A stretch of DNA of 64,000 bases from an uncultured Geobacter sp. (GTDB lineage: Bacteria; Desulfobacterota; Desulfuromonadia; Geobacterales; Geobacteraceae), in assembly GCA_903915655.1 (NCBI GenBank), contig CAIWTU010000081.1, positions 1-64,000 of the forward strand, in the 5' to 3' direction. The notes below the pieces were generated by a model that saw only the letters and a list, made by a program, of their open reading frames with translations, was not told the DNA's origin and did not search any database. A program made the position numbers and the translations under genes. This document shows positions 1 to 64,000 of the stretch, one piece after another. Positions within the stretch are counted from its first letter, which is position 1; every line of letters begins with the position of its first letter.

Positions 1-94
1 AAGGGACGTTTCAACTCTCGTAATGGATGAGGGGCTGTGCATTAGTCAAAACCAGATAAACCAACGGCGAGAATAGCAAATTTCCAACCAGAAA

Positions 95-855
95 GTTAGA
101 CCCGACAAAAACAAAGACGGCGGGTCAACTTCATGCCCGTTTCGCGCCAAGCAAAGTCCGGCGTATCTTTCAGGGTGAAAGTCCCTGTCGGAGAAGGATT
201 AGCCATCCGCTCCGTATCGAGTCTTGCGCCTGTGGCGGAGTCGTGAAGTATGCGGCGAACAAGACAGGTGAAGCGTAGACAGAGAATCCTGTAGGCCGTA
301 GGGGAGTCCGCGCTCCCTGAAGTGCTGGTACAGCTTCGAAAGAGGGATGTTGCGGATGCCGAGGATCTAACGGGTCCCGAAGGCAACACGATTTCATCCG
401 TAATTGGCGAGGATGAATAGATCCGCCGGAGTCCACAGGCCATGGCATTCAGGAAGAGATAGTCCGGGGACGTGGGAAGCCCCATTGACTCCTGGCGGTG
501 GGAAATGTTGAGACAAGGTATACGGATATTGAGGCACGTACCGGGGAAACCCAAAAACAGTCTAGCCCGGAACCTGACGAGCGACATGGAACACCGAAAC
601 AGGGAGGTGAGGTATAACCGTGAAAGGGTAAGCCCGCCGCATCTCCTTGGGGTGTCTTATCAGGCATAGTACTCCGCGCGTGGGGAAATCCACGTACATC
701 GGGAAGGACCTGACGGAAGTACGCAGCTCGCAAAGGAAACTTATGCCGGACACTGTAGGAGTGGAACAACATAAGCCAACCTCACTGCGGGGAATAGCAG
801 AGAAGGCGAAAGCAGACAAGCAACACCGCTTTCGTAACCTCTACCGGGAGCTGGC
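95..855 (+). mobile_element. Group II intron, 5' part only (truncated)
   Basis: This stretch has the look of group II intron RNA domains I-IV. A stem-loop of the type CAGGGTGAAAGTCCCTG lies near 218-234, followed by intron-like text such as CCGAGGATCTAACGGGTCC near 360-378, and GTGGGGAAATCCACGTACATC near 680. From ATG 743, preceded by AAAGGAAA, an open frame begins that matches the N-terminus of intron-encoded reverse transcriptases ([10 protein letters not shown], then [10 protein letters not shown]). The frame leaves the intron protein after about 36 residues and becomes a histidine kinase. The rest of the reverse transcriptase, domain V and the 3' end are absent, so the intron cannot splice or move by itself. 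The 5' boundary at about 95 is a guess from the general layout of such introns; the junction at about 845-870 is also approximate. Confidence 0.72.
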
Positions 856-1838
856 TCTCCAGGCCGAGCTGGCCAACCGGGCCAAGAGCGAGTTTCTGGC
901 CAACATGAGTCATGAAATCCGCACGCCACTCAATGCGATACTAGGCATGACCGACCTCCTTGAAGAGACAGACATTGATACTGTCCAGATGGAATATCTT
1001 CTGGTTGTCAAAAGTGCAAACGAAACCCTGCAGCGACTGATCAATGATATTCTTGATCTATCCAAGATCGAGGCAGGGATGCTCGAACTCGATACTGTGC
1101 CGTTCAGGCTGGCGGACTCTCTCAATCAGGTTATGGCAATCTTGTCGGGGCGCGGAGCTCAAAAAGAGTTATCACTGGAATCATCGCCGGCAACCGGAGT
1201 GCCAGTCTGGCTGGTGGGGGATCCTTTGCGGTTGTCTCAGGTCCTGATAAACCTGGTAGGGAACGCTATCAAGTTTACCGAGGAGGGGGGGGGTACGTCT
1301 GCGGGTAGATTCACCCTCTACCAGCGGCAACGAAGTTTTCCTGAAGTTCTCCGTCACTGACAGCGGTATCGGCATACCATCCGACAAGCTGAATACGATC
1401 TTCGAGCAGTTCACTCAGGCTGATTCATCCACAACCCGCAACTACGGCGGATCGGGTCTGGGCCTGGCAATTGCGCAGCGACTTGTTAGGATGATGGGTG
1501 GGGAGCTTTGCGTGGAAACTGCCGTAAAAGGTGAGGAGGCGGTTCTAAGAATCAAAGAAGGGAATTTAGACCTGGTACTGCTTGACATGGAGATGCCGGT
1601 GATGTACGGCTATAAAGCGGTTCGCCTGATCCGGGAATGGGAAGTCGAAACCGGGCGGAAGCCGCTGCCGATCATTGCCCTGACGGCCAACGCGCTCAAG
1701 GAGGAGCGGGAAAGAAGCCTTGAGGCCGGCTGCAGTTATCATCTGACGAAACCGATTCACAAAGAAAGATTGCTGGAAGTGGTTGCTGAATATGTCCCCG
1801 GAACTTCAGATGAGGGGTTCTCCGTTAATAGCCATTGA
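743..1838 (+). pseudogene. Decayed hybrid histidine kinase fused to intron RT N-terminus
   Basis: The first 36 or so codons come from a group II intron reverse transcriptase. From about 860 the frame encodes a HisKA domain ([18 protein letters not shown], phospho-acceptor His at 911-913) and the N box of HATPase_c ([11 protein letters not shown]). A run of nine G at 1285-1293 shifts the frame, and the first frame stops at 1360. Reading continues in frame 3 with the G1 box (VTDSGIGIP), F box (IFEQFTQAD) and G2 box (GGSGLGLAIA), up to MMGGEL near 1505. It then jumps into the middle of a receiver domain (LDLVLLDMEMPVM) and ends at 1838. The start of the receiver with its acidic pair is missing, and the usual Asp after PVM is Tyr. 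Three lesions make this a clear pseudogene of a sensor kinase/receiver hybrid. Confidence 0.82.
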
Positions 1839-1849
1839 AAGGAGTACGA

Positions 1850-4153
1850 ATGCCGATCCTCACCCTCGACGACAAAAACCGCCTGACCTTGCCGGCTGAA
1901 CTTCTCGACCAGATCGGCCTGAAGCCGGAGGAGCGTCTGAAAGTTGAGTCGGACGGGGCGGGTCGACTCGTCCTTACAAAAATCCGCGAACCTCTTACGG
2001 GAGAGAACTCTTCCGGGGAAAATAGCCACAACCGCGCTGAACTCGATAGATCGATTCAGGTCATCAGAGGTGTCGGCCTCAAACTTGCTGAGCTCCTTGC
2101 CAAAAAGAACATTACTACTGTAGAGGATGCTCTCTACCTCCTCCCTGTCCGGTACGAAGACCGCCGGGAGCTGATCAAGATCGCGAAGTTGCGATCAGGG
2201 GAAAGGGAGCTTTTTACTGCCGAGGTGATACATTGCGGTATTACCGCGACAAAGGGGGGCAGGAGATATTACGAAGCGGTCGTCGGTGACGAGACTGGAA
2301 CGGTAACGCTGAAATGGTTCAACTTCAATCAGCGGTACATGAAGGGACTCTGGCAGCCAGGTAAAAAAGTGGTGATAACCGGCGATATTGTCCAGTACGG
2401 TTGTCAGCGCGAGGTGCATCACCCGGATGTGGAATGGATTCCTCCAGGGAAAGATCTGGCGGCAGTGATGGCTGCCGACCCCGTAAATTTTGGCCGGACT
2501 GTTCCGCTTTACCCGCTCACGGAAGGGCTGACCCAGAAGACCATACGTAAGATCCTCAAGGAAGTGGTTGACCAATTTGCTCCGCTTGTGGAGACTTTCC
2601 TCCCATTGGAGCTGACCGACCGCCACGCCCTATTGCCGATCTGCAAGGCGTTGCAGGAAGTCCATTTCCCTGGGAACGACACCGAACCGGAACCGCTGAA
2701 CCACCGTTCTGCCGCTCCCCACAGAACCCTGGCCTTCGATGAGTTCTTTTTCCTCCAGCTTGGCCTGGCGCTGAAAAAACATGGTACGGTTCTCGAGGAA
2801 GGGATACCCTTCAGAGTTACCCATAAATACACCAGACCCCTTCTAAAGCTCCTCCCCTATGCGTTGACCTCCGCCCAGAGAAGGGTCCTTACCGAGATAA
2901 AAAATGACATGTCCGCCTCCTCTCCCATGCACCGCCTGCTTCAGGGGGATGTGGGGAGCGGTAAGACCGTTGTGGCGCTCATGGCGGCGCTCCTGGCGGT
3001 GGAAAACGAATACCAGGTGGCCATCATGGCGCCTACAGAGATACTGGCAGAGCAGCACTTTCTGAACCTCCACCGTTACTGCGACGAACTCGGAATCAAG
3101 GTTTGTCTCCTTACCTCCGGCATGAAAGGGAAAGCCAAAAAAACTGTAATTGAGGAAATTGCCTCCGGGGCTGTCCAGATAATCATCGGCACCCATGCGG
3201 TGATACAGGAGAAGATAGATTTCAAACGCCTTGGATTGGGCATTATTGATGAACAACACCGCTTCGGGGTAATCCAGCGGGGGGCGATGAAGAAGAAGGG
3301 GGAAAATCCCGATATCCTGGTGATGACCGCAACTCCTATCCCGAGAACACTCGCGATGACGGTTTTCGGCGATCTTTCCCTCTCGGTGATTGATGAACTA
3401 CCTCCGGGCAGAACTCCCGTTATTACAAAGGTCTGTGGCGAGTCCCAGCGCCAGGGGGTCTACAGGAGCATCAGGGAAGAGGTCAGTAAAGGTAGACAGG
3501 CATACATTATTTATCCGTTGGTGGAGGAAAGCGAAAAATCGGAAATGAAGGCCGCTATCCAGATGTCGGAGGAGCTGGCAAATGACATTTTTCCGGATCT
3601 GCGCATTGCAGTGCTGCATGGTCGAATGAAGCCGGACGAGAAAGAGACGACTATGCGCTCTTTCAAGTCGCGCGAAATCGATATTCTGGTCGCCACCACC
3701 GTCATAGAGGTCGGCATTGACGTTCCGAATGCGACCGTCATGGTGATAGAACATGCCGACTCCTTCGGCCTCTCCCAGCTTCATCAGTTAAGGGGGAGGG
3801 TAGGGCGGGGGAGCGAACAGTCCCGTTGCATCCTTTTGACCGGTTCCCGGCTTTCGGGGGATGGGGAAAAGAGGCTGCGTGTGATGGAAGAGACTTCAGA
3901 TGGCTTCAGAATTGCTGAAGTGGATCTGGAGATACGGGGTCCAGGTGATTTTCTCGGTACACGGCAGGCTGGACTTCCTGAATTCCGGGTGGCGGATATC
4001 CTTCGTGACGCAAGGATTCTGGAGCAGGCAAGAGTTGAAGCCTTTGCCCTGGTTGAAAGAGACCCTCGGTTGGCCTCGCCTGAGAATGTCCGTTTGCGGG
4101 CCGAACTGACGAGGCGTTGGGGTGGAAGATTGGAACTCGCTGGAATTGCCTGA
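1850..4153 (+). CDS. recG: ATP-dependent DNA helicase RecG with N-terminal AbrB-like domain
   Basis: RecG reverses stalled replication forks and branch-migrates Holliday junctions. Start ATG 1850 is chosen because AAAGGAG sits 6 bases upstream; a TTG at 1835 is the only earlier option. The protein is 767 residues, about 70 longer than E. coli RecG. Residues 1-46 resemble a SpoVT/AbrB swapped-hairpin domain (LTLDDKNRLTLPAELLDQIG). A hydrophilic linker follows, then the RecG wedge (VIRGVGLKLAELLAKKNI). Walker A GDVGSGKT lies near residue 366, the DEQH box near 467, TATPIPRT near 492, and the C-terminal helicase motif with QLRGRVGRG near 645. The enzyme itself looks intact. The added N-terminal domain is unusual and may help DNA binding or dimer formation; that is inference. 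It stands alone downstream of the kinase pseudogene. Confidence 0.95.
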   Translation: MPILTLDDKNRLTLPAELLDQIGLKPEERLKVESDGAGRLVLTKIREPLTGENSSGENSHNRAELDRSIQVIRGVGLKLAELLAKKNITTVEDALYLLPVRYEDRRELIKIAKLRSGERELFTAEVIHCGITATKGGRRYYEAVVGDETGTVTLKWFNFNQRYMKGLWQPGKKVVITGDIVQYGCQREVHHPDVEWIPPGKDLAAVMAADPVNFGRTVPLYPLTEGLTQKTIRKILKEVVDQFAPLVETFLPLELTDRHALLPICKALQEVHFPGNDTEPEPLNHRSAAPHRTLAFDEFFFLQLGLALKKHGTVLEEGIPFRVTHKYTRPLLKLLPYALTSAQRRVLTEIKNDMSASSPMHRLLQGDVGSGKTVVALMAALLAVENEYQVAIMAPTEILAEQHFLNLHRYCDELGIKVCLLTSGMKGKAKKTVIEEIASGAVQIIIGTHAVIQEKIDFKRLGLGIIDEQHRFGVIQRGAMKKKGENPDILVMTATPIPRTLAMTVFGDLSLSVIDELPPGRTPVITKVCGESQRQGVYRSIREEVSKGRQAYIIYPLVEESEKSEMKAAIQMSEELANDIFPDLRIAVLHGRMKPDEKETTMRSFKSREIDILVATTVIEVGIDVPNATVMVIEHADSFGLSQLHQLRGRVGRGSEQSRCILLTGSRLSGDGEKRLRVMEETSDGFRIAEVDLEIRGPGDFLGTRQAGLPEFRVADILRDARILEQARVEAFALVERDPRLASPENVRLRAELTRRWGGRLELAGIA

Positions 4154-4162
4154 CAGTGGGAT

Positions 4163-4286
4163 CTCTTGCAAAAGCCAAGGTAGTTGTCATCCCGGCAGGT
4201 TCCAGTCCGGAATCCAGATTATAAATGACTGAAAAGACTGGATCCGAGATATAAGCATTCAGGGGGTTACAATTTTTTTGCAAGAG
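4163..4286. repeat. MITE-like inverted-repeat element
   Basis: A 124-base segment is bounded by an exact 11-base inverted repeat, CTCTTGCAAAA at 4163-4173 and TTTTGCAAGAG at 4276-4286. Inside is a second, imperfect pair (CCGGAATCCAG ... ACTGGATCCGAG). No coding frame is convincing. The layout suits a small non-autonomous mobile repeat. It lies just after the recG stop, so its T-rich right arm may also end transcription. Copies elsewhere in the genome would be needed to prove mobility. Confidence 0.5.
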
Positions 4287-4346
4287 CCTTACTGGTTAGC
4301 AGCATAAATGTTGAAGGTTTAAATCAGCAAAGAAAGGAGTGAGGAT

Positions 4347-4454
4347 ATGGCAATCTGGAAATGTGCAAGCTGCGGATACACGAAAGAAGGTCGATGCAAG
4401 CCACAAAAGTGCCCGCAATGCCAGGAAAAAGGCAATTTTGAAAAGGAAGAATAA
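4347..4454 (+). CDS. RCKP-type rubredoxin-like small protein
   Basis: A 35-residue protein starts at ATG 4347 behind the strong ribosome site AAAGGAGTGAGG. It contains two CxxC knuckles, Cys6/Cys9 and Cys22/Cys25, plus Cys17 within the RCKP tetrapeptide. This is the pattern of the RCKP-type rubredoxin-like family, which should bind one iron or zinc through four cysteines. It ends in an acidic-basic tail (FEKEE). The gene is alone on its strand between the MITE-like repeat and a hairpin terminator. A redox role is suggested by the rubredoxin-like knuckles, but no partner gene is adjacent. Confidence 0.75.
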   Translation: MAIWKCASCGYTKEGRCKPQKCPQCQEKGNFEKEE

Positions 4455-4505
4455 CCGGTTTAGTGAACAGGCTACCTGTCTATCCATTCAGGTTATGCCG
4501 GGAGG

Positions 4506-4538
4506 TAGAAGAGGCCTTTAAATAAGAGGCCTCTTCTA
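4506..4538. terminator. Hairpin between convergent genes
   Basis: A perfect 12-base inverted repeat, TAGAAGAGGCCT at 4506-4517 and AGGCCTCTTCTA at 4527-4538, lies between the rubredoxin-like gene (plus) and the fasciclin gene (minus). The loop is 9 bases. There is no long T tract on either side, so it may act weakly, or on both strands. Confidence 0.6.
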
Positions 4539-4561
4539 TCTACGGATGACTTTATGACAGC

Positions 4562-4981
4562 TCACTCTTCGCGATACCATCCTGAAATATGCGGCTGGAA
4601 GACGTTATCTATGACGTGAATGAGCCCATTTGAGCATTCTATATCTGTCCTTACAAATTTACCGTTATCTACCACGGTCTGACCCTCGTCCAGAGCAACT
4701 GTGAGCGACTTTCCGCTCTCCGTAACGAGATCTTCCATCTCCCTTATTTCATCTGCCCTGTATCTACCGGAAAGCAGGTGATAGTTCATCGTTTCTTTAA
4801 GTTTTGCAAGTTCGACCAGATCCTTCTCTATATCCATTCTGTTGAAAGCATCGTCGTCCGGGGCAAACAGTGTGAACGGTCCTCCGCTTTGCAAAGTTGC
4901 GGCTAACCCGGCGGTTTCCAGGTAATGCAACAGTTTGCGCAGTCCCTTATCCGTCTTTACAGTGCTATAAATGTCTTGCAT
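4562..4981 (-). CDS. Fasciclin (FAS1) domain protein
   Basis: This 139-residue protein is a single FAS1/beta-Ig-H3 domain. Its H1 box is near PFTLFAPDDDAFNRM and its H2-like end is near NGLIHVIDNVFQP. FAS1 domains usually mediate adhesion and are exported, yet no signal peptide or membrane segment is seen here; the protein begins MQDIYSTVKTDKGL. It is therefore predicted to stay in the cytoplasm unless exported in another way. GGGGAGGATGTT just before the start codon supplies the ribosome site. The gene is monocistronic and converges with the rubredoxin-like gene. Confidence 0.87.
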   Translation of the reverse strand: MQDIYSTVKTDKGLRKLLHYLETAGLAATLQSGGPFTLFAPDDDAFNRMDIEKDLVELAKLKETMNYHLLSGRYRADEIREMEDLVTESGKSLTVALDEGQTVVDNGKFVRTDIECSNGLIHVIDNVFQPHISGWYREE

Positions 4982-5151
4982 AACATCCTCCCCTTGTTTG
5001 AATTCAGACTATAAAAATGTATTAATTGTATTCCTTCAAGGGTATCAGTTAGTGGCAAAAAGTCAAATCAGTGCAGGGGGAGGCAATATCTAACTCAGCA
5101 ATATTTCTATTTATGTCATACTTTGTAATAAACAGTAAAAAACCCTCAAAA

Positions 5152-6027
5152 TCAAATTATCTTGTTGAGCGGGTACTCGATAATCCCTTCCGCTCCACTC
5201 TCCATCAGCTCCGGGATGATTTTCCTTACCTCTTTTTCATGCAGTACACTTTCTATGGATACCCAGTCGAGATTATGCAGGTTGGAGACGGTGGGGAAAT
5301 TCAGGCTGGGTAAAATTTTCATGATTTCTTCGACCTTGTTTTTTGGCGCGTTCATTTTCAGACCGACCATGTTCTCGGCCTTCAAGGCAGATTGCAGCAG
5401 GGTTGAAATCTGCTGAATCTTCTGTCTTTTCCAGGGGTTATCCCAAGATTCCCTGTTGGAAATAATAACAGGATTCGAAGTCATGAGGGTTTCTACTATC
5501 CTGAGCCCATTGGCCTTGATGGTTGAGCCGGTTTCGGTTACCTCAACGATCGCATCGCAGAGTCCTTCAACAACCTTCGCCTCGGTGGCGCCCCAGGAAA
5601 ACTCCACGGTAACGGGGATATCCCTTTCGGCGAAGTACCTTTTTGTAAATCCCACCAGTTCAGTGGAAATGGTTTTCCCTTTCAGATCATCAGCGCTTTT
5701 AACCGGTGAATCCTGGGTTACGACAAGAACCCATTTAGCCGGTCTTCTTGACACCTTGGAGTAAATAAGGTCCGAGACGATAACCACATCGGAATTATTT
5801 TCACGGACCCAGTCTACCCCTGCAATTCCGACATCTATCGTCCCCTTCTCTACATATTTGCTCATTTCCTGGGTACGAATGAGATTGCAGTTTATCTCCT
5901 CGTCATCGATCGAAGGGAAATAACTCCTTGATGAGAGGGTTATCTGCCAACCGGCTTTTTTAAACAGTTCAACTGTGGCGTTTTCAAGGCTTCCTTTTGG
6001 AATGCCGAATTTGAGAAGTTTTTTCAT
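5152..6027 (-). CDS. hisG: ATP phosphoribosyltransferase, long form (HisG)
   Basis: HisG catalyses the first step of histidine synthesis, joining ATP and PRPP. At 291 residues this is the long form, with a catalytic bilobal part ([16 protein letters not shown] at the start, [13 protein letters not shown] near residues 62-74) and a C-terminal regulatory ACT-like domain ([19 protein letters not shown]). Long HisG works without HisZ and is normally inhibited by histidine. The start ATG overlaps the hisI stop by four bases (ATGA), so the two are translationally coupled. Only these two his genes are here; the rest of the pathway must lie elsewhere. Confidence 0.96.
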
Positions 6028-6401
6028 TTCTTGTACACCTCATCGGGATTGAATAAGGGATTTGAGTGTTCCACCCACTGATCTCCCTCCCTTTTAATAT
6101 AAAAACAGCTTCTGTTGCCGGTGTGGCAGGCAGCGCCGCCATGCTGTTTGACCTTGAGTAAAACGGAATCGGTATCGCAGTCGGTACGGACCTCCATAAC
6201 TTCCTGGATATTGCCGGACTGTTCCCCTTTCATCCAGTAGCGGTTTCTGGTGCGGCTGAAGAACCAGGTTTTCCCGGTTTCCAGGGTCAATTGCAATGTC
6301 TTTTCGTCCATAAACGCAAGCATCAGGACTTCATTTGTTTCGTAGTCCTGAATTATTGCCGGGACAAGCCCCCCCATTTTTTCAAAATTAATTTTAATCA
6401 T
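6024..6401 (-). CDS. hisI: Phosphoribosyl-AMP cyclohydrolase (HisI)
   Basis: HisI opens the purine ring of phosphoribosyl-AMP, the third step of histidine synthesis. The 125-residue length fits the single-domain enzyme without a HisE part. Visible signatures are [14 protein letters not shown], the segment [20 protein letters not shown], Asp residues in [10 protein letters not shown] for metal binding, and the Cys/His patch [17 protein letters not shown] 6401 is chosen over a longer frame from 6491 because family members start near MIKINFEK and AAAGG precedes it. It is the first gene of the hisI-hisG pair. Confidence 0.95.
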
Positions 6402-6670
6402 ACGGTAGCCTTTCGTAATATTGGTTTGATAATAGATCGGGTGGAGACTAGTTATAATCCAGGTAGCGGATTTGTCAACAGGAATAATCATCCTGCAGAT
6501 CGATTAACCTTGAAAAATATCGTGAACTGAACAGCAGATGTCGACTACGACAGCTGGCGACCGTAGTTTGAAATCTCTAATGACCCCTTCTTGCAACGGG
6601 AAAGTGCGAAGCGGAAAGTCGCAGGACACCCTGTGAACTGTTGCCCATAACTGCTCGAAGAGACGGCAAA
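6402..6670. other. Intergenic region upstream of hisI
   Basis: This region lies between the hisI start and the tRNA-Arg terminator. It should hold the hisI-hisG promoter on the minus strand. I found no convincing ORF, RNA family or strong repeat in it. Confidence 0.4.
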
Positions 6671-6673
6671 GAA

Positions 6674-6703
6674 AAAGGGCTACGGTCCGATCCGTAACCC
6701 TTT
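6674..6703 (-). terminator. Rho-independent terminator of tRNA-Arg
   Basis: On the minus strand a 12-base stem (AAAGGGTTACGG ... CCGTAGCCCTTT, one mismatch) with a six-base loop is followed by TTCTTT. It lies just after the tRNA and so ends that transcript. Confidence 0.8.
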
Positions 6704-6710
6704 GATTTTA

Positions 6711-6787
6711 TGGTGTCCCCGACACGATTCGAACGTGCGACCTGCGGATTAGGAATCCGACGCTCTATCCTACTGAGCTACGGGGAC
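6711..6787 (-). tRNA. tRNA-Arg (anticodon CCT)
   Basis: The reverse strand folds as a full cloverleaf. The acceptor stem GTCCCCG pairs with CGGGGAC, with discriminator A and an encoded CCA. The anticodon stem carries the loop TTCCTAA, giving anticodon CCT for AGG codons. The T arm contains TTCGAAT. Its own promoter (6801-6829) and terminator (6674-6703) make it a single-gene unit. Confidence 0.97.
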
Positions 6788-6800
6788 ATAAGAGACTAGC

Positions 6801-6829
6801 GTTATATATTATCTAATCAAGTTTTACAA
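6801..6829 (-). promoter_or_regulatory. Sigma70-type promoter of tRNA-Arg
   Basis: On the minus strand TTGTAA (6824-6829) and TATAAC (6801-6806) are separated by exactly 17 bases. The predicted transcript would start about seven bases before the mature tRNA 5' end. Confidence 0.7.
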
Positions 6830-6876
6830 GCAATTTCCGGTTCTTCATCGGACCGGTTTTTCCGGTAATGAGAGTA

Positions 6877-7392
6877 TCAGAATTTGAGCAATGAAAACAC
6901 CTTGTCTTGAGGCAATTTCTCCCTGCCATTGAGAAATTCGAGCTCGGCCATGAAGCAGCACTCAACAATTTCACCCGCAAAATTATTTACCAGGTCGACC
7001 ACGGCCGCTATTGTTCCCCCGGTAGCCAGGAGGTCATCGGCAATCAGGATACGTTCTCCTTTCTTTATGGCATCGGAATGAATTTCCAGGGTGTCAGTCC
7101 CGTATTCGAGCTGGTAACTTTTTTTGATCGTCTCAGAGGGAAGTTTGCCCGGTTTTCTGACCAAGATAACACCCGCTCCGAGTTTATAGGCAAGTGCTGC
7201 GCCAATTATAAACCCGCGTGCCTCAACACCCACCACCTTATCTATTTTTTTGCCTATGTAGCGATGTGACATCATATCAATCATCCGCTGATAGGAAGCA
7301 GCATCAGAAAGAAGAGTGGTTATGTCTTTGAAAATTATACCTTTCTTGGGGAAATCCGGTATATCGCGAATAATTTGTTTTAAATCTTCCAT
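6877..7392 (-). CDS. apt: Adenine phosphoribosyltransferase
   Basis: Apt salvages adenine to AMP using PRPP. The 171-residue protein carries the N-terminal [15 protein letters not shown] signature, [16 protein letters not shown], and the PRPP-binding loop [14 protein letters not shown] near residues 120-133. Start ATG 7392 is preferred because GAGAGG lies about 9 bases upstream; the GTG at 7401 overlaps that site. Downstream of rpoS in the same direction with a short gap, it may be read through from that cluster. Confidence 0.96.
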
Positions 7393-7424
7393 GCAGGACA
7401 CCTCTCTTTTTAATAAAAATCCGG

Positions 7425-8435
7425 TTAGAGTTTCGGATCGCTTTGTTCAACCATCTTTCTCAATTTATCCAGTGACTTTGCCTCTATTTGCCTGATCCGT
7501 TCCCTGGTAACTCCAAAACAGCGTCCGATGGTGTCGAGGGTTTGCGGTTCCTTGTCGCCGAGACCGAAACGCATGCCGAGTATTTTCTGTTCATTCTCGG
7601 AAAGGGATTCCATCCATTTGCTGACCAGTTCGAACTTGTTAATATCTTCAAGCAGTAAGGCCGGCGATATTGAGGAGGTGTCTTCAATAGTATCAATCAG
7701 AAAATAATTGCTGTTTTCTCCCATCGGTCTTTCGATCGAATAGGTTTTTTTCAGGAGAACCATCAACCGTCGGACGTAGACAATGGTGGCGCCCATCTGC
7801 AAGGCGACTTCCCTGACGGATGGCTCACGGTTCAGTTTGTGGATCAGTTCCCTGGTGACCCTGAGCATCCGGTTTATGTCGTCTGAAACGTGGACCGGAA
7901 GCCGGATGGTTCTCGACTGATTAACCAGAGCGCGTTCGATAGACTGCCTTATCCACCAGGTTGCATAGGTGGAAAAGCGACATTCCTTGGACAGCTTAAA
8001 CCTTTCGACAGCCTTGATGAGACCAAGATTCCCTTCCTCGATGAGATCAAGGAAAGGGAGTCCCCGATTGATATAGCGCTTCGCAATTTTTACCACCAGC
8101 CTCAGGTTGCATTCGATCATCTTGTCTCGGGCCGCTTTTTCGCCTTCGTCAACCCTTGCCGCAAGCTTCTTTTCTTCTTCAGCAGTAAGAAGTGTAGTCC
8201 TTTGAATTTCCCTCAGATAATGTTTTATGGCATCATCGTAATGGCCTTCGAAAAGAACCTTGGCTTCGACCTCTTCCTCATCCGCCTCTTCCGCCTCCGC
8301 CTCTGCCTCTTCTTCAGCTTCTTCATCGATGGCGGCGTCCCCAAAAGTCAGTGGGTCAGGCTCCTGCTCGGCAAAAACTTCAGCCGGTTCCACAGGCTCA
8401 TCGTCCAATTCTTCACGAATATTATCGACAACCAT
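7425..8435 (-). CDS. rpoS: RNA polymerase sigma factor RpoS
   Basis: A 336-residue sigma70-family protein with region 1.2 ([20 protein letters not shown]), region 2 ([20 protein letters not shown], then the -10 reader [15 protein letters not shown]), region 3 and region 4 ([20 protein letters not shown]). Its size and place beside pcm and surE fit RpoS, the stationary-phase sigma factor, better than RpoD. An acidic stretch rich in Glu/Ala/Asp (about residues 30-60) precedes the conserved part and is low-complexity. ATG 8435 is chosen because GAGG lies six bases upstream; the longer frame begins with TTG. Confidence 0.92.
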
Positions 8436-8522
8436 AGTTACCTCGTCAAGCAGATTTAAACTGACAGTCAAAAAGAAAGGGGGGGAAGATGAATTTATTC
8501 AGGATGAAACAGGCAAAGGGAA

Positions 8523-9176
8523 TCAGAGATTCTCACCTTCCCAACCGTACTTGCCGATAAGCTTTACAAAGCGGCAACCTGTCAGTTCTTCACGGACAAT
8601 GGCGCCATCTTTCTCTTTGGTGATTCTGAGAAGGGTCTGTTCAATCTGACCTCCAACCGGGATTACCATCCGCCCGCCCACTGCCAGTTGATCAATCAGT
8701 TCCAAGGGGATATCAGGGGAGCCTGCGGTGACAATTATTGCATCAAACGGGGCATCTTCCTTCCATCCGACCGTACCATCGGCAATTTTGATATTTACAT
8801 TAAATAATCCGAGGATGTCAAGTGCCTTGCGCGCACGCAAAACAAGGGAACGTATTCGTTCAATGGTGTAAACCCGGTCAGCAAGAGAAGCAAGTATTGC
8901 TGCCTGATAACCCGAACCCGTTCCAATTTCCAGAACTTTCTCGGTTCCCTTCAATTCTAGCAATTCGGTCATAAGGGCAACCATGTATGGTTGCGATATG
9001 GTCTGTTTTTCTCCTATAGGCAAAGGATTATCGTTGTAGGCCTGGGTTGCCATAGCCTCTTCGACGAAGATATGACGGGGGACTTTCAGCATCGCTTCGA
9101 TTAGTCGACGATCCTTTATCCCCCGGGCAATAATCTGGCTTTCAACCATTCTTTTTCTTGAAATGTCAAAATTCAT
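8523..9176 (-). CDS. pcm: Protein-L-isoaspartate O-methyltransferase
   Basis: Pcm methylates damaged isoaspartyl residues with S-adenosylmethionine so that they can revert to aspartate. This 217-residue protein shows the family N-terminus ([19 protein letters not shown]), [16 protein letters not shown], the SAM-binding motif [15 protein letters not shown] near residues 80-94, and [20 protein letters not shown] precedes ATG 9176. It lies between surE and rpoS, an arrangement shared with E. coli (surE-pcm-nlpD-rpoS) and linked to stress survival. Confidence 0.96.
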
Positions 9177-9281
9177 AAAGCTCCTTGAAATGAGGCAGTT
9201 ACAGTTTATAACAAATAGGAAATTAAAAGTCCATTATTCCTGTCGGTTCTCCCTGTAAAATTCCTTGTTTCTTGATGGAAA

Positions 9282-10028
9282 TCAGGCCAGATTCCAGCTC
9301 TTGAGCTCCTCCATTGAAGAATAGTTTGTCAAATCAATATGAAGGGGGGTCACGGATATATGGCCTCTGCCGACTACGTCAAAATCGCTTCCTGGGATGT
9401 ACTGCAAATTCTGCACTCCGCTCCCTATCCAGTAATATTTTCGCCCTCTCGGATCTATCTTATCTATTATCAGTCCCTCGTAGCGCCTTTTCCCCTGGCT
9501 GGTTATCATTGCTGGAAGGATTTCAGAGTAGTTCAGATCAGGCACATTAATATTAAGGAAGGTGTCGGGAGGGAGTTGCCGCTCGAAGATTATCTCTGCA
9601 AGGCGGCAGGCAAATTTTGCGGCACTGGAGTAATGGACGCCACTTCCATCAGTGACCAGTGAAATCGCAAAGGAGGGTATTCCCATCAGTGTTGCCTCCA
9701 TTGCTGCGGATACGGTCCCTGAGTAGGTCACATCGTCGCCTAGATTCCCCCCCCGGTTTATACCAGAGACGACGATGTCAGGTCTAAAGGGCAACAGACT
9801 GTGTATGCCGAGGTTGACGCAATCGGTGGGCGTTCCATCTACCGCAAAAATCATCGGACCCAATTCAATCGCCCGGAGGGGATGATGCAGGGTCAGTCCA
9901 TGCCCTACTGCGCTTCTCTCCCTGTCGGGGGCTATTACGGCGACTTCGCCCAGCTTCCGTAATTCCTCCGCCAGGACGACAATTCCTTTGGCGTGAATCC
10001 CGTCGTCATTAGTTACAAGAATTTTCAT
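9282..10028 (-). CDS. surE: 5'/3'-nucleotidase SurE
   Basis: SurE is a metal-dependent nucleotidase acting on 5'- and 3'-nucleotides and short polyphosphate. The 248-residue protein begins MKILVTNDDGIHAKG, with the Asp-Asp metal pair, and continues with PDRERSAVGHGLTL, the metal-binding SGINRGGNLGDDVTYSGTV and HISVTPLHIDLT near the end. ATG 10028 is chosen by family length and the direct start at the catalytic strand; a longer frame to 10130 would add 34 non-homologous residues and overlap the next gene. It leads the surE-pcm-rpoS set. Confidence 0.96.
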   Translation of the reverse strand: MKILVTNDDGIHAKGIVVLAEELRKLGEVAVIAPDRERSAVGHGLTLHHPLRAIELGPMIFAVDGTPTDCVNLGIHSLLPFRPDIVVSGINRGGNLGDDVTYSGTVSAAMEATLMGIPSFAISLVTDGSGVHYSSAAKFACRLAEIIFERQLPPDTFLNINVPDLNYSEILPAMITSQGKRRYEGLIIDKIDPRGRKYYWIGSGVQNLQYIPGSDFDVVGRGHISVTPLHIDLTNYSSMEELKSWNLA

Positions 10029-10126
10029 CAGGACCCCCTGTTTATCAAGAAACTTCGGACGGAATAAGTTCTGAGATTTGGTTGGTTCAGGCGCCACGGT
10101 CGGAGGAAATGGCATTTGAAGAGCGC

Positions 10127-10960
10127 TCAACGGTACCTTGGGTTATTCCCGGTTACCTCGACTTTGGGCCCGTCTTCCAGAAGTTCGAGTTCCCCCTGGT
10201 CATCTTCGTATTCATCCTCGCCCACCGCCCAGTCATACAGCTTTTTGGCGTCTTTGAGTAGAGGTTTTTCAGGTATGCCATATATTCTGTTCTGCATCTC
10301 CTCATCAAAGAGACCGATGCAACCGTGGGATGCCGGTTTTCCTGGGAGATCGCGGGCGTGTACCCAGTAAGAGACATTGTCCGCTCCGATATGAAAACGG
10401 AATGCATAATCCATCGGGTATTGTGCTTCCTGATCCGCTGTTTTGTAGAGCGATGAGGTGTGCTCAAGATGGCGGGCATCGACAGTGAAGAGACCGGACG
10501 GGGTGAGATGACTATCCTTACCGGTAGCGGCCGGGAAGGAGAATTTCAGCCTGCCGAATTCATAGGCGCCTAGCCATTGTTCGGTCCGGTTGATGAGGAT
10601 GTATTTCTCTTCGTGAAGCGCAGGTTCATAAATTGCCGGAAGTGGACAGTAATCCGCAGCATCTTTCATATTCTCCGGGACCCTGATAGTGACCCCCGGG
10701 TAGGCGTGACGACGGTCAATCCTGTTGAAACGGGCCACATGTATCCACTCTCCGCCGAAAAGATTTTCCAGAGTGTCCTGGGGTCTAAGAAAACGGGGTC
10801 TCCATTTAACTGTTCTCATGCTTGGATAGTCTATCCTGGTGAGGTTTTCAAAACCAGGATCCTTCAGAGAAGTAGCCGGTTCGGAAATAATAGCCGGGCT
10901 ACTGACAAGAACCAAAACAAGAACAATGAAGTAAACAATGTATGTAATCTTTTCTGGCAT
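10127..10960 (-). CDS. L,D-transpeptidase (YkuD) with LysM-like domain
   Basis: The 277-residue protein has an N-terminal hydrophobic segment (YIVYFIVLVLVLVSS) acting as signal or anchor. A LysM-like segment follows (DTLENLF ... NRIDRRHAYPGVTIRVP, about residues 62-95), then a YkuD catalytic domain from residue 117. Its catalytic box reads HARDLPGKPASHGCIGL, with Cys in SHGC. Such enzymes make 3-3 cross-links in peptidoglycan or attach proteins to it. The C-terminus is very acidic (EDEYEDDQGELELLEDG). It sits upstream of surE on the same strand, where E. coli-type clusters instead carry the LysM protein NlpD next to rpoS. Confidence 0.9.
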   Translation of the reverse strand: MPEKITYIVYFIVLVLVLVSSPAIISEPATSLKDPGFENLTRIDYPSMRTVKWRPRFLRPQDTLENLFGGEWIHVARFNRIDRRHAYPGVTIRVPENMKDAADYCPLPAIYEPALHEEKYILINRTEQWLGAYEFGRLKFSFPAATGKDSHLTPSGLFTVDARHLEHTSSLYKTADQEAQYPMDYAFRFHIGADNVSYWVHARDLPGKPASHGCIGLFDEEMQNRIYGIPEKPLLKDAKKLYDWAVGEDEYEDDQGELELLEDGPKVEVTGNNPRYR

Positions 10961-11257
10961 ATTGGGCTTTAAGGAAGATAATTGATAGGAGCGGTACCCT
11001 AACTATCACTATTTGATATCATGGTCAAGTAAAAGGAGCGATAGAAAAAGAAGAAGAGCCTGAAAAGAGGTCCCTTTAAACAAAAAATCAGTTGCTGGAT
11101 AATAATAGTTTATTAACCTGTCAAGTGAGAGTATATTAAGCATGATATAGATATATATGAATCGGATAGAATTTGTCACGCAGGAATAGATGCTGCCATT
11201 TTTTGCAAGAAGTGGTGAAACGATCATGGCAGCTTGACTGATGCAGCGGAGGGCGAG

Positions 11258-13384
11258 ATGACATCAACCGGTATGGGTAAAAACCTGAAAGCAGAGTTAA
11301 AGCGTCTGATTGAGGTAGAGAAGAGTGGTTTGCCCCCTGACGGGGGGGTGGATTTCAACAGGTTGATCTTCGCCGCAAGTCCTTACCTGCTGCAGCATGC
11401 AGAAAACCGGGTGGAATGGTTCGAGTGGAGCGACGAGGCATTTGCCCGGGCAAGGAACGAAAATAAACCGGTTTTTCTCTCCATAGGTTACGCCACCTGC
11501 CACTGGTGTCACGTGATGGAGCGGGAATCGTTCGAGGACAGGGAAGTAGCAGAGGTATTGAACCGTAACTTTATTGCAATCAAGGTTGACCGTGAAGAAA
11601 GACCCGATATCGATGATCTCTACATGGCGGCTGCACATATGATGACCGGGAGCGGTGGCTGGCCTCTCAATCTTTTCTTAACCCCGGATAAAAAGCCATT
11701 TTACGCCTCTAGCTATATCCCCAGAACGGCTCGGCACGGAATGGCAGGCATTATAGAAATAATGGAAAAGATAGCTGATATCTGGGACACCAGGCGTGAC
11801 TCAGTGGAAAGCACCTCTGATGCAGTAATGAAGGAGTTGGCGGCAATAGCTGAACCGGTCCCGGCGCCACTATCGGGGGGAGACGTTTTTGCGGCTGCAT
11901 TTCGACAGCTGGAAATGTTATATGACAGCAAATTCAGCGGGTTCGGACCTGCACCCAGGTTTCCCCGGCCTTTGATCATTTCATTTCTGATCCGCTATAG
12001 CGCGAGGAAGGGGAATACTGCTGCTCTTGCAATGGCGGAAGATACCTTACTCGCTATGCGTAATGGCGGTATTTACGATCATCTCGGCTTTGGTTTCCAT
12101 CGTTATTCAGTTGATAAAAAGTGGCTGGTTCCCCATTTCGAGAAGATGCTTTATGATCAGGCAATGCTGGCTCTTGCCTATATAGATGCCTTCAAGTTTG
12201 TGCGAAACCCTTCGTATGCTGATATGGCGAAGGAAATATTCGGTTACGTGTTGCGGGAAATGACTTCTCCCGGAGGAGGCTTCTATTCTGCAGAGGATGC
12301 AGATCTCGAGGGGGTAGAAGGGAAATATTACGTCTGGACCCCTGGTGAAATAGAAGAGGTTCTTGGTGAAGATGATGGCAAAATATTTTGCACACTGTAC
12401 GGCGTCACCCGGGATGGAAATTTCGAGGGGGAAAATATTCTTCATCTGCGGCAATCCGTTGACAAGTTCGCAGAGAGCGGGGGGACCGATCCATCGGTCC
12501 TGACTGCTCAACTGGAGAGTTGGCGGAAGTTGCTCTTATCCAGACGGGATGAAAGGATTAAACCGCTTCGGGATGAAAAGATTCTTGCTTCCTGGAACGG
12601 GTTAATGATAGTTGCCCTGGCGAGAGGTTTTGCTGTAACGGACGATTTTCATTATCTGGATGCAGCCAGAGGCGCCCTTGATTTTATTAAAAAACAGATG
12701 ATTACCCCTGAAGGGCGCCTGCTTCACAGTAATTATCTCGGCCAATCGGGAGTTCCCGCATTTCTCGAGGATTATTCTTTCCTCGTCTGGGGACTTCTGG
12801 AATTGTATGAAGCAACCCTCGAACCGCAATATCTTGATGACGCCATGAGCTTCAGCAAAGAGACGTTGCGTCTCTTTGTCGACGAAGAAAACTTTGGCCT
12901 TTTTGATTCAGGTTCTGATGTCGAAAATGTCCTGATAAGGAAAAAAAGCGCCCTTGATGGAGTCATGCCGTCAGGAAACTCGGTGGCCGCGATGAATTTC
13001 CTGAAGATCGGTAAGATCACAAAAAAACCGGGTTATGTAGAAGAGGGGGGAGGGATCCTCCGTTCCCTCATGGGGAACCTGCTAGAACAGCCGATCGGAT
13101 ACCTGAATTCACTGGCTGCCCTCGATTATCTGGATGGGCCGGACCTGGATATAACTGTTGCGGGTGAAATAGCCGACCCGGAGAGTAAAGAGATGCTCAC
13201 CTCTATCCGGAAGAGATATATCCCCGGGTTGACGTTGCGAATAAGGGTCCCAGGAGAAGAAAGGGGCGATTATAAAAGGGTTGATGGGAAAACTGCTCTT
13301 TATGTCTGCACGCAACTCTCCTGTCTCCCTCCTGTGACAGGATACGCTCCCCTTGAGAGTTTGCTCGATGAACTTTTACCTTAA
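11258..13384 (+). CDS. Thioredoxin-fold DUF255 / YyaL (spermatogenesis-associated 20-like) protein
   Basis: This 708-residue protein belongs to the YyaL/DUF255 family. A thioredoxin-like domain at the start contains [17 protein letters not shown], with the CHWC pair, around residues 83-99. The remaining 500 residues form a six-hairpin-type alpha toroid resembling glycoside hydrolases and N-acylglucosamine epimerases ([47 protein letters not shown]). The true function is unknown; a sugar-binding or redox role has been suggested by fold only. ATG 11258 with GGAGGG upstream is preferred over a TTG at 11234. It is transcribed alone, ahead of murJ. Confidence 0.92.
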
Positions 13385-13457
13385 CGGAAAATAGATTACC
13401 AATTTCAGTTCAACTATGCTAATAACCCGATGAATGTTTCGTGTTCAAGGGGTTATT

Positions 13458-15020
13458 ATGTCTGAAAAGAGAAACATCGCCCAGGCTGCCGGGGTACTCG
13501 GGTTTGCAACAATCATTTCACGTATTCTTGGTATGCTCCGCGATATGGTAGCTTCACGGTTATTCGGTGCAGGATTTGCCATGGATGCCTTCATCGCTGC
13601 TTACCTGATACCGAACATGTTGCGCCGTTTTTTTGCTGAAGGGGCTCTGACTTCGGCCTTCGTCCCGATATTTTCCGAATATTATACAAAACAGGGGGAA
13701 GAAGAGGCACGGGAACTTGCCAATGTCTGCTTTACTGTACTTACAATGGTTATGGCGGCCGTGGTGCTGCTCGGTGTAGTTTTTTCACCGATCATTGTAT
13801 CTCTGATGTTTCCTGGATTCAGGACGGATCCGTGCAAGCTGGAACTCACTATTCTGCTGAACCGCCTTATGTTTCCGTACATTTTTTTCATCAGCCTGGT
13901 CGCGCTTTCCATGGGGATACTGAATACTGTACGGCATTTTTTCACCCCGGCCATATCCACGGTCTTTCTGAATCTGGCTGTGATATTTTGTGCGATTTTT
14001 CTGCATAAGCAGTTTGCCGTGCCGATAACTTCGCTTGCCGTTGGAGTGCTGATAGGCGGCTTCCTGCAGTTGCTCCTCCAGTTGCCGACCCTGTATCGCA
14101 AGGGATTTTCCATCCGTCCACGCTTTAATCTCCGTCACCCGGCATTAAAAAGGATTGCTCTACTTATGGTCCCCTCCGTTTTTGGCGTGGGTGTCTATTA
14201 TCTTAATATAACTGTAGGGAGCATTCTCGCGTCGTTCCTTCCACAGGGGAGCGTTTCCTATCTCTACTATGCCCAGCGTCTCTTCGAATTCCCCCAGGGG
14301 ATATTTACCGTTTCCGTGGCACAGGCGGTACTACCTTCCATGAGCAGGCAGGCTGCCGCTGGAGAAATCGACCAACTGAAGGATTCCCTGGCCTTTGGCC
14401 TACGTTTGACACTTTTTATAACTATACCGGCCATGGCCGGACTGTTGGCCTGTTCCACACCGATTTTCAGCCTATTGTTCATGGGTGGGAAGTTTGACTA
14501 CAGTATGGTTATAAAGTCATCCGAGGCCCTTTTCTTCTACTCCATCGGTCTTTCATTTGTTGCGATGGTCCGGATCCTGGTACCGGCTTTCTACGCGCTT
14601 AAAGATACCCGGACCCCGGTAATCATGGCGTTCATCGCCTTTTTGCTGAATGTCGTATTAAGCCTTCTGCTGATGCGTCCCCTCCTGCATGGCGGACTGG
14701 CTCTTGCCACCTCTCTTTCCGCCTTTTGCAACATGCTCCTTCTTCTTTATTTCCTGCGGAAAAAAATCGGACCCTTTGGTGGGAGGAAGATCGCCCTTGC
14801 CGGCTTTAAAACGGCACTGGCCTCTGTTCCGATGTTTATCGCCGTTTACTGGGGGGTCCGGATGCTGGACTGGTCGATGCATGGTCATAAGGTTTATAAA
14901 GCTGCCTGGCTTGGCACATTTGTAACTGCGGGGATAATCCTTTTTCTTTCTTTTGCCTGCCTGTTCCGTTGCGAAGAGACCCGTGAAGCGATAAGGATCT
15001 TGCGGAAGAGGGTGAGATGA
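13458..15020 (+). CDS. murJ: Lipid II flippase MurJ
   Basis: MurJ moves the peptidoglycan precursor lipid II across the inner membrane. The 520-residue protein is almost entirely hydrophobic, in keeping with 14 membrane helices. Family hallmarks include the N-terminal ATIISRILGMLRDMVASRLFG, AFIAAYLIPNMLRRFFAEGA and YYAQRLFEFPQGIFTV near the middle. ATG 13458 is chosen because AAGGGG lies seven bases upstream; the frame also opens at 13434. It is followed by a long non-coding spacer, so it probably ends its transcript. Confidence 0.95.
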   Translation: MSEKRNIAQAAGVLGFATIISRILGMLRDMVASRLFGAGFAMDAFIAAYLIPNMLRRFFAEGALTSAFVPIFSEYYTKQGEEEARELANVCFTVLTMVMAAVVLLGVVFSPIIVSLMFPGFRTDPCKLELTILLNRLMFPYIFFISLVALSMGILNTVRHFFTPAISTVFLNLAVIFCAIFLHKQFAVPITSLAVGVLIGGFLQLLLQLPTLYRKGFSIRPRFNLRHPALKRIALLMVPSVFGVGVYYLNITVGSILASFLPQGSVSYLYYAQRLFEFPQGIFTVSVAQAVLPSMSRQAAAGEIDQLKDSLAFGLRLTLFITIPAMAGLLACSTPIFSLLFMGGKFDYSMVIKSSEALFFYSIGLSFVAMVRILVPAFYALKDTRTPVIMAFIAFLLNVVLSLLLMRPLLHGGLALATSLSAFCNMLLLLYFLRKKIGPFGGRKIALAGFKTALASVPMFIAVYWGVRMLDWSMHGHKVYKAAWLGTFVTAGIILFLSFACLFRCEETREAIRILRKRVR

Positions 15021-15451
15021 GAAAAGGGAGGCACTCCCCTGCCACCGGTTTGTCGGTCCCTCGGGAGCGATGACCGATCGTTCAGTTCTGGCCGGAGTTG
15101 ATCCGAAAGGGGGCTTCTGATAATGGAAAGTTTAGAGTTGAAACCTGTTTTCAGTCAGTTAGCTGCTGATATCCTTCGTTTATGTTCACAACTCCCCTGT
15201 CAAGCTTTTTCTTTCCGGACGTAACCACTTAAAATAGCTGGAAAAGTTGCTAACATACCGTAATTACAGTATAAATTAAAATGATTAAAAAACAGGCAGA
15301 AGGTAGAAAGGTACCTAAAAGTGTTCAGTTCCAGAGTTTTCAACACGGTTATCAACAGCATTTCCACACTTTTTGTGGACAATTCAAAACGGTGTTGAAA
15401 AAATGTAAACTATAAAAAAATGAACGGCATTCCTCTTCCGAATTATTGAGT
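15021..15451. other. Intergenic region with AT-rich stretch and DnaA-box-like sites
   Basis: This 431-base spacer between the murJ end and mazG end has no convincing gene. An AT-rich part lies at about 15255-15300, followed by a cluster of nonamers resembling DnaA boxes at 15337-15401 (listed separately). Confidence 0.5.
15337..15401. repeat. Cluster of DnaA-box-like nonamers
   Basis: Within 65 bases are TTTTCAACA (15337), TTATCAACA (15349), ATTTCCACA (15360), TTGTCCACA on the minus strand (15374-15382) and TTTTCAACA on the minus strand (15393-15401). The consensus DnaA box is TTATCCACA; TTGTCCACA and TTATCAACA differ from it by one base. The outer pair also forms an inverted repeat. It may be a DnaA-binding regulatory site, a minor origin-like element, or chance in AT-rich DNA. 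Confidence 0.35.
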
Positions 15452-16240
15452 CTACTCTTTTTCAAGTTCTTTTGCCTCTTCCCATAGTCGGTTAATTTCT
15501 TTCGGAGAAACTTCCTGCATTTCCTTGTTGGCTGAGTGAAGAGTCTCCTCTATATGACTGAAACGTTTCATAAACCGTACAATAGTTTTTCTCAAAGCCT
15601 CTTCGGGATTCAGCGATAAAAATCGGCCAAGATTGACAATGGCAAAAAGGAGGTCGCCCAGTTCCGCTTCCATCCGCTCCTGATTCTCCTCGAACATTGT
15701 TTCTTCGAACTCTTTGAGCTCTTCCAGAACCTTGGCGAAAACCTCATCCACGTCGGCCCAGTCAAAGCCGACCCTGGCCGCCTTTTCGGTAATTTTATGC
15801 GCCTTGAGCAAGGCAGGAAGCTCGGCTGGGACCCCCGACAACACGGATTTACGCGCTTCACCCTTTTCCATTTTCTTGATTCTTTCCCAATTTTCTATCA
15901 ACTCGTCGATATTGTTCACCTTCAGGTCGTCAAATACGTGGGGATGCCTCCGTATCAACTTGTCATTGAGGGTGTCAATAATGTCGTTTATAGCAAAATC
16001 TCCACGTTCCTCTGCGATAACTGCATGAAAGACAACCTGGAGCAGGATATCTCCCAGTTCCTCTTTGAGCATTGTCGTTGATGACGCATCGATAGCTTCG
16101 ATGACTTCGTAGGCCTCTTCAAGGAGATACCTTTTGAGGCTTTCATGGGTCTGTTCCGCATCCCAGGGGCAGCCTCCCGGGGCGCGCAGTCGCCGCATGA
16201 TTTCCATCAGTTTGTCGAAACGGGAGGTATTCGAATACAT
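15452..16240 (-). CDS. mazG: Nucleoside triphosphate pyrophosphohydrolase MazG
   Basis: MazG hydrolyses (d)NTPs to monophosphates and pyrophosphate, clearing aberrant nucleotides. The 262-residue protein has two MazG domains. The first is at residues 10-110, with CPWDAEQTHESL and the metal motif EELGDILLQVVFHA; the second is at about 165-250, with EAELGDLLFAIVNLGR. ATG 16240 is chosen since GGAG lies seven bases upstream and homologues begin near this point; an earlier frame from 16303 adds 21 residues. It follows tgt in the same direction, with a short gap. Confidence 0.95.
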   Translation of the reverse strand: MYSNTSRFDKLMEIMRRLRAPGGCPWDAEQTHESLKRYLLEEAYEVIEAIDASSTTMLKEELGDILLQVVFHAVIAEERGDFAINDIIDTLNDKLIRRHPHVFDDLKVNNIDELIENWERIKKMEKGEARKSVLSGVPAELPALLKAHKITEKAARVGFDWADVDEVFAKVLEELKEFEETMFEENQERMEAELGDLLFAIVNLGRFLSLNPEEALRKTIVRFMKRFSHIEETLHSANKEMQEVSPKEINRLWEEAKELEKE

Positions 16241-16316
16241 AAGGACTCCAGGGTAGATTATTGATTCAGCGTTTTTCTTGAACTCGGTAAAAACCTGATG
16301 CAACGGTAAGAGCCGT

Positions 16317-17785
<1,469 letters not shown>

Positions 17786-19633
17786 ATGTGGCCGTCAATC
17801 TCAAAACCATTCTTGATAATGCTGGTTTTGATCCTTGTTTTCAACTTTTCTTATTATCTGATTACGATGCGGAATAGTACCGAGAGTGCAGAAATATCCT
17901 ACAGCCGTTTCAAGGATGAGTTGGCAAAGGAGACAATAAAGAGGGTCAGTTTTAAAGGTACAAGCGTAAAAGGGGAGTTCAGGACGAAGGTCAAGCTCCC
18001 GCAATTGTCGGCCGGGAAAAGTTCTTTCCAGGAAGTTTCGCAGTTTTCCACCGTAATGCCGTCAATCCCGGACCCGTCCCTCTTAGCCGATCTCCAGGCA
18101 AAAAAGGTTGACGTGAGTGCCGTCTCCACCGAAGTTTCTGCTTTCATGAGTACAATTTTGTATATTTTACCCTGGGTTTTAATATTCGGAATCTGGTTTT
18201 TGATTTCTCGCGGCGTTCGCGGACAAGGGCCATCTGGCATGATGGGGGGCTTCTCCAAATCTGGTGCCAGAATATATAGTCCTAAGAAGGGAATTGTTAC
18301 ATTTGATGATGTGGCCGGAATGAACGAAGCAAAACTGGAGTTGAAAGAGATAGTTGATTATTTGAAAGATACAAAAAAATTTCAACGGATAGGTGGTAAA
18401 GTACCGAAGGGAATCCTTCTGGTTGGACCTCCGGGGACCGGGAAAACATTATTGGCAAAAGCGGTGGCTGGTGAGGCGGGCGTGACCTTTTTCAGTATTT
18501 CTGCATCGCAGTTCATTGAGATGTTTGTCGGTGTCGGCGCCAGCAGGGTGCGCGAACTCTTTTCGAGTGCGAGGACAGCAGCCCCGAGCATTATTTTTAT
18601 TGATGAGCTGGATGCCGTAGGGCGGAGCAGGGGTGCCGGATTCGGAGGTGGCCATGACGAACGGGAACAGACCCTGAATCAGCTTCTTTCTGAAATGGAT
18701 GGCTTTGATCCCCATGAGGAGGTTATTGTCATGGCTGCCACCAACCGTCCCGATGTTCTTGATCCGGCATTACTGCGGCCTGGCAGATTTGATCGTAGAG
18801 TCGTAATTGAACGTCCGGATTGGCGTGACCGGGAAAAAATATTGAAGGTTCATACACGTAAAATCTGCCTTGCCGATGATGTTGATCTGGCCGTAATTGC
18901 CAAGGGGACTCCTGGAATGAGCGGTGCTGATCTGGAAAATCTGGTAAATGAATCTGCAATACTTGCTGCACGTGCAGACGCCCTCTCTGTAAATATGAAT
19001 TACCTCGAACAGGCCAAGGACAAATTGTTAATGGGGAGTGAAAGGAAGATGTTCATTTCCGGCGAGGAAAAGCGGATTACCGCCTATCATGAGGCCGGAC
19101 ATGCGCTTGTGGCGCTCTTGCTTCCCGGCACTGACCCGCTGCACAAAGTGACTATCATCCCCCACGGTATGGCCCTCGGGGTGACCCAGCAGATTCCCGA
19201 AGACGACCGCTATCATTATCCGAAGAGTTACCTGATGAACAGGCTTTCCGTGGTACTTGGCGGACGAGTAGCAGAACGGATGGTGTTCGGTGACATCTCT
19301 ACCGGGGCGCATAATGACCTGAAGATGGTTACTGAACTTTCTGAAAAGATGGTCTGTCAGTGGGGGATGAGTGACAAGATCGGGGCGATAACATTCAGCA
19401 GAGGGGAAGAACATCCCTTCCTCGGAATGAAGCTGGCCCAGGAGAAGACTTTTTCCGAAGAGATGGCCTGGCTTATTGATCAGGAGATCACCGGACTTAT
19501 AAAAACAGCGGAGACCAGGACTGAAGAAATCTTGTCCGGTAATAGAATAAAATTGGACGCTATTGCAAATGCCTTGCTGGAAGAGGAGACTCTGGACGCC
19601 AGACGGATTAACGAGGTCCTGCGAAGTGTATAA
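17786..19633 (+). CDS. ftsH: ATP-dependent zinc metalloprotease FtsH
   Basis: FtsH is the membrane-anchored AAA+ protease that degrades misassembled membrane proteins and selected regulators. The 615-residue protein has two membrane helices ([17 protein letters not shown] near residues 9-25 and [15 protein letters not shown] near 130) around a periplasmic domain. Then come the AAA domain with GPPGTGKT (about 214) and [14 protein letters not shown], and the zinc protease motif HEAGHALV near 435. ATG 17786 has CAGGAG upstream and begins directly before the first helix; the longer frame from 17723 is unlikely. It appears monocistronic. Confidence 0.94.
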
Positions 19634-19750
19634 ATCACGGTAGTCAGCGCGTGGGGACTGCTCCTGATCCGGCCTTACCTGAATCGGGGGCGCTGCAAGA
19701 ATCCCCTCTGCAAAGTTCTTGGTTTTTAATCTCAGTATAATAAAGGGGTC

Positions 19751-21232
19751 ATGATGCGTTATAACAGAAAAAGTGGAGTACTGCTACACCCCGTTTCCCT
19801 TCCGGGTCCGGGTGGAATAGGTTCGCTTGGTAAAGAGGCGGTTATGTTTGTAGATTTTCTGCATTCTGCCGGTCAGAAGCTCTGGCAGGTCCTTCCCCTC
19901 GGTCCAACTGCCTATGGCGATTCGCCCTACGCCTGTTATTCCGCATTTGCAGGGAACCCGCTCCTGATTAATCTTGAGGCACTGGTAACAGAAGGTGATC
20001 TTGCTGCGACCGACCTGCGGGATAGCCTGGACGGGAATCGTGTCGATTACCATCTGGTTACCGATCATAAACTTGCCCGGTTAAGGAAGGGTGCGGACTC
20101 TTTCTTTGCCGGCTCTGATCCCGGCCGAACCGGGGAATTCAATAATTTCTGCGAATCAACCCCATGGCTGCATGATTTTACCCTCTTCATGGCTTTGAAA
20201 GAACTTCATCACGGCTGCTGCTGGACGGACTGGCCTGAAAATATCGCACGTCATGAGCCGTCAGCCTTGGACGAAGCGGCTGTTAAACTTGCCGGATCGA
20301 TAAATAGACAAAAATACATGCAATGGCAGTTTTTTCGTCAATGGCAGAAAATAAAGACTTACGCCAACGGGAAGGGAATAGAGATAATCGGAGATATTCC
20401 GATCTTTGTGGCATATGATTCAGTCGATGTCTGGGCAAATCCGGGACTCTTCCACCTTGATGGAAAGGGTCGGCCGACGGTTGTTGCAGGTGTCCCGCCC
20501 GATTACTTCAGCAAGACCGGGCAACTATGGGGAAACCCACTTTATAATTGGGAGAGGATGGCCGCAGATGGCTACAAATGGTGGCTGGATAGGTTCAACT
20601 CTGCCCTTGCCCTCTATGACCTCCTCAGGCTTGATCATTTCCGAGGTTTTGAGGCGTATTGGCAGATTCCGGCTGGAGAAAAGACCGCGATAAACGGCAC
20701 CTGGGTCAAAGGACCCGGAGAATATTTGTTTAATGCACTGTTCGATTCTTTTGGTAAATTACCTTTGATAGCAGAAGATCTTGGGGTCATTACACCGGAG
20801 GTAGAAGCACTTCGCGACAGATTTGACTTCCCGGGGATGAAGATTCTTCATTTTGCCTTCGGCTCGGGTTCGGATAACCCGTATCTTCCACACAATCATC
20901 TTCCTGCTTCGGTAGTTTATACCGGAACTCACGACAACGACACGACGGTGGGGTGGTTTGCGTCGCTTTCTCCCTCTGAGAAAGAAACGGTTTGCCGATA
21001 TCTCAACATACCGGGCGACGATATTGCCTGGGACCTGATAAGGACCGCTCTTGTTTCTGTCGCTGACAGGGTGATATTGCCGCTGCAGGATATCCTCTCG
21101 CTTTCCGGCGAAGCCCGGATGAATATGCCGGGTACGACAACCGGTAACTGGTCATGGCGTTTCAATAGCGAATCGCTGACTGTTGAGACGGCAGAAAGGC
21201 TGCGGAATCTTGCCGAAATGTACGGCCGCTAA
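19751..21232 (+). CDS. malQ: 4-alpha-glucanotransferase (amylomaltase)
   Basis: MalQ transfers maltodextrin segments between glucans and works with phosphorylase in glycogen or maltodextrin use. The 493-residue protein is of the compact GH77 type. It shows SGVLLHPVSLPGPGGIGSLG at the start, WQVLPLGPTAYGDSPY, the nucleophile region LYDLLRLDHFRGFEAYW, the acid/base segment LPLIAEDLGVITPEV and YTGTHDNDTTVGWF. Two adjacent ATGs (19751, 19754) follow AAAGGGG; the first is used here. No other glycogen gene lies next to it. Confidence 0.95.
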   Translation: MMRYNRKSGVLLHPVSLPGPGGIGSLGKEAVMFVDFLHSAGQKLWQVLPLGPTAYGDSPYACYSAFAGNPLLINLEALVTEGDLAATDLRDSLDGNRVDYHLVTDHKLARLRKGADSFFAGSDPGRTGEFNNFCESTPWLHDFTLFMALKELHHGCCWTDWPENIARHEPSALDEAAVKLAGSINRQKYMQWQFFRQWQKIKTYANGKGIEIIGDIPIFVAYDSVDVWANPGLFHLDGKGRPTVVAGVPPDYFSKTGQLWGNPLYNWERMAADGYKWWLDRFNSALALYDLLRLDHFRGFEAYWQIPAGEKTAINGTWVKGPGEYLFNALFDSFGKLPLIAEDLGVITPEVEALRDRFDFPGMKILHFAFGSGSDNPYLPHNHLPASVVYTGTHDNDTTVGWFASLSPSEKETVCRYLNIPGDDIAWDLIRTALVSVADRVILPLQDILSLSGEARMNMPGTTTGNWSWRFNSESLTVETAERLRNLAEMYGR

Positions 21233-21267
21233 GGGGGCTGCAGGTGGTGTCGATATAATTTGTAAAG

Positions 21268-21313
21268 AACATTACAATTAATGTTGACAAAACGTATAAG
21301 CTATATTTAGTAT
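21268..21313 (+). promoter_or_regulatory. Candidate metY promoter with overlapping inverted repeat
   Basis: TTGACA (21284-21289) and TAGTAT (21308-21313) are 18 bases apart upstream of metY. An inverted repeat AACATT-N6-AATGTT (21268-21273 and 21280-21285) overlaps the -35 box and could be a repressor or activator site. The -10 match is only partial. Confidence 0.35.
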
Positions 21314-21393
21314 GGGCTGCGTAGTATCAAGTACAATTAAACTTTGTTAGGGATGTTTTCATTGCATCCTGCATATGAAAAGGGGGAATTTTG

Positions 21394-22680
21394 ATGTCAG
21401 AAACCAAATTGAACTTTGATTCTCTTGCCCTGCACGCAGGGCAAACGCCGGACTCCACGACTCTGTCACGCGCTGTACCGATTTATCAGACTTCTTCATA
21501 TGTCTTCAAGAGTTCGGATCACGCGGCAAAACTGTTTGCCCTGGAAGAGCCGGGTAATATCTATACAAGGATCATGAACCCAACCACAGATGTGCTCGAA
21601 AAACGGATGGCTGAACTTGACGGCGGTGTCGGTGCGCTCGGAGTGGCCTCAGGGCAGGCAGCGACTACCTTTGCAGTGCTGAACATCACCCAGGCAGGGC
21701 AGAACATCATTTCGACCAACTATCTGTACGGTGGCACCTATAACCTGTTTCATTACACTCTCCCCAAACTGGGGATAGAAGTGAAGTTTGTAGACAGCTC
21801 TGACCCGGAGAACATCCGGAGAGCCATAGACGAGAACACCCGTCTGGTCTACACCGAATCGGTGGGTAACCCGAAAAATAATGTGGATGACTTTGCCGCT
21901 ATCGCCAAGGTTGCTCATGATGCCGGCATTCCATTTGTGGTCGACAATACCGTGACCACTCCATATCTGTTCAAGCCCCTCGAACATGGGGCGGACATCG
22001 TGGTCTATTCACTGACCAAGTTTATCGGCGGCCACGGCACCAGTATCGGTGGATGTGTAGTCGATGGCGGCAAATTTCCCTGGAACAACGGCAGGTTTCC
22101 GGAATTTACCGAGCCAGACCCGTCATACCACGGTATCAAATTCTGGGATGTACTCGGGAACCTTTCCTATATCATAAAAATGCGTGTCGAACTGTTGCGC
22201 GATATGGGCGCACCCCTTTCACCTTTTAATTCCTTCCTCTTGCTTCAGGGGTTGGAAACCCTCCATGTACGAATGCCTCGCCATGTAGAGAATGCCCGAA
22301 AGGTTGCCGAATGGCTGGAAAACAACCCGTCCATTACCTGGGTAAACTACCCCGGGCTTCCCAGTCACAAGGACTACGACCGGGCGTGCAAATACCTCCC
22401 CAAGGGGGCCGGGGCAATCATCGGGTTCGGCATCAAAGGGGGGGTGGATGCAGGGAAGAAGTTCATTGACAATGTCAAGCTTCTGTCTCATCTGGCAAAC
22501 ATAGGTGATGCAAAGTCGTTGGTCATCCATCCGGCTTCTACTACCCATCAGCAGTTGACTGTCGAAGAGCAGTATGCAACCGGTGTCAGCCCGGATTTCA
22601 TCCGTCTTTCAGTAGGGATTGAGGATATTGTGGATATCATCGCCGATATCGACCAGGCGTTGAAGGCGGCGCAATCTTGA
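21394..22680 (+). CDS. metY: O-acetylhomoserine sulfhydrylase / aminocarboxypropyltransferase
   Basis: This PLP enzyme makes homocysteine directly from O-acetylhomoserine and sulfide. The 428-residue protein has the Cys/Met-metabolism fold: [26 protein letters not shown] at the start is typical of MetY, with [17 protein letters not shown] following, and the PLP lysine sits in [20 protein letters not shown] 21394 has AGGGGGAA upstream; TTG 21391 is less likely. The gene stands alone between a candidate promoter and a strong terminator. Confidence 0.94.
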
Positions 22681-22793
22681 ATTTTCAGCCATATGCCCTT
22701 CAAATAGCGGTGTGCAGCACAGTTCGTAGAGAATGCCGATTCCAGGTTTATTTAAAGCTATAAGTGGAACAGCAATGGGTCCCTGATATAAAG

Positions 22794-22836
22794 CAGGGGA
22801 GTACCGCCGGAGTATGGCAGGACTCCCCTGTTTTTT
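22794..22836. terminator. Rho-independent terminator after metY
   Basis: CAGGGGAGT (22794-22802) pairs with ACTCCCCTG (22822-22830), followed by six T (22831-22836). It ends metY and abuts the mnmH stop codon, so it probably serves both convergent genes. Confidence 0.85.
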
Positions 22837-23853
22837 CTATACAGAACGGAGGAATTCTTCCAGATCATCTCCGGCTTTTGAAAAATCTTCCAGACAGAGT
22901 GAGAAATCTTCCCGCCAATCGCGCGTTTTATAATAGACCTTATCATAATAAGAGGTTAACAGTTCGGCCATGAACGGTTCCATCTCCCAATTATCCAGAT
23001 GCCCATCTATTTCGGAGTATTTCAGAGCGCCGAGTTTCTTTTTGATTCTGTTTAGGGCCGCTCCCAACTCGTCACGGTATTCTATTTTACCGTATTCTCC
23101 GGTAAGTCTCCGGACACGTGTTTCGAGAGAGGCTTTGCACCAGACCTTTACTCCCCCCCCCATCACTTCATAAAAATTTCCGGGAAGCGAGATCCTGCCA
23201 ATTCTTTTGCTTTCCCCCTCAAGGATGACCGGTTTACCTCTTGGGGCCTTGCGCAAGGCGTCCCATAGGAGAGTTTCAAAATGCTTCTGGCTGAGTGCCT
23301 GGCTGAGGCCCAATTCCCCGAATGCGGAACCGCGGTGACATGCCAGTCCTTCAAGGTCGATAACGGAATAGTCTTTCCCATGCAAACCGAGAATAAAATC
23401 GGTTTTACCTACTCCGGTAAGTCCATGCATGATTACAAGTGGACCTGTCGGTTCGAACTTATCGAAAAAAGAAATAATATGATTGCGGTAGGATTTATAC
23501 CCTCCAGATAATTGAAGAGCATTATAACCGGTCAGTTGCAGGATAGTGGCGACAGTCTTGCTCCTTAGACCGCCACGCCAGCAATAAACCAGGAGAGGCC
23601 GACCGGTTGCAGCAGCATCTATATCTTGCACTATCCCAGGGAAATGAGGCGCCGTTAACTCCAGCCCCCTTTTGCGAGCGGCATGGGGGCCGCTCTGTTT
23701 ATACAGGATACCGATTTCCACCCGTTCTTCATTATCCAGGAGAGGAATATTCACTGCTCCTGGTAAGTGATCTTCTTCATATTCCAGCGGTGTGCGCACA
23801 TCTACAACAAGGTGCGTCTCCAGCAATTTCCCATCAAATTTAATTTCCATCAT
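22837..23853 (-). CDS. mnmH: tRNA 2-selenouridine synthase (SelU/MnmH)
   Basis: MnmH replaces sulfur by selenium in the wobble 2-thiouridine of tRNAs, through a geranylated intermediate, using selenophosphate. The 338-residue protein carries an N-terminal rhodanese domain with active-site Cys in LLVYCWRGGLRS (about residue 91) and a P-loop domain with GLTGVGKTDFI (about 144-154). ATG 23853 and 23850 are equally plausible. It implies that the organism makes selenophosphate, but no selD is in the window. It converges with metY. Confidence 0.94.
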   Translation of the reverse strand: MMEIKFDGKLLETHLVVDVRTPLEYEEDHLPGAVNIPLLDNEERVEIGILYKQSGPHAARKRGLELTAPHFPGIVQDIDAAATGRPLLVYCWRGGLRSKTVATILQLTGYNALQLSGGYKSYRNHIISFFDKFEPTGPLVIMHGLTGVGKTDFILGLHGKDYSVIDLEGLACHRGSAFGELGLSQALSQKHFETLLWDALRKAPRGKPVILEGESKRIGRISLPGNFYEVMGGGVKVWCKASLETRVRRLTGEYGKIEYRDELGAALNRIKKKLGALKYSEIDGHLDNWEMEPFMAELLTSYYDKVYYKTRDWREDFSLCLEDFSKAGDDLEEFLRSV

Positions 23854-24063
23854 GGCCGTTTCTCCGTATCTGTCGGATTATACGGTAAGATGACCCCTAA
23901 TTGCAAGACCGGCATGATCTGGTTCAAAAATATGGGACTCCACGAACTTGAGTTTTTACATATGGTGTGTTATAAGACCTCTGTATCTTGTTGCGATGTT
24001 GCCAGGTTATTTTACGGCTATCAAATGATCTATTCTGTCGTCCTATCCGAAGGAGGGTTACCG

Positions 24064-25359
24064 ATGTGTAAGACCAGTTCTGAATATTCTGCAGATTTTG
24101 ATAGAGCCCTGGAGATTGGAAGGCCACCGAACGTGGCAAAGCGCTTTCCCAATTCCAAGGCACTGATCGTTAGCGGCAAGGTCATTGACCGGGCCATGCT
24201 GTCCAAGGGGAATGCCGTTGCGCTGGCGGCTAACGGCAGGAACAGCTTTGTGATCCGTGGTGTTCTCAGGGCAGCGCAGAGAGCTAATGCAGCAGTTATT
24301 ATAGAGATTGCCAAATCCGAGGGGGGATCAAAGGCCTATTGTGCAGTCAACTACTGGAATATGGCCTTGCTGGTCGATTCTATCTGCAATGAACTCGGAT
24401 TGACCGTTCCCGTCGCCATTCATGCCGACCATTACGGGATAAAAAATGCTAACGATATTTCTCTCGCCAAGGTGGAAATTCCTACCATGTTCGAAGCTGG
24501 CATAACCTCCATAGCCATTGACGCATCTCATCTCCCTGACGACAAAAATCTTTTGGCGAATCTAGAGGTGAATCCGTATCTGCCGGTTTGGGCAGGGCTG
24601 GAAACTGAAGTCGGCGAAATTAAGGGTAAAGAAGGCCTTTCCACAGTACAGGAGGCGCTTTTCCTGATTCAGGGGTTGAATGCCCATTCGATCTTTCCGG
24701 ACTGGATAGCCTTGAATAATGGGACTACGCATGGAATAGAGGCTAGCGACCAGGGGATACAGGTGCCGTTGACCGCAGCGATTCACGAAGCATTGCAGAC
24801 ATACGGGGTTTCAGGCGCACAGCACGGAACTTCCGGCAACAGTTCCGAGAAATTGCGGGAAATTGTGTCGGAGACCAACACTACCAAGGCTAATGTGGCC
24901 ACCGCCTTGCAAATGATCTCCTGGGGGCTAGAGGTTAATGACTACGGTAATGCCATATTAGACGAGAATGGCAATTTCAAAAAAGTTCAGGGCAAAGGAG
25001 TTACCGAGGAAATCTGGGGGGAGATTGTTGCTTATGCCGAGTCAAAAGGGTACAAGGTAGGCGACTATAAAAACCTCAATCTTTATTTCGACACAAGACT
25101 CCAGTCCCAACCAAGCGAGATCCGGGAGAGAATGGTCCAGGGGGTTGAAGATTTTGCTTATTCGATGATAGTGAATGTACTTAACTCAAAAGATACCGCG
25201 CCACTGGCAGTGGATGCAATTTTAAAAGCAGGCTCTTTTGATCTAGGTCCAAAAGCTTCGAGCATCGAAGATCCGGCAGAATGGACTGAAAGCAGGATAA
25301 TTGAACGGGCAAAGGGGTTAGATACGAATAAAGGTCCGTCAGGTAATTTCGACGACTGA
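24064..25359 (+). CDS. Class II fructose-bisphosphate aldolase family protein
   Basis: The 431-residue protein has the zinc aldolase fold: VAIHADHYGIKNANDI supplies the first metal His and Asp, NNGTTHGI and HGTSGNSSE the later His ligands. It fits the longer class II aldolase variant that cleaves or forms fructose 1,6-bisphosphate. A related ketose-bisphosphate substrate cannot be excluded from sequence alone. ATG 24064 is firmly supported by AAGGAGG eight bases upstream; the open frame extends to 23767 but that part overlaps mnmH antisense. It ends in a strong hairpin terminator. Confidence 0.88.
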   Translation: MCKTSSEYSADFDRALEIGRPPNVAKRFPNSKALIVSGKVIDRAMLSKGNAVALAANGRNSFVIRGVLRAAQRANAAVIIEIAKSEGGSKAYCAVNYWNMALLVDSICNELGLTVPVAIHADHYGIKNANDISLAKVEIPTMFEAGITSIAIDASHLPDDKNLLANLEVNPYLPVWAGLETEVGEIKGKEGLSTVQEALFLIQGLNAHSIFPDWIALNNGTTHGIEASDQGIQVPLTAAIHEALQTYGVSGAQHGTSGNSSEKLREIVSETNTTKANVATALQMISWGLEVNDYGNAILDENGNFKKVQGKGVTEEIWGEIVAYAESKGYKVGDYKNLNLYFDTRLQSQPSEIRERMVQGVEDFAYSMIVNVLNSKDTAPLAVDAILKAGSFDLGPKASSIEDPAEWTESRIIERAKGLDTNKGPSGNFDD

Positions 25360-25410
25360 TCTGAACAGCTTTTCAAGGGAAGGAATAACGGAAAAACAGT
25401 ATCGATAGAA

Positions 25411-25436
25411 GGGGGCGAAAGCCCCCCTATTTTTTT
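25411..25436 (+). terminator. Rho-independent terminator after the aldolase gene
   Basis: GGGGGC-GAAA-GCCCCC with a GNRA tetraloop (25411-25426) is followed by a run of T at 25430-25436. Confidence 0.9.
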
Positions 25437-25511
25437 CATTCTTCCTCTCCGCCCCTATGCCCTGATATAATGAACCGGGTAATTTTGAAGATTGTAAGAG
25501 GTGAATGACTT

Positions 25512-25685
25512 ATGCTTGTTCCATGTCCCATCTGCAGAAAAAAAACCGCGTGGGATGTCAATCCCTCTCGTCCGTTCTGTTCGGAGCGCTGCAAGAGTAT
25601 TGACCTTGCAGCTTGGGCATCTGGTGAATACCACTTTGCCGGAGAGAAAAAACCCGAAGAGGACGGAGAGCCGGAGCGGGAATGA
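25512..25685 (+). CDS. yacG: DNA gyrase inhibitor YacG (zinc protein)
   Basis: A 57-residue protein with four zinc-binding cysteines: Cys5/Cys8 in VPCPIC and Cys23/Cys27 in RPFCSERC, followed by [12 protein letters not shown]. This is the exact layout of YacG, which binds GyrB and inhibits gyrase in E. coli. AGAGGTG lies nine bases before ATG 25512. It precedes gltX by 45 bases in the same direction and may be co-transcribed. In many bacteria yacG is next to coaE, which is not seen here. Confidence 0.92.
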
Positions 25686-25730
25686 GCAATTCTTATATCG
25701 AATTATTTTGCATAACAAAAGGAGTTATTT

Positions 25731-27161
25731 ATGTCGGGAGTTCGTCTTCGTTTTGCGCCCAGTCCTACCGGTTATCTTCACGTTGGGGGAGCGCGGACCG
25801 CTTTGTTTAACTGGCTGCTCGCCAGAAAAGAAAAAGGTAAATTTATTCTCCGCATAGAGGACACGGACCTGGCCCGTTCTACCCAGGAATCGGTTGACGC
25901 TATCCTGGAAGGTATGTGCTGGCTCGGGTTGGAATGGGATGAAGGTCCGATATACCAGTCTGATCGTTTTCCGATATATCGTGAGTTTGTAGAAAAGCTC
26001 CTGCTCGAGAAAAAAGCCTACAAATGTTTCTGTACTCCCGAAGAGCTTGACGCAAAGAGAGAAAAAGCCATTCAGGAGAAGAAAAAGCCTCAATATGATC
26101 GCACTTGCCTCGAACGGCAAACAGATGATAGTGACAGGCCGTTCGTCGTCCGTTTCAACTCTCCTGAGTCGGGTACAACCGCATTCGATGATCTTATAAA
26201 GGGTCGTATATCGTTCAATAATGAGGAATTGGATGACCTGATCATTCAGAGGAGCGATGGTACACCGACATATAACTTTGTTGTGGTAGTCGACGATGCA
26301 ACGATGGGGATCTCCACCGTTATACGCGGTGACGATCACATTAATAATACACCACGCCAGATATTGCTTTACGAGGCCCTCGGCTACCCGGTTCCCCTCT
26401 TCGCCCATGTCCCTATGATTCTCGGAGCCGATAAGTCTCGTCTTTCGAAACGTCATGGAGCGACCAGCGTAATTGCCTATAAGGAGATGGGTTTTCTCCC
26501 AGAGGCGATGGTTAATTACCTGGTGCGTTTGGGGTGGAGTTACGGCGACCAGGAAATCTTCACTAAAGAAGAGTTGATCGAGAGGTTCTCCATAGGGTCT
26601 GTAGGCCGCTCGGCCGGTATTTTTAACCCGGACAAGCTTTCCTGGCTTAACGCGCATTATATCAAGGAGTATGAGCCGGTGAGACTGGCTGAACTGCTGG
26701 TTCCGTTCATGAAAAAAAAGGGGATCGACGTAGCCAATGGACCAGACATTGTCAAAGTTGTAAAAACATTGCAGGACAGGGCCAGAACGCTTGTAGAGAT
26801 GGCGGACGGCGCCGAGTTTTATTATAAAGCCGGTTTCTCCTACGATGAAAAGTCTCTGCAAAAATTCCTGAACGGCACTCTGGCATCAATTTTTGAAGAG
26901 ATCGCCGAGAAGTTCTCACTGGTGGCTAAAGCTGACCACGAGTCAATCGATACACTGTTCAAGAATATCTGTTCTGGTCGGGGACTTAAAATGAAAGATG
27001 TTGCCTTGCCGGCAAGGATTGCCTTGACAGGAGGAACTGCAGCACCGGGATTGTTCGATGTTATTGAAGTTCTCGGTAAAGAGGAGACAGTAAGCAGGCT
27101 TCAGCGGGCGATAGAATTCGTGAAAATTTTGGAGCAGAAAAAAATCGATGACAACGAGTAA
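25731..27161 (+). CDS. gltX: Glutamyl-tRNA synthetase
   Basis: GltX charges tRNA-Glu (and possibly tRNA-Gln, if a GatCAB amidotransferase exists elsewhere). The 476-residue class I synthetase has the HIGH-type motif in [40 protein letters not shown] and the KMSKS-type motif [11 protein letters not shown] near residue 240. AAAGGAG precedes ATG 25731 by seven bases. The zinc-binding loop is reduced to [10 protein letters not shown]. It is downstream of yacG. Confidence 0.97.
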
Positions 27162-27328
27162 ATCTGGTGTCATCATCGACATTGCATCTATAAATATCTG
27201 TTGACCTTATGCAGGGGGCATAGTAGATTTCTGGGGGGAAGGATATTCCCCGGTAAAGTTCCACGTTCGTGGTGAGCTGAAGGGAGCCCCCTTTACAAAT
27301 TCGTGGCAGAGGCTTTTGTAACACTTTT

Positions 27329-27356
27329 TTGATATTTCCGAGAAGCTCTATATAAT
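27329..27356 (+). promoter_or_regulatory. Sigma70-type promoter of the deacetylase gene
   Basis: TTGATA (27329-27334) and a perfect TATAAT (27351-27356) are spaced by 16 bases. The transcript would start near 27363, leaving a leader of only about 17 bases with no clear ribosome site before ATG 27380. Confidence 0.65.
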
Positions 27357-27379
27357 TCTTTTACCGTTGACAACAATAA

Positions 27380-28534
27380 ATGAAACCAAAAACCGCCCTC
27401 ATATATTCCTCCGATTTCAGTCGCTACAGTTATGGTGAGGAGCATCCCTTCAAGGTACAGCGTTTCCGGTTGGCCTATGAACTTATGCATGCTTACGGCC
27501 TGACTGAACTTGCCGGCACAAAGGTCTTTGATTGCCAGCCTGTTTCAGAGAAGGATCTTCTTACTTTCCATTCCCCCAAATATCTGGCGAAGCTTAAGGA
27601 ATTCAGTGCATCCGATGAACCGCGGGCGGATTTCAGGTATGGTCTCGGGGATATGGAAAATCCGGTTTTCCAGGGCCTTTACGACTGGGCATGTCTCGGA
27701 ACCGGCGGCACAGTAAAAGCTGCACAACTTGTGACGGAAGAAGGATATTCGATTGCCTTCAATATCGCCGGAGGATGGCACCATGCCCACAGGAGTCGGG
27801 CTTCAGGATTTTCCTATCTGAATGATTGTGTGATTGCCATAAACGGACTCCTGGAAAAAGGGAAGAGGGTTGTCTACCTCGATATCGATGCACACCACTG
27901 CGATGGTGTGCAGGAGGCGTTTTATGATAGCGACCAGGTGTTGACGATATCGATCCATGAAAGCGGATTACATTTTTTCCCCGGTACTGGATTCGAGAAA
28001 GAGATTGGTATCGGGAAGGGGAAGGGGTATTCCGTAAATGTCCCACTTATGGAGCATACCGATGATGCTCTTTTTATGAAGGCTTTTGATGAGGTTGCCT
28101 TTCCGCTCATAGCGGCGTATGATCCTGATGTTATGTTAACCCAACTCGGAGCAGACACTTTCCGTACCGATCCGCTCACTCGCCTTGAAATAACCACACA
28201 CAGCTACAGTTATATCCTCAGAAAGTTGAAGGCTCTTAAAATACCTTGGGTGGCGGTTGGCGGGGGGGGGTATGAAAGTATTAATGTTGCGCGTGCATGG
28301 ACTCTTGCCTGGGCAATAATGAACGGGGAAGAACTTGTGCCGCGTCTCCCAGCTCCATTTCTCAAAACAATCAGGGAATTCGGATTTAAGAATAAGATGC
28401 TCCTCGACGCGATGCACTGGGCTCAGGAGGATGACAGAAACAGGGCGCTTGATGCAGTAGAAATAAGCATTGCCAAGATAAGAAAAAAGATTTTCCCTGT
28501 CATCATTGGTGATTATGGCAAAACTCCCAGGTAA
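27380..28534 (+). CDS. Histone-deacetylase-family protein (AcuC-like)
   Basis: A 384-residue zinc deacetylase of the HDAC/AcuC family, predicted to remove acetyl groups from protein lysines or from small amines. Visible motifs are AGGWHHAHRSRASGFSYLND (the His pair), VYLDIDAHHCDGVQEAF (metal Asp/His), GADTFRTDPL (second metal Asp) and VAVGGGGY (catalytic Tyr) near residue 298. In Bacillus, AcuC reverses acetylation of acetyl-CoA synthetase by AcuA. A good promoter lies 24 bases upstream. The next gene overlaps it by 20 bases and carries a GNAT-like motif. Confidence 0.9.
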   Translation: MKPKTALIYSSDFSRYSYGEEHPFKVQRFRLAYELMHAYGLTELAGTKVFDCQPVSEKDLLTFHSPKYLAKLKEFSASDEPRADFRYGLGDMENPVFQGLYDWACLGTGGTVKAAQLVTEEGYSIAFNIAGGWHHAHRSRASGFSYLNDCVIAINGLLEKGKRVVYLDIDAHHCDGVQEAFYDSDQVLTISIHESGLHFFPGTGFEKEIGIGKGKGYSVNVPLMEHTDDALFMKAFDEVAFPLIAAYDPDVMLTQLGADTFRTDPLTRLEITTHSYSYILRKLKALKIPWVAVGGGGYESINVARAWTLAWAIMNGEELVPRLPAPFLKTIREFGFKNKMLLDAMHWAQEDDRNRALDAVEISIAKIRKKIFPVIIGDYGKTPR

Positions 28535-29363
28535 TGAACAATTAAAGGATGCAGCCGGAAACTCACTTTTTACTCTGAGGGAAATCAATGCATTGGGGGT
28601 GGAAGAAAAAAAGGGGATATACGGCAGGCTGGTGCCTGAAAGGCTCTACGATCTTTTCTCCATATCAAAGCGTACATTCCGTGGATTGGAAGGTGGGAGC
28701 AGGATAAACTTTATTGCACCGGAGGGGCTGGGGTTATTACGAATCGAAATCAAGCGCCAGCCAGCCGACCGTGATGCTGTTTTTTTTCTAGAAATTGCCG
28801 ACACTCATTACCGCCAGATAGAACTTGCCTTCTGTGTCATCAAGGACCCGGCTCAGCCTCGTTTTAATGTTGATATTGATGAAGCCGGGGAGGATAATTG
28901 TTTTACAACTCTAGGTCGCAACTTGCATGAGGAAATCCGGGCCATGAACTCCGGGCTCTTTCCTAATCAGACACAGCGAGGGCTGAGGATGTTTGTGGAG
29001 TTTTTTTCGCTTTTTGAAAGGTTCGTCGATGCACTCGGTGTTGAGTTAATAATCGCAGAGCCATTGACTTACGACAATGCCATCCGCTATGAAAAATACG
29101 GTTTTGACTACTTGACCGGTAAACAGCTGATGCTGGAAATAAACGAAGGTTTCAAACCTGGGAACTATTTGTACGACAGGCTTGACGGCTCATCTCTTTT
29201 TCGGATGCCTGGCATGGATAAAACCGTATGGGGTAGAAGTTGGGCAATACACGACGGCATACTGGATACCCCCTGGAACGATATTATTATTTATAAAATG
29301 GTTGGTGAACACGCTGGAATAAACACTTTCCCAAGAGAGACAGAAATAAGAATTTCTGAATAG
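28515..29363 (+). CDS. Conserved-looking protein with GNAT-like C-terminal motif
   Basis: I do not recognise this 282-residue protein by name. It overlaps the 3' end of the deacetylase gene by 20 bases, so the two are very probably translated together. ATG 28515 is used; TTG/GTG codons just before it are alternatives. It is soluble, with no signal or membrane segment. Around residues 183-199, LTYDNAIRYEKYGFDYLTG resembles the end of a GNAT acetyltransferase fold (N..A..YEK.GF). A conventional acetyl-CoA loop (Q/RxxGxG/A) is not evident. Coupling to a deacetylase makes an acetylation-linked role attractive, but that is inference. Confidence 0.75.
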   Translation: MAKLPGNEQLKDAAGNSLFTLREINALGVEEKKGIYGRLVPERLYDLFSISKRTFRGLEGGSRINFIAPEGLGLLRIEIKRQPADRDAVFFLEIADTHYRQIELAFCVIKDPAQPRFNVDIDEAGEDNCFTTLGRNLHEEIRAMNSGLFPNQTQRGLRMFVEFFSLFERFVDALGVELIIAEPLTYDNAIRYEKYGFDYLTGKQLMLEINEGFKPGNYLYDRLDGSSLFRMPGMDKTVWGRSWAIHDGILDTPWNDIIIYKMVGEHAGINTFPRETEIRISE

Positions 29364-29375
29364 GTCAGGTCACGG

Positions 29376-29474
29376 ATGTTTGGTTTCAGTATAGCGGATT
29401 GGATATTTATTCTCCTTATCATCATTATTATTATTATCTCTGTCGCTATCAGCGGCATGCTCGACAAAAAGTAA
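29376..29474 (+). CDS. Predicted 32-residue single-helix membrane peptide
   Basis: ATG 29376 opens 32 codons. The product has one hydrophobic helix made mostly of Ile (WIFILLIIIIIIISVAI), followed by SGMLDKK. GGTCACGG before the start is only a weak ribosome site. It follows the GNAT-like gene by 12 bases in the same direction. It has the appearance of a small membrane protein, but a chance ORF in an AT-rich spacer is possible. Confidence 0.4.
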   Translation: MFGFSIADWIFILLIIIIIIISVAISGMLDKK

Positions 29475-29597
29475 CTATTTTAGCATAAAACATATGTTGA
29501 CGTTCAATGACTGAATTACCGCGATGCGTTGAAATTACATTACAGAGATGCAATATTTCCTGGATCATCCCAGAAATTTGACTTGAAGGACTAGAGA

Positions 29598-30467
29598 ATG
29601 AATTCAGAAAACGGGTCTAAAGGGAAGAAAGGGTTTTACCAAAAGGTCAGTGATGGGTTGGTAAGTTTTATCTTTGATAATGAAGAGCCACAACGATTTA
29701 TTGACCTGAGGGATAACAGAGCGGTTGGCATCAGAATTGAGAAACTCAACAAGTCTTTTGGGAGCAATCACGTCCTTAAAGATGTGAGTATGGAAATATT
29801 TCCAGGCGAGACCTTTTCTATTATAGGGCCGTCAGGTACAGGTAAAAGTGTTCTGTTGAAACTCATTGTAAGACTAGATACGCCGGACAGTGGTGAGATA
29901 TATATAGACAACCAACCGGTTTTCGGCTCAAAAGAAAAGAGGCAGGCGCATGATTACCGTTACAGCATGGTATTCCAGTCGTCGGCCCTCTTTAATTCCC
30001 TTACTGTTGGTGAAAATATAGGACTCTGGCTGAGGGAAAACCGGGTCTGCAAGGAAGCACGGATAAAGGAGATAATAAGGGAGAAGCTCGCAGTAGTCGG
30101 GTTGGAAGGTACAGAAAGTCTGAAAACATCGGAGCTCTCCGGCGGAATGAAGAAGAGGGTTGCCATTGCCCGATCTCTTGCTATGAATCCAGACCTCATT
30201 CTTTATGATGAACCTACTGCAGAGCTTGACCCGATCAATTCTGATGAACTGGCCAGCACTATCATCAAGCTCAAGGAATCGACAACCAACACCACTGTCA
30301 TTGTCACCCACGACCTTAACTTTGCGCTCTACGTTTCAGACAGGATTGCAATGATTCATGACGGCAGGATCATTGCCACAGGTACCCCGTCTGAGATAAA
30401 ATCAAGCGATAATCCGATTCTAAGGGGATTTATCTATACAACCACCAAGGGGATAAAAGGTGCCTGA
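29598..30467 (+). CDS. ABC transporter ATP-binding protein, MlaF-like
   Basis: A 289-residue ABC ATPase with Walker A GPSGTGKSVL (about residue 77), the Q loop in YSMVFQSSALFNSLTVGENI, signature LSGGMKKRVAIARSL and Walker B LILYDEPTAELDP. The SGGMKKR signature and FQSSALFNSLTV are typical of MlaF-type ATPases of phospholipid/MCE transporters. An extra N-terminal segment of about 45 residues (KGFYQKVSDGLVSFIFDNEEPQ) precedes the ABC domain. The usual permease (MlaE) and MCE protein (MlaD) are not adjacent, so it either partners with distant genes or does something else. Confidence 0.87.
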   Translation: MNSENGSKGKKGFYQKVSDGLVSFIFDNEEPQRFIDLRDNRAVGIRIEKLNKSFGSNHVLKDVSMEIFPGETFSIIGPSGTGKSVLLKLIVRLDTPDSGEIYIDNQPVFGSKEKRQAHDYRYSMVFQSSALFNSLTVGENIGLWLRENRVCKEARIKEIIREKLAVVGLEGTESLKTSELSGGMKKRVAIARSLAMNPDLILYDEPTAELDPINSDELASTIIKLKESTTNTTVIVTHDLNFALYVSDRIAMIHDGRIIATGTPSEIKSSDNPILRGFIYTTTKGIKGA

Positions 30468-30513
30468 ATTATAGGCCTCTCCCCGCGTAGCGCTGCTTCA
30501 CTACCATTAGTTA

Positions 30514-30534
30514 CAGGGTCCCTTTCGGGACCTG
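30514..30534 (+). terminator. Hairpin after the MlaF-like gene
   Basis: CAGGGTCCC and GGGACCTG pair across a short loop (30514-30534, one bulge), followed by a weak T-rich stretch. It is a possible terminator or attenuator ahead of the receiver gene. Confidence 0.45.
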
Positions 30535-30598
30535 ACTTTATACAGTCGTGCGAGATATTGGTTTCCGGATGGAAACTGCCTGGCTCCTTGAGGGAACG

Positions 30599-30979
30599 AT
30601 GGGAAAGATTCTTATAATAGACGATGACGAAGCTTTTCTGGTTCTCCTCAGAGACTATATAGAACAGTACTACCCACTTTTACGTGTTCAGACATGTAAA
30701 GATCCTTTGCTGGCCTTGAGAGAGATCAATGAGGATGTCGACCTGCTTGTTGTAGATCTCGAAATGCCGAGGATGACCGGCAATAAAATAATTGCCTATG
30801 CTATCGGTCTCGGCATTGACAGGAACAGAATAATTCTAATTTCCAGTCATGACGCCAATTATCTCCACGAGCATTTTCCGATGGGGACATGTCTTGCGGT
30901 ACTGAATAAATTCGAAGCTGGGCAAAAGGCAGTGCTCGACATGATTTTTAAATCTCTCCAAAAAAAGATATCCGGTTGA
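30599..30979 (+). CDS. Receiver-domain-only response regulator
   Basis: A 126-residue protein consisting of a single CheY-like receiver. Acidic residues IIDDDEAF, the phospho-acceptor Asp in LLVVDLEMPRMTG (about residue 51), Ser in ILISSHD and Lys in AVLNKFEAG are in place. ATG 30599 with GAGGG upstream is chosen. There is no output domain, so it acts through protein contacts, as in phosphorelays or chemotaxis-like systems. No kinase gene is next to it, so its partner is unknown. Confidence 0.9.
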   Translation: MGKILIIDDDEAFLVLLRDYIEQYYPLLRVQTCKDPLLALREINEDVDLLVVDLEMPRMTGNKIIAYAIGLGIDRNRIILISSHDANYLHEHFPMGTCLAVLNKFEAGQKAVLDMIFKSLQKKISG

Positions 30980-31069
30980 TTTTTCAGCTTTGATGATTCT
31001 CCTCGAATTCTGTCTTTAATTCTAAGCAATACCTAACCGATAACAATCTGAAGCGTGTATAATTACCCT

Positions 31070-33733
31070 ATGGATGTCATTACTACTCATCTGAACGCCG
31101 ATTTTGATTGCCTCGGTGCGATGGTTGCCGCAAAAAAACTCTATCCTGATGCCCTTATGGTCTTTTCCGGATCACAGGAAAAGAGCCTGCGTGATTTTTT
31201 TCTCAAAAACAGCGCTCTCCCGATCAAATTTACCAGGCTGAAAGAGGTCGACTTAAATTCTGTTACTCGACTAATCGTCGTTGATTGCAGGCATTCTTCC
31301 CGCATAGGCAGATTTTCCGAAATAATCAAGAGACCTGCCTTGACAATCCATATTTATGACCATCACCCCGAGGCACATTCCGATATACCATATACCGACG
31401 GAGAGATCCGCGAATGCGGCTCATCGACTGCAGTTCTTGCCGGGATACTGATGGAAAAAGGGATAACGGTCGATCCCATCGAGGCTACACTGATGATGCT
31501 CGGTATATATGAAGATACCGGTAATCTTCTCTTTCCCTCCACAAAAGGCGACGATTACCGTGCCGCTGCCTGGCTGCTTGAACATGGGGCAAATCTTAAT
31601 ACTGTCGCCGATTCCATTACGCAGGAACTTACCTCGGAACAGATATCACTCCTGAATGATCTTCTGAAATCGCTCAAAACGATAAACTTCAACAGGGTTG
31701 ATGTCTCAATAGCAAGCACCTCAATCGATTATTACATAGGGGATATTGCTCTCCTCGCCCATATGATGCGCGATATGGAAAACCTTGATGTCCTTTTCCT
31801 GGTAATCGGCATGGGTACGCGGGTTTATATGGTTGCACGGAGCCGCCTTCCGGAAGTTGACGTTGCTGAGATTCTGAGAGAGTTCGGTGGTGGCGGGCAC
31901 CCCCACGCTTCTTCTGCAACAGTCAAGGAATTGACCCTTATTCAGGTCTTGGCGAGACTTCATAAAATCCTCTCCGACAAAGTCAACCCGAGGTTTGTTG
32001 CCGGAGATTTCATGACATCACCGGTAAAAACCATCGCCTCCGAGACCACCGTTGCCGAAGCACGGGAACTTCTTACCAGGTATGCTGTCAATGCGTTGCC
32101 TGTAATAGAAAACGGGAAAATGGTCGGCATAATATCCAGAAATATCGTCGAAAAGGCTCTCTATCACGATCTGGGGAAGGTTTCCGTATCTGAATACATG
32201 CATACCGAATATCTTGAAGCCAAGCCGGATACCTCTCTGGACGAAATACAGGAATATATGGTGGCCAGCGATCGGCGCTTCGTGCCTGTATTCGAGAACG
32301 GTGATTTAGTCGGCACTATTACCAGGACCGATCTGCTCCGGTTCATGTATTCGGGATTGCATGGGGAGTCAAGGGCGATTTATGACGTTGAGAGGGATGT
32401 CATTCCGGTTCGTAAACGAAAGATGGAAGATCTTATGCGGCGGAACCTTTCCGGACGGTTACTGCAGGTTCTCAATGAACTGGGAGAGGGGGGAGACGAA
32501 CTTGACCTGCCGGTCTATGCGGTAGGTGGTTTTGTCAGAGATCTTATCCTAGGTATGAAAAATTCCGACCTCGATGTTACCGTTGAGGGGGATGGTATAC
32601 GGTTTGCCGAGGCCTTTGCCGGTAGCCATAACTGTCGTGTTAAAAGTCATCAGAAATTTGGAACCGCAGTAATAATTTTCCCCGACGGCCTGAAGGTTGA
32701 CGTTGCCAGCACCCGACTCGAATATTACGAGTCTCCAGGCGATTTGCCAATTGTCGAGCGATCATCCTTAAAGATGGATCTGTACCGTCGTGATTTTATC
32801 ATAAATACGCTTGCCATACGTCTTAACAAGACAGGGTTCGGTCTCCTTACCGATTATTTCGGAGCTCTCGCTGATCTGCGTGAGAAAACAATCAGGGTTC
32901 TTCATAATCTTTCCTTTGTAGAAGATCCAACCAGAGTTTTCCGGGCCTTGCGCTTTGAACAGCGGCTCGATTTTCACATTGCTGCACACACAGAAAAACT
33001 TATAAAGAATGCAGTAAAAATGAACTTTCTCAGCAAACTCGGAGGGAAAAGGCTTTTAACGGAAATCATCTATATATTGAGGGAAAAAGAGCCTATCAAG
33101 GCACTGGAAAGGATGGCTTCGCTCGGTCTTTTAAAGTTTATCCACCCGGAACTGGTTTTGACTGCCGGAACCAGAGCTCTCCAGGAAGAGGCACAAAAGG
33201 TCTTTTCCTGGTTTGAGCTTCTTTTCCTTGATCATCCTCATGAAAAATGGGTCGTTTTCTTTCTAACCCTCTGCGCTGAATTAACAGATGAACAATTCTG
33301 GCTAACCTGCACCAGACTTACCGTCACCGAGCATTACAAGGAAAAATTGCACGAAATGAGAAAGACCGGGCATGCAGTTCTTGAAACCATGCACAGACGT
33401 TCAGCACGTGGTGCAATGATTCACCGAAGCGAAATATATTACTATCTGAAAGGGCTACCGGTAGAGGTGCTGCTCTACATGATGGCGAAAACGCCTGATG
33501 AAAGGGTAAAAAAACTTATATCGCTCTATTTTACGAGGTTGCAGAACGTTCATTGCATGATAACCGGTAACGATCTGAAAAAAATCGGTCTGCCGACAGG
33601 ACCCCGTTACAGAGAGATTTTGGACAAGGTATTAAAGGCGAGACTTGACGATGAAGTTATGAGTCTGGAGGACGAATGGCGTTTAGTAAAAAAAGAGCTC
33701 AGTCGGGGGGATGTGAATAATCTTTTGGACTAA
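31070..33733 (+). CDS. A-adding tRNA nucleotidyltransferase with DHH and CBS domains
   Basis: An 887-residue fusion. Residues 1-300 form a DHH/DHHA1 phosphoesterase (HLNADFDCLGAM, VVDCRHSS, YDHHPEAH, FGGGGHPHASS). Two CBS domains follow (about 310-430). The C-terminal half is a class II poly(A) polymerase/tRNA nucleotidyltransferase with YAVGGFVRDLILG, SDLDVTVEG and RRDFIINTLAIRL. This architecture matches the A-adding enzymes known from Aquifex and Geobacter-type bacteria, which add the terminal A while a separate enzyme adds CC. ATG 31070 is chosen because the DHH motif starts at once; GTG 31055 is possible. A TATAAT box lies seven bases upstream of the ATG. Confidence 0.9.
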   Translation: MDVITTHLNADFDCLGAMVAAKKLYPDALMVFSGSQEKSLRDFFLKNSALPIKFTRLKEVDLNSVTRLIVVDCRHSSRIGRFSEIIKRPALTIHIYDHHPEAHSDIPYTDGEIRECGSSTAVLAGILMEKGITVDPIEATLMMLGIYEDTGNLLFPSTKGDDYRAAAWLLEHGANLNTVADSITQELTSEQISLLNDLLKSLKTINFNRVDVSIASTSIDYYIGDIALLAHMMRDMENLDVLFLVIGMGTRVYMVARSRLPEVDVAEILREFGGGGHPHASSATVKELTLIQVLARLHKILSDKVNPRFVAGDFMTSPVKTIASETTVAEARELLTRYAVNALPVIENGKMVGIISRNIVEKALYHDLGKVSVSEYMHTEYLEAKPDTSLDEIQEYMVASDRRFVPVFENGDLVGTITRTDLLRFMYSGLHGESRAIYDVERDVIPVRKRKMEDLMRRNLSGRLLQVLNELGEGGDELDLPVYAVGGFVRDLILGMKNSDLDVTVEGDGIRFAEAFAGSHNCRVKSHQKFGTAVIIFPDGLKVDVASTRLEYYESPGDLPIVERSSLKMDLYRRDFIINTLAIRLNKTGFGLLTDYFGALADLREKTIRVLHNLSFVEDPTRVFRALRFEQRLDFHIAAHTEKLIKNAVKMNFLSKLGGKRLLTEIIYILREKEPIKALERMASLGLLKFIHPELVLTAGTRALQEEAQKVFSWFELLFLDHPHEKWVVFFLTLCAELTDEQFWLTCTRLTVTEHYKEKLHEMRKTGHAVLETMHRRSARGAMIHRSEIYYYLKGLPVEVLLYMMAKTPDERVKKLISLYFTRLQNVHCMITGNDLKKIGLPTGPRYREILDKVLKARLDDEVMSLEDEWRLVKKELSRGDVNNLLD

Positions 33734-33752
33734 ATATAGTAAATATTGATCT

Positions 33753-34820
33753 TTAGTTGAATTGGCGACCGCCGCATTTTTTCAACTGCTTATGAGAATC
33801 TCTAAGCAGACGCTCTGTGGTTTTCCAGTCAATGCACTCGTCGGTTATGGATACGCCGTACTTAAACCTGGAGTGATCGGCTGGAATGCTCTGGCTGCCG
33901 GCTTCCAGGTTGCTCTCAATCATGACCCCGGAGATGGAATGGTTTCCTGCGGCAATCTGGTCAAGAACACCTTGCATTACCATCGGTTGCCTTTCATGGT
34001 TCTTCGCTGAATTGCCGTGGCTGCAGTCGACCATGATACTTGGGAACAAATCGGCTTTACAAAGCATTTCTTCTGTTTTTTTGATATCTTCGGGGAGGTA
34101 ATTCGGTTTATTGTTACTGCCGCGCAGCACTATGTGCACATCGGGGTTGCCGGTTGTCTGGATGATCGCACTCTTCCCTTCCCGGTTTATGCCGAGAAAG
34201 CTGTGCGAATGGAGGGCCGATTTCATTGCATCTATCGCTATCTGGAGATTACCGTCCGTACCGTTTTTAAAGCCTATTGGAAAGGATAAACCGCTGGCAA
34301 TTTCCCTGTGGGTCTGAGATTCGGTGGTGCGCGCACCGATAGCACCCCAGCAGATGAGATCTGCCATATACTCCGGGGTAATGGGATCCAGTGTCTCCGT
34401 TGCCACCGGAAGTTTTAGGTCGGTTATCGCGCAGAGAAGTCCCCTTGCTATTCCAAGTCCTTTTGATATCAGGTGGCTGCCATTCATTTCCGGATCGTTG
34501 ATCAGCCCCTTCCAGCCTATAGTGGTGCGCGGCTTCTCGAAATAAACGCGCATAACCAGAAAGAGTTGATCAGACAGTTCGGACGATAGTGCAGCAAGAC
34601 GTTCAGCGTATTCCATTGCGGCCCTGGGATCATGGATCGAACAAGGGCCAACCACCACCATAAGTCGCCGGTCCCTTCCTTTGAGGATCTCTTTGATCTG
34701 AGAGCGACTGATGCTGACAAATTCACCGGCTTTGATGGAAAGCGGGTATACAAGTCGCAGGTCGGTTGGGGCGATAACCGGGGTAATGCCTTTTACGTTG
34801 AGGTTATTGGTCTTGATCAT
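33753..34820 (-). CDS. 3-deoxy-7-phosphoheptulonate synthase (type I)
   Basis: DAHP synthase joins phosphoenolpyruvate and erythrose 4-phosphate, the first step to aromatic amino acids. The 355-residue protein is of the AroF/G/H type: VVGPCSIHDPRAAMEYAERL, the RVYFEKPRTTIGWKGLINDP block, the ARTTESQTHREIASGLS metal/substrate loop, GFKNGTDG, and MVDCSHGNSAK. This type is usually inhibited by one aromatic amino acid; which one cannot be told here. It converges tightly (19 bases) with the A-adding enzyme gene. Confidence 0.96.
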   Translation of the reverse strand: MIKTNNLNVKGITPVIAPTDLRLVYPLSIKAGEFVSISRSQIKEILKGRDRRLMVVVGPCSIHDPRAAMEYAERLAALSSELSDQLFLVMRVYFEKPRTTIGWKGLINDPEMNGSHLISKGLGIARGLLCAITDLKLPVATETLDPITPEYMADLICWGAIGARTTESQTHREIASGLSFPIGFKNGTDGNLQIAIDAMKSALHSHSFLGINREGKSAIIQTTGNPDVHIVLRGSNNKPNYLPEDIKKTEEMLCKADLFPSIMVDCSHGNSAKNHERQPMVMQGVLDQIAAGNHSISGVMIESNLEAGSQSIPADHSRFKYGVSITDECIDWKTTERLLRDSHKQLKKCGGRQFN

Positions 34821-34858
34821 GGGTGCGGTATCCTGTTTCTTATAACGAAATGTACATG

Positions 34859-34887
34859 AATCTAACCTTTTTGGAGTTGATTGTCAA
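34859..34887 (-). promoter_or_regulatory. Sigma70-type promoter of the DAHP synthase gene
   Basis: On the minus strand TTGACA (34882-34887) and TAGATT (34859-34864) lie exactly 17 bases apart. An inverted repeat GATAC/GTATC at 34894-34909 is just upstream and could bind a regulator. Confidence 0.55.
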
Positions 34888-34910
34888 AGCTTTGATACGA
34901 TGAAGTATCT

Positions 34911-35744
34911 TCATCTCCCCGGAGGAACCGTACACTCCCTGGCCATATATGAACCGCACGACCTCAAGAGTTTCCTGTCCACGAAATTTCTGACGATCTG
35001 AACTGCTTCAGCCACTCCTTCAACTTCAGGCAAGGTGGAGGCAAGACTGTATATGTAATCCCGCTCGATCAGGAGCCTGAACGAAGCCTCAAAATTAAGA
35101 TCGTATACCCATGAAAGCTGCATCAGTTTAAAATCGTTGAGGTTTTTAACCGATGATAAAGGAACTGTATCCATTAGGCCTAGATGAGCCAGGATTTCGG
35201 GTGAACAGTCCGGAGAGTCCGGCAGACCCAACCCGGCTGCCGATGCCCTCATCTCTTCGGGTTGCGAGAAATATTCAATAAAGACCCGCCAGATGTCCAG
35301 CTTATCGGCATCGCGGATGATTTTAAGAAATAACAGTTCCTCTTCGGTGACTTTTGCCGGAATAGAAAAAACATTATGCAGCTCGACAGCATGTACAATC
35401 AGGGAGCGTTCATCGGGGTGGAAAGGAGCGAGCAGTTCGCACTCCTCCAGGATCTTTGCGCCGAGTTTGGCATGGTCCACCGATATACTGTCCCTGAAGG
35501 TTTTGTGCTGTCGGTATTGTTCAAACCTCCCGATATCGTGCAGCAGTGCTATAACCCCCGCAAGCTGTAACCGCTTTTCGTCCAGGTTTTCTCCCCGACA
35601 GATATCCAGAGTATTGTTGTAAACCTGGAATGTATGTTTCTCCTTAAGGGCTATGTTTTTCTGGAATTCCTGATCCGATGAATAGTAAGAGCGGCAATAT
35701 CCGGAAAACCATGCACGTATTTCGCTTACGTATCCCTTGTTCAT
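34911..35744 (-). CDS. HD-domain phosphohydrolase family protein
   Basis: A 277-residue protein with an HD metal-binding fold. The His in KEKHTFQVYNNTLDI, the His-Asp pair in IALLHDIGRFEQY (about residues 69-70), His in HAKLGAKIL and HAVELHN, and Asp in IIRDADKLDIWR fit the family. Members act as phosphohydrolases on nucleotides or related compounds; the substrate cannot be named. AAGGAG precedes the start. It lies between divergent pncB-side sequence and the DAHP synthase promoter, and appears to be its own unit. Confidence 0.85.
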   Translation of the reverse strand: MNKGYVSEIRAWFSGYCRSYYSSDQEFQKNIALKEKHTFQVYNNTLDICRGENLDEKRLQLAGVIALLHDIGRFEQYRQHKTFRDSISVDHAKLGAKILEECELLAPFHPDERSLIVHAVELHNVFSIPAKVTEEELLFLKIIRDADKLDIWRVFIEYFSQPEEMRASAAGLGLPDSPDCSPEILAHLGLMDTVPLSSVKNLNDFKLMQLSWVYDLNFEASFRLLIERDYIYSLASTLPEVEGVAEAVQIVRNFVDRKLLRSCGSYMARECTVPPGR

Positions 35745-35838
35745 AATCTGGTCAAATCTCCTTGGTCATTGCAAGTCAACAACAAGTTTGTGCCGCTGGA
35801 AAAGTTTATATCAACAGAGCACTATACGGATACCCTCA

Positions 35839-37284
35839 TCATCCGATAGTAGACTCTTTTAAAAATCCGGTGGACACTTCCTCTATCACCTTTGACCTGA
35901 GATTGTGTAGCCCCTGGCTTATTGACACCTTGTATATGTGCGGGTTTTCCAGACGAAGTGAACCTTCCGGGAGGCATTTCAGTTGTTCGGAGGAACGGTC
36001 TGCGATTTTATCGAGGGAAGGGGAGGGACTACATATTTTCCCCCCCTCCATCACCGTACTTCTTAGATCAGCGAACCGGACACCTTCAGGAATAACTTTA
36101 TGGTGGGCAGGGTTTGTCGGGTCGTAGACGATCTCTCCCGGTTTCAGCTCTTCGCGATCCAGAGAGATGATGTCCATGAGAAATCTGCCATTGCTCCCGG
36201 TAACTCTGGTCAGCCGCTTTTGATCTGGGAGGGTACTCTTGCTTATGTCATTGGATACCTTGAGTTTCGGGATGCCATCGAAGCGGACGAGCTTGTATAC
36301 TCCGCCCAAGGCGCCGCCTCCCTCCCCCTGGCAGCTGGCGAGGGAGGTTCCCACCCCGTAGATATCGACCTTGCCCCCCTGATCGCGGATGGAACGGATG
36401 ATGAATTCGTCAAGTTCGTTGGAAGCCAGAATCAAGATCTCTGGAAAGCCGGCGCTGTCGAGCATCGCACGTGTTTCCCTGCTTAAATATGCCAAGTCTC
36501 CGGAATCGAGCCGGACTCCCAGGAGTTCATGTCCCTTTTGCCTCAACTCGCCAGCTATTATGATAGCATTGGGAACACCGCTTTCCAGCGTGTTGTAGGT
36601 ATCGACCAGGAGAATGCTGCTGTCCGGAAAGAGATCGGCATAGGCGCGAAAAGCTGAAAGCTCGTCTGAAAATGACATTATCCAGCTGTGCGCGTGGGTA
36701 CCTTTAACCGGTATATTGTAAACTTTGCCTGCCCAGACGTTGCTGGTACTCCGGACGCCTCCGATGTAAGCGCCCCGTGCTACACTGAGAGCGCCATCCG
36801 GACCCTGTGCGCGCCGCAAACCGAATTCTACAACTGTTCCGCTCCCTGCTGCTATGGTCAGTCGAGCGGCTTTGGTGGCGACGAGGGTCTGAAAATTAAT
36901 TATATTGAGCAGGGCCGTTTCCACAAGTTGTGCCTGCGCCATTGGCGCTTCGACTGTGAGAAGTGGTTCGCGGGCAAAAACGACTGTTCCTTCTGGAAGT
37001 GCGGTTACTTTACCCTGGAACCGGAAGGTCCGAAGAAAATCCAGAAAGTGTGGTTTGAAAATATTTAGTCCCCGGAGGTAGTCCAGCTCGTCTGAAGTAA
37101 AATGTAATTTATCAAGGTAGTCGAGCGCAGTCTCAAGTCCGGCAAAGATCGCATAATTCCCGAGGAAAGGAGCTTTTCGGAAAAAAAGGTCGAAAACCGC
37201 AGTTTTTTCGTGCATCCCTTTTTCGTAATATCCCGCCAGCATCGTCAGTTCGTAGAGGTCCGTAAATAGTGCTGAATAACGCAT
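35839..37284 (-). CDS. pncB: Nicotinate phosphoribosyltransferase
   Basis: PncB makes nicotinate mononucleotide from nicotinate and PRPP in NAD salvage. The 481-residue protein has FTDLYELTMLAGYYEKGMH at the start, the catalytic-His region VKGTHAHSWIMSF, LLVDTYNTLESG, GVRLDSGDL and the phosphate-binding DIYGVGTSL, with a final lobe. ATG 37284 (GCGAG upstream) is preferred over ATG 37296, which lacks a ribosome site. It is the longer bacterial type. Confidence 0.93.
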   Translation of the reverse strand: MRYSALFTDLYELTMLAGYYEKGMHEKTAVFDLFFRKAPFLGNYAIFAGLETALDYLDKLHFTSDELDYLRGLNIFKPHFLDFLRTFRFQGKVTALPEGTVVFAREPLLTVEAPMAQAQLVETALLNIINFQTLVATKAARLTIAAGSGTVVEFGLRRAQGPDGALSVARGAYIGGVRSTSNVWAGKVYNIPVKGTHAHSWIMSFSDELSAFRAYADLFPDSSILLVDTYNTLESGVPNAIIIAGELRQKGHELLGVRLDSGDLAYLSRETRAMLDSAGFPEILILASNELDEFIIRSIRDQGGKVDIYGVGTSLASCQGEGGGALGGVYKLVRFDGIPKLKVSNDISKSTLPDQKRLTRVTGSNGRFLMDIISLDREELKPGEIVYDPTNPAHHKVIPEGVRFADLRSTVMEGGKICSPSPSLDKIADRSSEQLKCLPEGSLRLENPHIYKVSISQGLHNLRSKVIEEVSTGFLKESTIG

Positions 37285-37359
37285 TTTATCTCGCATAAGA
37301 TTTAATTTGCTTACAGTATAACATATACAACAAAATGATTGGCCGGTTGTCTGGAGGGT

Positions 37360-38520
37360 CTAGTCGGGTTTTTGCCATGCGATAAGAATATGCCTGATCA
37401 GGCGGTTGGCTGCGATACCGGCTATGAAACCGTAAGCCATGTTTGTCGTCAGCGACACCGCTACGGTAACTGCCATAGGAAACAATTCTTCGATAGTGAG
37501 CATCTTTTTCACAAATCTGGTGAGTTCAAATCCTACAAGCAACATCATGGCCCCGATAATTGACTGCGGGAAGAGGGTAAATAGGCCGGCAACTGAAGAT
37601 GCCATGAAGAGGCCGAGGGCAATCTCGATCACCCCTTCAATTATGTTCGTCCCACCCGTTCTGGCGCCAAAGTAGTATTGCCCGGCCAAACCTCCGGCCC
37701 CGTGGCACATCGGCATACCTCCGAAAAAAGGGACTACCATGTTCATGAGACCCTGATTCAGGGAGAGGCTCTTTTCGGTTACCTGTCGGTCGGGCCAGTA
37801 AGTTCTGATCAAGCTGGAGGTAGCTATTGTTGCATTAGTTACGGTAAGGGGAATCTGGGCGAACCCGGCAAGGAGGAGTGTCTGCCAGAGTTCACCCATA
37901 CGAAAACCTGTCAGGGGTGGGAGATTAAAGCCTGGGGGGGCAATCTGTCGGAACTCTCCCTTTAGAATCACGATCAGTATGCCAAGAGCCATCAAGACTA
38001 CAGCTCCCGGAGCATATCTATTCTGCCTCAAGATAACTGCCAGGATGGTGGCAGTTATGCCGAGAAGCCAGGAGGTCGAGAGGAGCTTGTACGCTTCAAC
38101 GACGAGAAGGAGACCGAGGGTTATCTGAATCCCCCGGATAACCGAGGGGGGGGTTACACGTCCAAGCCAACCGACGATCCCGGTAATGGCGAAAAAAAAC
38201 CAGATTATGCCCATGGAAAAACCGGAGGCATAGATCATTGACGGCGTCCAATGCTGGGCAATTGCAGCGATAGCAATAACCTTCATTGGTTCGATCGGCA
38301 TGGGAAGGCGGTAAGCAATGCCGGTTGCAATATTTGCAAGCCCCATCATGACCAGGAAACCGGCAGGATTCAGTCCGCAGACGGAGATATAACCGATTGC
38401 AAAAGGGATGAGGACGCCAAGGTCGCCCATGGAGCCGGCGAGTTCGCGGCCGCTGAATTCAAAGGATTTAATTTTGATCACTGATAATCCTGCGGATGCC
38501 CGGTTTAAGTCAATTTCCAT
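37360..38520 (-). CDS. MOT1-type molybdate (or sulfate) transporter
   Basis: A 386-residue integral membrane protein with about ten helices and two repeats of the MOT1/sulfate-carrier type: FSGRELAGSMGDLGVLIPFAIGY near the start and VPFFGGMPMCHGAGGLAGQYYFGARTGG in the second half. Neighbouring prolines and small residues in PMPIEPMKVIAIAA fit the substrate site. Members are annotated as putative sulfate or molybdate carriers. The ModE-like operator 50 bases upstream argues for molybdate. Confidence 0.85.
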   Translation of the reverse strand: MEIDLNRASAGLSVIKIKSFEFSGRELAGSMGDLGVLIPFAIGYISVCGLNPAGFLVMMGLANIATGIAYRLPMPIEPMKVIAIAAIAQHWTPSMIYASGFSMGIIWFFFAITGIVGWLGRVTPPSVIRGIQITLGLLLVVEAYKLLSTSWLLGITATILAVILRQNRYAPGAVVLMALGILIVILKGEFRQIAPPGFNLPPLTGFRMGELWQTLLLAGFAQIPLTVTNATIATSSLIRTYWPDRQVTEKSLSLNQGLMNMVVPFFGGMPMCHGAGGLAGQYYFGARTGGTNIIEGVIEIALGLFMASSVAGLFTLFPQSIIGAMMLLVGFELTRFVKKMLTIEELFPMAVTVAVSLTTNMAYGFIAGIAANRLIRHILIAWQKPD

Positions 38521-38569
38521 CCGGAGTTTCCGGAAGAAAGGAGGTGATGGAGTGTGATCTTAGCCAAAA

Positions 38570-38601
38570 TATCGGTTATATGCAAGCTGATATAACAGAT
38601 A
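38570..38601 (-). promoter_or_regulatory. ModE-like operator upstream of the MOT1 carrier
   Basis: TATCGGTTATAT (38570-38581) and ATATAACAGATA (38590-38601) form a 12-base inverted repeat with one mismatch and an 8-base spacer. The half sites resemble the ModE box (ATCG.TATATA ... TATATA.CGAT). The site lies 50 bases before the carrier start, where a molybdate-bound ModE could repress it. Confidence 0.6.
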
Positions 38602-38950
38602 TTCGGGTGGGCTGCTTACCCGGAACCTCAATAAAAGGAAAATCGAGTTTATTTAACCGGTGAAAAATAAAGAGAGGGGTAAAAAACAGCTTTATAAATA
38701 GCTGCAAAAGCTTTACAGTTCAAGCACTGCAACTTTATTGACTAAAGTTGATGCACTCGCAAATAGTCGTTCCCCCTACCTTGACGGTGAAGGGGGTCAG
38801 GGGGAGGGTGAAGCTGCAACTTTGCTGAGAATTTGCGAGAGGATCAAAGTTGCCTGATTTAACTTTCACTGCCGAGGAACGACGCTTTTCAAAAGGTTTT
38901 GATCCGGGACAATAGCTTTATCAGACCAGATTAAAGGAGAGTGGAATAAA
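38602..38950. repeat. Intergenic region with nested and crossing inverted repeats
   Basis: From 38729 to 38883 several exact complementary pairs occur: CAACTTTA/TAAAGTTG (38730-38737, 38743-38750), CTCGCAAAT/ATTTGCGAG (38756-38764, 38831-38839), GTCGTTCC/GGAACGAC (38766-38773, 38876-38883), CCCCCT/AGGGGG (38772-38777, 38791-38796) and GCAACTTTG/CAAAGTTGC (38816-38824, 38845-38853). The second and third pairs cross each other. It is either a dispersed repeat or a structured RNA leader of the thioesterase gene. The stretch 38602-38728 shows nothing clear. Confidence 0.55.
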
Positions 38951-39400
38951 ATGTCAGTAATGCTTGATCGGATCAAGAAATTGATAGAGAGCGGTAAACC
39001 ACTCATGCCAATTGCCGACCTGATTGGCTTCAGCATCAAATCGGTACAACAGGGTCAGGCTGTCGTTGAGTTCGAGATGTCTCAGGAGCACACCAACACC
39101 ATGGGGACACTTCACGGAGGGGTGTTATGTACAATTGCTGATACAGCCATGGGGGTGGCATTTTTCACTATGCTCGAGAAGACAGAGACACTGACTACCC
39201 TGGAATTGAAGATCAATTACCTGAAGCCGGTCTGGAAGGGGAAGCTCCTCGCGTTGGGGAGGGTTGTAAAAAAAGGGAAGTTGACAGGACTTGTTGAGTG
39301 CGACGTACTGGATGAAAAGGAGCAACTTGTTGCCCGTGCCAGCGGCACGTTCATGGTATTGACTGGTGAGCAGGCTATAAATCGCCTGGTTCCGACCTGA
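38951..39400 (+). CDS. PaaI-family hotdog thioesterase
   Basis: A 149-residue hotdog-fold thioesterase. TNTMGTLHGGVLCTIADTAMGVAF carries the typical HGG plus Asp active-site segment (about residues 50-75), and ELKINYLKPVWKG is the second hallmark. It should hydrolyse acyl- or aryl-CoA esters. AAAGGAGAG precedes ATG 38951. Its 3' end overlaps that of the convergent HAD gene by 26 bases. The region before it holds a structured repeat. Confidence 0.9.
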   Translation: MSVMLDRIKKLIESGKPLMPIADLIGFSIKSVQQGQAVVEFEMSQEHTNTMGTLHGGVLCTIADTAMGVAFFTMLEKTETLTTLELKINYLKPVWKGKLLALGRVVKKGKLTGLVECDVLDEKEQLVARASGTFMVLTGEQAINRLVPT

Positions 39401-40064
39401 CAAGGGATTGTTTCGGGATAAGCTCGCTGAGATAACAGATCGAGGCAAAACGGTCGGATGGAGCAGGTGCAATTGCAGAGCTGAACCGGCTCACATAGAT
39501 GAGGTAGCGGATCCCGAATTTCGCGGCAGTTCCCAGGTTTGTTTCGCTGTCCTCGGCCAGAAGGGTTCGTTCGGGAAAGTAGGGTATTTTCCCCTGCAAC
39601 CTTTTCCAGAAACCATCATCTTCCTTCGGCAGCCCCAGATCGTGGGCGGAGATTATCCCGTTAAAATAGGGGCCGAGCTCTGTTTTGCGCATTTTAAGTT
39701 CAAGTGTCTTACTGTGCGCATTGGTAACTAGGTAGGCCTTCTTGGCATGATGACGTAAATAGAGAAGAAAATCGATAACAAAGGGATGAACCGCTATAAG
39801 ATGCTCGACCTCCAGTTTGAGGAGGGGGATATCAAGACCTACTCTCTCTGACCAGTAATCCAGATCTGTCCAGTTAAGGGTGTTCTCCTGCGAGCGAAAG
39901 AGCTGGTAGAGAAAGTCCTTTGCCTTGTCCAAAGAGATTCCGTTTTCGCGTGCATATCTTTCAGGGAGATGTTCCATCCAGAAATGGTCGTCAAAATGAC
40001 GATCCAAGAGTGTACCGTCCATATCTAGCAGCACAGTATCAACACGGTTCCAGTCAATTATCAT
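39375..40064 (-). CDS. HAD-family 5'-nucleotidase (YrfG-like)
   Basis: A 229-residue HAD hydrolase. Motif I is VDTVLLDMDGTLLDRHFDDHFW with the nucleophile Asp near residue 14, motif II Thr is in AYLVTNAHSKTL, Lys in GLPKEDDGFW and motif IV in LLAEDSETNLG. The FDDHFW context after motif I and the overall length resemble E. coli YrfG, a GMP/IMP nucleotidase. AAAGGA precedes the start. It follows thrC by 11 bases on the same strand and is probably in one transcript with it. Confidence 0.86.
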   Translation of the reverse strand: MIIDWNRVDTVLLDMDGTLLDRHFDDHFWMEHLPERYARENGISLDKAKDFLYQLFRSQENTLNWTDLDYWSERVGLDIPLLKLEVEHLIAVHPFVIDFLLYLRHHAKKAYLVTNAHSKTLELKMRKTELGPYFNGIISAHDLGLPKEDDGFWKRLQGKIPYFPERTLLAEDSETNLGTAAKFGIRYLIYVSRFSSAIAPAPSDRFASICYLSELIPKQSLVRSEPGDL

Positions 40065-40075
40065 CTGGTCCTTTT

Positions 40076-41461
40076 TCAGATAGCCTTTTCAACGATGAAG
40101 TTCCTGATTGCTTCCAGGTCGGCTTCTTTAATATCGCACCTGGATGGCAGCTTTTCAATACCGTCGAGTGCTGCCGGTCTAGAAGGCTCCTCTCCGGTTG
40201 CAATTTTGACCGCTTCGCCGAATTTGGCGGGATCGGCGGTTGCGAGACATATCAGCGGCGAGTCGTTAGGTAGTGTATCGAGGGCTGCTCTGACTCCTAC
40301 CGCCGTATGCGGGTCGAGGAGGTAGGAGTGCTCCTTATAGAAAGCTGAGATAGTTGCCAGGGTTTCTTGCTGGTTTACTGATCGGGAAGAAAAATCGTCC
40401 AGGACCCTTTCGCGTTCCTCGGAGGTGAACTCCATTCTCCCGGTTTCGGCGAAAAGTGCAAAGCTCTCACGTACCCGGGCAGGGTCCTCGTTATACAGGT
40501 AATAGAGATACCGTTCAAAATTGGAGGCTACCTGGATATCCATGGAAGGGGAGACCGTCTGTACAACACCTCCGATGGAATAATCACCGTTGTTGACAAA
40601 GCGGGTAAGTATGTTGTTTTCATTGGTAGCAAGGAGCAGGTTTTTTATCGGTAAACCCATCCGCTTAGCCACGTAGCCTGCAAAAATATCCCCGAAATTT
40701 CCGGTTGGCACTGAAAAAATAACTTTTTTGTCACACCCTGAGGCCACCCGCAAGTATGCGTAGAAATAATAGACGACCTGGGCAAGGACTCGTGCCCAGT
40801 TGATCGAATTAACTGCACCGAGGGAATACTTTTGCTTGAAGGGGAGGTCGTTGAAGAGTGCCTTGACTATATTCTGGCAGTCGTCGAAGGTACCTTGCAC
40901 TGCCAGATTATGGACGTTTGCGTCAAGAACAGTGGTCATCTGCAGCGCTTGAATAGGTGAAGTTTTCCCGTGGGGGTGGAGAATGAAAATGGAAATATTT
41001 TCCTTTCCCCGTACACCGTAAATCGCAGCGCTGCCGGTATCTCCGGAAGTTGCGCCGACGATGTTCATTTTCTCTTTACGCTCTTTCAGAAGATATTCGA
41101 ACATATTGCCTAGCAGTTGCAGGGCTACATCCTTGAATGCCAGGGTAGGTCCGTGAAACAATTCCAAGATGTAAATCCCGTTTTTTTTCAGAATAGGTGC
41201 TATTTCCGGGTGGTCAAAGGAATCGTAGGAAATATATATAAGCCGTTTCAGATCCTCAAAAGGAATATCATCGGCAAAGAGGGATATTACCGCGCATGCA
41301 AGATCGCGGTATGACAATTTCTGCCACGATTCGAGAGTTGTCCGATCTATGAGTGGAATACGTTCGGGGAGAAGCAATCCACCATCCGTGGCAAGTCCCA
41401 TCATTACCGCATCCTTGAAGCTTACCGGTTCAATATTTCCTCTGGTGCTGATGTATTTCAT
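40076..41461 (-). CDS. thrC: Threonine synthase
   Basis: ThrC converts O-phosphohomoserine to threonine with PLP. The 461-residue protein has the N-terminal MKYISTRG, ELFHGPTLAFKDVALQLLGN with the PLP lysine (about residue 110), NIVGATSGDTGSAAIYG and VPTGNFGDIFAGYVAKRMG. It is of the longer type common in Proteobacteria. The start at 41461 directly gives the family N-terminus. It is the first gene of a pair with the HAD nucleotidase. Confidence 0.96.
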   Translation of the reverse strand: MKYISTRGNIEPVSFKDAVMMGLATDGGLLLPERIPLIDRTTLESWQKLSYRDLACAVISLFADDIPFEDLKRLIYISYDSFDHPEIAPILKKNGIYILELFHGPTLAFKDVALQLLGNMFEYLLKERKEKMNIVGATSGDTGSAAIYGVRGKENISIFILHPHGKTSPIQALQMTTVLDANVHNLAVQGTFDDCQNIVKALFNDLPFKQKYSLGAVNSINWARVLAQVVYYFYAYLRVASGCDKKVIFSVPTGNFGDIFAGYVAKRMGLPIKNLLLATNENNILTRFVNNGDYSIGGVVQTVSPSMDIQVASNFERYLYYLYNEDPARVRESFALFAETGRMEFTSEERERVLDDFSSRSVNQQETLATISAFYKEHSYLLDPHTAVGVRAALDTLPNDSPLICLATADPAKFGEAVKIATGEEPSRPAALDGIEKLPSRCDIKEADLEAIRNFIVEKAI

Positions 41462-41790
41462 GGCTTCCTTCCATTGACCATAGGTGCCTGATCAAAAAAT
41501 TGAACTCAATTTGAAATGGTTGTTTATATCGCAATTTGGGTAGTCTAACAGCAAAATTGATAAATGTGAAGGGGGTTTCGTCATAGGCGTTAACTCAGAC
41601 CGGCTCAAAAACCTCTATTATAAAGGGTTGGACATTGTCTCTGAAAAAATGTTAACTTTCCTGAGATATTGGACGATAATGAAACCTGACTTGATACCGG
41701 TGCGACGCTCCATTCCATGGTTGCAATTATAGGCTGCTTCGAATATAGGTAATCCTGGGTATCTGTGAAGATCATTACTGCTGGGGGATT
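41462..41790. other. Divergent intergenic region thrC / GGQ factor
   Basis: These 329 bases must contain promoters for both flanking genes. I found no riboswitch, RNA gene or convincing repeat here. Confidence 0.4.
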
Positions 41791-42114
41791 ATGACTTTCG
41801 AAATAAAGGATTCTGATATAAGGCTCGAGTTTTTCCGGGCTTCCGGTCCTGGTGGGCAGCACCGGAATACAACGGACTCGGCTGTTCGGGTTCGCCATCT
41901 CCCTACCGGGATAGTAACTCAGGCCTCTGATAGCCGTTCTCAGCTACAGAACCGCCAGACGGCCATGAACCGATTACAGGCAGCTCTCAAGAAGCGGGCA
42001 GAAAAGGTCAAGAAGAGAATCGCTACACGTGTACCGCCGAGGACCAGGGAGAAACGGTTGACCGAGAAGAAAATTGTTTCACTACGGAAAAAACTTCGCA
42101 CAACAGTTGACTGA
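41791..42114 (+). CDS. Stand-alone GGQ-domain peptide-chain-release-factor-like protein
   Basis: A 107-residue protein with only the peptidyl-tRNA hydrolase (GGQ) domain of class I release factors: [19 protein letters not shown] near residues 15-33, then [22 protein letters not shown]. The codon-reading domains are absent. The C-terminal 45 residues are very basic ([14 protein letters not shown] ... REKRLTEKK). This fits a ribosome-rescue factor of the ArfB type or the short release-factor-like family. The ribosome site is GGGGG six bases before ATG. The CBS-pyrophosphatase gene starts 22 bases downstream. Confidence 0.87.
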
Positions 42115-42136
42115 AAAAAAGGACAATAGAGCAGTG

Positions 42137-43783
42137 ATGTCAAAAAAGATATACATTATCGGGCACAGAAGCCCTGATACAGATTCCATTGCTTCGGCAA
42201 TCGCTTATGCTGAACTGAAGAAAAAACTCGGTCTGGAGAATGTCTCCGCCGCCATGGCGGGGCAACCAAACCCTCAGACGAACTACATCCTCGAACGGCT
42301 CGACATCGATCTCCCTCTTTACCTTGCTGATGTCCATCCCAAGGTCAGGGATGTTCTTAAAGCTCGACCTGTTACCGCTACTGAAGAGATGCCGCTGAAG
42401 GAGGCGCTGGAGCTTTTTCACCGACATAATATCCGGGTTCTGCCGGTGATCGATGAGCGGAACGAGCCGTGCGGCATCGTTTCCCTCCTCAAACTCTCCG
42501 AAAAATACCTTGTTGGCGGAACTGACCGGAGGCGCGGAGTGGACACCTCACTCCACTCCCTTGCTGCCTGCCTTGAGGGGACTTTCCTTGCTGGTGGGCC
42601 TGCAAAAAAGCTGGAGCATCTCAACCTCTACATAGGGGCCATGACCGAAGAGTCTTTCACAGACCGGATAGCCGCATACGATCCCGCTTCGCTCCTGATC
42701 ATGACCGGAGACCGTCGCTCTATCCAGCAGGCGGCAATCGAGATGGGGGTGAGGCTGCTTGTGGTCACAGGTGGTTTAGCAGTTGATGATGACCTGCTGG
42801 CAAAGGCACGCGAAACCGGAACAAACGTACTCTCCACTCCTTGTGACACGGCTTCCGCCGCCGGTCTCCTCAGACTCTCTACCCCGATTTCCTGTTTCGT
42901 AGAGTCAAGGTATGCCAAGATCGGTGTTGCCGAACCACTAGAGCATCTGCGACTCAGGCTCCTTCATTCCGGTGAATCGGCAGTTATTGCAGTGGAAGAG
43001 GACGGAACCATAGCTGGTATTGCCACCAGATCGTCACTCTTGATCCCCATACCCTACGCCCTTATTCTTGTCGACCATAATGAACTCGGCCAAGCCGTAC
43101 CGGGGGCCGGGTCAGTGGATATCCTGGAGGTAATCGATCACCACAAGCTCGGCAATCCCCCCACAAACCTCCCGATTACCTTCCTGTCGGCTCCTGTAGG
43201 GAGTACCTGCACCCTGGTTGCCTCGCTTTTCAGCGATCGGGGGGTGATCCCCGAACCAAAAACTGCCGCCTTATTGATGGCCGGCATTATATCCGATACG
43301 GTTATCCTCAAGTCGCCCACCACCACCGCTCGTGACAGGGAGCTGGTCGCCTGGCTGGAAGAGTTGTCGGGAATGGACCACCAGCAATTCGGCAGGGACA
43401 TATTCTCCTCGTGCAGTGGGTTTACCTGTCATTCCTCGCCGGAAGCCGCAATCCGATCCGACTTCAAGCAGTTCAGCACTTCCGATACCCTTTTTGGTGT
43501 CGGGCAGGTGGAGGTGTTCGGCTTCGAAGAGTTTTTTGAGCTGAAGGAGGCCCTCCGCGACGCCTTGAAACGGATCAAAGATGATGATCGTCTCCACCTG
43601 GCGGGGCTGATGGTGACCGATATCTACACTGAAACAACCCTCTTTCTTGCCGAGGGGAAGAACGAACTTGCGCATATCATAGGCTATCCGCAGCTGGAAC
43701 CACACCTCTATGAGTTAAAAGGGGTCATGTCGCGTAAAAAACAGCTGGTACCCCACCTCCTGAAGGTTCTGGGATCGATTTAA
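42137..43783 (+). CDS. Family II inorganic pyrophosphatase with CBS and DRTGG domains
   Basis: A manganese-dependent pyrophosphatase of 548 residues. The DHH catalytic part is split: GHRSPDTDSIASAIAYAEL at the start and VDHNELGQ ... EVIDHHKLGN near residues 312-340, ending with DHHA2. Between them lie CBS domain 1 (about 75-130), a DRTGG segment (about 180-230) and CBS domain 2 (about 240-300). In related enzymes CBS domains sense AMP/ADP and the DRTGG-containing type binds diadenosine polyphosphates, so nucleotide regulation is expected. ATG 42137 is used because the GHRSPDTD motif follows directly. Confidence 0.93.
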   Translation: MSKKIYIIGHRSPDTDSIASAIAYAELKKKLGLENVSAAMAGQPNPQTNYILERLDIDLPLYLADVHPKVRDVLKARPVTATEEMPLKEALELFHRHNIRVLPVIDERNEPCGIVSLLKLSEKYLVGGTDRRRGVDTSLHSLAACLEGTFLAGGPAKKLEHLNLYIGAMTEESFTDRIAAYDPASLLIMTGDRRSIQQAAIEMGVRLLVVTGGLAVDDDLLAKARETGTNVLSTPCDTASAAGLLRLSTPISCFVESRYAKIGVAEPLEHLRLRLLHSGESAVIAVEEDGTIAGIATRSSLLIPIPYALILVDHNELGQAVPGAGSVDILEVIDHHKLGNPPTNLPITFLSAPVGSTCTLVASLFSDRGVIPEPKTAALLMAGIISDTVILKSPTTTARDRELVAWLEELSGMDHQQFGRDIFSSCSGFTCHSSPEAAIRSDFKQFSTSDTLFGVGQVEVFGFEEFFELKEALRDALKRIKDDDRLHLAGLMVTDIYTETTLFLAEGKNELAHIIGYPQLEPHLYELKGVMSRKKQLVPHLLKVLGSI

Positions 43784-43852
43784 TCATCTCCTCTCAGCCG
43801 ATTTTTAGCCGCAACTACAGGATTCCACACCCCTTGCCAAGAAAAGGATAAG

Positions 43853-44611
43853 ATGGAAAGCATATTTACAAAACGATACCAGGTTCGCTTAAATGAAGCA
43901 GATTTCAGCGGGGCTCTCCGTCCGGTGGCGCTGCTCAACCATATGCAGGACTCAGCCGCAGCCGACTCGAGAAGATCAGGCTATTCCGTAGCGGAACTGA
44001 AGGTCAGGAATATGACCTGGGTACTCTCTCGTTATCATGTCCGCATGGAGAGATATCCTGATGTTGGGGAAACCATAGAGGTTAGAACCTGGCGTTCTTT
44101 CGGCGGCGGGATCTTTTCTTTACGGGATTACGAGATTGTTGACTCCAATGGGAATCTTCTGGCTCTGGCGACCAGTTCATGGGTGATTATGGATCTGGCA
44201 TCAAAACGCCCGGTAAAGCTTGACAAGGTTCTAGCCGAACTACCAACCTTTGACCGCAGGGCCTTGCACGATGATTTTGCCCCCCTCCCCAAATTGATAA
44301 ATTATTCAAGGGAAGATTCCTTCAGGGTTCGCATGGCTGATCTGGACCAGAACCGCCATGTCAACCATACGGTCTATGTGGAGTGGGCACTGGAAACTGT
44401 TCCGATGGAGATTCTTGATGGTTTTAGTCTGGTGGAGCTGGAAGTCGGGTACCGGGCCGAGGCGTTTTATGGTGATACTCTGCTTGTGCGGACAGGGGTA
44501 GCTAACCTTGGGGATCCTGCAGTTTTCCAGCATCAACTGGTTGACTGTCAGAACGGCAAGGAGTTTACCCGGCTGAAGACCCGCTGGAAACAAAAAAATT
44601 TTACAGGGTAA
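43853..44611 (+). CDS. Acyl-ACP thioesterase family protein
   Basis: A 252-residue double-hotdog protein. The first half (RLNEADFSGALRPVALLNHMQDSAAADSRR) and second half (VRMADLDQNRHVNHTVYVEWALE) match the acyl-ACP thioesterase family, including the Asn-His of NRHVNHTVY. It would release fatty acids from acyl carrier protein or act on acyl-CoA. AAAAGGATAAG precedes ATG 43853. epmB follows after only five bases, so they share a transcript although their roles look unrelated. Confidence 0.9.
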   Translation: MESIFTKRYQVRLNEADFSGALRPVALLNHMQDSAAADSRRSGYSVAELKVRNMTWVLSRYHVRMERYPDVGETIEVRTWRSFGGGIFSLRDYEIVDSNGNLLALATSSWVIMDLASKRPVKLDKVLAELPTFDRRALHDDFAPLPKLINYSREDSFRVRMADLDQNRHVNHTVYVEWALETVPMEILDGFSLVELEVGYRAEAFYGDTLLVRTGVANLGDPAVFQHQLVDCQNGKEFTRLKTRWKQKNFTG

Positions 44612-44616
44612 AATTC

Positions 44617-45690
44617 TTGGAAAAGTGGCAGAAAAACATCGCAAACAGCATCACCACTCCGGACGAGCTGGCGCTCCATTTTCCAATAGACAGCAGACCG
44701 TTGAGGGAAGTGGCAAAGCGCTATCCCATGCGGATTACCCCATATTACCTCGGATTGATCCGGGAAGAGGCCGATCCTATATGGCGGCAATGTGTGCCGG
44801 ACAGTGACGAATTAAAAGAGGATGAGCTTCTCCCGGATCCGCTGAACGAAGAGGGTTTGAGCCCGACCCGTGCGCTAATTCATCGTTACCCCGACAGGGT
44901 TGTGCTGCTCGTATCGTCCGCATGCGCCGTTTACTGCCGATTCTGTATGCGCAAAAGACAGGTCGGCTCTGTTGAAGGGAGATTCTCTGATAGTGAGATC
45001 GATTCAGCCATTGCCTATATAGAAAATACCCCGCAGGTTCGCGACGTTATTCTTTCGGGGGGCGACCCTCTTCTCCAGCCTGACGATCTGCTGGAAAATA
45101 TATTGGGACGTTTGCGCAAAATCCCTCACGTTGAAATAATAAGGATAGGCACCCGGACTCCGGTTACTCTACCTGAACGGATAACGGTTCGCCTTTGCCG
45201 TATGCTCAAACGCTACCACCCCCTCTATGTAAATACTCACTTCAATCACCCGTGGGAGATTACACCGCAATCCTCACTGGCATGCGCCAGGCTGGCTGAT
45301 GCGGGGATTCAGCTTGGCAACCAGACGGTACTGATGAAAGGTGTAAACGATGATACCGATGTTATGAAGCTCCTCATGCAGAAGCTCCTTGCCATCCGGG
45401 TCCGCCCGTATTATATCCATCAGATGGATCTGGTTAAGGGGACGGGGCACTTCCGGACCTCTGTCGGGAAAGGGCTATCGATACTGGAAGGGCTGCGCGG
45501 CCACACCTCCGGCATGGCTACCCCGCACTTTGTCATCGATTTGCCAGGTGGAAAGGGGAAGGTCCCGATTTTACCGGACTGCATCGAACGTGGTGGCAAC
45601 AGGCTGCTGTTACGAAATTACCTTGGTGAAGTCATAGAATATCAGGATTTGGAATCTGATCCGCCTTGCCAGCTGGCTCAAAGTTATTGA
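44617..45690 (+). CDS. epmB: EF-P beta-lysylation protein EpmB (lysine 2,3-aminomutase family)
   Basis: A 357-residue radical SAM/PLP protein. The cluster motif is CAVYCRFCMRKRQ (about residue 108-120), then ILSGGDPLLQPDDLL, RIGTRTPVTLPERIT and GNQTVLMKGVNDD. The length fits EpmB (about 340) rather than the longer catabolic aminomutase KamA (above 400). EpmB turns (S)-alpha-lysine to (R)-beta-lysine for EF-P. epmA and efp lie within 3-4 kb, which supports the call. The start is TTG 44617, with CAGGG upstream; the next ATG would cut off conserved N-terminal sequence. Confidence 0.88.
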   Translation: MEKWQKNIANSITTPDELALHFPIDSRPLREVAKRYPMRITPYYLGLIREEADPIWRQCVPDSDELKEDELLPDPLNEEGLSPTRALIHRYPDRVVLLVSSACAVYCRFCMRKRQVGSVEGRFSDSEIDSAIAYIENTPQVRDVILSGGDPLLQPDDLLENILGRLRKIPHVEIIRIGTRTPVTLPERITVRLCRMLKRYHPLYVNTHFNHPWEITPQSSLACARLADAGIQLGNQTVLMKGVNDDTDVMKLLMQKLLAIRVRPYYIHQMDLVKGTGHFRTSVGKGLSILEGLRGHTSGMATPHFVIDLPGGKGKVPILPDCIERGGNRLLLRNYLGEVIEYQDLESDPPCQLAQSY

Positions 45691-45811
45691 CAGACGCCGC
45701 TTCGCAGGATATGGTTTTTTACAATGGGAAAAGGCGAATCGACAGTGTCATGCCGAATTCCCTTTCTCTTGTTTATACCGACTATATTTCTGATTCAGTG
45801 AGGAGGCTATT

Positions 45812-46045
45812 ATGAGATCTTATGCCCGGTTTATCGGTATCTGTGTCGTTTTGTTCGCATCCCTTACCGCCTGTTGCTTACCCGGCGGAGGGGCCAAGGT
45901 GCAATCGACCAACGTTACAAACACAACGACATTGGGAGCGGAACTGGAAGACCTTAAGAAAGCTTATGCGCAGGGGATTATTACCGAGAAGGAGTATAAT
46001 TCGGCTAAAGAAAAAATCATCACGGAGAGGACCAAGGAAAAATAG
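45812..46045 (+). CDS. SHOCT-domain lipoprotein
   Basis: A 77-residue protein behind a strong GAGGAGG site. It has a signal peptide with hydrophobic core ICVVLFASL and a lipobox SLTAC, so Cys21 should be lipid-modified. A short Thr/Asn-rich spacer leads to a SHOCT motif (LEDLKKAYAQGIITEKEYNSAKEKI). SHOCT segments are short two-helix modules found at protein ends, often of oligomerisation or unknown role. It is upstream of the YidD-like gene, 94 bases away. Confidence 0.85.
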   Translation: MRSYARFIGICVVLFASLTACCLPGGGAKVQSTNVTNTTTLGAELEDLKKAYAQGIITEKEYNSAKEKIITERTKEK

Positions 46046-46139
46046 CGTCACGTTGTCCTGTTCGCTGCGCCAGGAAAAAACCTGGTTGACCAGGTCGCTC
46101 TTTCTTGCATTCTCAAAATACAATGGGTGGAAATCTTTA

Positions 46140-46562
46140 ATGATGAACGGATCAAGCAGCTGGAGAACATTCCATCTGATGGTACTCTCCTTCTGCGCGC
46201 TACTTTTCTCTGGAACTATTTCACTGGCGGAAGCGACAAATATGAAGGGGCCGGGAAAGCCTCGAGGTGATGATAGAAGGCAAGAGCTTGAGTCTTCGGT
46301 TATTAAAATCGTCTTCCTAGATGCGATCAAGATTTTTCAGAAATACATCTCACCCATGGATGGTCCAAGGTGCAGGTTCACTCCCACATGTTCGCTCTAC
46401 GGCTACAGAGCGATCAACAATCACGGCCCCTTTCTCGGCACCATGCTGACCGCAGACCGACTGATTCGATGTAACCCATGGGGAGCCCATCCCCCTTTCT
46501 ACACCCCCCTCCCGAACGGTTTATATCGTGACCCGATCGAACAAAACCTCCTCAATGAATGA
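46140..46562 (+). CDS. Exported YidD-like (DUF37 / haemolytic domain) protein
   Basis: A 140-residue protein. The C-terminal 80 residues match YidD: FLDAIKIFQKYISPMDGPRC, RFTPTCSLYGYRAI, NHGPFLGTMLTADRLIRCNPW. Canonical YidD is a short peripheral cytoplasmic protein that helps YidC insert membrane proteins and lies beside rnpA/yidC. This copy instead has a hydrophobic N-terminal segment (HLMVLSFCALLFSGTISLAEA) that looks like a cleavable signal. It would place the domain outside the inner membrane. ATG 46140 or 46143 start is likely. Its end overlaps the next gene by 8 bases, so they are coupled. Confidence 0.85.
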   Translation: MMNGSSSWRTFHLMVLSFCALLFSGTISLAEATNMKGPGKPRGDDRRQELESSVIKIVFLDAIKIFQKYISPMDGPRCRFTPTCSLYGYRAINNHGPFLGTMLTADRLIRCNPWGAHPPFYTPLPNGLYRDPIEQNLLNE

Positions 46563-47463
46563 AATAAAATCTGCGATCACTTCACTCAGCGTGCTCCTTG
46601 TCTTGCTCTTTCCCTTCGCTGCCAACTCCTATTCCGAGGAAACTGGAATTCTGCTGACGGAAAGCCTACAGCTCCGCATCGCCGATGCATTCCTGGCTGA
46701 AGGAGAGTATTACCGCGCGATCACAGAATACAAAAAAATCAACATCCTTTTCCCCGGCACAGGGCGGGGTGACTACGTCCTCTATTCTATCGGCATGGCT
46801 TATCTCCGCGGAGAGGAATACGAGCAGGCCATACGTTCTTTTTCTTCTTTAATGGCTCGCCATAGTGAGAGCTTATATACCTTGCAAGCCCATTACTTTA
46901 CGGGAATTGCCTCCTGGAAACTGAAAAAATACGGCAATGCAAAAACTGAATTCGATTTTCTGTTAGATTCCAATGCCACAACTGAATACGTTCCGCGTGC
47001 CCTAATCGCAAAGTCGTTGATGACCTTTGAACAGGGTAATGTCGCTTCCAGCATGATTATTCTCCAGCGCTTTGTTGCCCTTTATCCTGGACACAGAGTG
47101 ATGCCCGAGGCGGAAGCGACTATTCTGCTTCTTCAAGAGTATCAGAATCTTCCAGAAAAATCCGAATTACTGGCAGGCGTTCTCTCGGCGATCATACCGG
47201 GTAGCGGTCACATATACGCTGAACGCTACGCTGACGGAATAACCTCCTTCCTGCTGAATGCACTATTTATTGCGGGAACCGTTTTCGGGGTCCAGCAGGA
47301 GAATTATCTGACGGCCTCTCTCACAGGGGTGGTCGGTTTGCCCTTCTACGTCGGGAATATCTATGGCGCCGCAAATGCTGCCAAAAAGTGGAATGAAACA
47401 GTGCGCGACACGATTCGCAACAAGGTTTCTGCAACGTTTCAGGGTTTCCTCTCTGGCGATTAG
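46555..47463 (+). CDS. TPR protein with C-terminal membrane domain, partner of the YidD-like protein
   Basis: A 302-residue protein. A signal-like segment (SLSVLLVLLFPFAANSYSEE) is followed by tetratricopeptide-type repeats (DAFLAEGEYYRAITEYKKI, SIGMAYLRGEEYEQAIRSF, HYFTGIASWKLKKYGNAKTEF). A hydrophobic C-terminal region begins at about residue 216 with SAIIPGSGHIYAERYADGITSFLLNA. This Gly-rich PGSGH.Y....DG pattern resembles small membrane domains found next to YidD-like genes. The start overlaps the YidD-like stop, so the pair is made together. Function is unknown; an envelope assembly role is inferred. Confidence 0.75.
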   Translation: MNEIKSAITSLSVLLVLLFPFAANSYSEETGILLTESLQLRIADAFLAEGEYYRAITEYKKINILFPGTGRGDYVLYSIGMAYLRGEEYEQAIRSFSSLMARHSESLYTLQAHYFTGIASWKLKKYGNAKTEFDFLLDSNATTEYVPRALIAKSLMTFEQGNVASSMIILQRFVALYPGHRVMPEAEATILLLQEYQNLPEKSELLAGVLSAIIPGSGHIYAERYADGITSFLLNALFIAGTVFGVQQENYLTASLTGVVGLPFYVGNIYGAANAAKKWNETVRDTIRNKVSATFQGFLSGD

Positions 47464-47577
47464 GGGCTGGATACCGAGACAACTGGCCTGAACCACTCTT
47501 TTCGGCCAGCATCTGCAGATGTTTTGGGAGACCGCCGTGAGGTTATTGAATGCAGAGATTCTGAAGGGTAGGGGGGG

Positions 47578-48501
47578 TCACAGTTCTTCTGGGGTAAAGG
47601 CCACCACTTCGTCAATTGCCGCAGCATCCAGAAGGAGCATGACCAACCGGTCTACCCCGAGGGCAATGCCTGCCGAGGGTGGCATGTCGGTGAGTTCGTT
47701 AAGAAATTTTTCAGGAATGGGGTACGGGGGTTTACCTATAGACCTGCGATATTTTTCTTCGTTGGCAAATCGGGTTCTCTGCTCTTCCGGATCTGTCAGC
47801 TCCGTGAATGCATTAGCCAGTTCCACCCCCCCCATGTAGAGCTCAAACCGCTCGGCAACGCTTGGATCGTCTTGTCTGAGTCGCGCCAAGGCTCCGCGCT
47901 CGGCAGGGTAGTCATAGATAAAAGTTGGTCGGGATAGACCAAGATGGGGTTCGATATCTTCGACCATTACCTCGTCAAACTGATCCCTCTTACATGCCTC
48001 TTCCATGGTGACGGAGCTGTATCGAAGAAACGCTTCCCTGACAGAAATCCTTTCCCATGGGACGCTCAGGTCGATATGCTGATTGTGAAACGTGAAATTT
48101 GTGCCGTAATCTGCAGCCTCGACCACCTGTCTGATCATGGCTTCGCACTCTTCCATTAACCCAAGGTAGTCGCAGCCGGAACGATACCATTCGAGCATGG
48201 TGAACTCGGGAAGATGCCTCTTTCCACGTTCACCCTGGCGCCAGCAGCTGCAAATCTGAAAAATCCTGTCGTACCCTGCGGCCAGGAGCCGTTTCATACA
48301 CAATTCAGGAGAAGTATGGAGAAACCATGAGCCGACCTGGAATGCGTCGATATGTGATTCCGGCGCCGGCGCTGGAATCAGCAGCGGGGTTTCGACCTCG
48401 AGATAATCCCGATCTTGAAAATATCGCCGTATTTCCCTGATGGTGGCGGCTCTTCTGGTGAGCGCAGCACGACGGTCCGACAGGATACGGTTTATTGCCA
48501 C
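47578..48501 (-). CDS. epmA: EF-P--(R)-beta-lysine ligase EpmA
   Basis: EpmA (PoxA/GenX) is a truncated class II lysyl-tRNA-synthetase homologue that attaches beta-lysine to EF-P. The 307-residue length and lack of an anticodon-binding domain fit. Motif 2 reads QICSCWRQGERGKRHLPEFTMLEWYRS and motif 3 GIALGVDRLVMLLLDA. The start is GTG 48501, with AAAGGG seven bases upstream, three bases after the efp stop, so it is co-transcribed with its substrate gene. Confidence 0.93.
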   Translation of the reverse strand: MAINRILSDRRAALTRRAATIREIRRYFQDRDYLEVETPLLIPAPAPESHIDAFQVGSWFLHTSPELCMKRLLAAGYDRIFQICSCWRQGERGKRHLPEFTMLEWYRSGCDYLGLMEECEAMIRQVVEAADYGTNFTFHNQHIDLSVPWERISVREAFLRYSSVTMEEACKRDQFDEVMVEDIEPHLGLSRPTFIYDYPAERGALARLRQDDPSVAERFELYMGGVELANAFTELTDPEEQRTRFANEEKYRRSIGKPPYPIPEKFLNELTDMPPSAGIALGVDRLVMLLLDAAAIDEVVAFTPEEL

Positions 48502-48504
48502 AAA

Positions 48505-49068
48505 CTATCCCTTTACCCTGGTTGAATATTCTCCAGTTCGGGTATCGATAGTAATAAGTTCACCCTCCTCGATAAAAGGTGGAACTCGCAGGACGTAGCC
48601 GGTTTCGAGTGTTGCCGGTTTGGAATCGCTACCGGTCGTGTCTCCTTTTATCCAGGGATCGGTTTGCAGAACTCGCAGATTTACAAAATTTGGTGTATTT
48701 ACCCCGATCGGTTTGTCTCCGAATAAGAGCACTTCGACCATAAGGTTGTCAATCAGATAATATTTTGAATCGCCCAATAAATCTTCGCTGATAGCTATCT
48801 GTTCATAATTTTGATTGTCCATAAAACAGAAGTTATCACCTTCCTTGTACAGGTATTGCATAGCCCGCTCTTCAAGCCTTGCAGGCTCAAAGGTCTCACC
48901 GGATCGGTAGGTGCGGTCGAGTATCGTACCGTTAATCATATTACGCATTTTGGTGCGGTAAAGCGCCTGTCCCTTGCCCGGCTTGGAAAAATCGAAGGCA
49001 ATAACAAGATATGGATCGCCGTCGAGGGTTATTTTTAATCCTTTTCTTAAATCTGCGGCTGAGTACAT
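48505..49068 (-). CDS. efp: Translation elongation factor P
   Basis: EF-P relieves ribosome stalling at polyproline. The 187-residue protein has three beta-barrel domains: SAADLRKGLKITLDGDPYLV at the start and GYVLRVPPFIEEGELITIDT near the end. The tip of domain I reads KPGKGQAL, placing a lysine at residue 32, equal to E. coli Lys34, the site of beta-lysylation. This fits the presence of epmA next door and epmB 3 kb away. ATG 49068 is preferred over TTG 49074. Confidence 0.96.
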   Translation of the reverse strand: MYSAADLRKGLKITLDGDPYLVIAFDFSKPGKGQALYRTKMRNMINGTILDRTYRSGETFEPARLEERAMQYLYKEGDNFCFMDNQNYEQIAISEDLLGDSKYYLIDNLMVEVLLFGDKPIGVNTPNFVNLRVLQTDPWIKGDTTGSDSKPATLETGYVLRVPPFIEEGELITIDTRTGEYSTRVKG

Positions 49069-49449
49069 GGTCAATGGTTCCTTATATTGAATTTTAAAAT
49101 CATTAAACCTGGATTCGGCAGTTGAAGGGATCCTCCGTTCAAACCTGACGCCCTGTCCAATCTGCAGCTGAATGTTCTGTTATGATAAAATCATCTTCCC
49201 TGAAATTGTCTGAAAAGCTGATCGTGCCAGCAGAGATGAATTTTGGCAGGATTGATCCTTTGCAGGAACATACCAAATTATCTTTCAGGGTCATTCCTGA
49301 CAACCTCTGCAACGCATTCAAGATGGCGGGTGTTGGGGACAGACAAAACTGGTATTTGATTACGGCGTAAACCGCGACTGATATCAGACACCGAAAGAGT
49401 ATTAAGTGCTGCAACTAGCCGGAAAATTTACCCTGAATCAAGGAAGGAA
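49069..49449. other. Intergenic region between infA and efp
   Basis: About 380 bases that should hold the efp-epmA promoter. A 62-codon plus-strand frame (49182-49370) lacks a ribosome site and is not supported. Nothing else is evident. Confidence 0.4.
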
Positions 49450-49668
49450 TTATTTTGCGCGGTAGGTTATTCTGCCTCTTGTAAGATCATAAGGGGAGAG
49501 TTCTACAGTAACTTTGTCACCCGGGAGTATTTTTATGAAAAATTTTCTCATCTTCCCGGAAATGTGGGCAAGAACCATATGTTCATTCTCCAGTTTTACC
49601 CTGAACATGGCATTCGGGAGTGGTTCAACTACCGTCCCTTCAACTTCTATTGCTTCTTCTTTTTTCAT
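49450..49668 (-). CDS. infA: Translation initiation factor IF-1
   Basis: A 72-residue OB-fold protein with [42 protein letters not shown] and [18 protein letters not shown], all classic for IF-1, which binds the ribosomal A site during initiation. The length is exactly typical. It is not in a ribosomal protein operon here and appears to be transcribed alone. Confidence 0.97.
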
Positions 49669-49847
49669 GTACTGTTCCTCAATTCACCAATATAGTTGAC
49701 ATTTCTCCCCCATCTTATATGCATTTTTAAAAAAATAGCAAGAAACATTTCTCGTCTTTGAGATTATGCATCTCCTACCGTTGCAACATCACGGCATTCT
49801 GCTACCATGTAGAGTTGTGTATATACAACTTTGTGGGAGATATTCTT

Positions 49848-51344
49848 ATGATACTAAAGGTAAAGAATTTTATTGCCGGGAAATGGATAGATGCCGTCAG
49901 TGGCAAAGATTTTGTAAGTCATAACCCTGCCGACATTCGTGAAACTGTAGCCACCGCTCCCCTTTCGGGGAAAGAAGACGTTGATCTGGCAGTTTCCGCT
50001 GCCAGGGACGCTTTCGAAAAATGGCGGCTTATGCCTGCTCCGCGACGAGGTGAAATTCTGTATCGCGCAGGAGAGATTCTGATACGTCATAAACGGCAAA
50101 CGGGCGAACTGGTGACCAGGGAGATGGGAAAGGTTCTTGCCGAAGGGCTGGGTGATGTGCAGGAAGCGATTGATATGGCATTTTTTATGGCAGGAGAGGG
50201 GAGAAGAATGCAGGGTGAAACTGTCGCTTCGGAACTGCCGGATAAAGACTGCAAAAGCATACGAGTGCCGCATGGCGTCTTTGCCCTGATTACTCCATGG
50301 AATTTCCCCACTGCGATCCCTGCCTGGAAAATCTTTGCGGCAATCATTTGCGGCAACAGTGTGATCCTGAAGCCATCATCCTGTACACCGGCATGCGCTG
50401 CAGCGCTGGTGGAGGCGCTTGAAGCAGCAGGCCTCCCTCCGGGAGTCGTAAATCTCCTGCATGGCCCGGGTGAGGTTATAGGCGAATATCTGGCGACTCA
50501 TCATGGAGTTGATGCGGTATCTTTTACCGGATCCTGTGGGGCAGGGGAGAGGCTTGAGGCCGCCCTGGGGAAAATACATCGCCCGGTGGCAACGGAGATG
50601 GGGGGCAAAAACGCCATTATTGTAATGAATGACGCCGATCTCGAGTTAGCACTGGAGGGCGTTCTCTGGGGTGCATTTGGAACCAGCGGTCAGCGTTGCA
50701 CCGCAGCAAGCCGCGTTGTGATCCACGAAGAGATATATGAGAGCTTTGTCGAGATGTTGAAAATCGCCACAGAAAAACTTGTTCTCGGCGACGGTCTGCA
50801 GAATGATACCGATGTTGGTCCTGTAATAAGCGAAGAACAGCTGAAAAAAATAGTGGAATATATTCGCATAGGGGTCGATGAAGGGGCGCGGCTAGTGACC
50901 GGCGGGAGGCAGTCCAGGAAAAAAGAGTGCGCCCATGGATACTTTGTTGAACCGACTCTATTTGCCAATGTCTCCAAAACCATGCGCATTGCCACCGAAG
51001 AGATTTTCGGTCCGGTAGTCTGTGCCATATCATGCATTGATCTTGATGATGCCATTGCAATTGTCAACGATGTCGACTTCGGACTTTCCGCAGCCATCTA
51101 CAGCCGCGATGTGAACAGCACCGCAAGAGCAGAAAGAGATCTACAGACCGGCATTGTCTACATTAATGCCTCTACTATCGGTGCGGAAATACAACTCCCC
51201 TTCGGCGGCTGGAAACACTCCGGTTCCGGGCACCCGGAAGCGGGGGGGAGGGGTGGCGCACTGGAATTCTACAGCAGGATAAAAGTTATTTATCGTGATT
51301 ACAGCGGCAGACTGCAAAGAGCCCAGATTGACAATGAAAACTAA
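49848..51344 (+). CDS. NAD(P)-dependent aldehyde dehydrogenase
   Basis: A 498-residue ALDH. ITPWNFPTAIPAWKIFAAI, SFTGSCGAGERL (cofactor loop), EMGGKNAIIV (general-base Glu) and FGTSGQRCTAASRV (catalytic Cys near residue 287) are intact, as is EEIFGPVV. It resembles semialdehyde dehydrogenases (succinate, glutarate or aminoadipate semialdehyde). GGGAG precedes ATG 49848; the longer frame is rejected. It heads an operon with a class III aminotransferase, 19 bases downstream, so the substrate is probably the semialdehyde made by that enzyme. Confidence 0.92.
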   Translation: MILKVKNFIAGKWIDAVSGKDFVSHNPADIRETVATAPLSGKEDVDLAVSAARDAFEKWRLMPAPRRGEILYRAGEILIRHKRQTGELVTREMGKVLAEGLGDVQEAIDMAFFMAGEGRRMQGETVASELPDKDCKSIRVPHGVFALITPWNFPTAIPAWKIFAAIICGNSVILKPSSCTPACAAALVEALEAAGLPPGVVNLLHGPGEVIGEYLATHHGVDAVSFTGSCGAGERLEAALGKIHRPVATEMGGKNAIIVMNDADLELALEGVLWGAFGTSGQRCTAASRVVIHEEIYESFVEMLKIATEKLVLGDGLQNDTDVGPVISEEQLKKIVEYIRIGVDEGARLVTGGRQSRKKECAHGYFVEPTLFANVSKTMRIATEEIFGPVVCAISCIDLDDAIAIVNDVDFGLSAAIYSRDVNSTARAERDLQTGIVYINASTIGAEIQLPFGGWKHSGSGHPEAGGRGGALEFYSRIKVIYRDYSGRLQRAQIDNEN

Positions 51345-51363
51345 GTTATCCATCGGTGAAACT

Positions 51364-52653
51364 ATGAATACAGCTGGCTCCACCCTGCTAGAGAGATCTG
51401 CACGGGTAATAACACCGGCGTTGCACATCTATTACCCTATCACCATTGCGAGTGCCAAAGGGATATATGTAAGGACAAGTTCCGGCCAGACCTACATCGA
51501 TTTTACCTCCGGGCTTGCTGCGCTCAACCTGGGGCACAACCACCCACGGGTTCTCGAGGCTGTGCGAAGTCAGTTGCTCAACTTTGTACATACGGGCGGA
51601 ATATATCTCAATGAAACGACAGTTTCCGCCGCTGAACAGCTTGTTTCAATAACCCAGCAGGGGCTTGATATGCTTTTCTACAGCAATTCCGGGGCAGAAG
51701 CCGTCGAGGGTGCACTCAAGCTGGCACGATATGTCAGCGGACGGCAGGGGATAATCTCCTTCATTGGAGCCTTTCATGGAAGAACCTTTGGAGCGCTCTC
51801 AGTAACCAGCAGCTCAGCCCTCTATCGGGAAAAGTACCACCCCCTGCTCCCATCGGTTTATCATGTCCCGTATCCGTATTGTTTTCGCTGCCCTTTCAAC
51901 TGCAGGCCGGAAAGCTGTACTTTAAGCTGTCTCACCTCTCTCAAAAACAGCTTTGAACATCTCATTTCTCCCGGTGAAGTAGCAGCAATCATTATTGAAC
52001 CGGTACTTGGCGAAGGAGGATATTTCCCTGCTCCTAATTCCTTTCTTTCAGCCCTCCGCGAGTTGTGCACAAAAGAAGGGATCATGCTGATATTCGATGA
52101 AGTCCAATCGGGAATGGGTAGGACTGGCCGCTGGTTTGCGGCCGAGCATCACGGGGTTGCCCCGGACATTCTTGTTCTGGCCAAGGGGATCGCTTCCGGT
52201 TTCCCCCTTTCGGCAGTGGTCTCCAGATCTGAGCTGATGCGCAGATGGCCGGAAGGCGCACATGGAACTACTTTTGGGGGGAACCCGGTATCCTGTGCTG
52301 CCTCTATTGCCACTATAGAGGTCATCCGGGAGGAGGGTTTACTGGAAAAATCGTCCCTTATCGGAACGGCCGCCATTGCCAGGCTTGGTGAACTTGCAAA
52401 TGCGCACCCACTGATAGGAAGCGTACGAGGTTACGGTTACATGATCGGTATAGAGCTTGTGGACTCTCTGGGTAAACCAGACACCGAAGCCTGCCGAAAG
52501 GTACTTGACTATTGTCTGAGCAAGGGACTTATCCTTATCAGTTGCGGGGTTGAAAGAAACATCATACGTTTTATCCCCCCTCTTATAGCGACAGAGGATG
52601 AAGTGAATCTTGCCCTTGACATTTTGGAAGCCGGGGTGAAAACTCTATCATGA
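51364..52653 (+). CDS. Class III PLP aminotransferase (4-aminobutyrate/omega-amino type)
   Basis: A 429-residue aminotransferase of the ornithine/GABA group. DFTSGLAALNLGHNHPRV, YSNSGAEAVEGALKLAR, IIIEPVLGEGGY, FDEVQSGMGRTGRWFAAEH and the PLP lysine in LAKGIASGFPLSAV are present. A Cys-rich insertion YCFRCPFNCRPESCTLSCL, also known in GABA aminotransferases of some anaerobes and archaea, precedes the Glu motif. ATG 51364 with CGGTGA upstream is used; ATG 51334 would overlap the ALDH gene. It moves the omega-amino group of a diamine or amino acid, giving the semialdehyde for the ALDH. Confidence 0.9.
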   Translation: MNTAGSTLLERSARVITPALHIYYPITIASAKGIYVRTSSGQTYIDFTSGLAALNLGHNHPRVLEAVRSQLLNFVHTGGIYLNETTVSAAEQLVSITQQGLDMLFYSNSGAEAVEGALKLARYVSGRQGIISFIGAFHGRTFGALSVTSSSALYREKYHPLLPSVYHVPYPYCFRCPFNCRPESCTLSCLTSLKNSFEHLISPGEVAAIIIEPVLGEGGYFPAPNSFLSALRELCTKEGIMLIFDEVQSGMGRTGRWFAAEHHGVAPDILVLAKGIASGFPLSAVVSRSELMRRWPEGAHGTTFGGNPVSCAASIATIEVIREEGLLEKSSLIGTAAIARLGELANAHPLIGSVRGYGYMIGIELVDSLGKPDTEACRKVLDYCLSKGLILISCGVERNIIRFIPPLIATEDEVNLALDILEAGVKTLS

Positions 52654-54011
52654 AAAGGAAAAACATCCTCATCATGGGGGCTGCCGGTCGTGATTTTCAT
52701 AACTTCAATCTCTGTTTCAGGGACAATCCATCCTGCAGGGTCAGGGCCTTCACCGCAGCGCAAATCCCGTATATCACCAATCGCCGTTACCCTCCTCTCC
52801 TTGCGGGGAGATTATATCCGCACGGTATTCCCATCTTTGATGAATCGGAAATGCCGGAACTTATCAGGAAGCTACGTATAGATGAGGTAATCTTCGCATA
52901 CAGCGATATTTCCCATAGCGAACTGATGCACAAGGCTTCCCTCGCCCTTTCACTTGGGGCTGATTTTAGTCTCAAGGGACCGGATGCCACAATGTTAAAA
53001 AGTCGGAAACCTGTCATTTCGGTCTCTGCAGTCCGTACCGGTGCTGGCAAAAGCCAGGTAACCCGTTATATCTGTGGGTTAATTATGGGAATGCGAATGA
53101 AACCTGTTGTTATACGGCACCCGATGCCGTACGGCAACCTGCTGGAACAGAGAGTAGAGCGGTTTACCAATCTCGATGATCTGGCTCTTCATCGATGTTC
53201 CATCGAGGAAAGGGAGGAGTTTGAGCCGCTTATTTCCGCGGGCGTTACAGTATTTGCGGGTGTAGACTACCAACAGATTTTAATTGCTGCCGAAGGTGAG
53301 GGGGACATTCTTATATGGGACGGGGGGAACAATGACTTCCCTTTCCTCCGCCCTGATCTCGAAATCACGTTGGTTGACCCCCTCCGTGCAGGGGATGAAA
53401 CATCTTACTTTCCCGGTGAAGTAAATCTCCGACGGGCAGAGGTAATAATAATTAATAAAGCTAACACCGTGAACGATGATCTGCTGCACCGGCTCCAAGA
53501 GACCCTGGCTGCGATAAATCCACGGGCTGCAATTTTGAGAACCTCTTCAGAAATACGAGTCGTTAATCCTTCGGTTATTCAAGGTAAAAAAGTTCTTGTT
53601 GTTGAAGATGGGCCAACCCTTACCCACGGAGGGATGCCTTCTGGCGCCGGATTCGCGGCGGCCGTTAAATTCTCTGCGGCGGAAATTGTCGATCCGCGCC
53701 CTTATGCGTCCAATTCGATAAGAGACTTATACCAGAAATATCCGCATATCGGACCCGTTCTTCCCGCTATGGGCTACAACCGCTCACAGATCGAGGACTT
53801 GCGGGAGACAGTGGAGCGGAGTAGGAGCGATCTGGTGCTTTCTGCTACACCAATAGATCTGCTCCGGATCATGAAGCTTTCCAAGCCCGTTGTTCGCGTC
53901 TTTTACGACCTCACCGAGTCCCCATATGAACCTTTGAAAGCAATCATATTTGAGTTTGTCAAACAACTCCGGACCGATCTCCCCCCTGAAAAAGCTTTAC
54001 ATGAGATCTGA
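52650..54011 (+). CDS. Cyclic 2,3-diphosphoglycerate synthetase-like P-loop protein
   Basis: A 453-residue protein. The N-terminal 125 residues form a Rossmann-like part (ILIMGAAGRDFHNFNLCFRD), followed by a P-loop (SVSAVRTGAGKSQVTRYICG, about residues 130-149), WDGGNNDFPF, VDPLRAGDE and INKANTV. This matches the archaeal cyclic-2,3-diphosphoglycerate synthetase/predicted GTPase family (COG2403 type). In methanogens the enzyme makes a thermoprotectant; bacterial members are uncharacterised. Its ATG overlaps the aminotransferase stop (ATGA), so it is clearly in the same operon. Its substrate here is unknown. Confidence 0.82.
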   Translation: MKRKNILIMGAAGRDFHNFNLCFRDNPSCRVRAFTAAQIPYITNRRYPPLLAGRLYPHGIPIFDESEMPELIRKLRIDEVIFAYSDISHSELMHKASLALSLGADFSLKGPDATMLKSRKPVISVSAVRTGAGKSQVTRYICGLIMGMRMKPVVIRHPMPYGNLLEQRVERFTNLDDLALHRCSIEEREEFEPLISAGVTVFAGVDYQQILIAAEGEGDILIWDGGNNDFPFLRPDLEITLVDPLRAGDETSYFPGEVNLRRAEVIIINKANTVNDDLLHRLQETLAAINPRAAILRTSSEIRVVNPSVIQGKKVLVVEDGPTLTHGGMPSGAGFAAAVKFSAAEIVDPRPYASNSIRDLYQKYPHIGPVLPAMGYNRSQIEDLRETVERSRSDLVLSATPIDLLRIMKLSKPVVRVFYDLTESPYEPLKAIIFEFVKQLRTDLPPEKALHEI

Positions 54012-54163
54012 AAGCGTATAGCTTTTTATGAAGCGGAATCTGTCTATACTTCACTTTCTGCTTGATGCATTATTTTAAATCAGCAGAGTTCCCCAAAAAA
54101 TAGTATTTTCAGAGCTGACAAGAAAAAGAAAAAATGGCTTCATTTAGCCTGACTGGAAGAGCC

Positions 54164-55489
54164 ATGCGCGAAGAAACAGTTATAATCCAAAAAATGGCAT
54201 TCGGCGGGTCAGGCATCGGCCGCCTGAACGGAAAAGTCTGCTTCGTCCCCTTCACTGCGGCGGGTGATACGGTAAAAATCTTACTAAAAAACGAGAAAAA
54301 ATCGTATTGCGAGGGAGAAGTGTCAGAAATAGTTGAACCTTCTCCCCTTCGAGTTGTTCCACCATGTCCGGTTTTCGGCAGATGCGGCGGTTGTGACTGG
54401 CAGCATATGGAATATTCTGCCCAATTAGAGGCCAAACAGGGAATTTTCACAGAAATACTCTCGAGAAACGGAAAGGTTGAGGCGAACCGCATCCTTCCTA
54501 TTATCGGTGCAGAAGAGCCTTATGAATACCGGTCCAGAGTCCAATTGAAGATGAGGTCTGTGCGGGGTGAAATCTATCTCGGTTTTTTCGCGCAGGGGTC
54601 CCATTCCGTCGTAAATATCCCCTCGGGCTGCGCAATTTCCTCTCCATCAATCAACAAGACAGTGGAGGAGTTGCGTGCGGTTCTTGCCGGATTTCCCGAA
54701 CCGGAGATGTTGCCGCAGATAGACATAACATCTGGTGACGATGGCGACGTACTGATAGTTTTTCATTACGACGGTATAGATCGGGATAGAATCTGCAATT
54801 TTCTGCATGGCCAAAGTAACAGGCTGAGCCTTGTCAGAGGCATTTTCCTGCAATCTGGTCGGAAGAATACCATATTACCGGTATCTGGTCTGGAATCAAC
54901 TTCATATTCTGTTTCAGATAAAATCTTCAAAGGGCTTCATGGAATGCGTCTCAAGACAAGCAGGGGAGGTTTTAGCCAGGTTAATTATCGACAAAACAGC
55001 GTATTAATTGACCTTGTCCTGCAGTGGATTGACCCGCGAGGAGAAGAACGAATATTAGATCTTTATTGTGGAAATGGTAATTTTTCGCTTCCCGTTGCTC
55101 GATATGCTGCAGAAGTAACCGGTTTTGAGGAATATGAACAATCAATTAAGGATGCTGAAGATAACCGGTTAAGTAATAAACTTGCAAATGCGAAATTTGA
55201 GTGCATCGATTCGGTCAAGGGGCTAAAAAGACTGACAGCATCTGATCAGAATTTTCCAGTTGTAATTCTGGATCCGCCGAGGAGTGGCGCTCCGAAGGCA
55301 GTAGAACTGATTCCGCTCATCAAACCTCTGAAAATTATCTATATCTCCTGTGATCCGGCAACCCTTGCAAGAGATATCTCTAAATTGCGAGAATTCGACT
55401 ATCTGGTGACGAAAAGCCGTCCGGTCGACATGTTCCCGCAAACATATCACATAGAAAGTGTCACTCTGCTCGAAAGAAGAGAACCTTGA
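54164..55489 (+). CDS. rlmD: 23S rRNA (uracil-5-)-methyltransferase RlmD/TrmA family
   Basis: A 441-residue SAM methyltransferase of the RlmD/RumA type. An N-terminal TRAM domain (IIQKMAFGGSGIGRLNGKVCF) is followed by the iron-sulfur cysteines in CPVFGRCGGCDWQHM. Near residue 297 is the SAM motif ILDLYCGNGNFSLPVA, and the catalytic Cys is in IYISCDPATLARD. The Fe-S ligands distinguish RlmD-like enzymes from TrmA. ATG 54164 with GGAAG upstream is used; ATG 54134 would add ten residues. Exact target uridine is not decided by sequence. Confidence 0.9.
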   Translation: MREETVIIQKMAFGGSGIGRLNGKVCFVPFTAAGDTVKILLKNEKKSYCEGEVSEIVEPSPLRVVPPCPVFGRCGGCDWQHMEYSAQLEAKQGIFTEILSRNGKVEANRILPIIGAEEPYEYRSRVQLKMRSVRGEIYLGFFAQGSHSVVNIPSGCAISSPSINKTVEELRAVLAGFPEPEMLPQIDITSGDDGDVLIVFHYDGIDRDRICNFLHGQSNRLSLVRGIFLQSGRKNTILPVSGLESTSYSVSDKIFKGLHGMRLKTSRGGFSQVNYRQNSVLIDLVLQWIDPRGEERILDLYCGNGNFSLPVARYAAEVTGFEEYEQSIKDAEDNRLSNKLANAKFECIDSVKGLKRLTASDQNFPVVILDPPRSGAPKAVELIPLIKPLKIIYISCDPATLARDISKLREFDYLVTKSRPVDMFPQTYHIESVTLLERREP

Positions 55490-55690
55490 TCAGAATGAGG
55501 TGAATAACCCCGGATTTTTTACCTCTCGGACGGGATGAAAACCGTATTGGTGATTTTAGGCGAGAAATTTGCAATTATCGGGAGAGTTTGCTTTTAATAT
55601 CGACTTTAAGAGTGCTTGCCTATGATTTGCCATCCGGAACTGTGTCACTTTCTACAACCAACTGGTCAATTTAAAGACATACGTTTCAAA

Positions 55691-55733
55691 TTTTCAGTCT
55701 GAAATGGTTGTCGTTGCAGCTGCAGACTGAAAA
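55691..55733 (+). promoter_or_regulatory. Inverted repeat upstream of ihfB
   Basis: TTTTCAGTCTG (55691-55701) and CAGACTGAAAA (55723-55733) form an exact 11-base inverted repeat 20 bases before the ihfB start codon. It could be an operator (autoregulation by IHF is known in other bacteria) or an mRNA hairpin affecting translation. Confidence 0.5.
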
Positions 55734-55753
55734 TATGCATATGGAGAAACATA

Positions 55754-56029
55754 ATGAATAAATCTGAACTTATTGAAGCGCTAGCGACACATAAAGACTT
55801 TTCTTTCAAAAAATCAGAAGAGGTGATAAATACTATTTTCGAGTCGATGACCCGAGCACTGGTATCTGGTCAAAGGATAGAAATACGCGGTTTCGGCAGC
55901 TTCGTGGTTAAGGATTACAAACCCTATACGGGAAGGAACCCTAAAACCGGCGATCCGATCAATGTAAAACAAAAAAAACTCCCTTTTTTCAAGGTTGGCA
56001 AGGAACTGAAAGAAAAAGTGGATAGTTGA
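55754..56029 (+). CDS. ihfB: Integration host factor subunit beta / HU-family protein
   Basis: A 91-residue DNA-bending protein. MNKSELIEALATHKDFSFKKSEEVINTIF is the dimerisation half; RIEIRGFGSFVVKDYKPYTGRNPKTGDP with the intercalating Pro forms the DNA arm; the tail KLPFFKVGKELKEKV is typical of IHF beta. HU family members look very similar, but this tail favours IHF. ATGGAGAAAC lies just upstream. It is followed at 56077 by a phosphate carrier gene in the same direction. Confidence 0.9.
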   Translation: MNKSELIEALATHKDFSFKKSEEVINTIFESMTRALVSGQRIEIRGFGSFVVKDYKPYTGRNPKTGDPINVKQKKLPFFKVGKELKEKVDS

Positions 56030-56076
56030 GTTATTTGCAAATAATAGCGTTCTTTATATCCAGGGGTAGATAACCG

Positions 56077-57756
56077 ATGCCTCTGACATCATTCCTGGAG
56101 GCTCTCGCTGGCTTAGCTCTTTTTATACTAGGCATGAAGTCGATGTCTGAAGGACTGCAGAGACTTGCGGGTGTTCGAGTCAGGCGCTCTCTCGAGAAAC
56201 TGACCGGTAATCGTTTGACTGCCGCATTTATAGGCAGTTGTTTGACGTCATTACTGCAATCAAGCGGCGCAGCTTCAATAATCATAATCGGCTTTGTAAA
56301 TGCCGGTCTCCTTTCACTCTACCAGGCTTTGGGTATGCTTATCGGAACCAGCCTGGGTACCACCTTCGTTGTCCAGTTCATTGCCTTCAAAATCACCTTT
56401 CTTGCGTCTCCAGGCATCTTCATCGGCGTTTTCCTTAAATTTTTCTCTAAGAAAAGTAACCTGGTTAATCTCGGGGAAGTTTTACTCGGAATGGGACTTC
56501 TTTTTTTCGGCCTGCAGGTTATGGAAGCCAATTTGACTCCATTGAAAGAAACTGCGATTCTTGGCAGTTATCACTCATATCTCCCACCATGGCATATTTC
56601 AGGGGTTCTTCTGGGAGCATTGCTCACATTTCTCGTCCAATCCGGCAGTGCTGCAATCGGGATCATCATTGCCCTTGCCAGTAGCGGGCTTTTGTCTTTC
56701 GAGCCAGCGGTTGCAATGGTAGTGGGGGAAATTCTCGGAACAGCATCTCTGGCGGCAATCGGCTCTATAAACGGAACAGTTGCTGCGAAGAGGACGGTTG
56801 TCTTCTTTTTGACGATAACAGTCTTAGCTGTTACCTCTGTACTTCTCCTTTTTCCATTTTTTCTTAAACTGGTGATACTCTTTTCCCCGGATAATATCGG
56901 TTTGGGTTTTACTCCGAAAGGTATCCCCCAAGGGGGTCATCCATCGGAGCTATTTTTCCCGCTTTCGCGCGCACTTGCCAATGCCCATACGATTTTGAGC
57001 CTTCTTCTCGCCCTGTTTTTCCTGCCGCTTATCGGTTTTTTTGCCAGGTCGGCTGCAAAAATTCTTCCTGGCCATGGCAAGGAAGAAGATTCTGAACCAC
57101 GCTTAAAGTATATAGATTACCGTGTAACCAACACCCCTTCAATAGCGATTATTCAGTCACGAAACGAGCTCCGCAGGATGATGCTGGTAGCACAAACGAT
57201 GTTTGTCAGCACATTAAACCTCTTCGAAGAGTTTAATGCTAAAAAGTTTATACTTATTAAACAAAAAGAAAATGTGATGGATGCACTTCAAAATGATATA
57301 TCACATTATCTGGTTCTCCTTGCAAGGCAACGTATCACGCCTGAAATCAGTGCGGAGATAACTGTGATGCTCCAGATGGTAAGTGATATTGAAGATATTG
57401 GTGATAATTCCGAGATGATTATTGATTGCCTTCGTCGCAAAAAGGAGAGCAAGATAATTTTTTCCGATTCAGCGATGGAGGAAATCAGGGAGATAGGGCA
57501 TATGGCTATTAATCTCCTTGATCTTTCCGTTAAGGTGTTTTCTTCTCCGGAAAATCATATTCTCGAGGACGCGTATATATTGCAGAAAAGTGTCAGTTTT
57601 CTCCATGAAAGGCTAAAAACTAACCATGTGTACAGATTGAGCAACGGTGCCTGCACGGTAATTGCCGGACTGCTTTACATGGACATAATATCAGCGATTG
57701 ATAGAGTTGCTGAATTGACATTGCATATCATCGTGTCCGAGAGGGGTATTCAATAA
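56077..57756 (+). CDS. Na/Pi cotransporter family protein with PhoU-like domain
   Basis: A 559-residue protein. The membrane half has the paired Q-S-S repeats of the NptA/PNaS family, LLQSSGAASIIIIGFVNAGLL (about residue 60) and FLVQSGSAAIGIIIALASSG (about 188). The cytoplasmic C-terminal half from about 350 is a PhoU-like helical domain (RNELRRMMLVAQTMFVSTLNLFEEF). It should import phosphate with sodium. The downstream ppx/gppA gene starts one base after its stop codon. Confidence 0.92.
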   Translation: MPLTSFLEALAGLALFILGMKSMSEGLQRLAGVRVRRSLEKLTGNRLTAAFIGSCLTSLLQSSGAASIIIIGFVNAGLLSLYQALGMLIGTSLGTTFVVQFIAFKITFLASPGIFIGVFLKFFSKKSNLVNLGEVLLGMGLLFFGLQVMEANLTPLKETAILGSYHSYLPPWHISGVLLGALLTFLVQSGSAAIGIIIALASSGLLSFEPAVAMVVGEILGTASLAAIGSINGTVAAKRTVVFFLTITVLAVTSVLLLFPFFLKLVILFSPDNIGLGFTPKGIPQGGHPSELFFPLSRALANAHTILSLLLALFFLPLIGFFARSAAKILPGHGKEEDSEPRLKYIDYRVTNTPSIAIIQSRNELRRMMLVAQTMFVSTLNLFEEFNAKKFILIKQKENVMDALQNDISHYLVLLARQRITPEISAEITVMLQMVSDIEDIGDNSEMIIDCLRRKKESKIIFSDSAMEEIREIGHMAINLLDLSVKVFSSPENHILEDAYILQKSVSFLHERLKTNHVYRLSNGACTVIAGLLYMDIISAIDRVAELTLHIIVSERGIQ

Positions 57757-58692
57757 ATGACAGAGAGACTTGCCGCAATTGATGTCGGGACTAATACAGC
57801 CAGATTGTTGATCGGTTCACTTGATGGTACGCTTCCCCTTCAACCGCTCTTGCTAAAGAGGATAATTACAAGGCTGGGAGGCGGTTTTACCAGAACAACA
57901 GGGTTGTCGCCCGAGGCAATGGAAAGGACTATCGCAGCGCTGCACGACTTTGCCGGGTTGATCAATCGGTACGGTGTTACCGAGGTTCGTGCTGTTACTA
58001 CCAGTGCTGTGCGTGATGCCTTGAACGGCAGGAAATTTTCAGATGAAGTCTCTGCCAGAACCGGCATACATCTAGACATTATTGATGGGAAGGAGGAGGC
58101 CCTCCTGACTTTAAAAGGTGTGCTCGCCGGCATGGAGACCCGATCAGTGGAAAATTTTCTATTCGACGTGGGTGGCGGGAGTACGGAATACATCTTGTCA
58201 CAGGGAGAAAAACCCCTCTTCACAAGAAGTTTGCCACTCGGGGTAGTGAGGCTCACCGAAGGTAAAATCACCCCTGCCTCTATCAACGACAAGATATCAC
58301 GCGAATTGTCCCTCCTCGCAGGGGATCTGGAAGATGAAGGTTTGAAAGAAAGAGTCGAGAGGGCGACCCTTGTCGGCACAGCCGGTACTGCAACCACCCT
58401 GGCTGCATTACAGCTTAAGTTGGAAAAGTACGATTCTCGGAAGGTTAATAATTACTCTCTGTCGCTTGACGAGATAAAGGTTATTCTCGCTCAGCTGCTT
58501 CCAATGTCCCCTGAAGATCGGCTGACTGTTCCAGGTATGGAAAAAGGTCGGGAAGACCTCATTATTGCAGGTATTTACATTACGATCAGGACCATGGAGC
58601 TTTTCGGGTTCAAGCAACTTAAAGTATCTGATTACGGTCTGCTCGAAGGATTATTGTCGACAATGGCCGATCGTCTCGGCCGTCATCATTAA
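57757..58692 (+). CDS. Ppx/GppA family exopolyphosphatase/guanosine pentaphosphatase
   Basis: A 311-residue protein of the actin-like Ppx/GppA fold. AIDVGTNTARLLIG at the start is the phosphate-binding loop, VTTSAVRDALNG, DVGGGSTEYILSQG and GTAGTATTLAALQL follow. It lacks the C-terminal HD domain of the longer Ppx, so it is the short type. It hydrolyses polyphosphate or pppGpp. Direct linkage to the phosphate carrier suggests a role in phosphate or polyphosphate balance. Confidence 0.93.
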   Translation: MTERLAAIDVGTNTARLLIGSLDGTLPLQPLLLKRIITRLGGGFTRTTGLSPEAMERTIAALHDFAGLINRYGVTEVRAVTTSAVRDALNGRKFSDEVSARTGIHLDIIDGKEEALLTLKGVLAGMETRSVENFLFDVGGGSTEYILSQGEKPLFTRSLPLGVVRLTEGKITPASINDKISRELSLLAGDLEDEGLKERVERATLVGTAGTATTLAALQLKLEKYDSRKVNNYSLSLDEIKVILAQLLPMSPEDRLTVPGMEKGREDLIIAGIYITIRTMELFGFKQLKVSDYGLLEGLLSTMADRLGRHH

Positions 58693-58795
58693 TGAGATCT
58701 ACAAAGCTGTTGACATAACTGACCTTTTTTTGTATATTTTCACCGCCTTTGAGGGGATACTGTTCTCTTATTTAATGCAAGGAGATAACGATTCT

Positions 58796-60550
58796 ATGAA
58801 GGAAATTCTTTCAGGGAATGAAGCCGTTGCCCGGGGAGCTTACGAAGCAGGAGTCAAGGTAGCCTCTGGTTACCCAGGCACACCTTCCACTGAGATTCTC
58901 GAAAATGTAATCCGGTATGAAAACATCGACGCCTCCTGGGCGCCTAACGAAAAAGTTGCTTTGGAAGTTGCGATTGGCGCTTCCATTGGCGGGGGGAGGG
59001 CGCTTGCCACAATGAAGCACGTAGGCGTCAACGTTGCGGCAGACCCTCTATTTACACTTTCCTACACCGGTATTAAAGGCGGCCTCGTACTGGTTACTGC
59101 CGATGATCCCGAGCTTCATTCTTCACAAAATGAACAGGACAACAGAAATTACGCCAAATTTGCCAAAATTCCGATGCTGGAACCGTCTGATTCACAGGAG
59201 TGTCTCGATTTTACAAGGCTGGCCTTTGAGATTTCCGAGAGTTTCGATACTCCCGTCATGCTCCGTACGACAACCCGTATATCCCACAGTAAATCGGTCA
59301 CCATTACCAACGATCCGGTCAGCATCCTGCCGGCGCCGAAACTGGAACGTAACGCCTCTAAATACGTCATGCTCCCTGGCAACGCCAGAGTTCGTCATAC
59401 TATCATCGAAGAGCGGCTCAAAAAACTGGCTGCTTACGCCGAAACGCTGGAGATTAACAGATCGGAAATGCGTGATCTCTCCATCGGCGTTATTACATCA
59501 GGCATCTCCTATCAATATGTTCGCGAAACTCTCCCGGACGCTTCGGTTCTGAAACTCGGTATGGTTTATCCCCTTCCGCTGAAATCTATCCGAGAATTTG
59601 CCGGAAGAGTAAAAGTCCTCTATGTCGTCGAGGAACTTGATCCCTTTATCGAAGAGCAGATTAGAGCATCTGGGATTACGGTGATCGGCAAAGAGATCCT
59701 GCCGATATGCGGCGAGCTGACTCCAGGTAGAGTAAAGAAAGCGTTCGGGATTGCCAGTTCCGAGATGCAGACCAGCGTGCAACTCCCGGCGCGTCCGCCA
59801 AACATGTGTCCTGGGTGTCCGCATCGCTCGGTTTTTTATGCCCTGCATAAATCCGGGGCATATGTCACAGGCGATATCGGCTGCTACACCCTCGGTTTCA
59901 TGCCTCCCTTATCGGCAATGGATACCTGCATCTGTATGGGGGCCGGCATAGGTAATGCTACAGGTATCACCAAGGTCTTGAAACCTGATGAGCAAAAAAA
60001 AGTAGTGGCGGTAATCGGTGATTCAACCTTCCTTCATTCGGGCATGACCGCTCTGTTGGATATGGTTTACAATAATTCTCCTTCAACTGTGATACTCCTG
60101 GATAACAGGATCACGGCCATGACCGGGCGTCAGGAAAATCCTGCTTCGGGATTCACCCTGATGGGTCAGGAATCCTTTCAGGTAGACTTTGCCGAATTGG
60201 TGAAATCACTCGGTGTCCGCAATGTCCGGAAAGTTGACCCCTATGATTTCGACGATACGATGCTTGCCATTACTGAAGAGATGGATCGCCCTGAGACTTC
60301 AGTAATAATTACCAACCGTCCTTGCGTGCTTATCAAAAGAACCGGGGTTTTTAAACGGGGAACGCCGCAAAAGGTAGATCCTGAAACATGCACTGGATGC
60401 AAGGCTTGCGTCAAAATCGGCTGTCCGGCCATTATCTGGCAGACAGACAGCGGTTTGAAAGGGAAAGCAGTTATTGACCCCCAATTCTGCACCGGTTGCA
60501 AAGTCTGCACGCAGCTCTGTAAATTTTTAGCTATAAAAGGGAACAAATGA
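58796..60550 (+). CDS. iorA: Indolepyruvate ferredoxin oxidoreductase, alpha subunit
   Basis: IorA with IorB oxidises indolepyruvate, phenylpyruvate or similar aryl 2-oxo acids to the CoA ester, passing electrons to ferredoxin. The 584-residue protein has the pyrimidine domain (GNEAVARGAYEAGVKVASGYPGTP) and the TPP domain (GDIGCYTLG, CMGAGIGNATG, VIGDSTFLHSG). Two C-terminal [4Fe-4S] sites follow, CTGCKACVKIGCP and CTGCKVCTQLC. ATG 58796 is supported by AAGGAGA upstream. The ferredoxin part ends 10 residues before the stop, and the last codon overlaps iorB. Confidence 0.94.
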   Translation: MKEILSGNEAVARGAYEAGVKVASGYPGTPSTEILENVIRYENIDASWAPNEKVALEVAIGASIGGGRALATMKHVGVNVAADPLFTLSYTGIKGGLVLVTADDPELHSSQNEQDNRNYAKFAKIPMLEPSDSQECLDFTRLAFEISESFDTPVMLRTTTRISHSKSVTITNDPVSILPAPKLERNASKYVMLPGNARVRHTIIEERLKKLAAYAETLEINRSEMRDLSIGVITSGISYQYVRETLPDASVLKLGMVYPLPLKSIREFAGRVKVLYVVEELDPFIEEQIRASGITVIGKEILPICGELTPGRVKKAFGIASSEMQTSVQLPARPPNMCPGCPHRSVFYALHKSGAYVTGDIGCYTLGFMPPLSAMDTCICMGAGIGNATGITKVLKPDEQKKVVAVIGDSTFLHSGMTALLDMVYNNSPSTVILLDNRITAMTGRQENPASGFTLMGQESFQVDFAELVKSLGVRNVRKVDPYDFDDTMLAITEEMDRPETSVIITNRPCVLIKRTGVFKRGTPQKVDPETCTGCKACVKIGCPAIIWQTDSGLKGKAVIDPQFCTGCKVCTQLCKFLAIKGNK

Positions 60551-61128
60551 ATAATTCCATCGTGACAAACATCCTGTTGGTCGGAGTCGGCGGTCAGGGT
60601 ATCCTTGTAGCCGCGGAAATTATTGCTGAGGCCTTGATGCTGGCGGGTTTCGATGTAAAAAAAAGCGAAGTCCACGGCATGGCCCAACGTGGTGGCAGCG
60701 TAGTCTCCCATGTGCGATACGGGGAGAAGGTTTATTCTCCGATAATTCCAGAGGGTGAGACAGATATCCTGTTAGGCTTCGAACTCCTTGAGGCTTATCG
60801 ATATCTTCCCTTGCTCAAGAGAGACGGTAAAATCGTTGTCAACAATCTGAAAATTAATCCGCTGACAGTTTCTATAGGTCAGGAAGCATACCCTGAAGGA
60901 CTTTCCGACAGGATAAACCATTTTTTCCCTGACGGAAGGATGGTTGACGGGGTTGCTTTGGCCAAACTGGCGGGAAATGTAAAAACAGCAAATACTGTGC
61001 TCCTCGGTGCGCTCTCCAGGCTCTGCGGCATAGATGAAAAATTCTGGGTCTCAGCAATAGAGCGTATGGTGCCGGGAAAAACGTTGGCAGTAAACAGGAA
61101 GGCATTTGAACTCGGCAGAAGCTCTTGA
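60547..61128 (+). CDS. iorB: Indolepyruvate oxidoreductase, beta subunit
   Basis: The 193-residue gamma-type subunit completes the iorAB enzyme. NILLVGVGGQGILVAAEIIAEAL is the nucleotide-binding start, KKSEVHGMAQRGGSVVSHVRYG the conserved second block. The start ATG overlaps the iorA stop by four bases, so the two are made in equal amounts. paaK follows after 84 bases. Confidence 0.95.
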   Translation: MNNSIVTNILLVGVGGQGILVAAEIIAEALMLAGFDVKKSEVHGMAQRGGSVVSHVRYGEKVYSPIIPEGETDILLGFELLEAYRYLPLLKRDGKIVVNNLKINPLTVSIGQEAYPEGLSDRINHFFPDGRMVDGVALAKLAGNVKTANTVLLGALSRLCGIDEKFWVSAIERMVPGKTLAVNRKAFELGRSS

Positions 61129-61212
61129 AACCGGGAAGCTGCACGTAGCGTAGAGGGAAGAGTTAACGGCAGTTGAGCTCTTTGCAGGTTAATTAAGCGT
61201 TGAGGTTTTTAA

Positions 61213-62517
61213 ATGATTTACAACGAGGAATTCGAAACTCTTCCAAGGCCCGCTCTGGAAGCTCTTCAACTGAAACGTCTCAAGTCCACCATCAAGCGCG
61301 TTTATAACCAGGTCCCTTTTTACAGGGAAGGACTCGATAAGGCTGGAATAATACCTGAAGATATAAATAGTCTCTCAGATCTGCAAAAATTACCTTTTAC
61401 CCATAAGCAGGACATGCGGGACAGCTACCCTTACGGACTCTTTGCTGTACCTATGGAGGAGATAGTCCGCATACATGCCTCTTCCGGTACCACAGGGAAA
61501 CCGACGGTAGTCGGTTACACACGGAAGGACATAGAAGTCTGGTCAGAACTTATGGCGCGTTCTTTTGTGGCAGCTGGCGCACATAAGGGTGATATTATCC
61601 ATAACGCTTACGGCTATGGTCTCTTTACCGGGGGTCTCGGCGCACACTATGGAGCGGAGAGGTTAGGGGCTTCGGTCATTCCCATGTCAGGGGGGAACAC
61701 CAAAAAACAGATATTAATTATGAAGGACTTCGGCTCAACTGTTCTGACCTGCACACCATCTTACTCACTCTACCTCGCCGAAGCGGCGCTCGAAGAGGGA
61801 GTTGATTTTAAATCGCTCCGCCTGCGAGTCGGCATTTTCGGGGCTGAACCATGGTCTGAATCGATGCGCAAGGAAATCGAGTCAAAACTCAATATATGCG
61901 CTATAGATATTTACGGTCTTTCAGAAATCATGGGTCCAGGTGTTGCTATCGAGTGCCATGAGGCAAAAAATGGCCTTCATATATGGGAAGACCATTTTCT
62001 GCCAGAGATCATCGATCCTGAAACCGGAAACCTCGTTCCCGAGGGCGAAAAAGGTGAGTTGGTGATAACTACCATCACCAAGGAAGGGATCCCCCTCGTC
62101 AGGTATCGAACCAGGGACATAACCAGTATTACCTATGACCCTTGTGTCTGTGGTCGAACCCATGCCCGTATCGCTAGAATGAGTGGACGAAGCGATGACA
62201 TGCTCATCATCCGCGGTGTTAATATTTTTCCTTCTCAGATTGAATCGGTACTGATGAAGATTGAAAAGGTTGAGCCCCATTATCTGCTTATTGTCGATCG
62301 GAAGGATAATCTTGATACACTTGAAGTGCAGGTAGAGGTAGATGAACAGCTCTTTTCCGATGAGGTGAAACACCTGCAGGCGCTTGCTCAAGCCATAGAG
62401 AAAGAGATAAAGGATATGCTTGGTGTCACCTGTAAAGTTCGGCTTGTAGAGCCGAAAACAATCCTGCGTAGTGAAGGGAAAGCCAAGAGGGTTATCGATA
62501 AGCGAGGGGAGCATTGA
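61213..62517 (+). CDS. paaK: Phenylacetate-CoA ligase
   Basis: A 434-residue AMP-forming ligase. [19 protein letters not shown] is the AMP-binding P-loop, [29 protein letters not shown] and [18 protein letters not shown] are classic for PaaK. Together with IorAB, it can interconvert aryl acetates and their CoA esters, so energy can be kept as ATP on the way from aromatic amino acids. GAGG lies seven bases before the start. The tandem ACT gene follows. Confidence 0.95.
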
Positions 62518-62569
62518 TCCAGCTCGTAAAACTGCGTTTCAACTACTTCAGGACATAACAGGGGGATTT

Positions 62570-63001
62570 ATGCAAGTGGACCAGATCTCGATATTCATAG
62601 AAAACAAATCAGGACGCCTTGCTGAGGTGGCAGGCATATTGGGAGAAGCCGGTGTCAATATCCGTGCGCTTTCACTTGCAGACACCTCCGATTTCGGCAT
62701 ATTGCGTCTGATTGTCAATGATTGTGAAAAAGCCAAACAAATACTTAAAGATAAAGGTTTTACCGTCAGTAAGACCGAAGTGGTCGCTATAGAAGTCCCC
62801 GATCGCCCCGGTGGTCTTTCAGACATCCTCCATACACTTGATAGAGAATCGATCAACGTCGAGTATATGTACGCTTTTGTCGAGCGTTGCGAAGAGAATG
62901 CCGTAATTATCTTCCGTTTCGATGAAACCGAAAAAGCTATTGAAATACTTCTCAATCAAGGCTTCAACCTCCTGCAGGGGGAACGGCTCTATCGCATGTA
63001 A
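62570..63001 (+). CDS. Tandem ACT-domain protein
   Basis: A 143-residue protein of two ACT domains: [20 protein letters not shown] and [21 protein letters not shown] domains bind amino acids; this stand-alone form is regularly found next to paaK and is thought to be regulatory. AGGGGGA precedes ATG 62570; the longer frame from 62471 overlaps paaK. It lies between paaK and the livK-type receptor in the same direction, so all four or five genes are probably one unit. Confidence 0.92.
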
Positions 63002-63042
63002 TTTTTGTTATTTTATCAATATTTTTTTGAGGAGATTTTGTG

Positions 63043-64000
63043 GTGAGATTTATTTCTATTATTGGCGTATTGCTGCTCATCCTTTCGGCAGCTACGGTTT
63101 CAATGGCTGCGCCCACGATACGGATAGGCGGCCTTTTTGCGGTCAGTGGTCCGGCCTCTTTTCTGGGTGACCCTGAAAAAAATACCCTGGAGATGCTTGT
63201 CAAAGATATCAACAGCAAGGGGGGGGTTAACGGCAGCAGAATAGAGTTGGTGGTGTACGATACCCAGGGTGATGCAACCAAAGCGGTGCAACTTGCCACC
63301 AAACTGATCAAGAGCGACAAGGTTGTGGCGATTGTCGGCCCCAGTACCACAGGGGAGACTCTTGCGGTAGTTCCTTTGGCGGAGAAAGAGCAGATTCCCT
63401 TGATTTCCTGTGCTGCCGGAATAAAGATAACTGATCCTGTCAGAAAGTGGGTTTTCAAGACCCCGGCCAACGACCATGTGGCAGGTGAGAAAATTTATAA
63501 TTTTGCCTCCAGATTGAAGCAGAAAAATATTGCTCTCCTGACCGTTTCCGACTCTTACGGCGCTTCAGGCAGGGAACAGCTCAAGGCCTTGGCTACGAAA
63601 AAAGGCTTCGCCATCGTGGCTGATGAAGTATACTCGCCAAAAGATACCGATATGACGGCGCAACTGACCAAGATAAGGGGAGTCAAGCCTGACGCGATTA
63701 TCTGTTGGGGGACTAATCCTGGTCCGGCGGTAATAACCAGAAATATGAAACAGCTCGGGATGAAAACCCCTCTTTATCAGAGTCATGGTGTAGCTTCCAA
63801 AAAATTCATTGAGCTTGCAGGAGCCGATGCCGCAGAAGGTGTTCTGCTTCCTGCCGGTAAACTTGCAGTATATGAACTGCTAGGGAAAAATGACCCACAG
63901 GTAAAGGTTTTGACCGAATACGACAAAATGTATAAAAAAAGTTTTGGAGTGGAAGCATCTACTTTCGGGGGTTATGCGTATGATGGTTTCTATTTGATCC
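63043..64000 (+). CDS. Branched-chain amino acid ABC transporter substrate-binding protein (partial)
   Basis: The gene runs off the window end, so only the first 319 residues are seen. GTG 63043 (GTG 63040 is in frame too) follows GAGGAGA. A signal peptide (ISIIGVLLLILSAATVSMAA) leads into the periplasmic receptor: IGGLFAVSGPASFLGDPEKN, NSKGGVNGSRIELVVYDTQG, VVAIVGPSTTGETLAVVP. This is the LivJ/LivK (Peripla_BP_6) family. Being beside iorAB-paaK, it may import aromatic or branched amino acids or an aryl acid. The permease and ATPase genes are expected beyond the window. Confidence 0.92.
   Translation, partial: MRFISIIGVLLLILSAATVSMAAPTIRIGGLFAVSGPASFLGDPEKNTLEMLVKDINSKGGVNGSRIELVVYDTQGDATKAVQLATKLIKSDKVVAIVGPSTTGETLAVVPLAEKEQIPLISCAAGIKITDPVRKWVFKTPANDHVAGEKIYNFASRLKQKNIALLTVSDSYGASGREQLKALATKKGFAIVADEVYSPKDTDMTAQLTKIRGVKPDAIICWGTNPGPAVITRNMKQLGMKTPLYQSHGVASKKFIELAGADAAEGVLLPAGKLAVYELLGKNDPQVKVLTEYDKMYKKSFGVEASTFGGYAYDGFYLI

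What the first reader, a model, noticed from the sequence alone, without database searches (positions are those of the whole stretch)
46140..47463. Exported YidD-like domain coupled to a TPR/membrane protein
Canonical YidD is cytoplasmic and sits beside yidC. This copy has a signal peptide and overlaps a gene for a TPR protein with a PGSGH-type membrane domain. The SHOCT lipoprotein lies just upstream. This could be an envelope system not described in function.
Basis: partly seen in the sequence, partly recalled or inferred. Interest (0 to 1): 0.58.

Follow-up and report, generated by a model that had tools for sequence, protein, structure and literature searches.

The report
Exported YidD-TPR envelope gene module
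A second, exported form of the membrane-insertion helper YidD travels with one particular membrane-anchored TPR protein, and often with a small lipoprotein, in many sulfate- and metal-reducing bacteria, which points to an undescribed cell-envelope system whose task is still unknown.

Summary
Window 46140-46562 encodes a 140-aa protein with a Sec-type N-terminus and a true YidD domain. It overlaps by 8 nt a 302-aa TPR protein with a C-terminal membrane domain (46555-47463). A SHOCT lipoprotein precedes it (45812-46045). The genome also has a canonical yidD between rnpA and yidC.

Survey: in 58 relatives, the 7 with a second YidD are the same 7 with the TPR partner, adjacent in each. In 247 phylum genomes the exported YidD (53) and TPR partner (57) coincide in 50 (uncorrected Fisher p 8e-41). 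In 8 of those 50 they are not adjacent. Of 80 named TPR loci, 67 carry YidD nearby, in either order. The lipoprotein marks one clade (24 of 24) and is absent from the other (0 of 56). The module is accessory: in 5 of 8 family genomes examined, including the one other congener, the flanking genes stand tail to tail without it.

Most likely this is an envelope module whose YidD domain acts from the periplasmic side on a TPR scaffold. Localisation and activity are inferred, untested. NCBI's YidD equivalog model matches the exported form, so it is easily misnamed. New variant of a known kind; function open.

The parts
45812..46045 (+). SHOCT-domain lipoprotein, 77 aa, lipobox LTAC-C; accessory member of the module (clade A only)
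   Evidence: PF09851 31.8 bits over cut-off 27; the two Cys of the lipobox invariant in 11 of 11 aligned sequences; present in 24 of 24 clade A loci and 0 of 56 others
46140..46562 (+). Exported YidD paralogue, 140 aa: export signal about residues 1-30, conserved MKGP just after it, YidD domain about residues 54-116, family-specific tail around D131
   Evidence: PF01809 and TIGR00278 over cut-off; hydrophobic N-terminal segment and charge pattern; AlphaFold2 model mean pLDDT 82.3
46555..47463 (+). TPR protein with export-type N-terminus, TPR solenoid about residues 34-197 and C-terminal membrane domain about residues 204-300 with PGSGH motif; overlaps the yidD stop codon by 8 nt
   Evidence: TPR families; AlphaFold2 model mean pLDDT 95.4; TPR part matches YbgF TPR 2xev_C Z 19.0, rmsd 1.4, 122 aligned
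45691..47577 (.). Interval that holds the module between the KamA/EpmB-like gene (ends 45690) and the convergent EpmA-like gene (ends 47578); absent in relatives whose two genes stand tail to tail
   Evidence: 5 of 8 relatives examined (G001, G002, G003, G011, G016) show the two genes end to end; no match to the three module proteins in any of the 8 loci

Best explanation
This is an accessory cell-envelope module. Its core is a YidD paralogue that is exported and a TPR protein anchored in the inner membrane, with a SHOCT lipoprotein added in one clade. Shown by sequence: the domains, the export-type N-termini, the co-inheritance of the two core genes even when unlinked, and the empty site in relatives. 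Inferred: the TPR solenoid faces the periplasm and its C-terminal helices sit in the inner membrane (loop charges fit this, by eye). The exported YidD docks on that scaffold and works at the outer face of the inner membrane, helping insertion or assembly of some exported, lipid-linked or membrane protein, as canonical YidD is thought to help YidC from the cytoplasmic side. The client is unknown.
For: Second YidD and TPR partner in the same 7 of 58 relatives, adjacent and on the same strand in each. In 247 phylum genomes: YidD2 53, TPR partner 57, both 50, neither 187; 42 adjacent, 8 not adjacent but both present. Of 13 named genomes whose TPR locus lacks a YidD neighbour, 10 have a YidD2 elsewhere. 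Gene order in clade B is either TPR-YidD (30) or YidD-TPR (13). Hydrophobic N-terminal segment in 66 of 66, N-terminal side more positive in 58 of 65 with a start assigned. The TPR fold is that of YbgF and BamD, which work in the envelope.
Against: No experiment and no signal-peptide program; cleavage and location are inferred. Positive charges follow the hydrophobic segment in the window's own copy (MKGPGKPRGDDRR), and 3 of 65 relatives have the reverse charge order. 7 of 57 TPR genomes lack a YidD2 and 3 of 53 YidD2 genomes lack the TPR partner; 3 of 13 named genomes have only canonical YidD. No structural relative of the YidD fold was found. The proposed activity rests on what is reported for E. 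coli YidD, itself thinly studied. Co-occurrence counts are not corrected for common descent.
Confidence: 0.5

Rival explanations
1. The N-terminal helix is an uncleaved anchor and the YidD domain stays in the cytoplasm, so this is a membrane-tethered second YidD that still serves YidC.
For: The domain passes the YidD equivalog model, and the window's copy keeps all three Cys of canonical YidD. Positive residues follow the hydrophobic segment in the window's copy.
Against: N-terminal side more positive than the following 15 residues in 58 of 65 relatives; many have textbook cleavable-looking signals by eye (for example in loci L077 and L078); the partners are a lipoprotein and a TPR protein that themselves have export-type N-termini. 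The third Cys is lost in 37 of 66.
Confidence: 0.1
2. The exported YidD domain is a membrane-active or lipid-handling protein (envelope remodelling, lysis or permeability), not a protein-insertion helper, and the TPR protein controls it.
For: A Bacillus subtilis YidD relative, YtjA, is reported to lyse cells (passage in PMC3573977; original paper not seen). The domain is short and helical.
Against: No toxin-antitoxin-like layout; the pair is kept widely and also in unlinked form, which suits a partnership better than a toxin; no PADLOC match for the three proteins.
Confidence: 0.2
3. The exported YidD is a small metal or redox protein of the envelope: two invariant Cys plus a third position that is only Cys, Glu or Asp bind a metal ion, and the TPR protein is its dock.
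For: C78 and C84 in 66 of 66; residue 111 is C 29, E 35, D 2 of 66, all possible metal ligands; Cys in 16 of 16 canonical YidD. The host has no DsbB or VKOR match, which speaks against a routine disulfide.
Against: Other routes of thiol oxidation were not tested. A small subset adds a further Cys together with the third one (6 of 66), which would suit a disulfide there.
Confidence: 0.15

Closest known systems
Canonical YidD (PF01809, TIGR00278), rpmH-rnpA-yidD-yidC locus
   Same: Same domain with CRFxPTCS core and conserved Cys pair; the window copy passes both curated cut-offs, and all 66 relatives match both families at E up to 0.01
   Different: Export-type N-terminus, other locus, own C-terminal tail, third Cys replaced by Glu or Asp in 37 of 66 relatives, constant TPR partner
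YbgF/CpoB and BamD TPR proteins of the envelope
   Same: TPR solenoid fold: YbgF 2xev Z 19.0, rmsd 1.4, 122 aligned; BamD 2yhc Z 18.3, rmsd 1.7, 127 aligned
   Different: Here the TPR part is followed by a membrane domain; scores lie below the NCBIfam cut-offs for YbgF and BamD; no lipobox Cys; not in a tol-pal or bam locus
DUF5683, DUF6677 and TM2 membrane domains
   Same: Weak matches of the family: DUF5683 in 14 of 70, TM2 in 7 of 70, DUF6677 in 5 of 70 relatives at E up to 0.01
   Different: The window's own protein stays below the cut-offs; no function is assigned to the DUFs
SHOCT lipoproteins (PF09851)
   Same: SHOCT domain over cut-off behind a lipobox
   Different: Bound to the YidD-TPR pair in one clade only

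Membership tests
YidD domain family (PF01809 / TIGR00278) | Domain match over the curated cut-off | tested here: met
   79.6 bits against 27 and 77.2 against 40
Canonical YidD (orthologue of E. coli YidD) | Gene beside rnpA and yidC | tested here: not met
   That place holds the other copy, L001
Canonical YidD (orthologue of E. coli YidD) | No export signal, cytoplasmic side of the inner membrane | tested here: inconclusive
   Export-type N-terminus by sequence; location itself was not tested
Canonical YidD (orthologue of E. coli YidD) | Stimulates YidC-dependent insertion | not testable with these tools
   Needs a biochemical assay; the E. coli report is known here only through passages of other papers
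BamD | Lipoprotein with score over the BamD model cut-off | tested here: not met
   TIGR03302 57.5 bits against 81.4; no Cys in the 302-aa protein by eye
YbgF/CpoB | Score over the YbgF model cut-off | tested here: not met
   TIGR02795 54.4 bits against 90.1
DUF5683 / DUF6677 / TM2 membrane domain | Match of the C-terminal domain over cut-off | tested here: inconclusive
   Window protein below cut-off (DUF6677 16.5 of 24.3, DUF5683 12.6 of 26.7); weak matches in some relatives
SHOCT lipoprotein | SHOCT domain over cut-off behind a lipobox | tested here: met
   31.8 bits against 27; Cys-Cys invariant in 11 of 11; lipobox judged by eye
Anti-phage defence systems (PADLOC) | Any model match at E up to 0.01 | tested here: not met
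   0 families for the three proteins

The most novel reading that the evidence does not exclude
Bacteria have evolved a trans-side counterpart of the YidC-YidD pair: an exported YidD that, held by a TPR/membrane scaffold in place of YidC, helps membrane, lipid-linked or pilin-like proteins from the periplasmic face, with a metal site (two Cys plus Cys, Glu or Asp) as its working centre.
Probability: 0.15. Interest if true: 0.8.

Novelty: new variant of a known kind. Interest (0 to 1): 0.52.

Why it matters
YidD is very widespread (57 of 58 relatives and 10 of 14 control genomes here), yet its biochemical role is poorly known. An exported paralogue with a constant partner gives a second, separable setting in which to ask what the domain does. 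The pair is found in 50 of 247 sampled genomes of the phylum, so it is a common but unnamed envelope system of anaerobes such as Geobacter relatives and sulfate reducers. It also flags an annotation risk: the NCBI equivalog model TIGR00278 matches the exported copies (66 of 66 at E up to 0.01; the window's copy is over the cut-off), so they are likely to be named 'membrane protein insertion efficiency factor YidD'.

Tried and rejected
Rejected: that the gene is the genome's only yidD. Rejected: that the pairing is local to this genome. Rejected as a general feature: the lipoprotein as a core part, since 56 of 80 named loci lack it. Not supported: a routine disulfide in this host, as DsbB and VKOR gave no match; other routes were not tested.

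Led nowhere: fold comparison of YidD2. Foldseek best E 4.2; VIA-align best Z 3.4, rmsd 3.3, 58 aligned; sequence search of the PDB only E 0.61. The membrane domain of the TPR protein was not modelled alone. Neighbour genes outside the module: recurring ones follow the lineages (indolepyruvate oxidoreductase and DnaJ in Syntrophales-type loci, GspD/GspE in some Desulfobacteraceae-type loci, names by eye) and were not pursued. Promoter and terminator patterns were at chance level. No Rfam match at 43500-50000. No boundary repeats that would show a mobile element, and only a slight dip of G+C over the module. A domain tree separated canonical from exported copies, with weak support (0.70). A first script for signal analysis chose wrong start codons and was replaced.

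Limits: the 80 named loci are the best 80 of 237. The TPR profile A1 was built from loci that had in part been found through their YidD neighbour, so its reach leans towards such loci. The 66 rows of A4 are the window's copy plus 65 of 68 YidD2 hits (under 88% identical) that had matched at least 90 profile positions; this favours copies with a matching N-terminus. In one search the thresholds were set by me from the listings: TPR hits that reach the membrane domain with 97 bits or more; YidD2 hits that reach profile position 129 or more, which takes in two hits of 67 and 71 bits (G177, G205) and one partial hit of 70 bits (G095).

Full report
What is there. The window lies in an unnamed 3.36-Mb genome (G000, contig C81). 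Three genes in a row on the + strand make up the feature. The SHOCT lipoprotein is at 45812-46045 (77 aa), the YidD paralogue at 46140-46562 (140 aa) and the TPR protein at 46555-47463 (302 aa). The last two overlap by 8 nt. Family scans give SHOCT 31.8 bits (cut-off 27), YidD 79.6 (cut-off 27) and TPR_6 41.6 (cut-off 26.3), and TIGR00278 77.2 (cut-off 40).

A canonical copy exists. PF01809 finds two places in the genome. The other, at C7:64137-64334, reads rpmH-rnpA-yidD-yidC (neighbours named by eye). The copy in the window is therefore a paralogue.

It is an export-type family. I aligned the window's copy with 65 relatives (A4, 66 rows). A hydrophobic 12-residue window of at least 2.0 (Kyte-Doolittle) lies upstream of the domain in 66 of 66, against 0 of 16 canonical YidD; 4 of those 16 had no room for one. 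The N-terminal side is more positive than the next 15 residues in 58 of 65, equal in 4 and less in 3; one of the 66 had no start assigned. This is the pattern of a Sec signal. Cleavage was not predicted by a dedicated program. The rows were chosen with a profile that includes the N-terminus, which favours this result.

The TPR partner. The AlphaFold2 model has mean pLDDT 95.4: an N-terminal helix, a TPR solenoid, then helices 204-213, 217-221, 225-247 and 251-300. The solenoid matches the YbgF TPR domain at Z 19.0, rmsd 1.4, 122 aligned, and BamD at Z 18.3, rmsd 1.7, 127 aligned, within a list of many TPR proteins. The family has weak matches to DUF5683 (14 of 70), TM2 (7 of 70) and DUF6677 (5 of 70) at E up to 0.01. 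With an exported N-terminus, charges of the loops and tail suit a periplasmic solenoid and a cytoplasmic C-terminus (by eye).

Co-inheritance. In 58 relatives (the window's genome included) searched separately with the TPR protein and with PF01809, 57 have at least one YidD. Seven (G000, G011, G016, G026, G030, G033, G041) have a second. The same 7 are those with a good match to the partner that includes its membrane domain (E 6e-14 or better); G029 has one weak hit (E 9e-4) that touches this domain but holds three stop codons. The two genes lie adjacent on the same strand in all 7. In 247 genomes of the phylum, the TPR profile gives 57 genomes, the YidD2 profile 53, both 50, neither 187 (Fisher p 8e-41, not corrected for descent). 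In 42 of the 50 they are adjacent; in 8 they are on other contigs or, in G214, about 1 Mb apart. Without YidD2: G058, G073, G149, G239, G262, G264, G286. Without TPR: G095, G191, G217.

Named loci. A scan of GTDB contigs with the TPR alignment found 237 relatives, of which the best 80 were returned, most from Desulfobacterota-type metagenome assemblies, with a few labelled SAR324, Schekmanbacteria, Verrucomicrobia, Chloroflexi or Gammaproteobacteria. In 67 of 80 a YidD lies in the fetched stretch. The 24 closest loci (clade A) all read SHOCT-YidD-TPR. The other 56 (clade B) have no SHOCT match; 43 have YidD, 30 after and 13 before the TPR gene. For the 13 without a YidD in the fetched stretch I searched the whole genomes: 10 have a YidD2 elsewhere, 3 (G447, G448, G449) only canonical YidD. 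The TPR hit was found again in 12 of 13, on other contigs than YidD2 where YidD2 exists; in the SAR324 genome no TPR hit passed the threshold. Free order and unlinked co-occurrence speak for a working partnership rather than for simple hitch-hiking.

Accessory nature. In the window the module fills 1.9 kb between a KamA/EpmB-like gene and a convergent EpmA-like gene (names partly by eye; EpmB model cut-off not met). In 5 of 8 family genomes examined (G001 of the same genus, G002, G003, G011, G016) these two genes stand tail to tail without it. In the other 3 the second gene was not in the fetched flank. None of the 8 loci matched a module protein. G011 and G016 have the module elsewhere. So it was gained here or lost repeatedly.

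Residues. C78, P82, C84, R107 and D131 are invariant in the 66 rows. Residue 111 is Cys in 29, Glu in 35 and Asp in 2, against Cys in 16 of 16 canonical copies (read from the sequences printed). In 6 rows, all in clade B, a new Cys just before D131 goes with Cys 111. The host has no DsbB or VKOR match. A metal site is as good a guess as a disulfide.

Mechanism. The best-supported reading is an exported YidD held by an inner-membrane TPR scaffold, acting on the periplasmic side in the insertion or assembly of envelope proteins. The location is inferred from sequence. The activity is inferred from what other papers report for E. coli YidD (passages of PMC8082313, PMC3573977, PMC10490939, PMC10502375); the original 2011 paper was not available. 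A membrane-active role (YtjA report, passage) and a metal or redox role remain open.

Known or new. Literature searches for YidD with signal peptide, YidD alone (mostly unrelated words), YidC plus insertion, paralog plus periplasm, DUF5683, tetratricopeptide and Desulfo/Geobacter showed, in their listings, no description of this pair; a Leptospira paper that holds both YidD and tetratricopeptide speaks of the yidD next to yidC (passages, PMC13066512). The held library lacks most subscription journals. The parts are known domains; the combination, the export and the co-inheritance are the new points.

Noticed in passing
window 46080-46095: A small hairpin (ACCTGGTTGACCAGGT) lies between the lipoprotein stop and the yidD start; it could be an attenuator, but terminator-like hits in the region are at chance level.
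   Followed up: no
window 46140-46562, residue 111 of the protein, in alignment A4: Only Cys, Glu or Asp occur at this position in 66 rows, always Cys in 16 canonical YidD; suggests a metal ligand.
   Followed up: partly
L080, L121, L134, L145, L151, L160: A clade B subset has an extra Cys directly before the invariant Asp together with the third Cys (6 of 66 rows).
   Followed up: no
L112, L116, L134, L139, L145, L149, L160, L080: In these loci the TPR gene, mostly with YidD2, lies near genes that look like GspE/PilB and, in most, GspD (by eye).
   Followed up: no
window 41791-42114: Small ORF with a GGQ motif, like a short release-factor-type protein (by eye).
   Followed up: no
L144, L147, L154, L155: Desulfuromonadales-type genomes keep the TPR gene beside ispD/ispF/carD-like genes (by eye) and the YidD2 gene on another contig.
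   Followed up: partly
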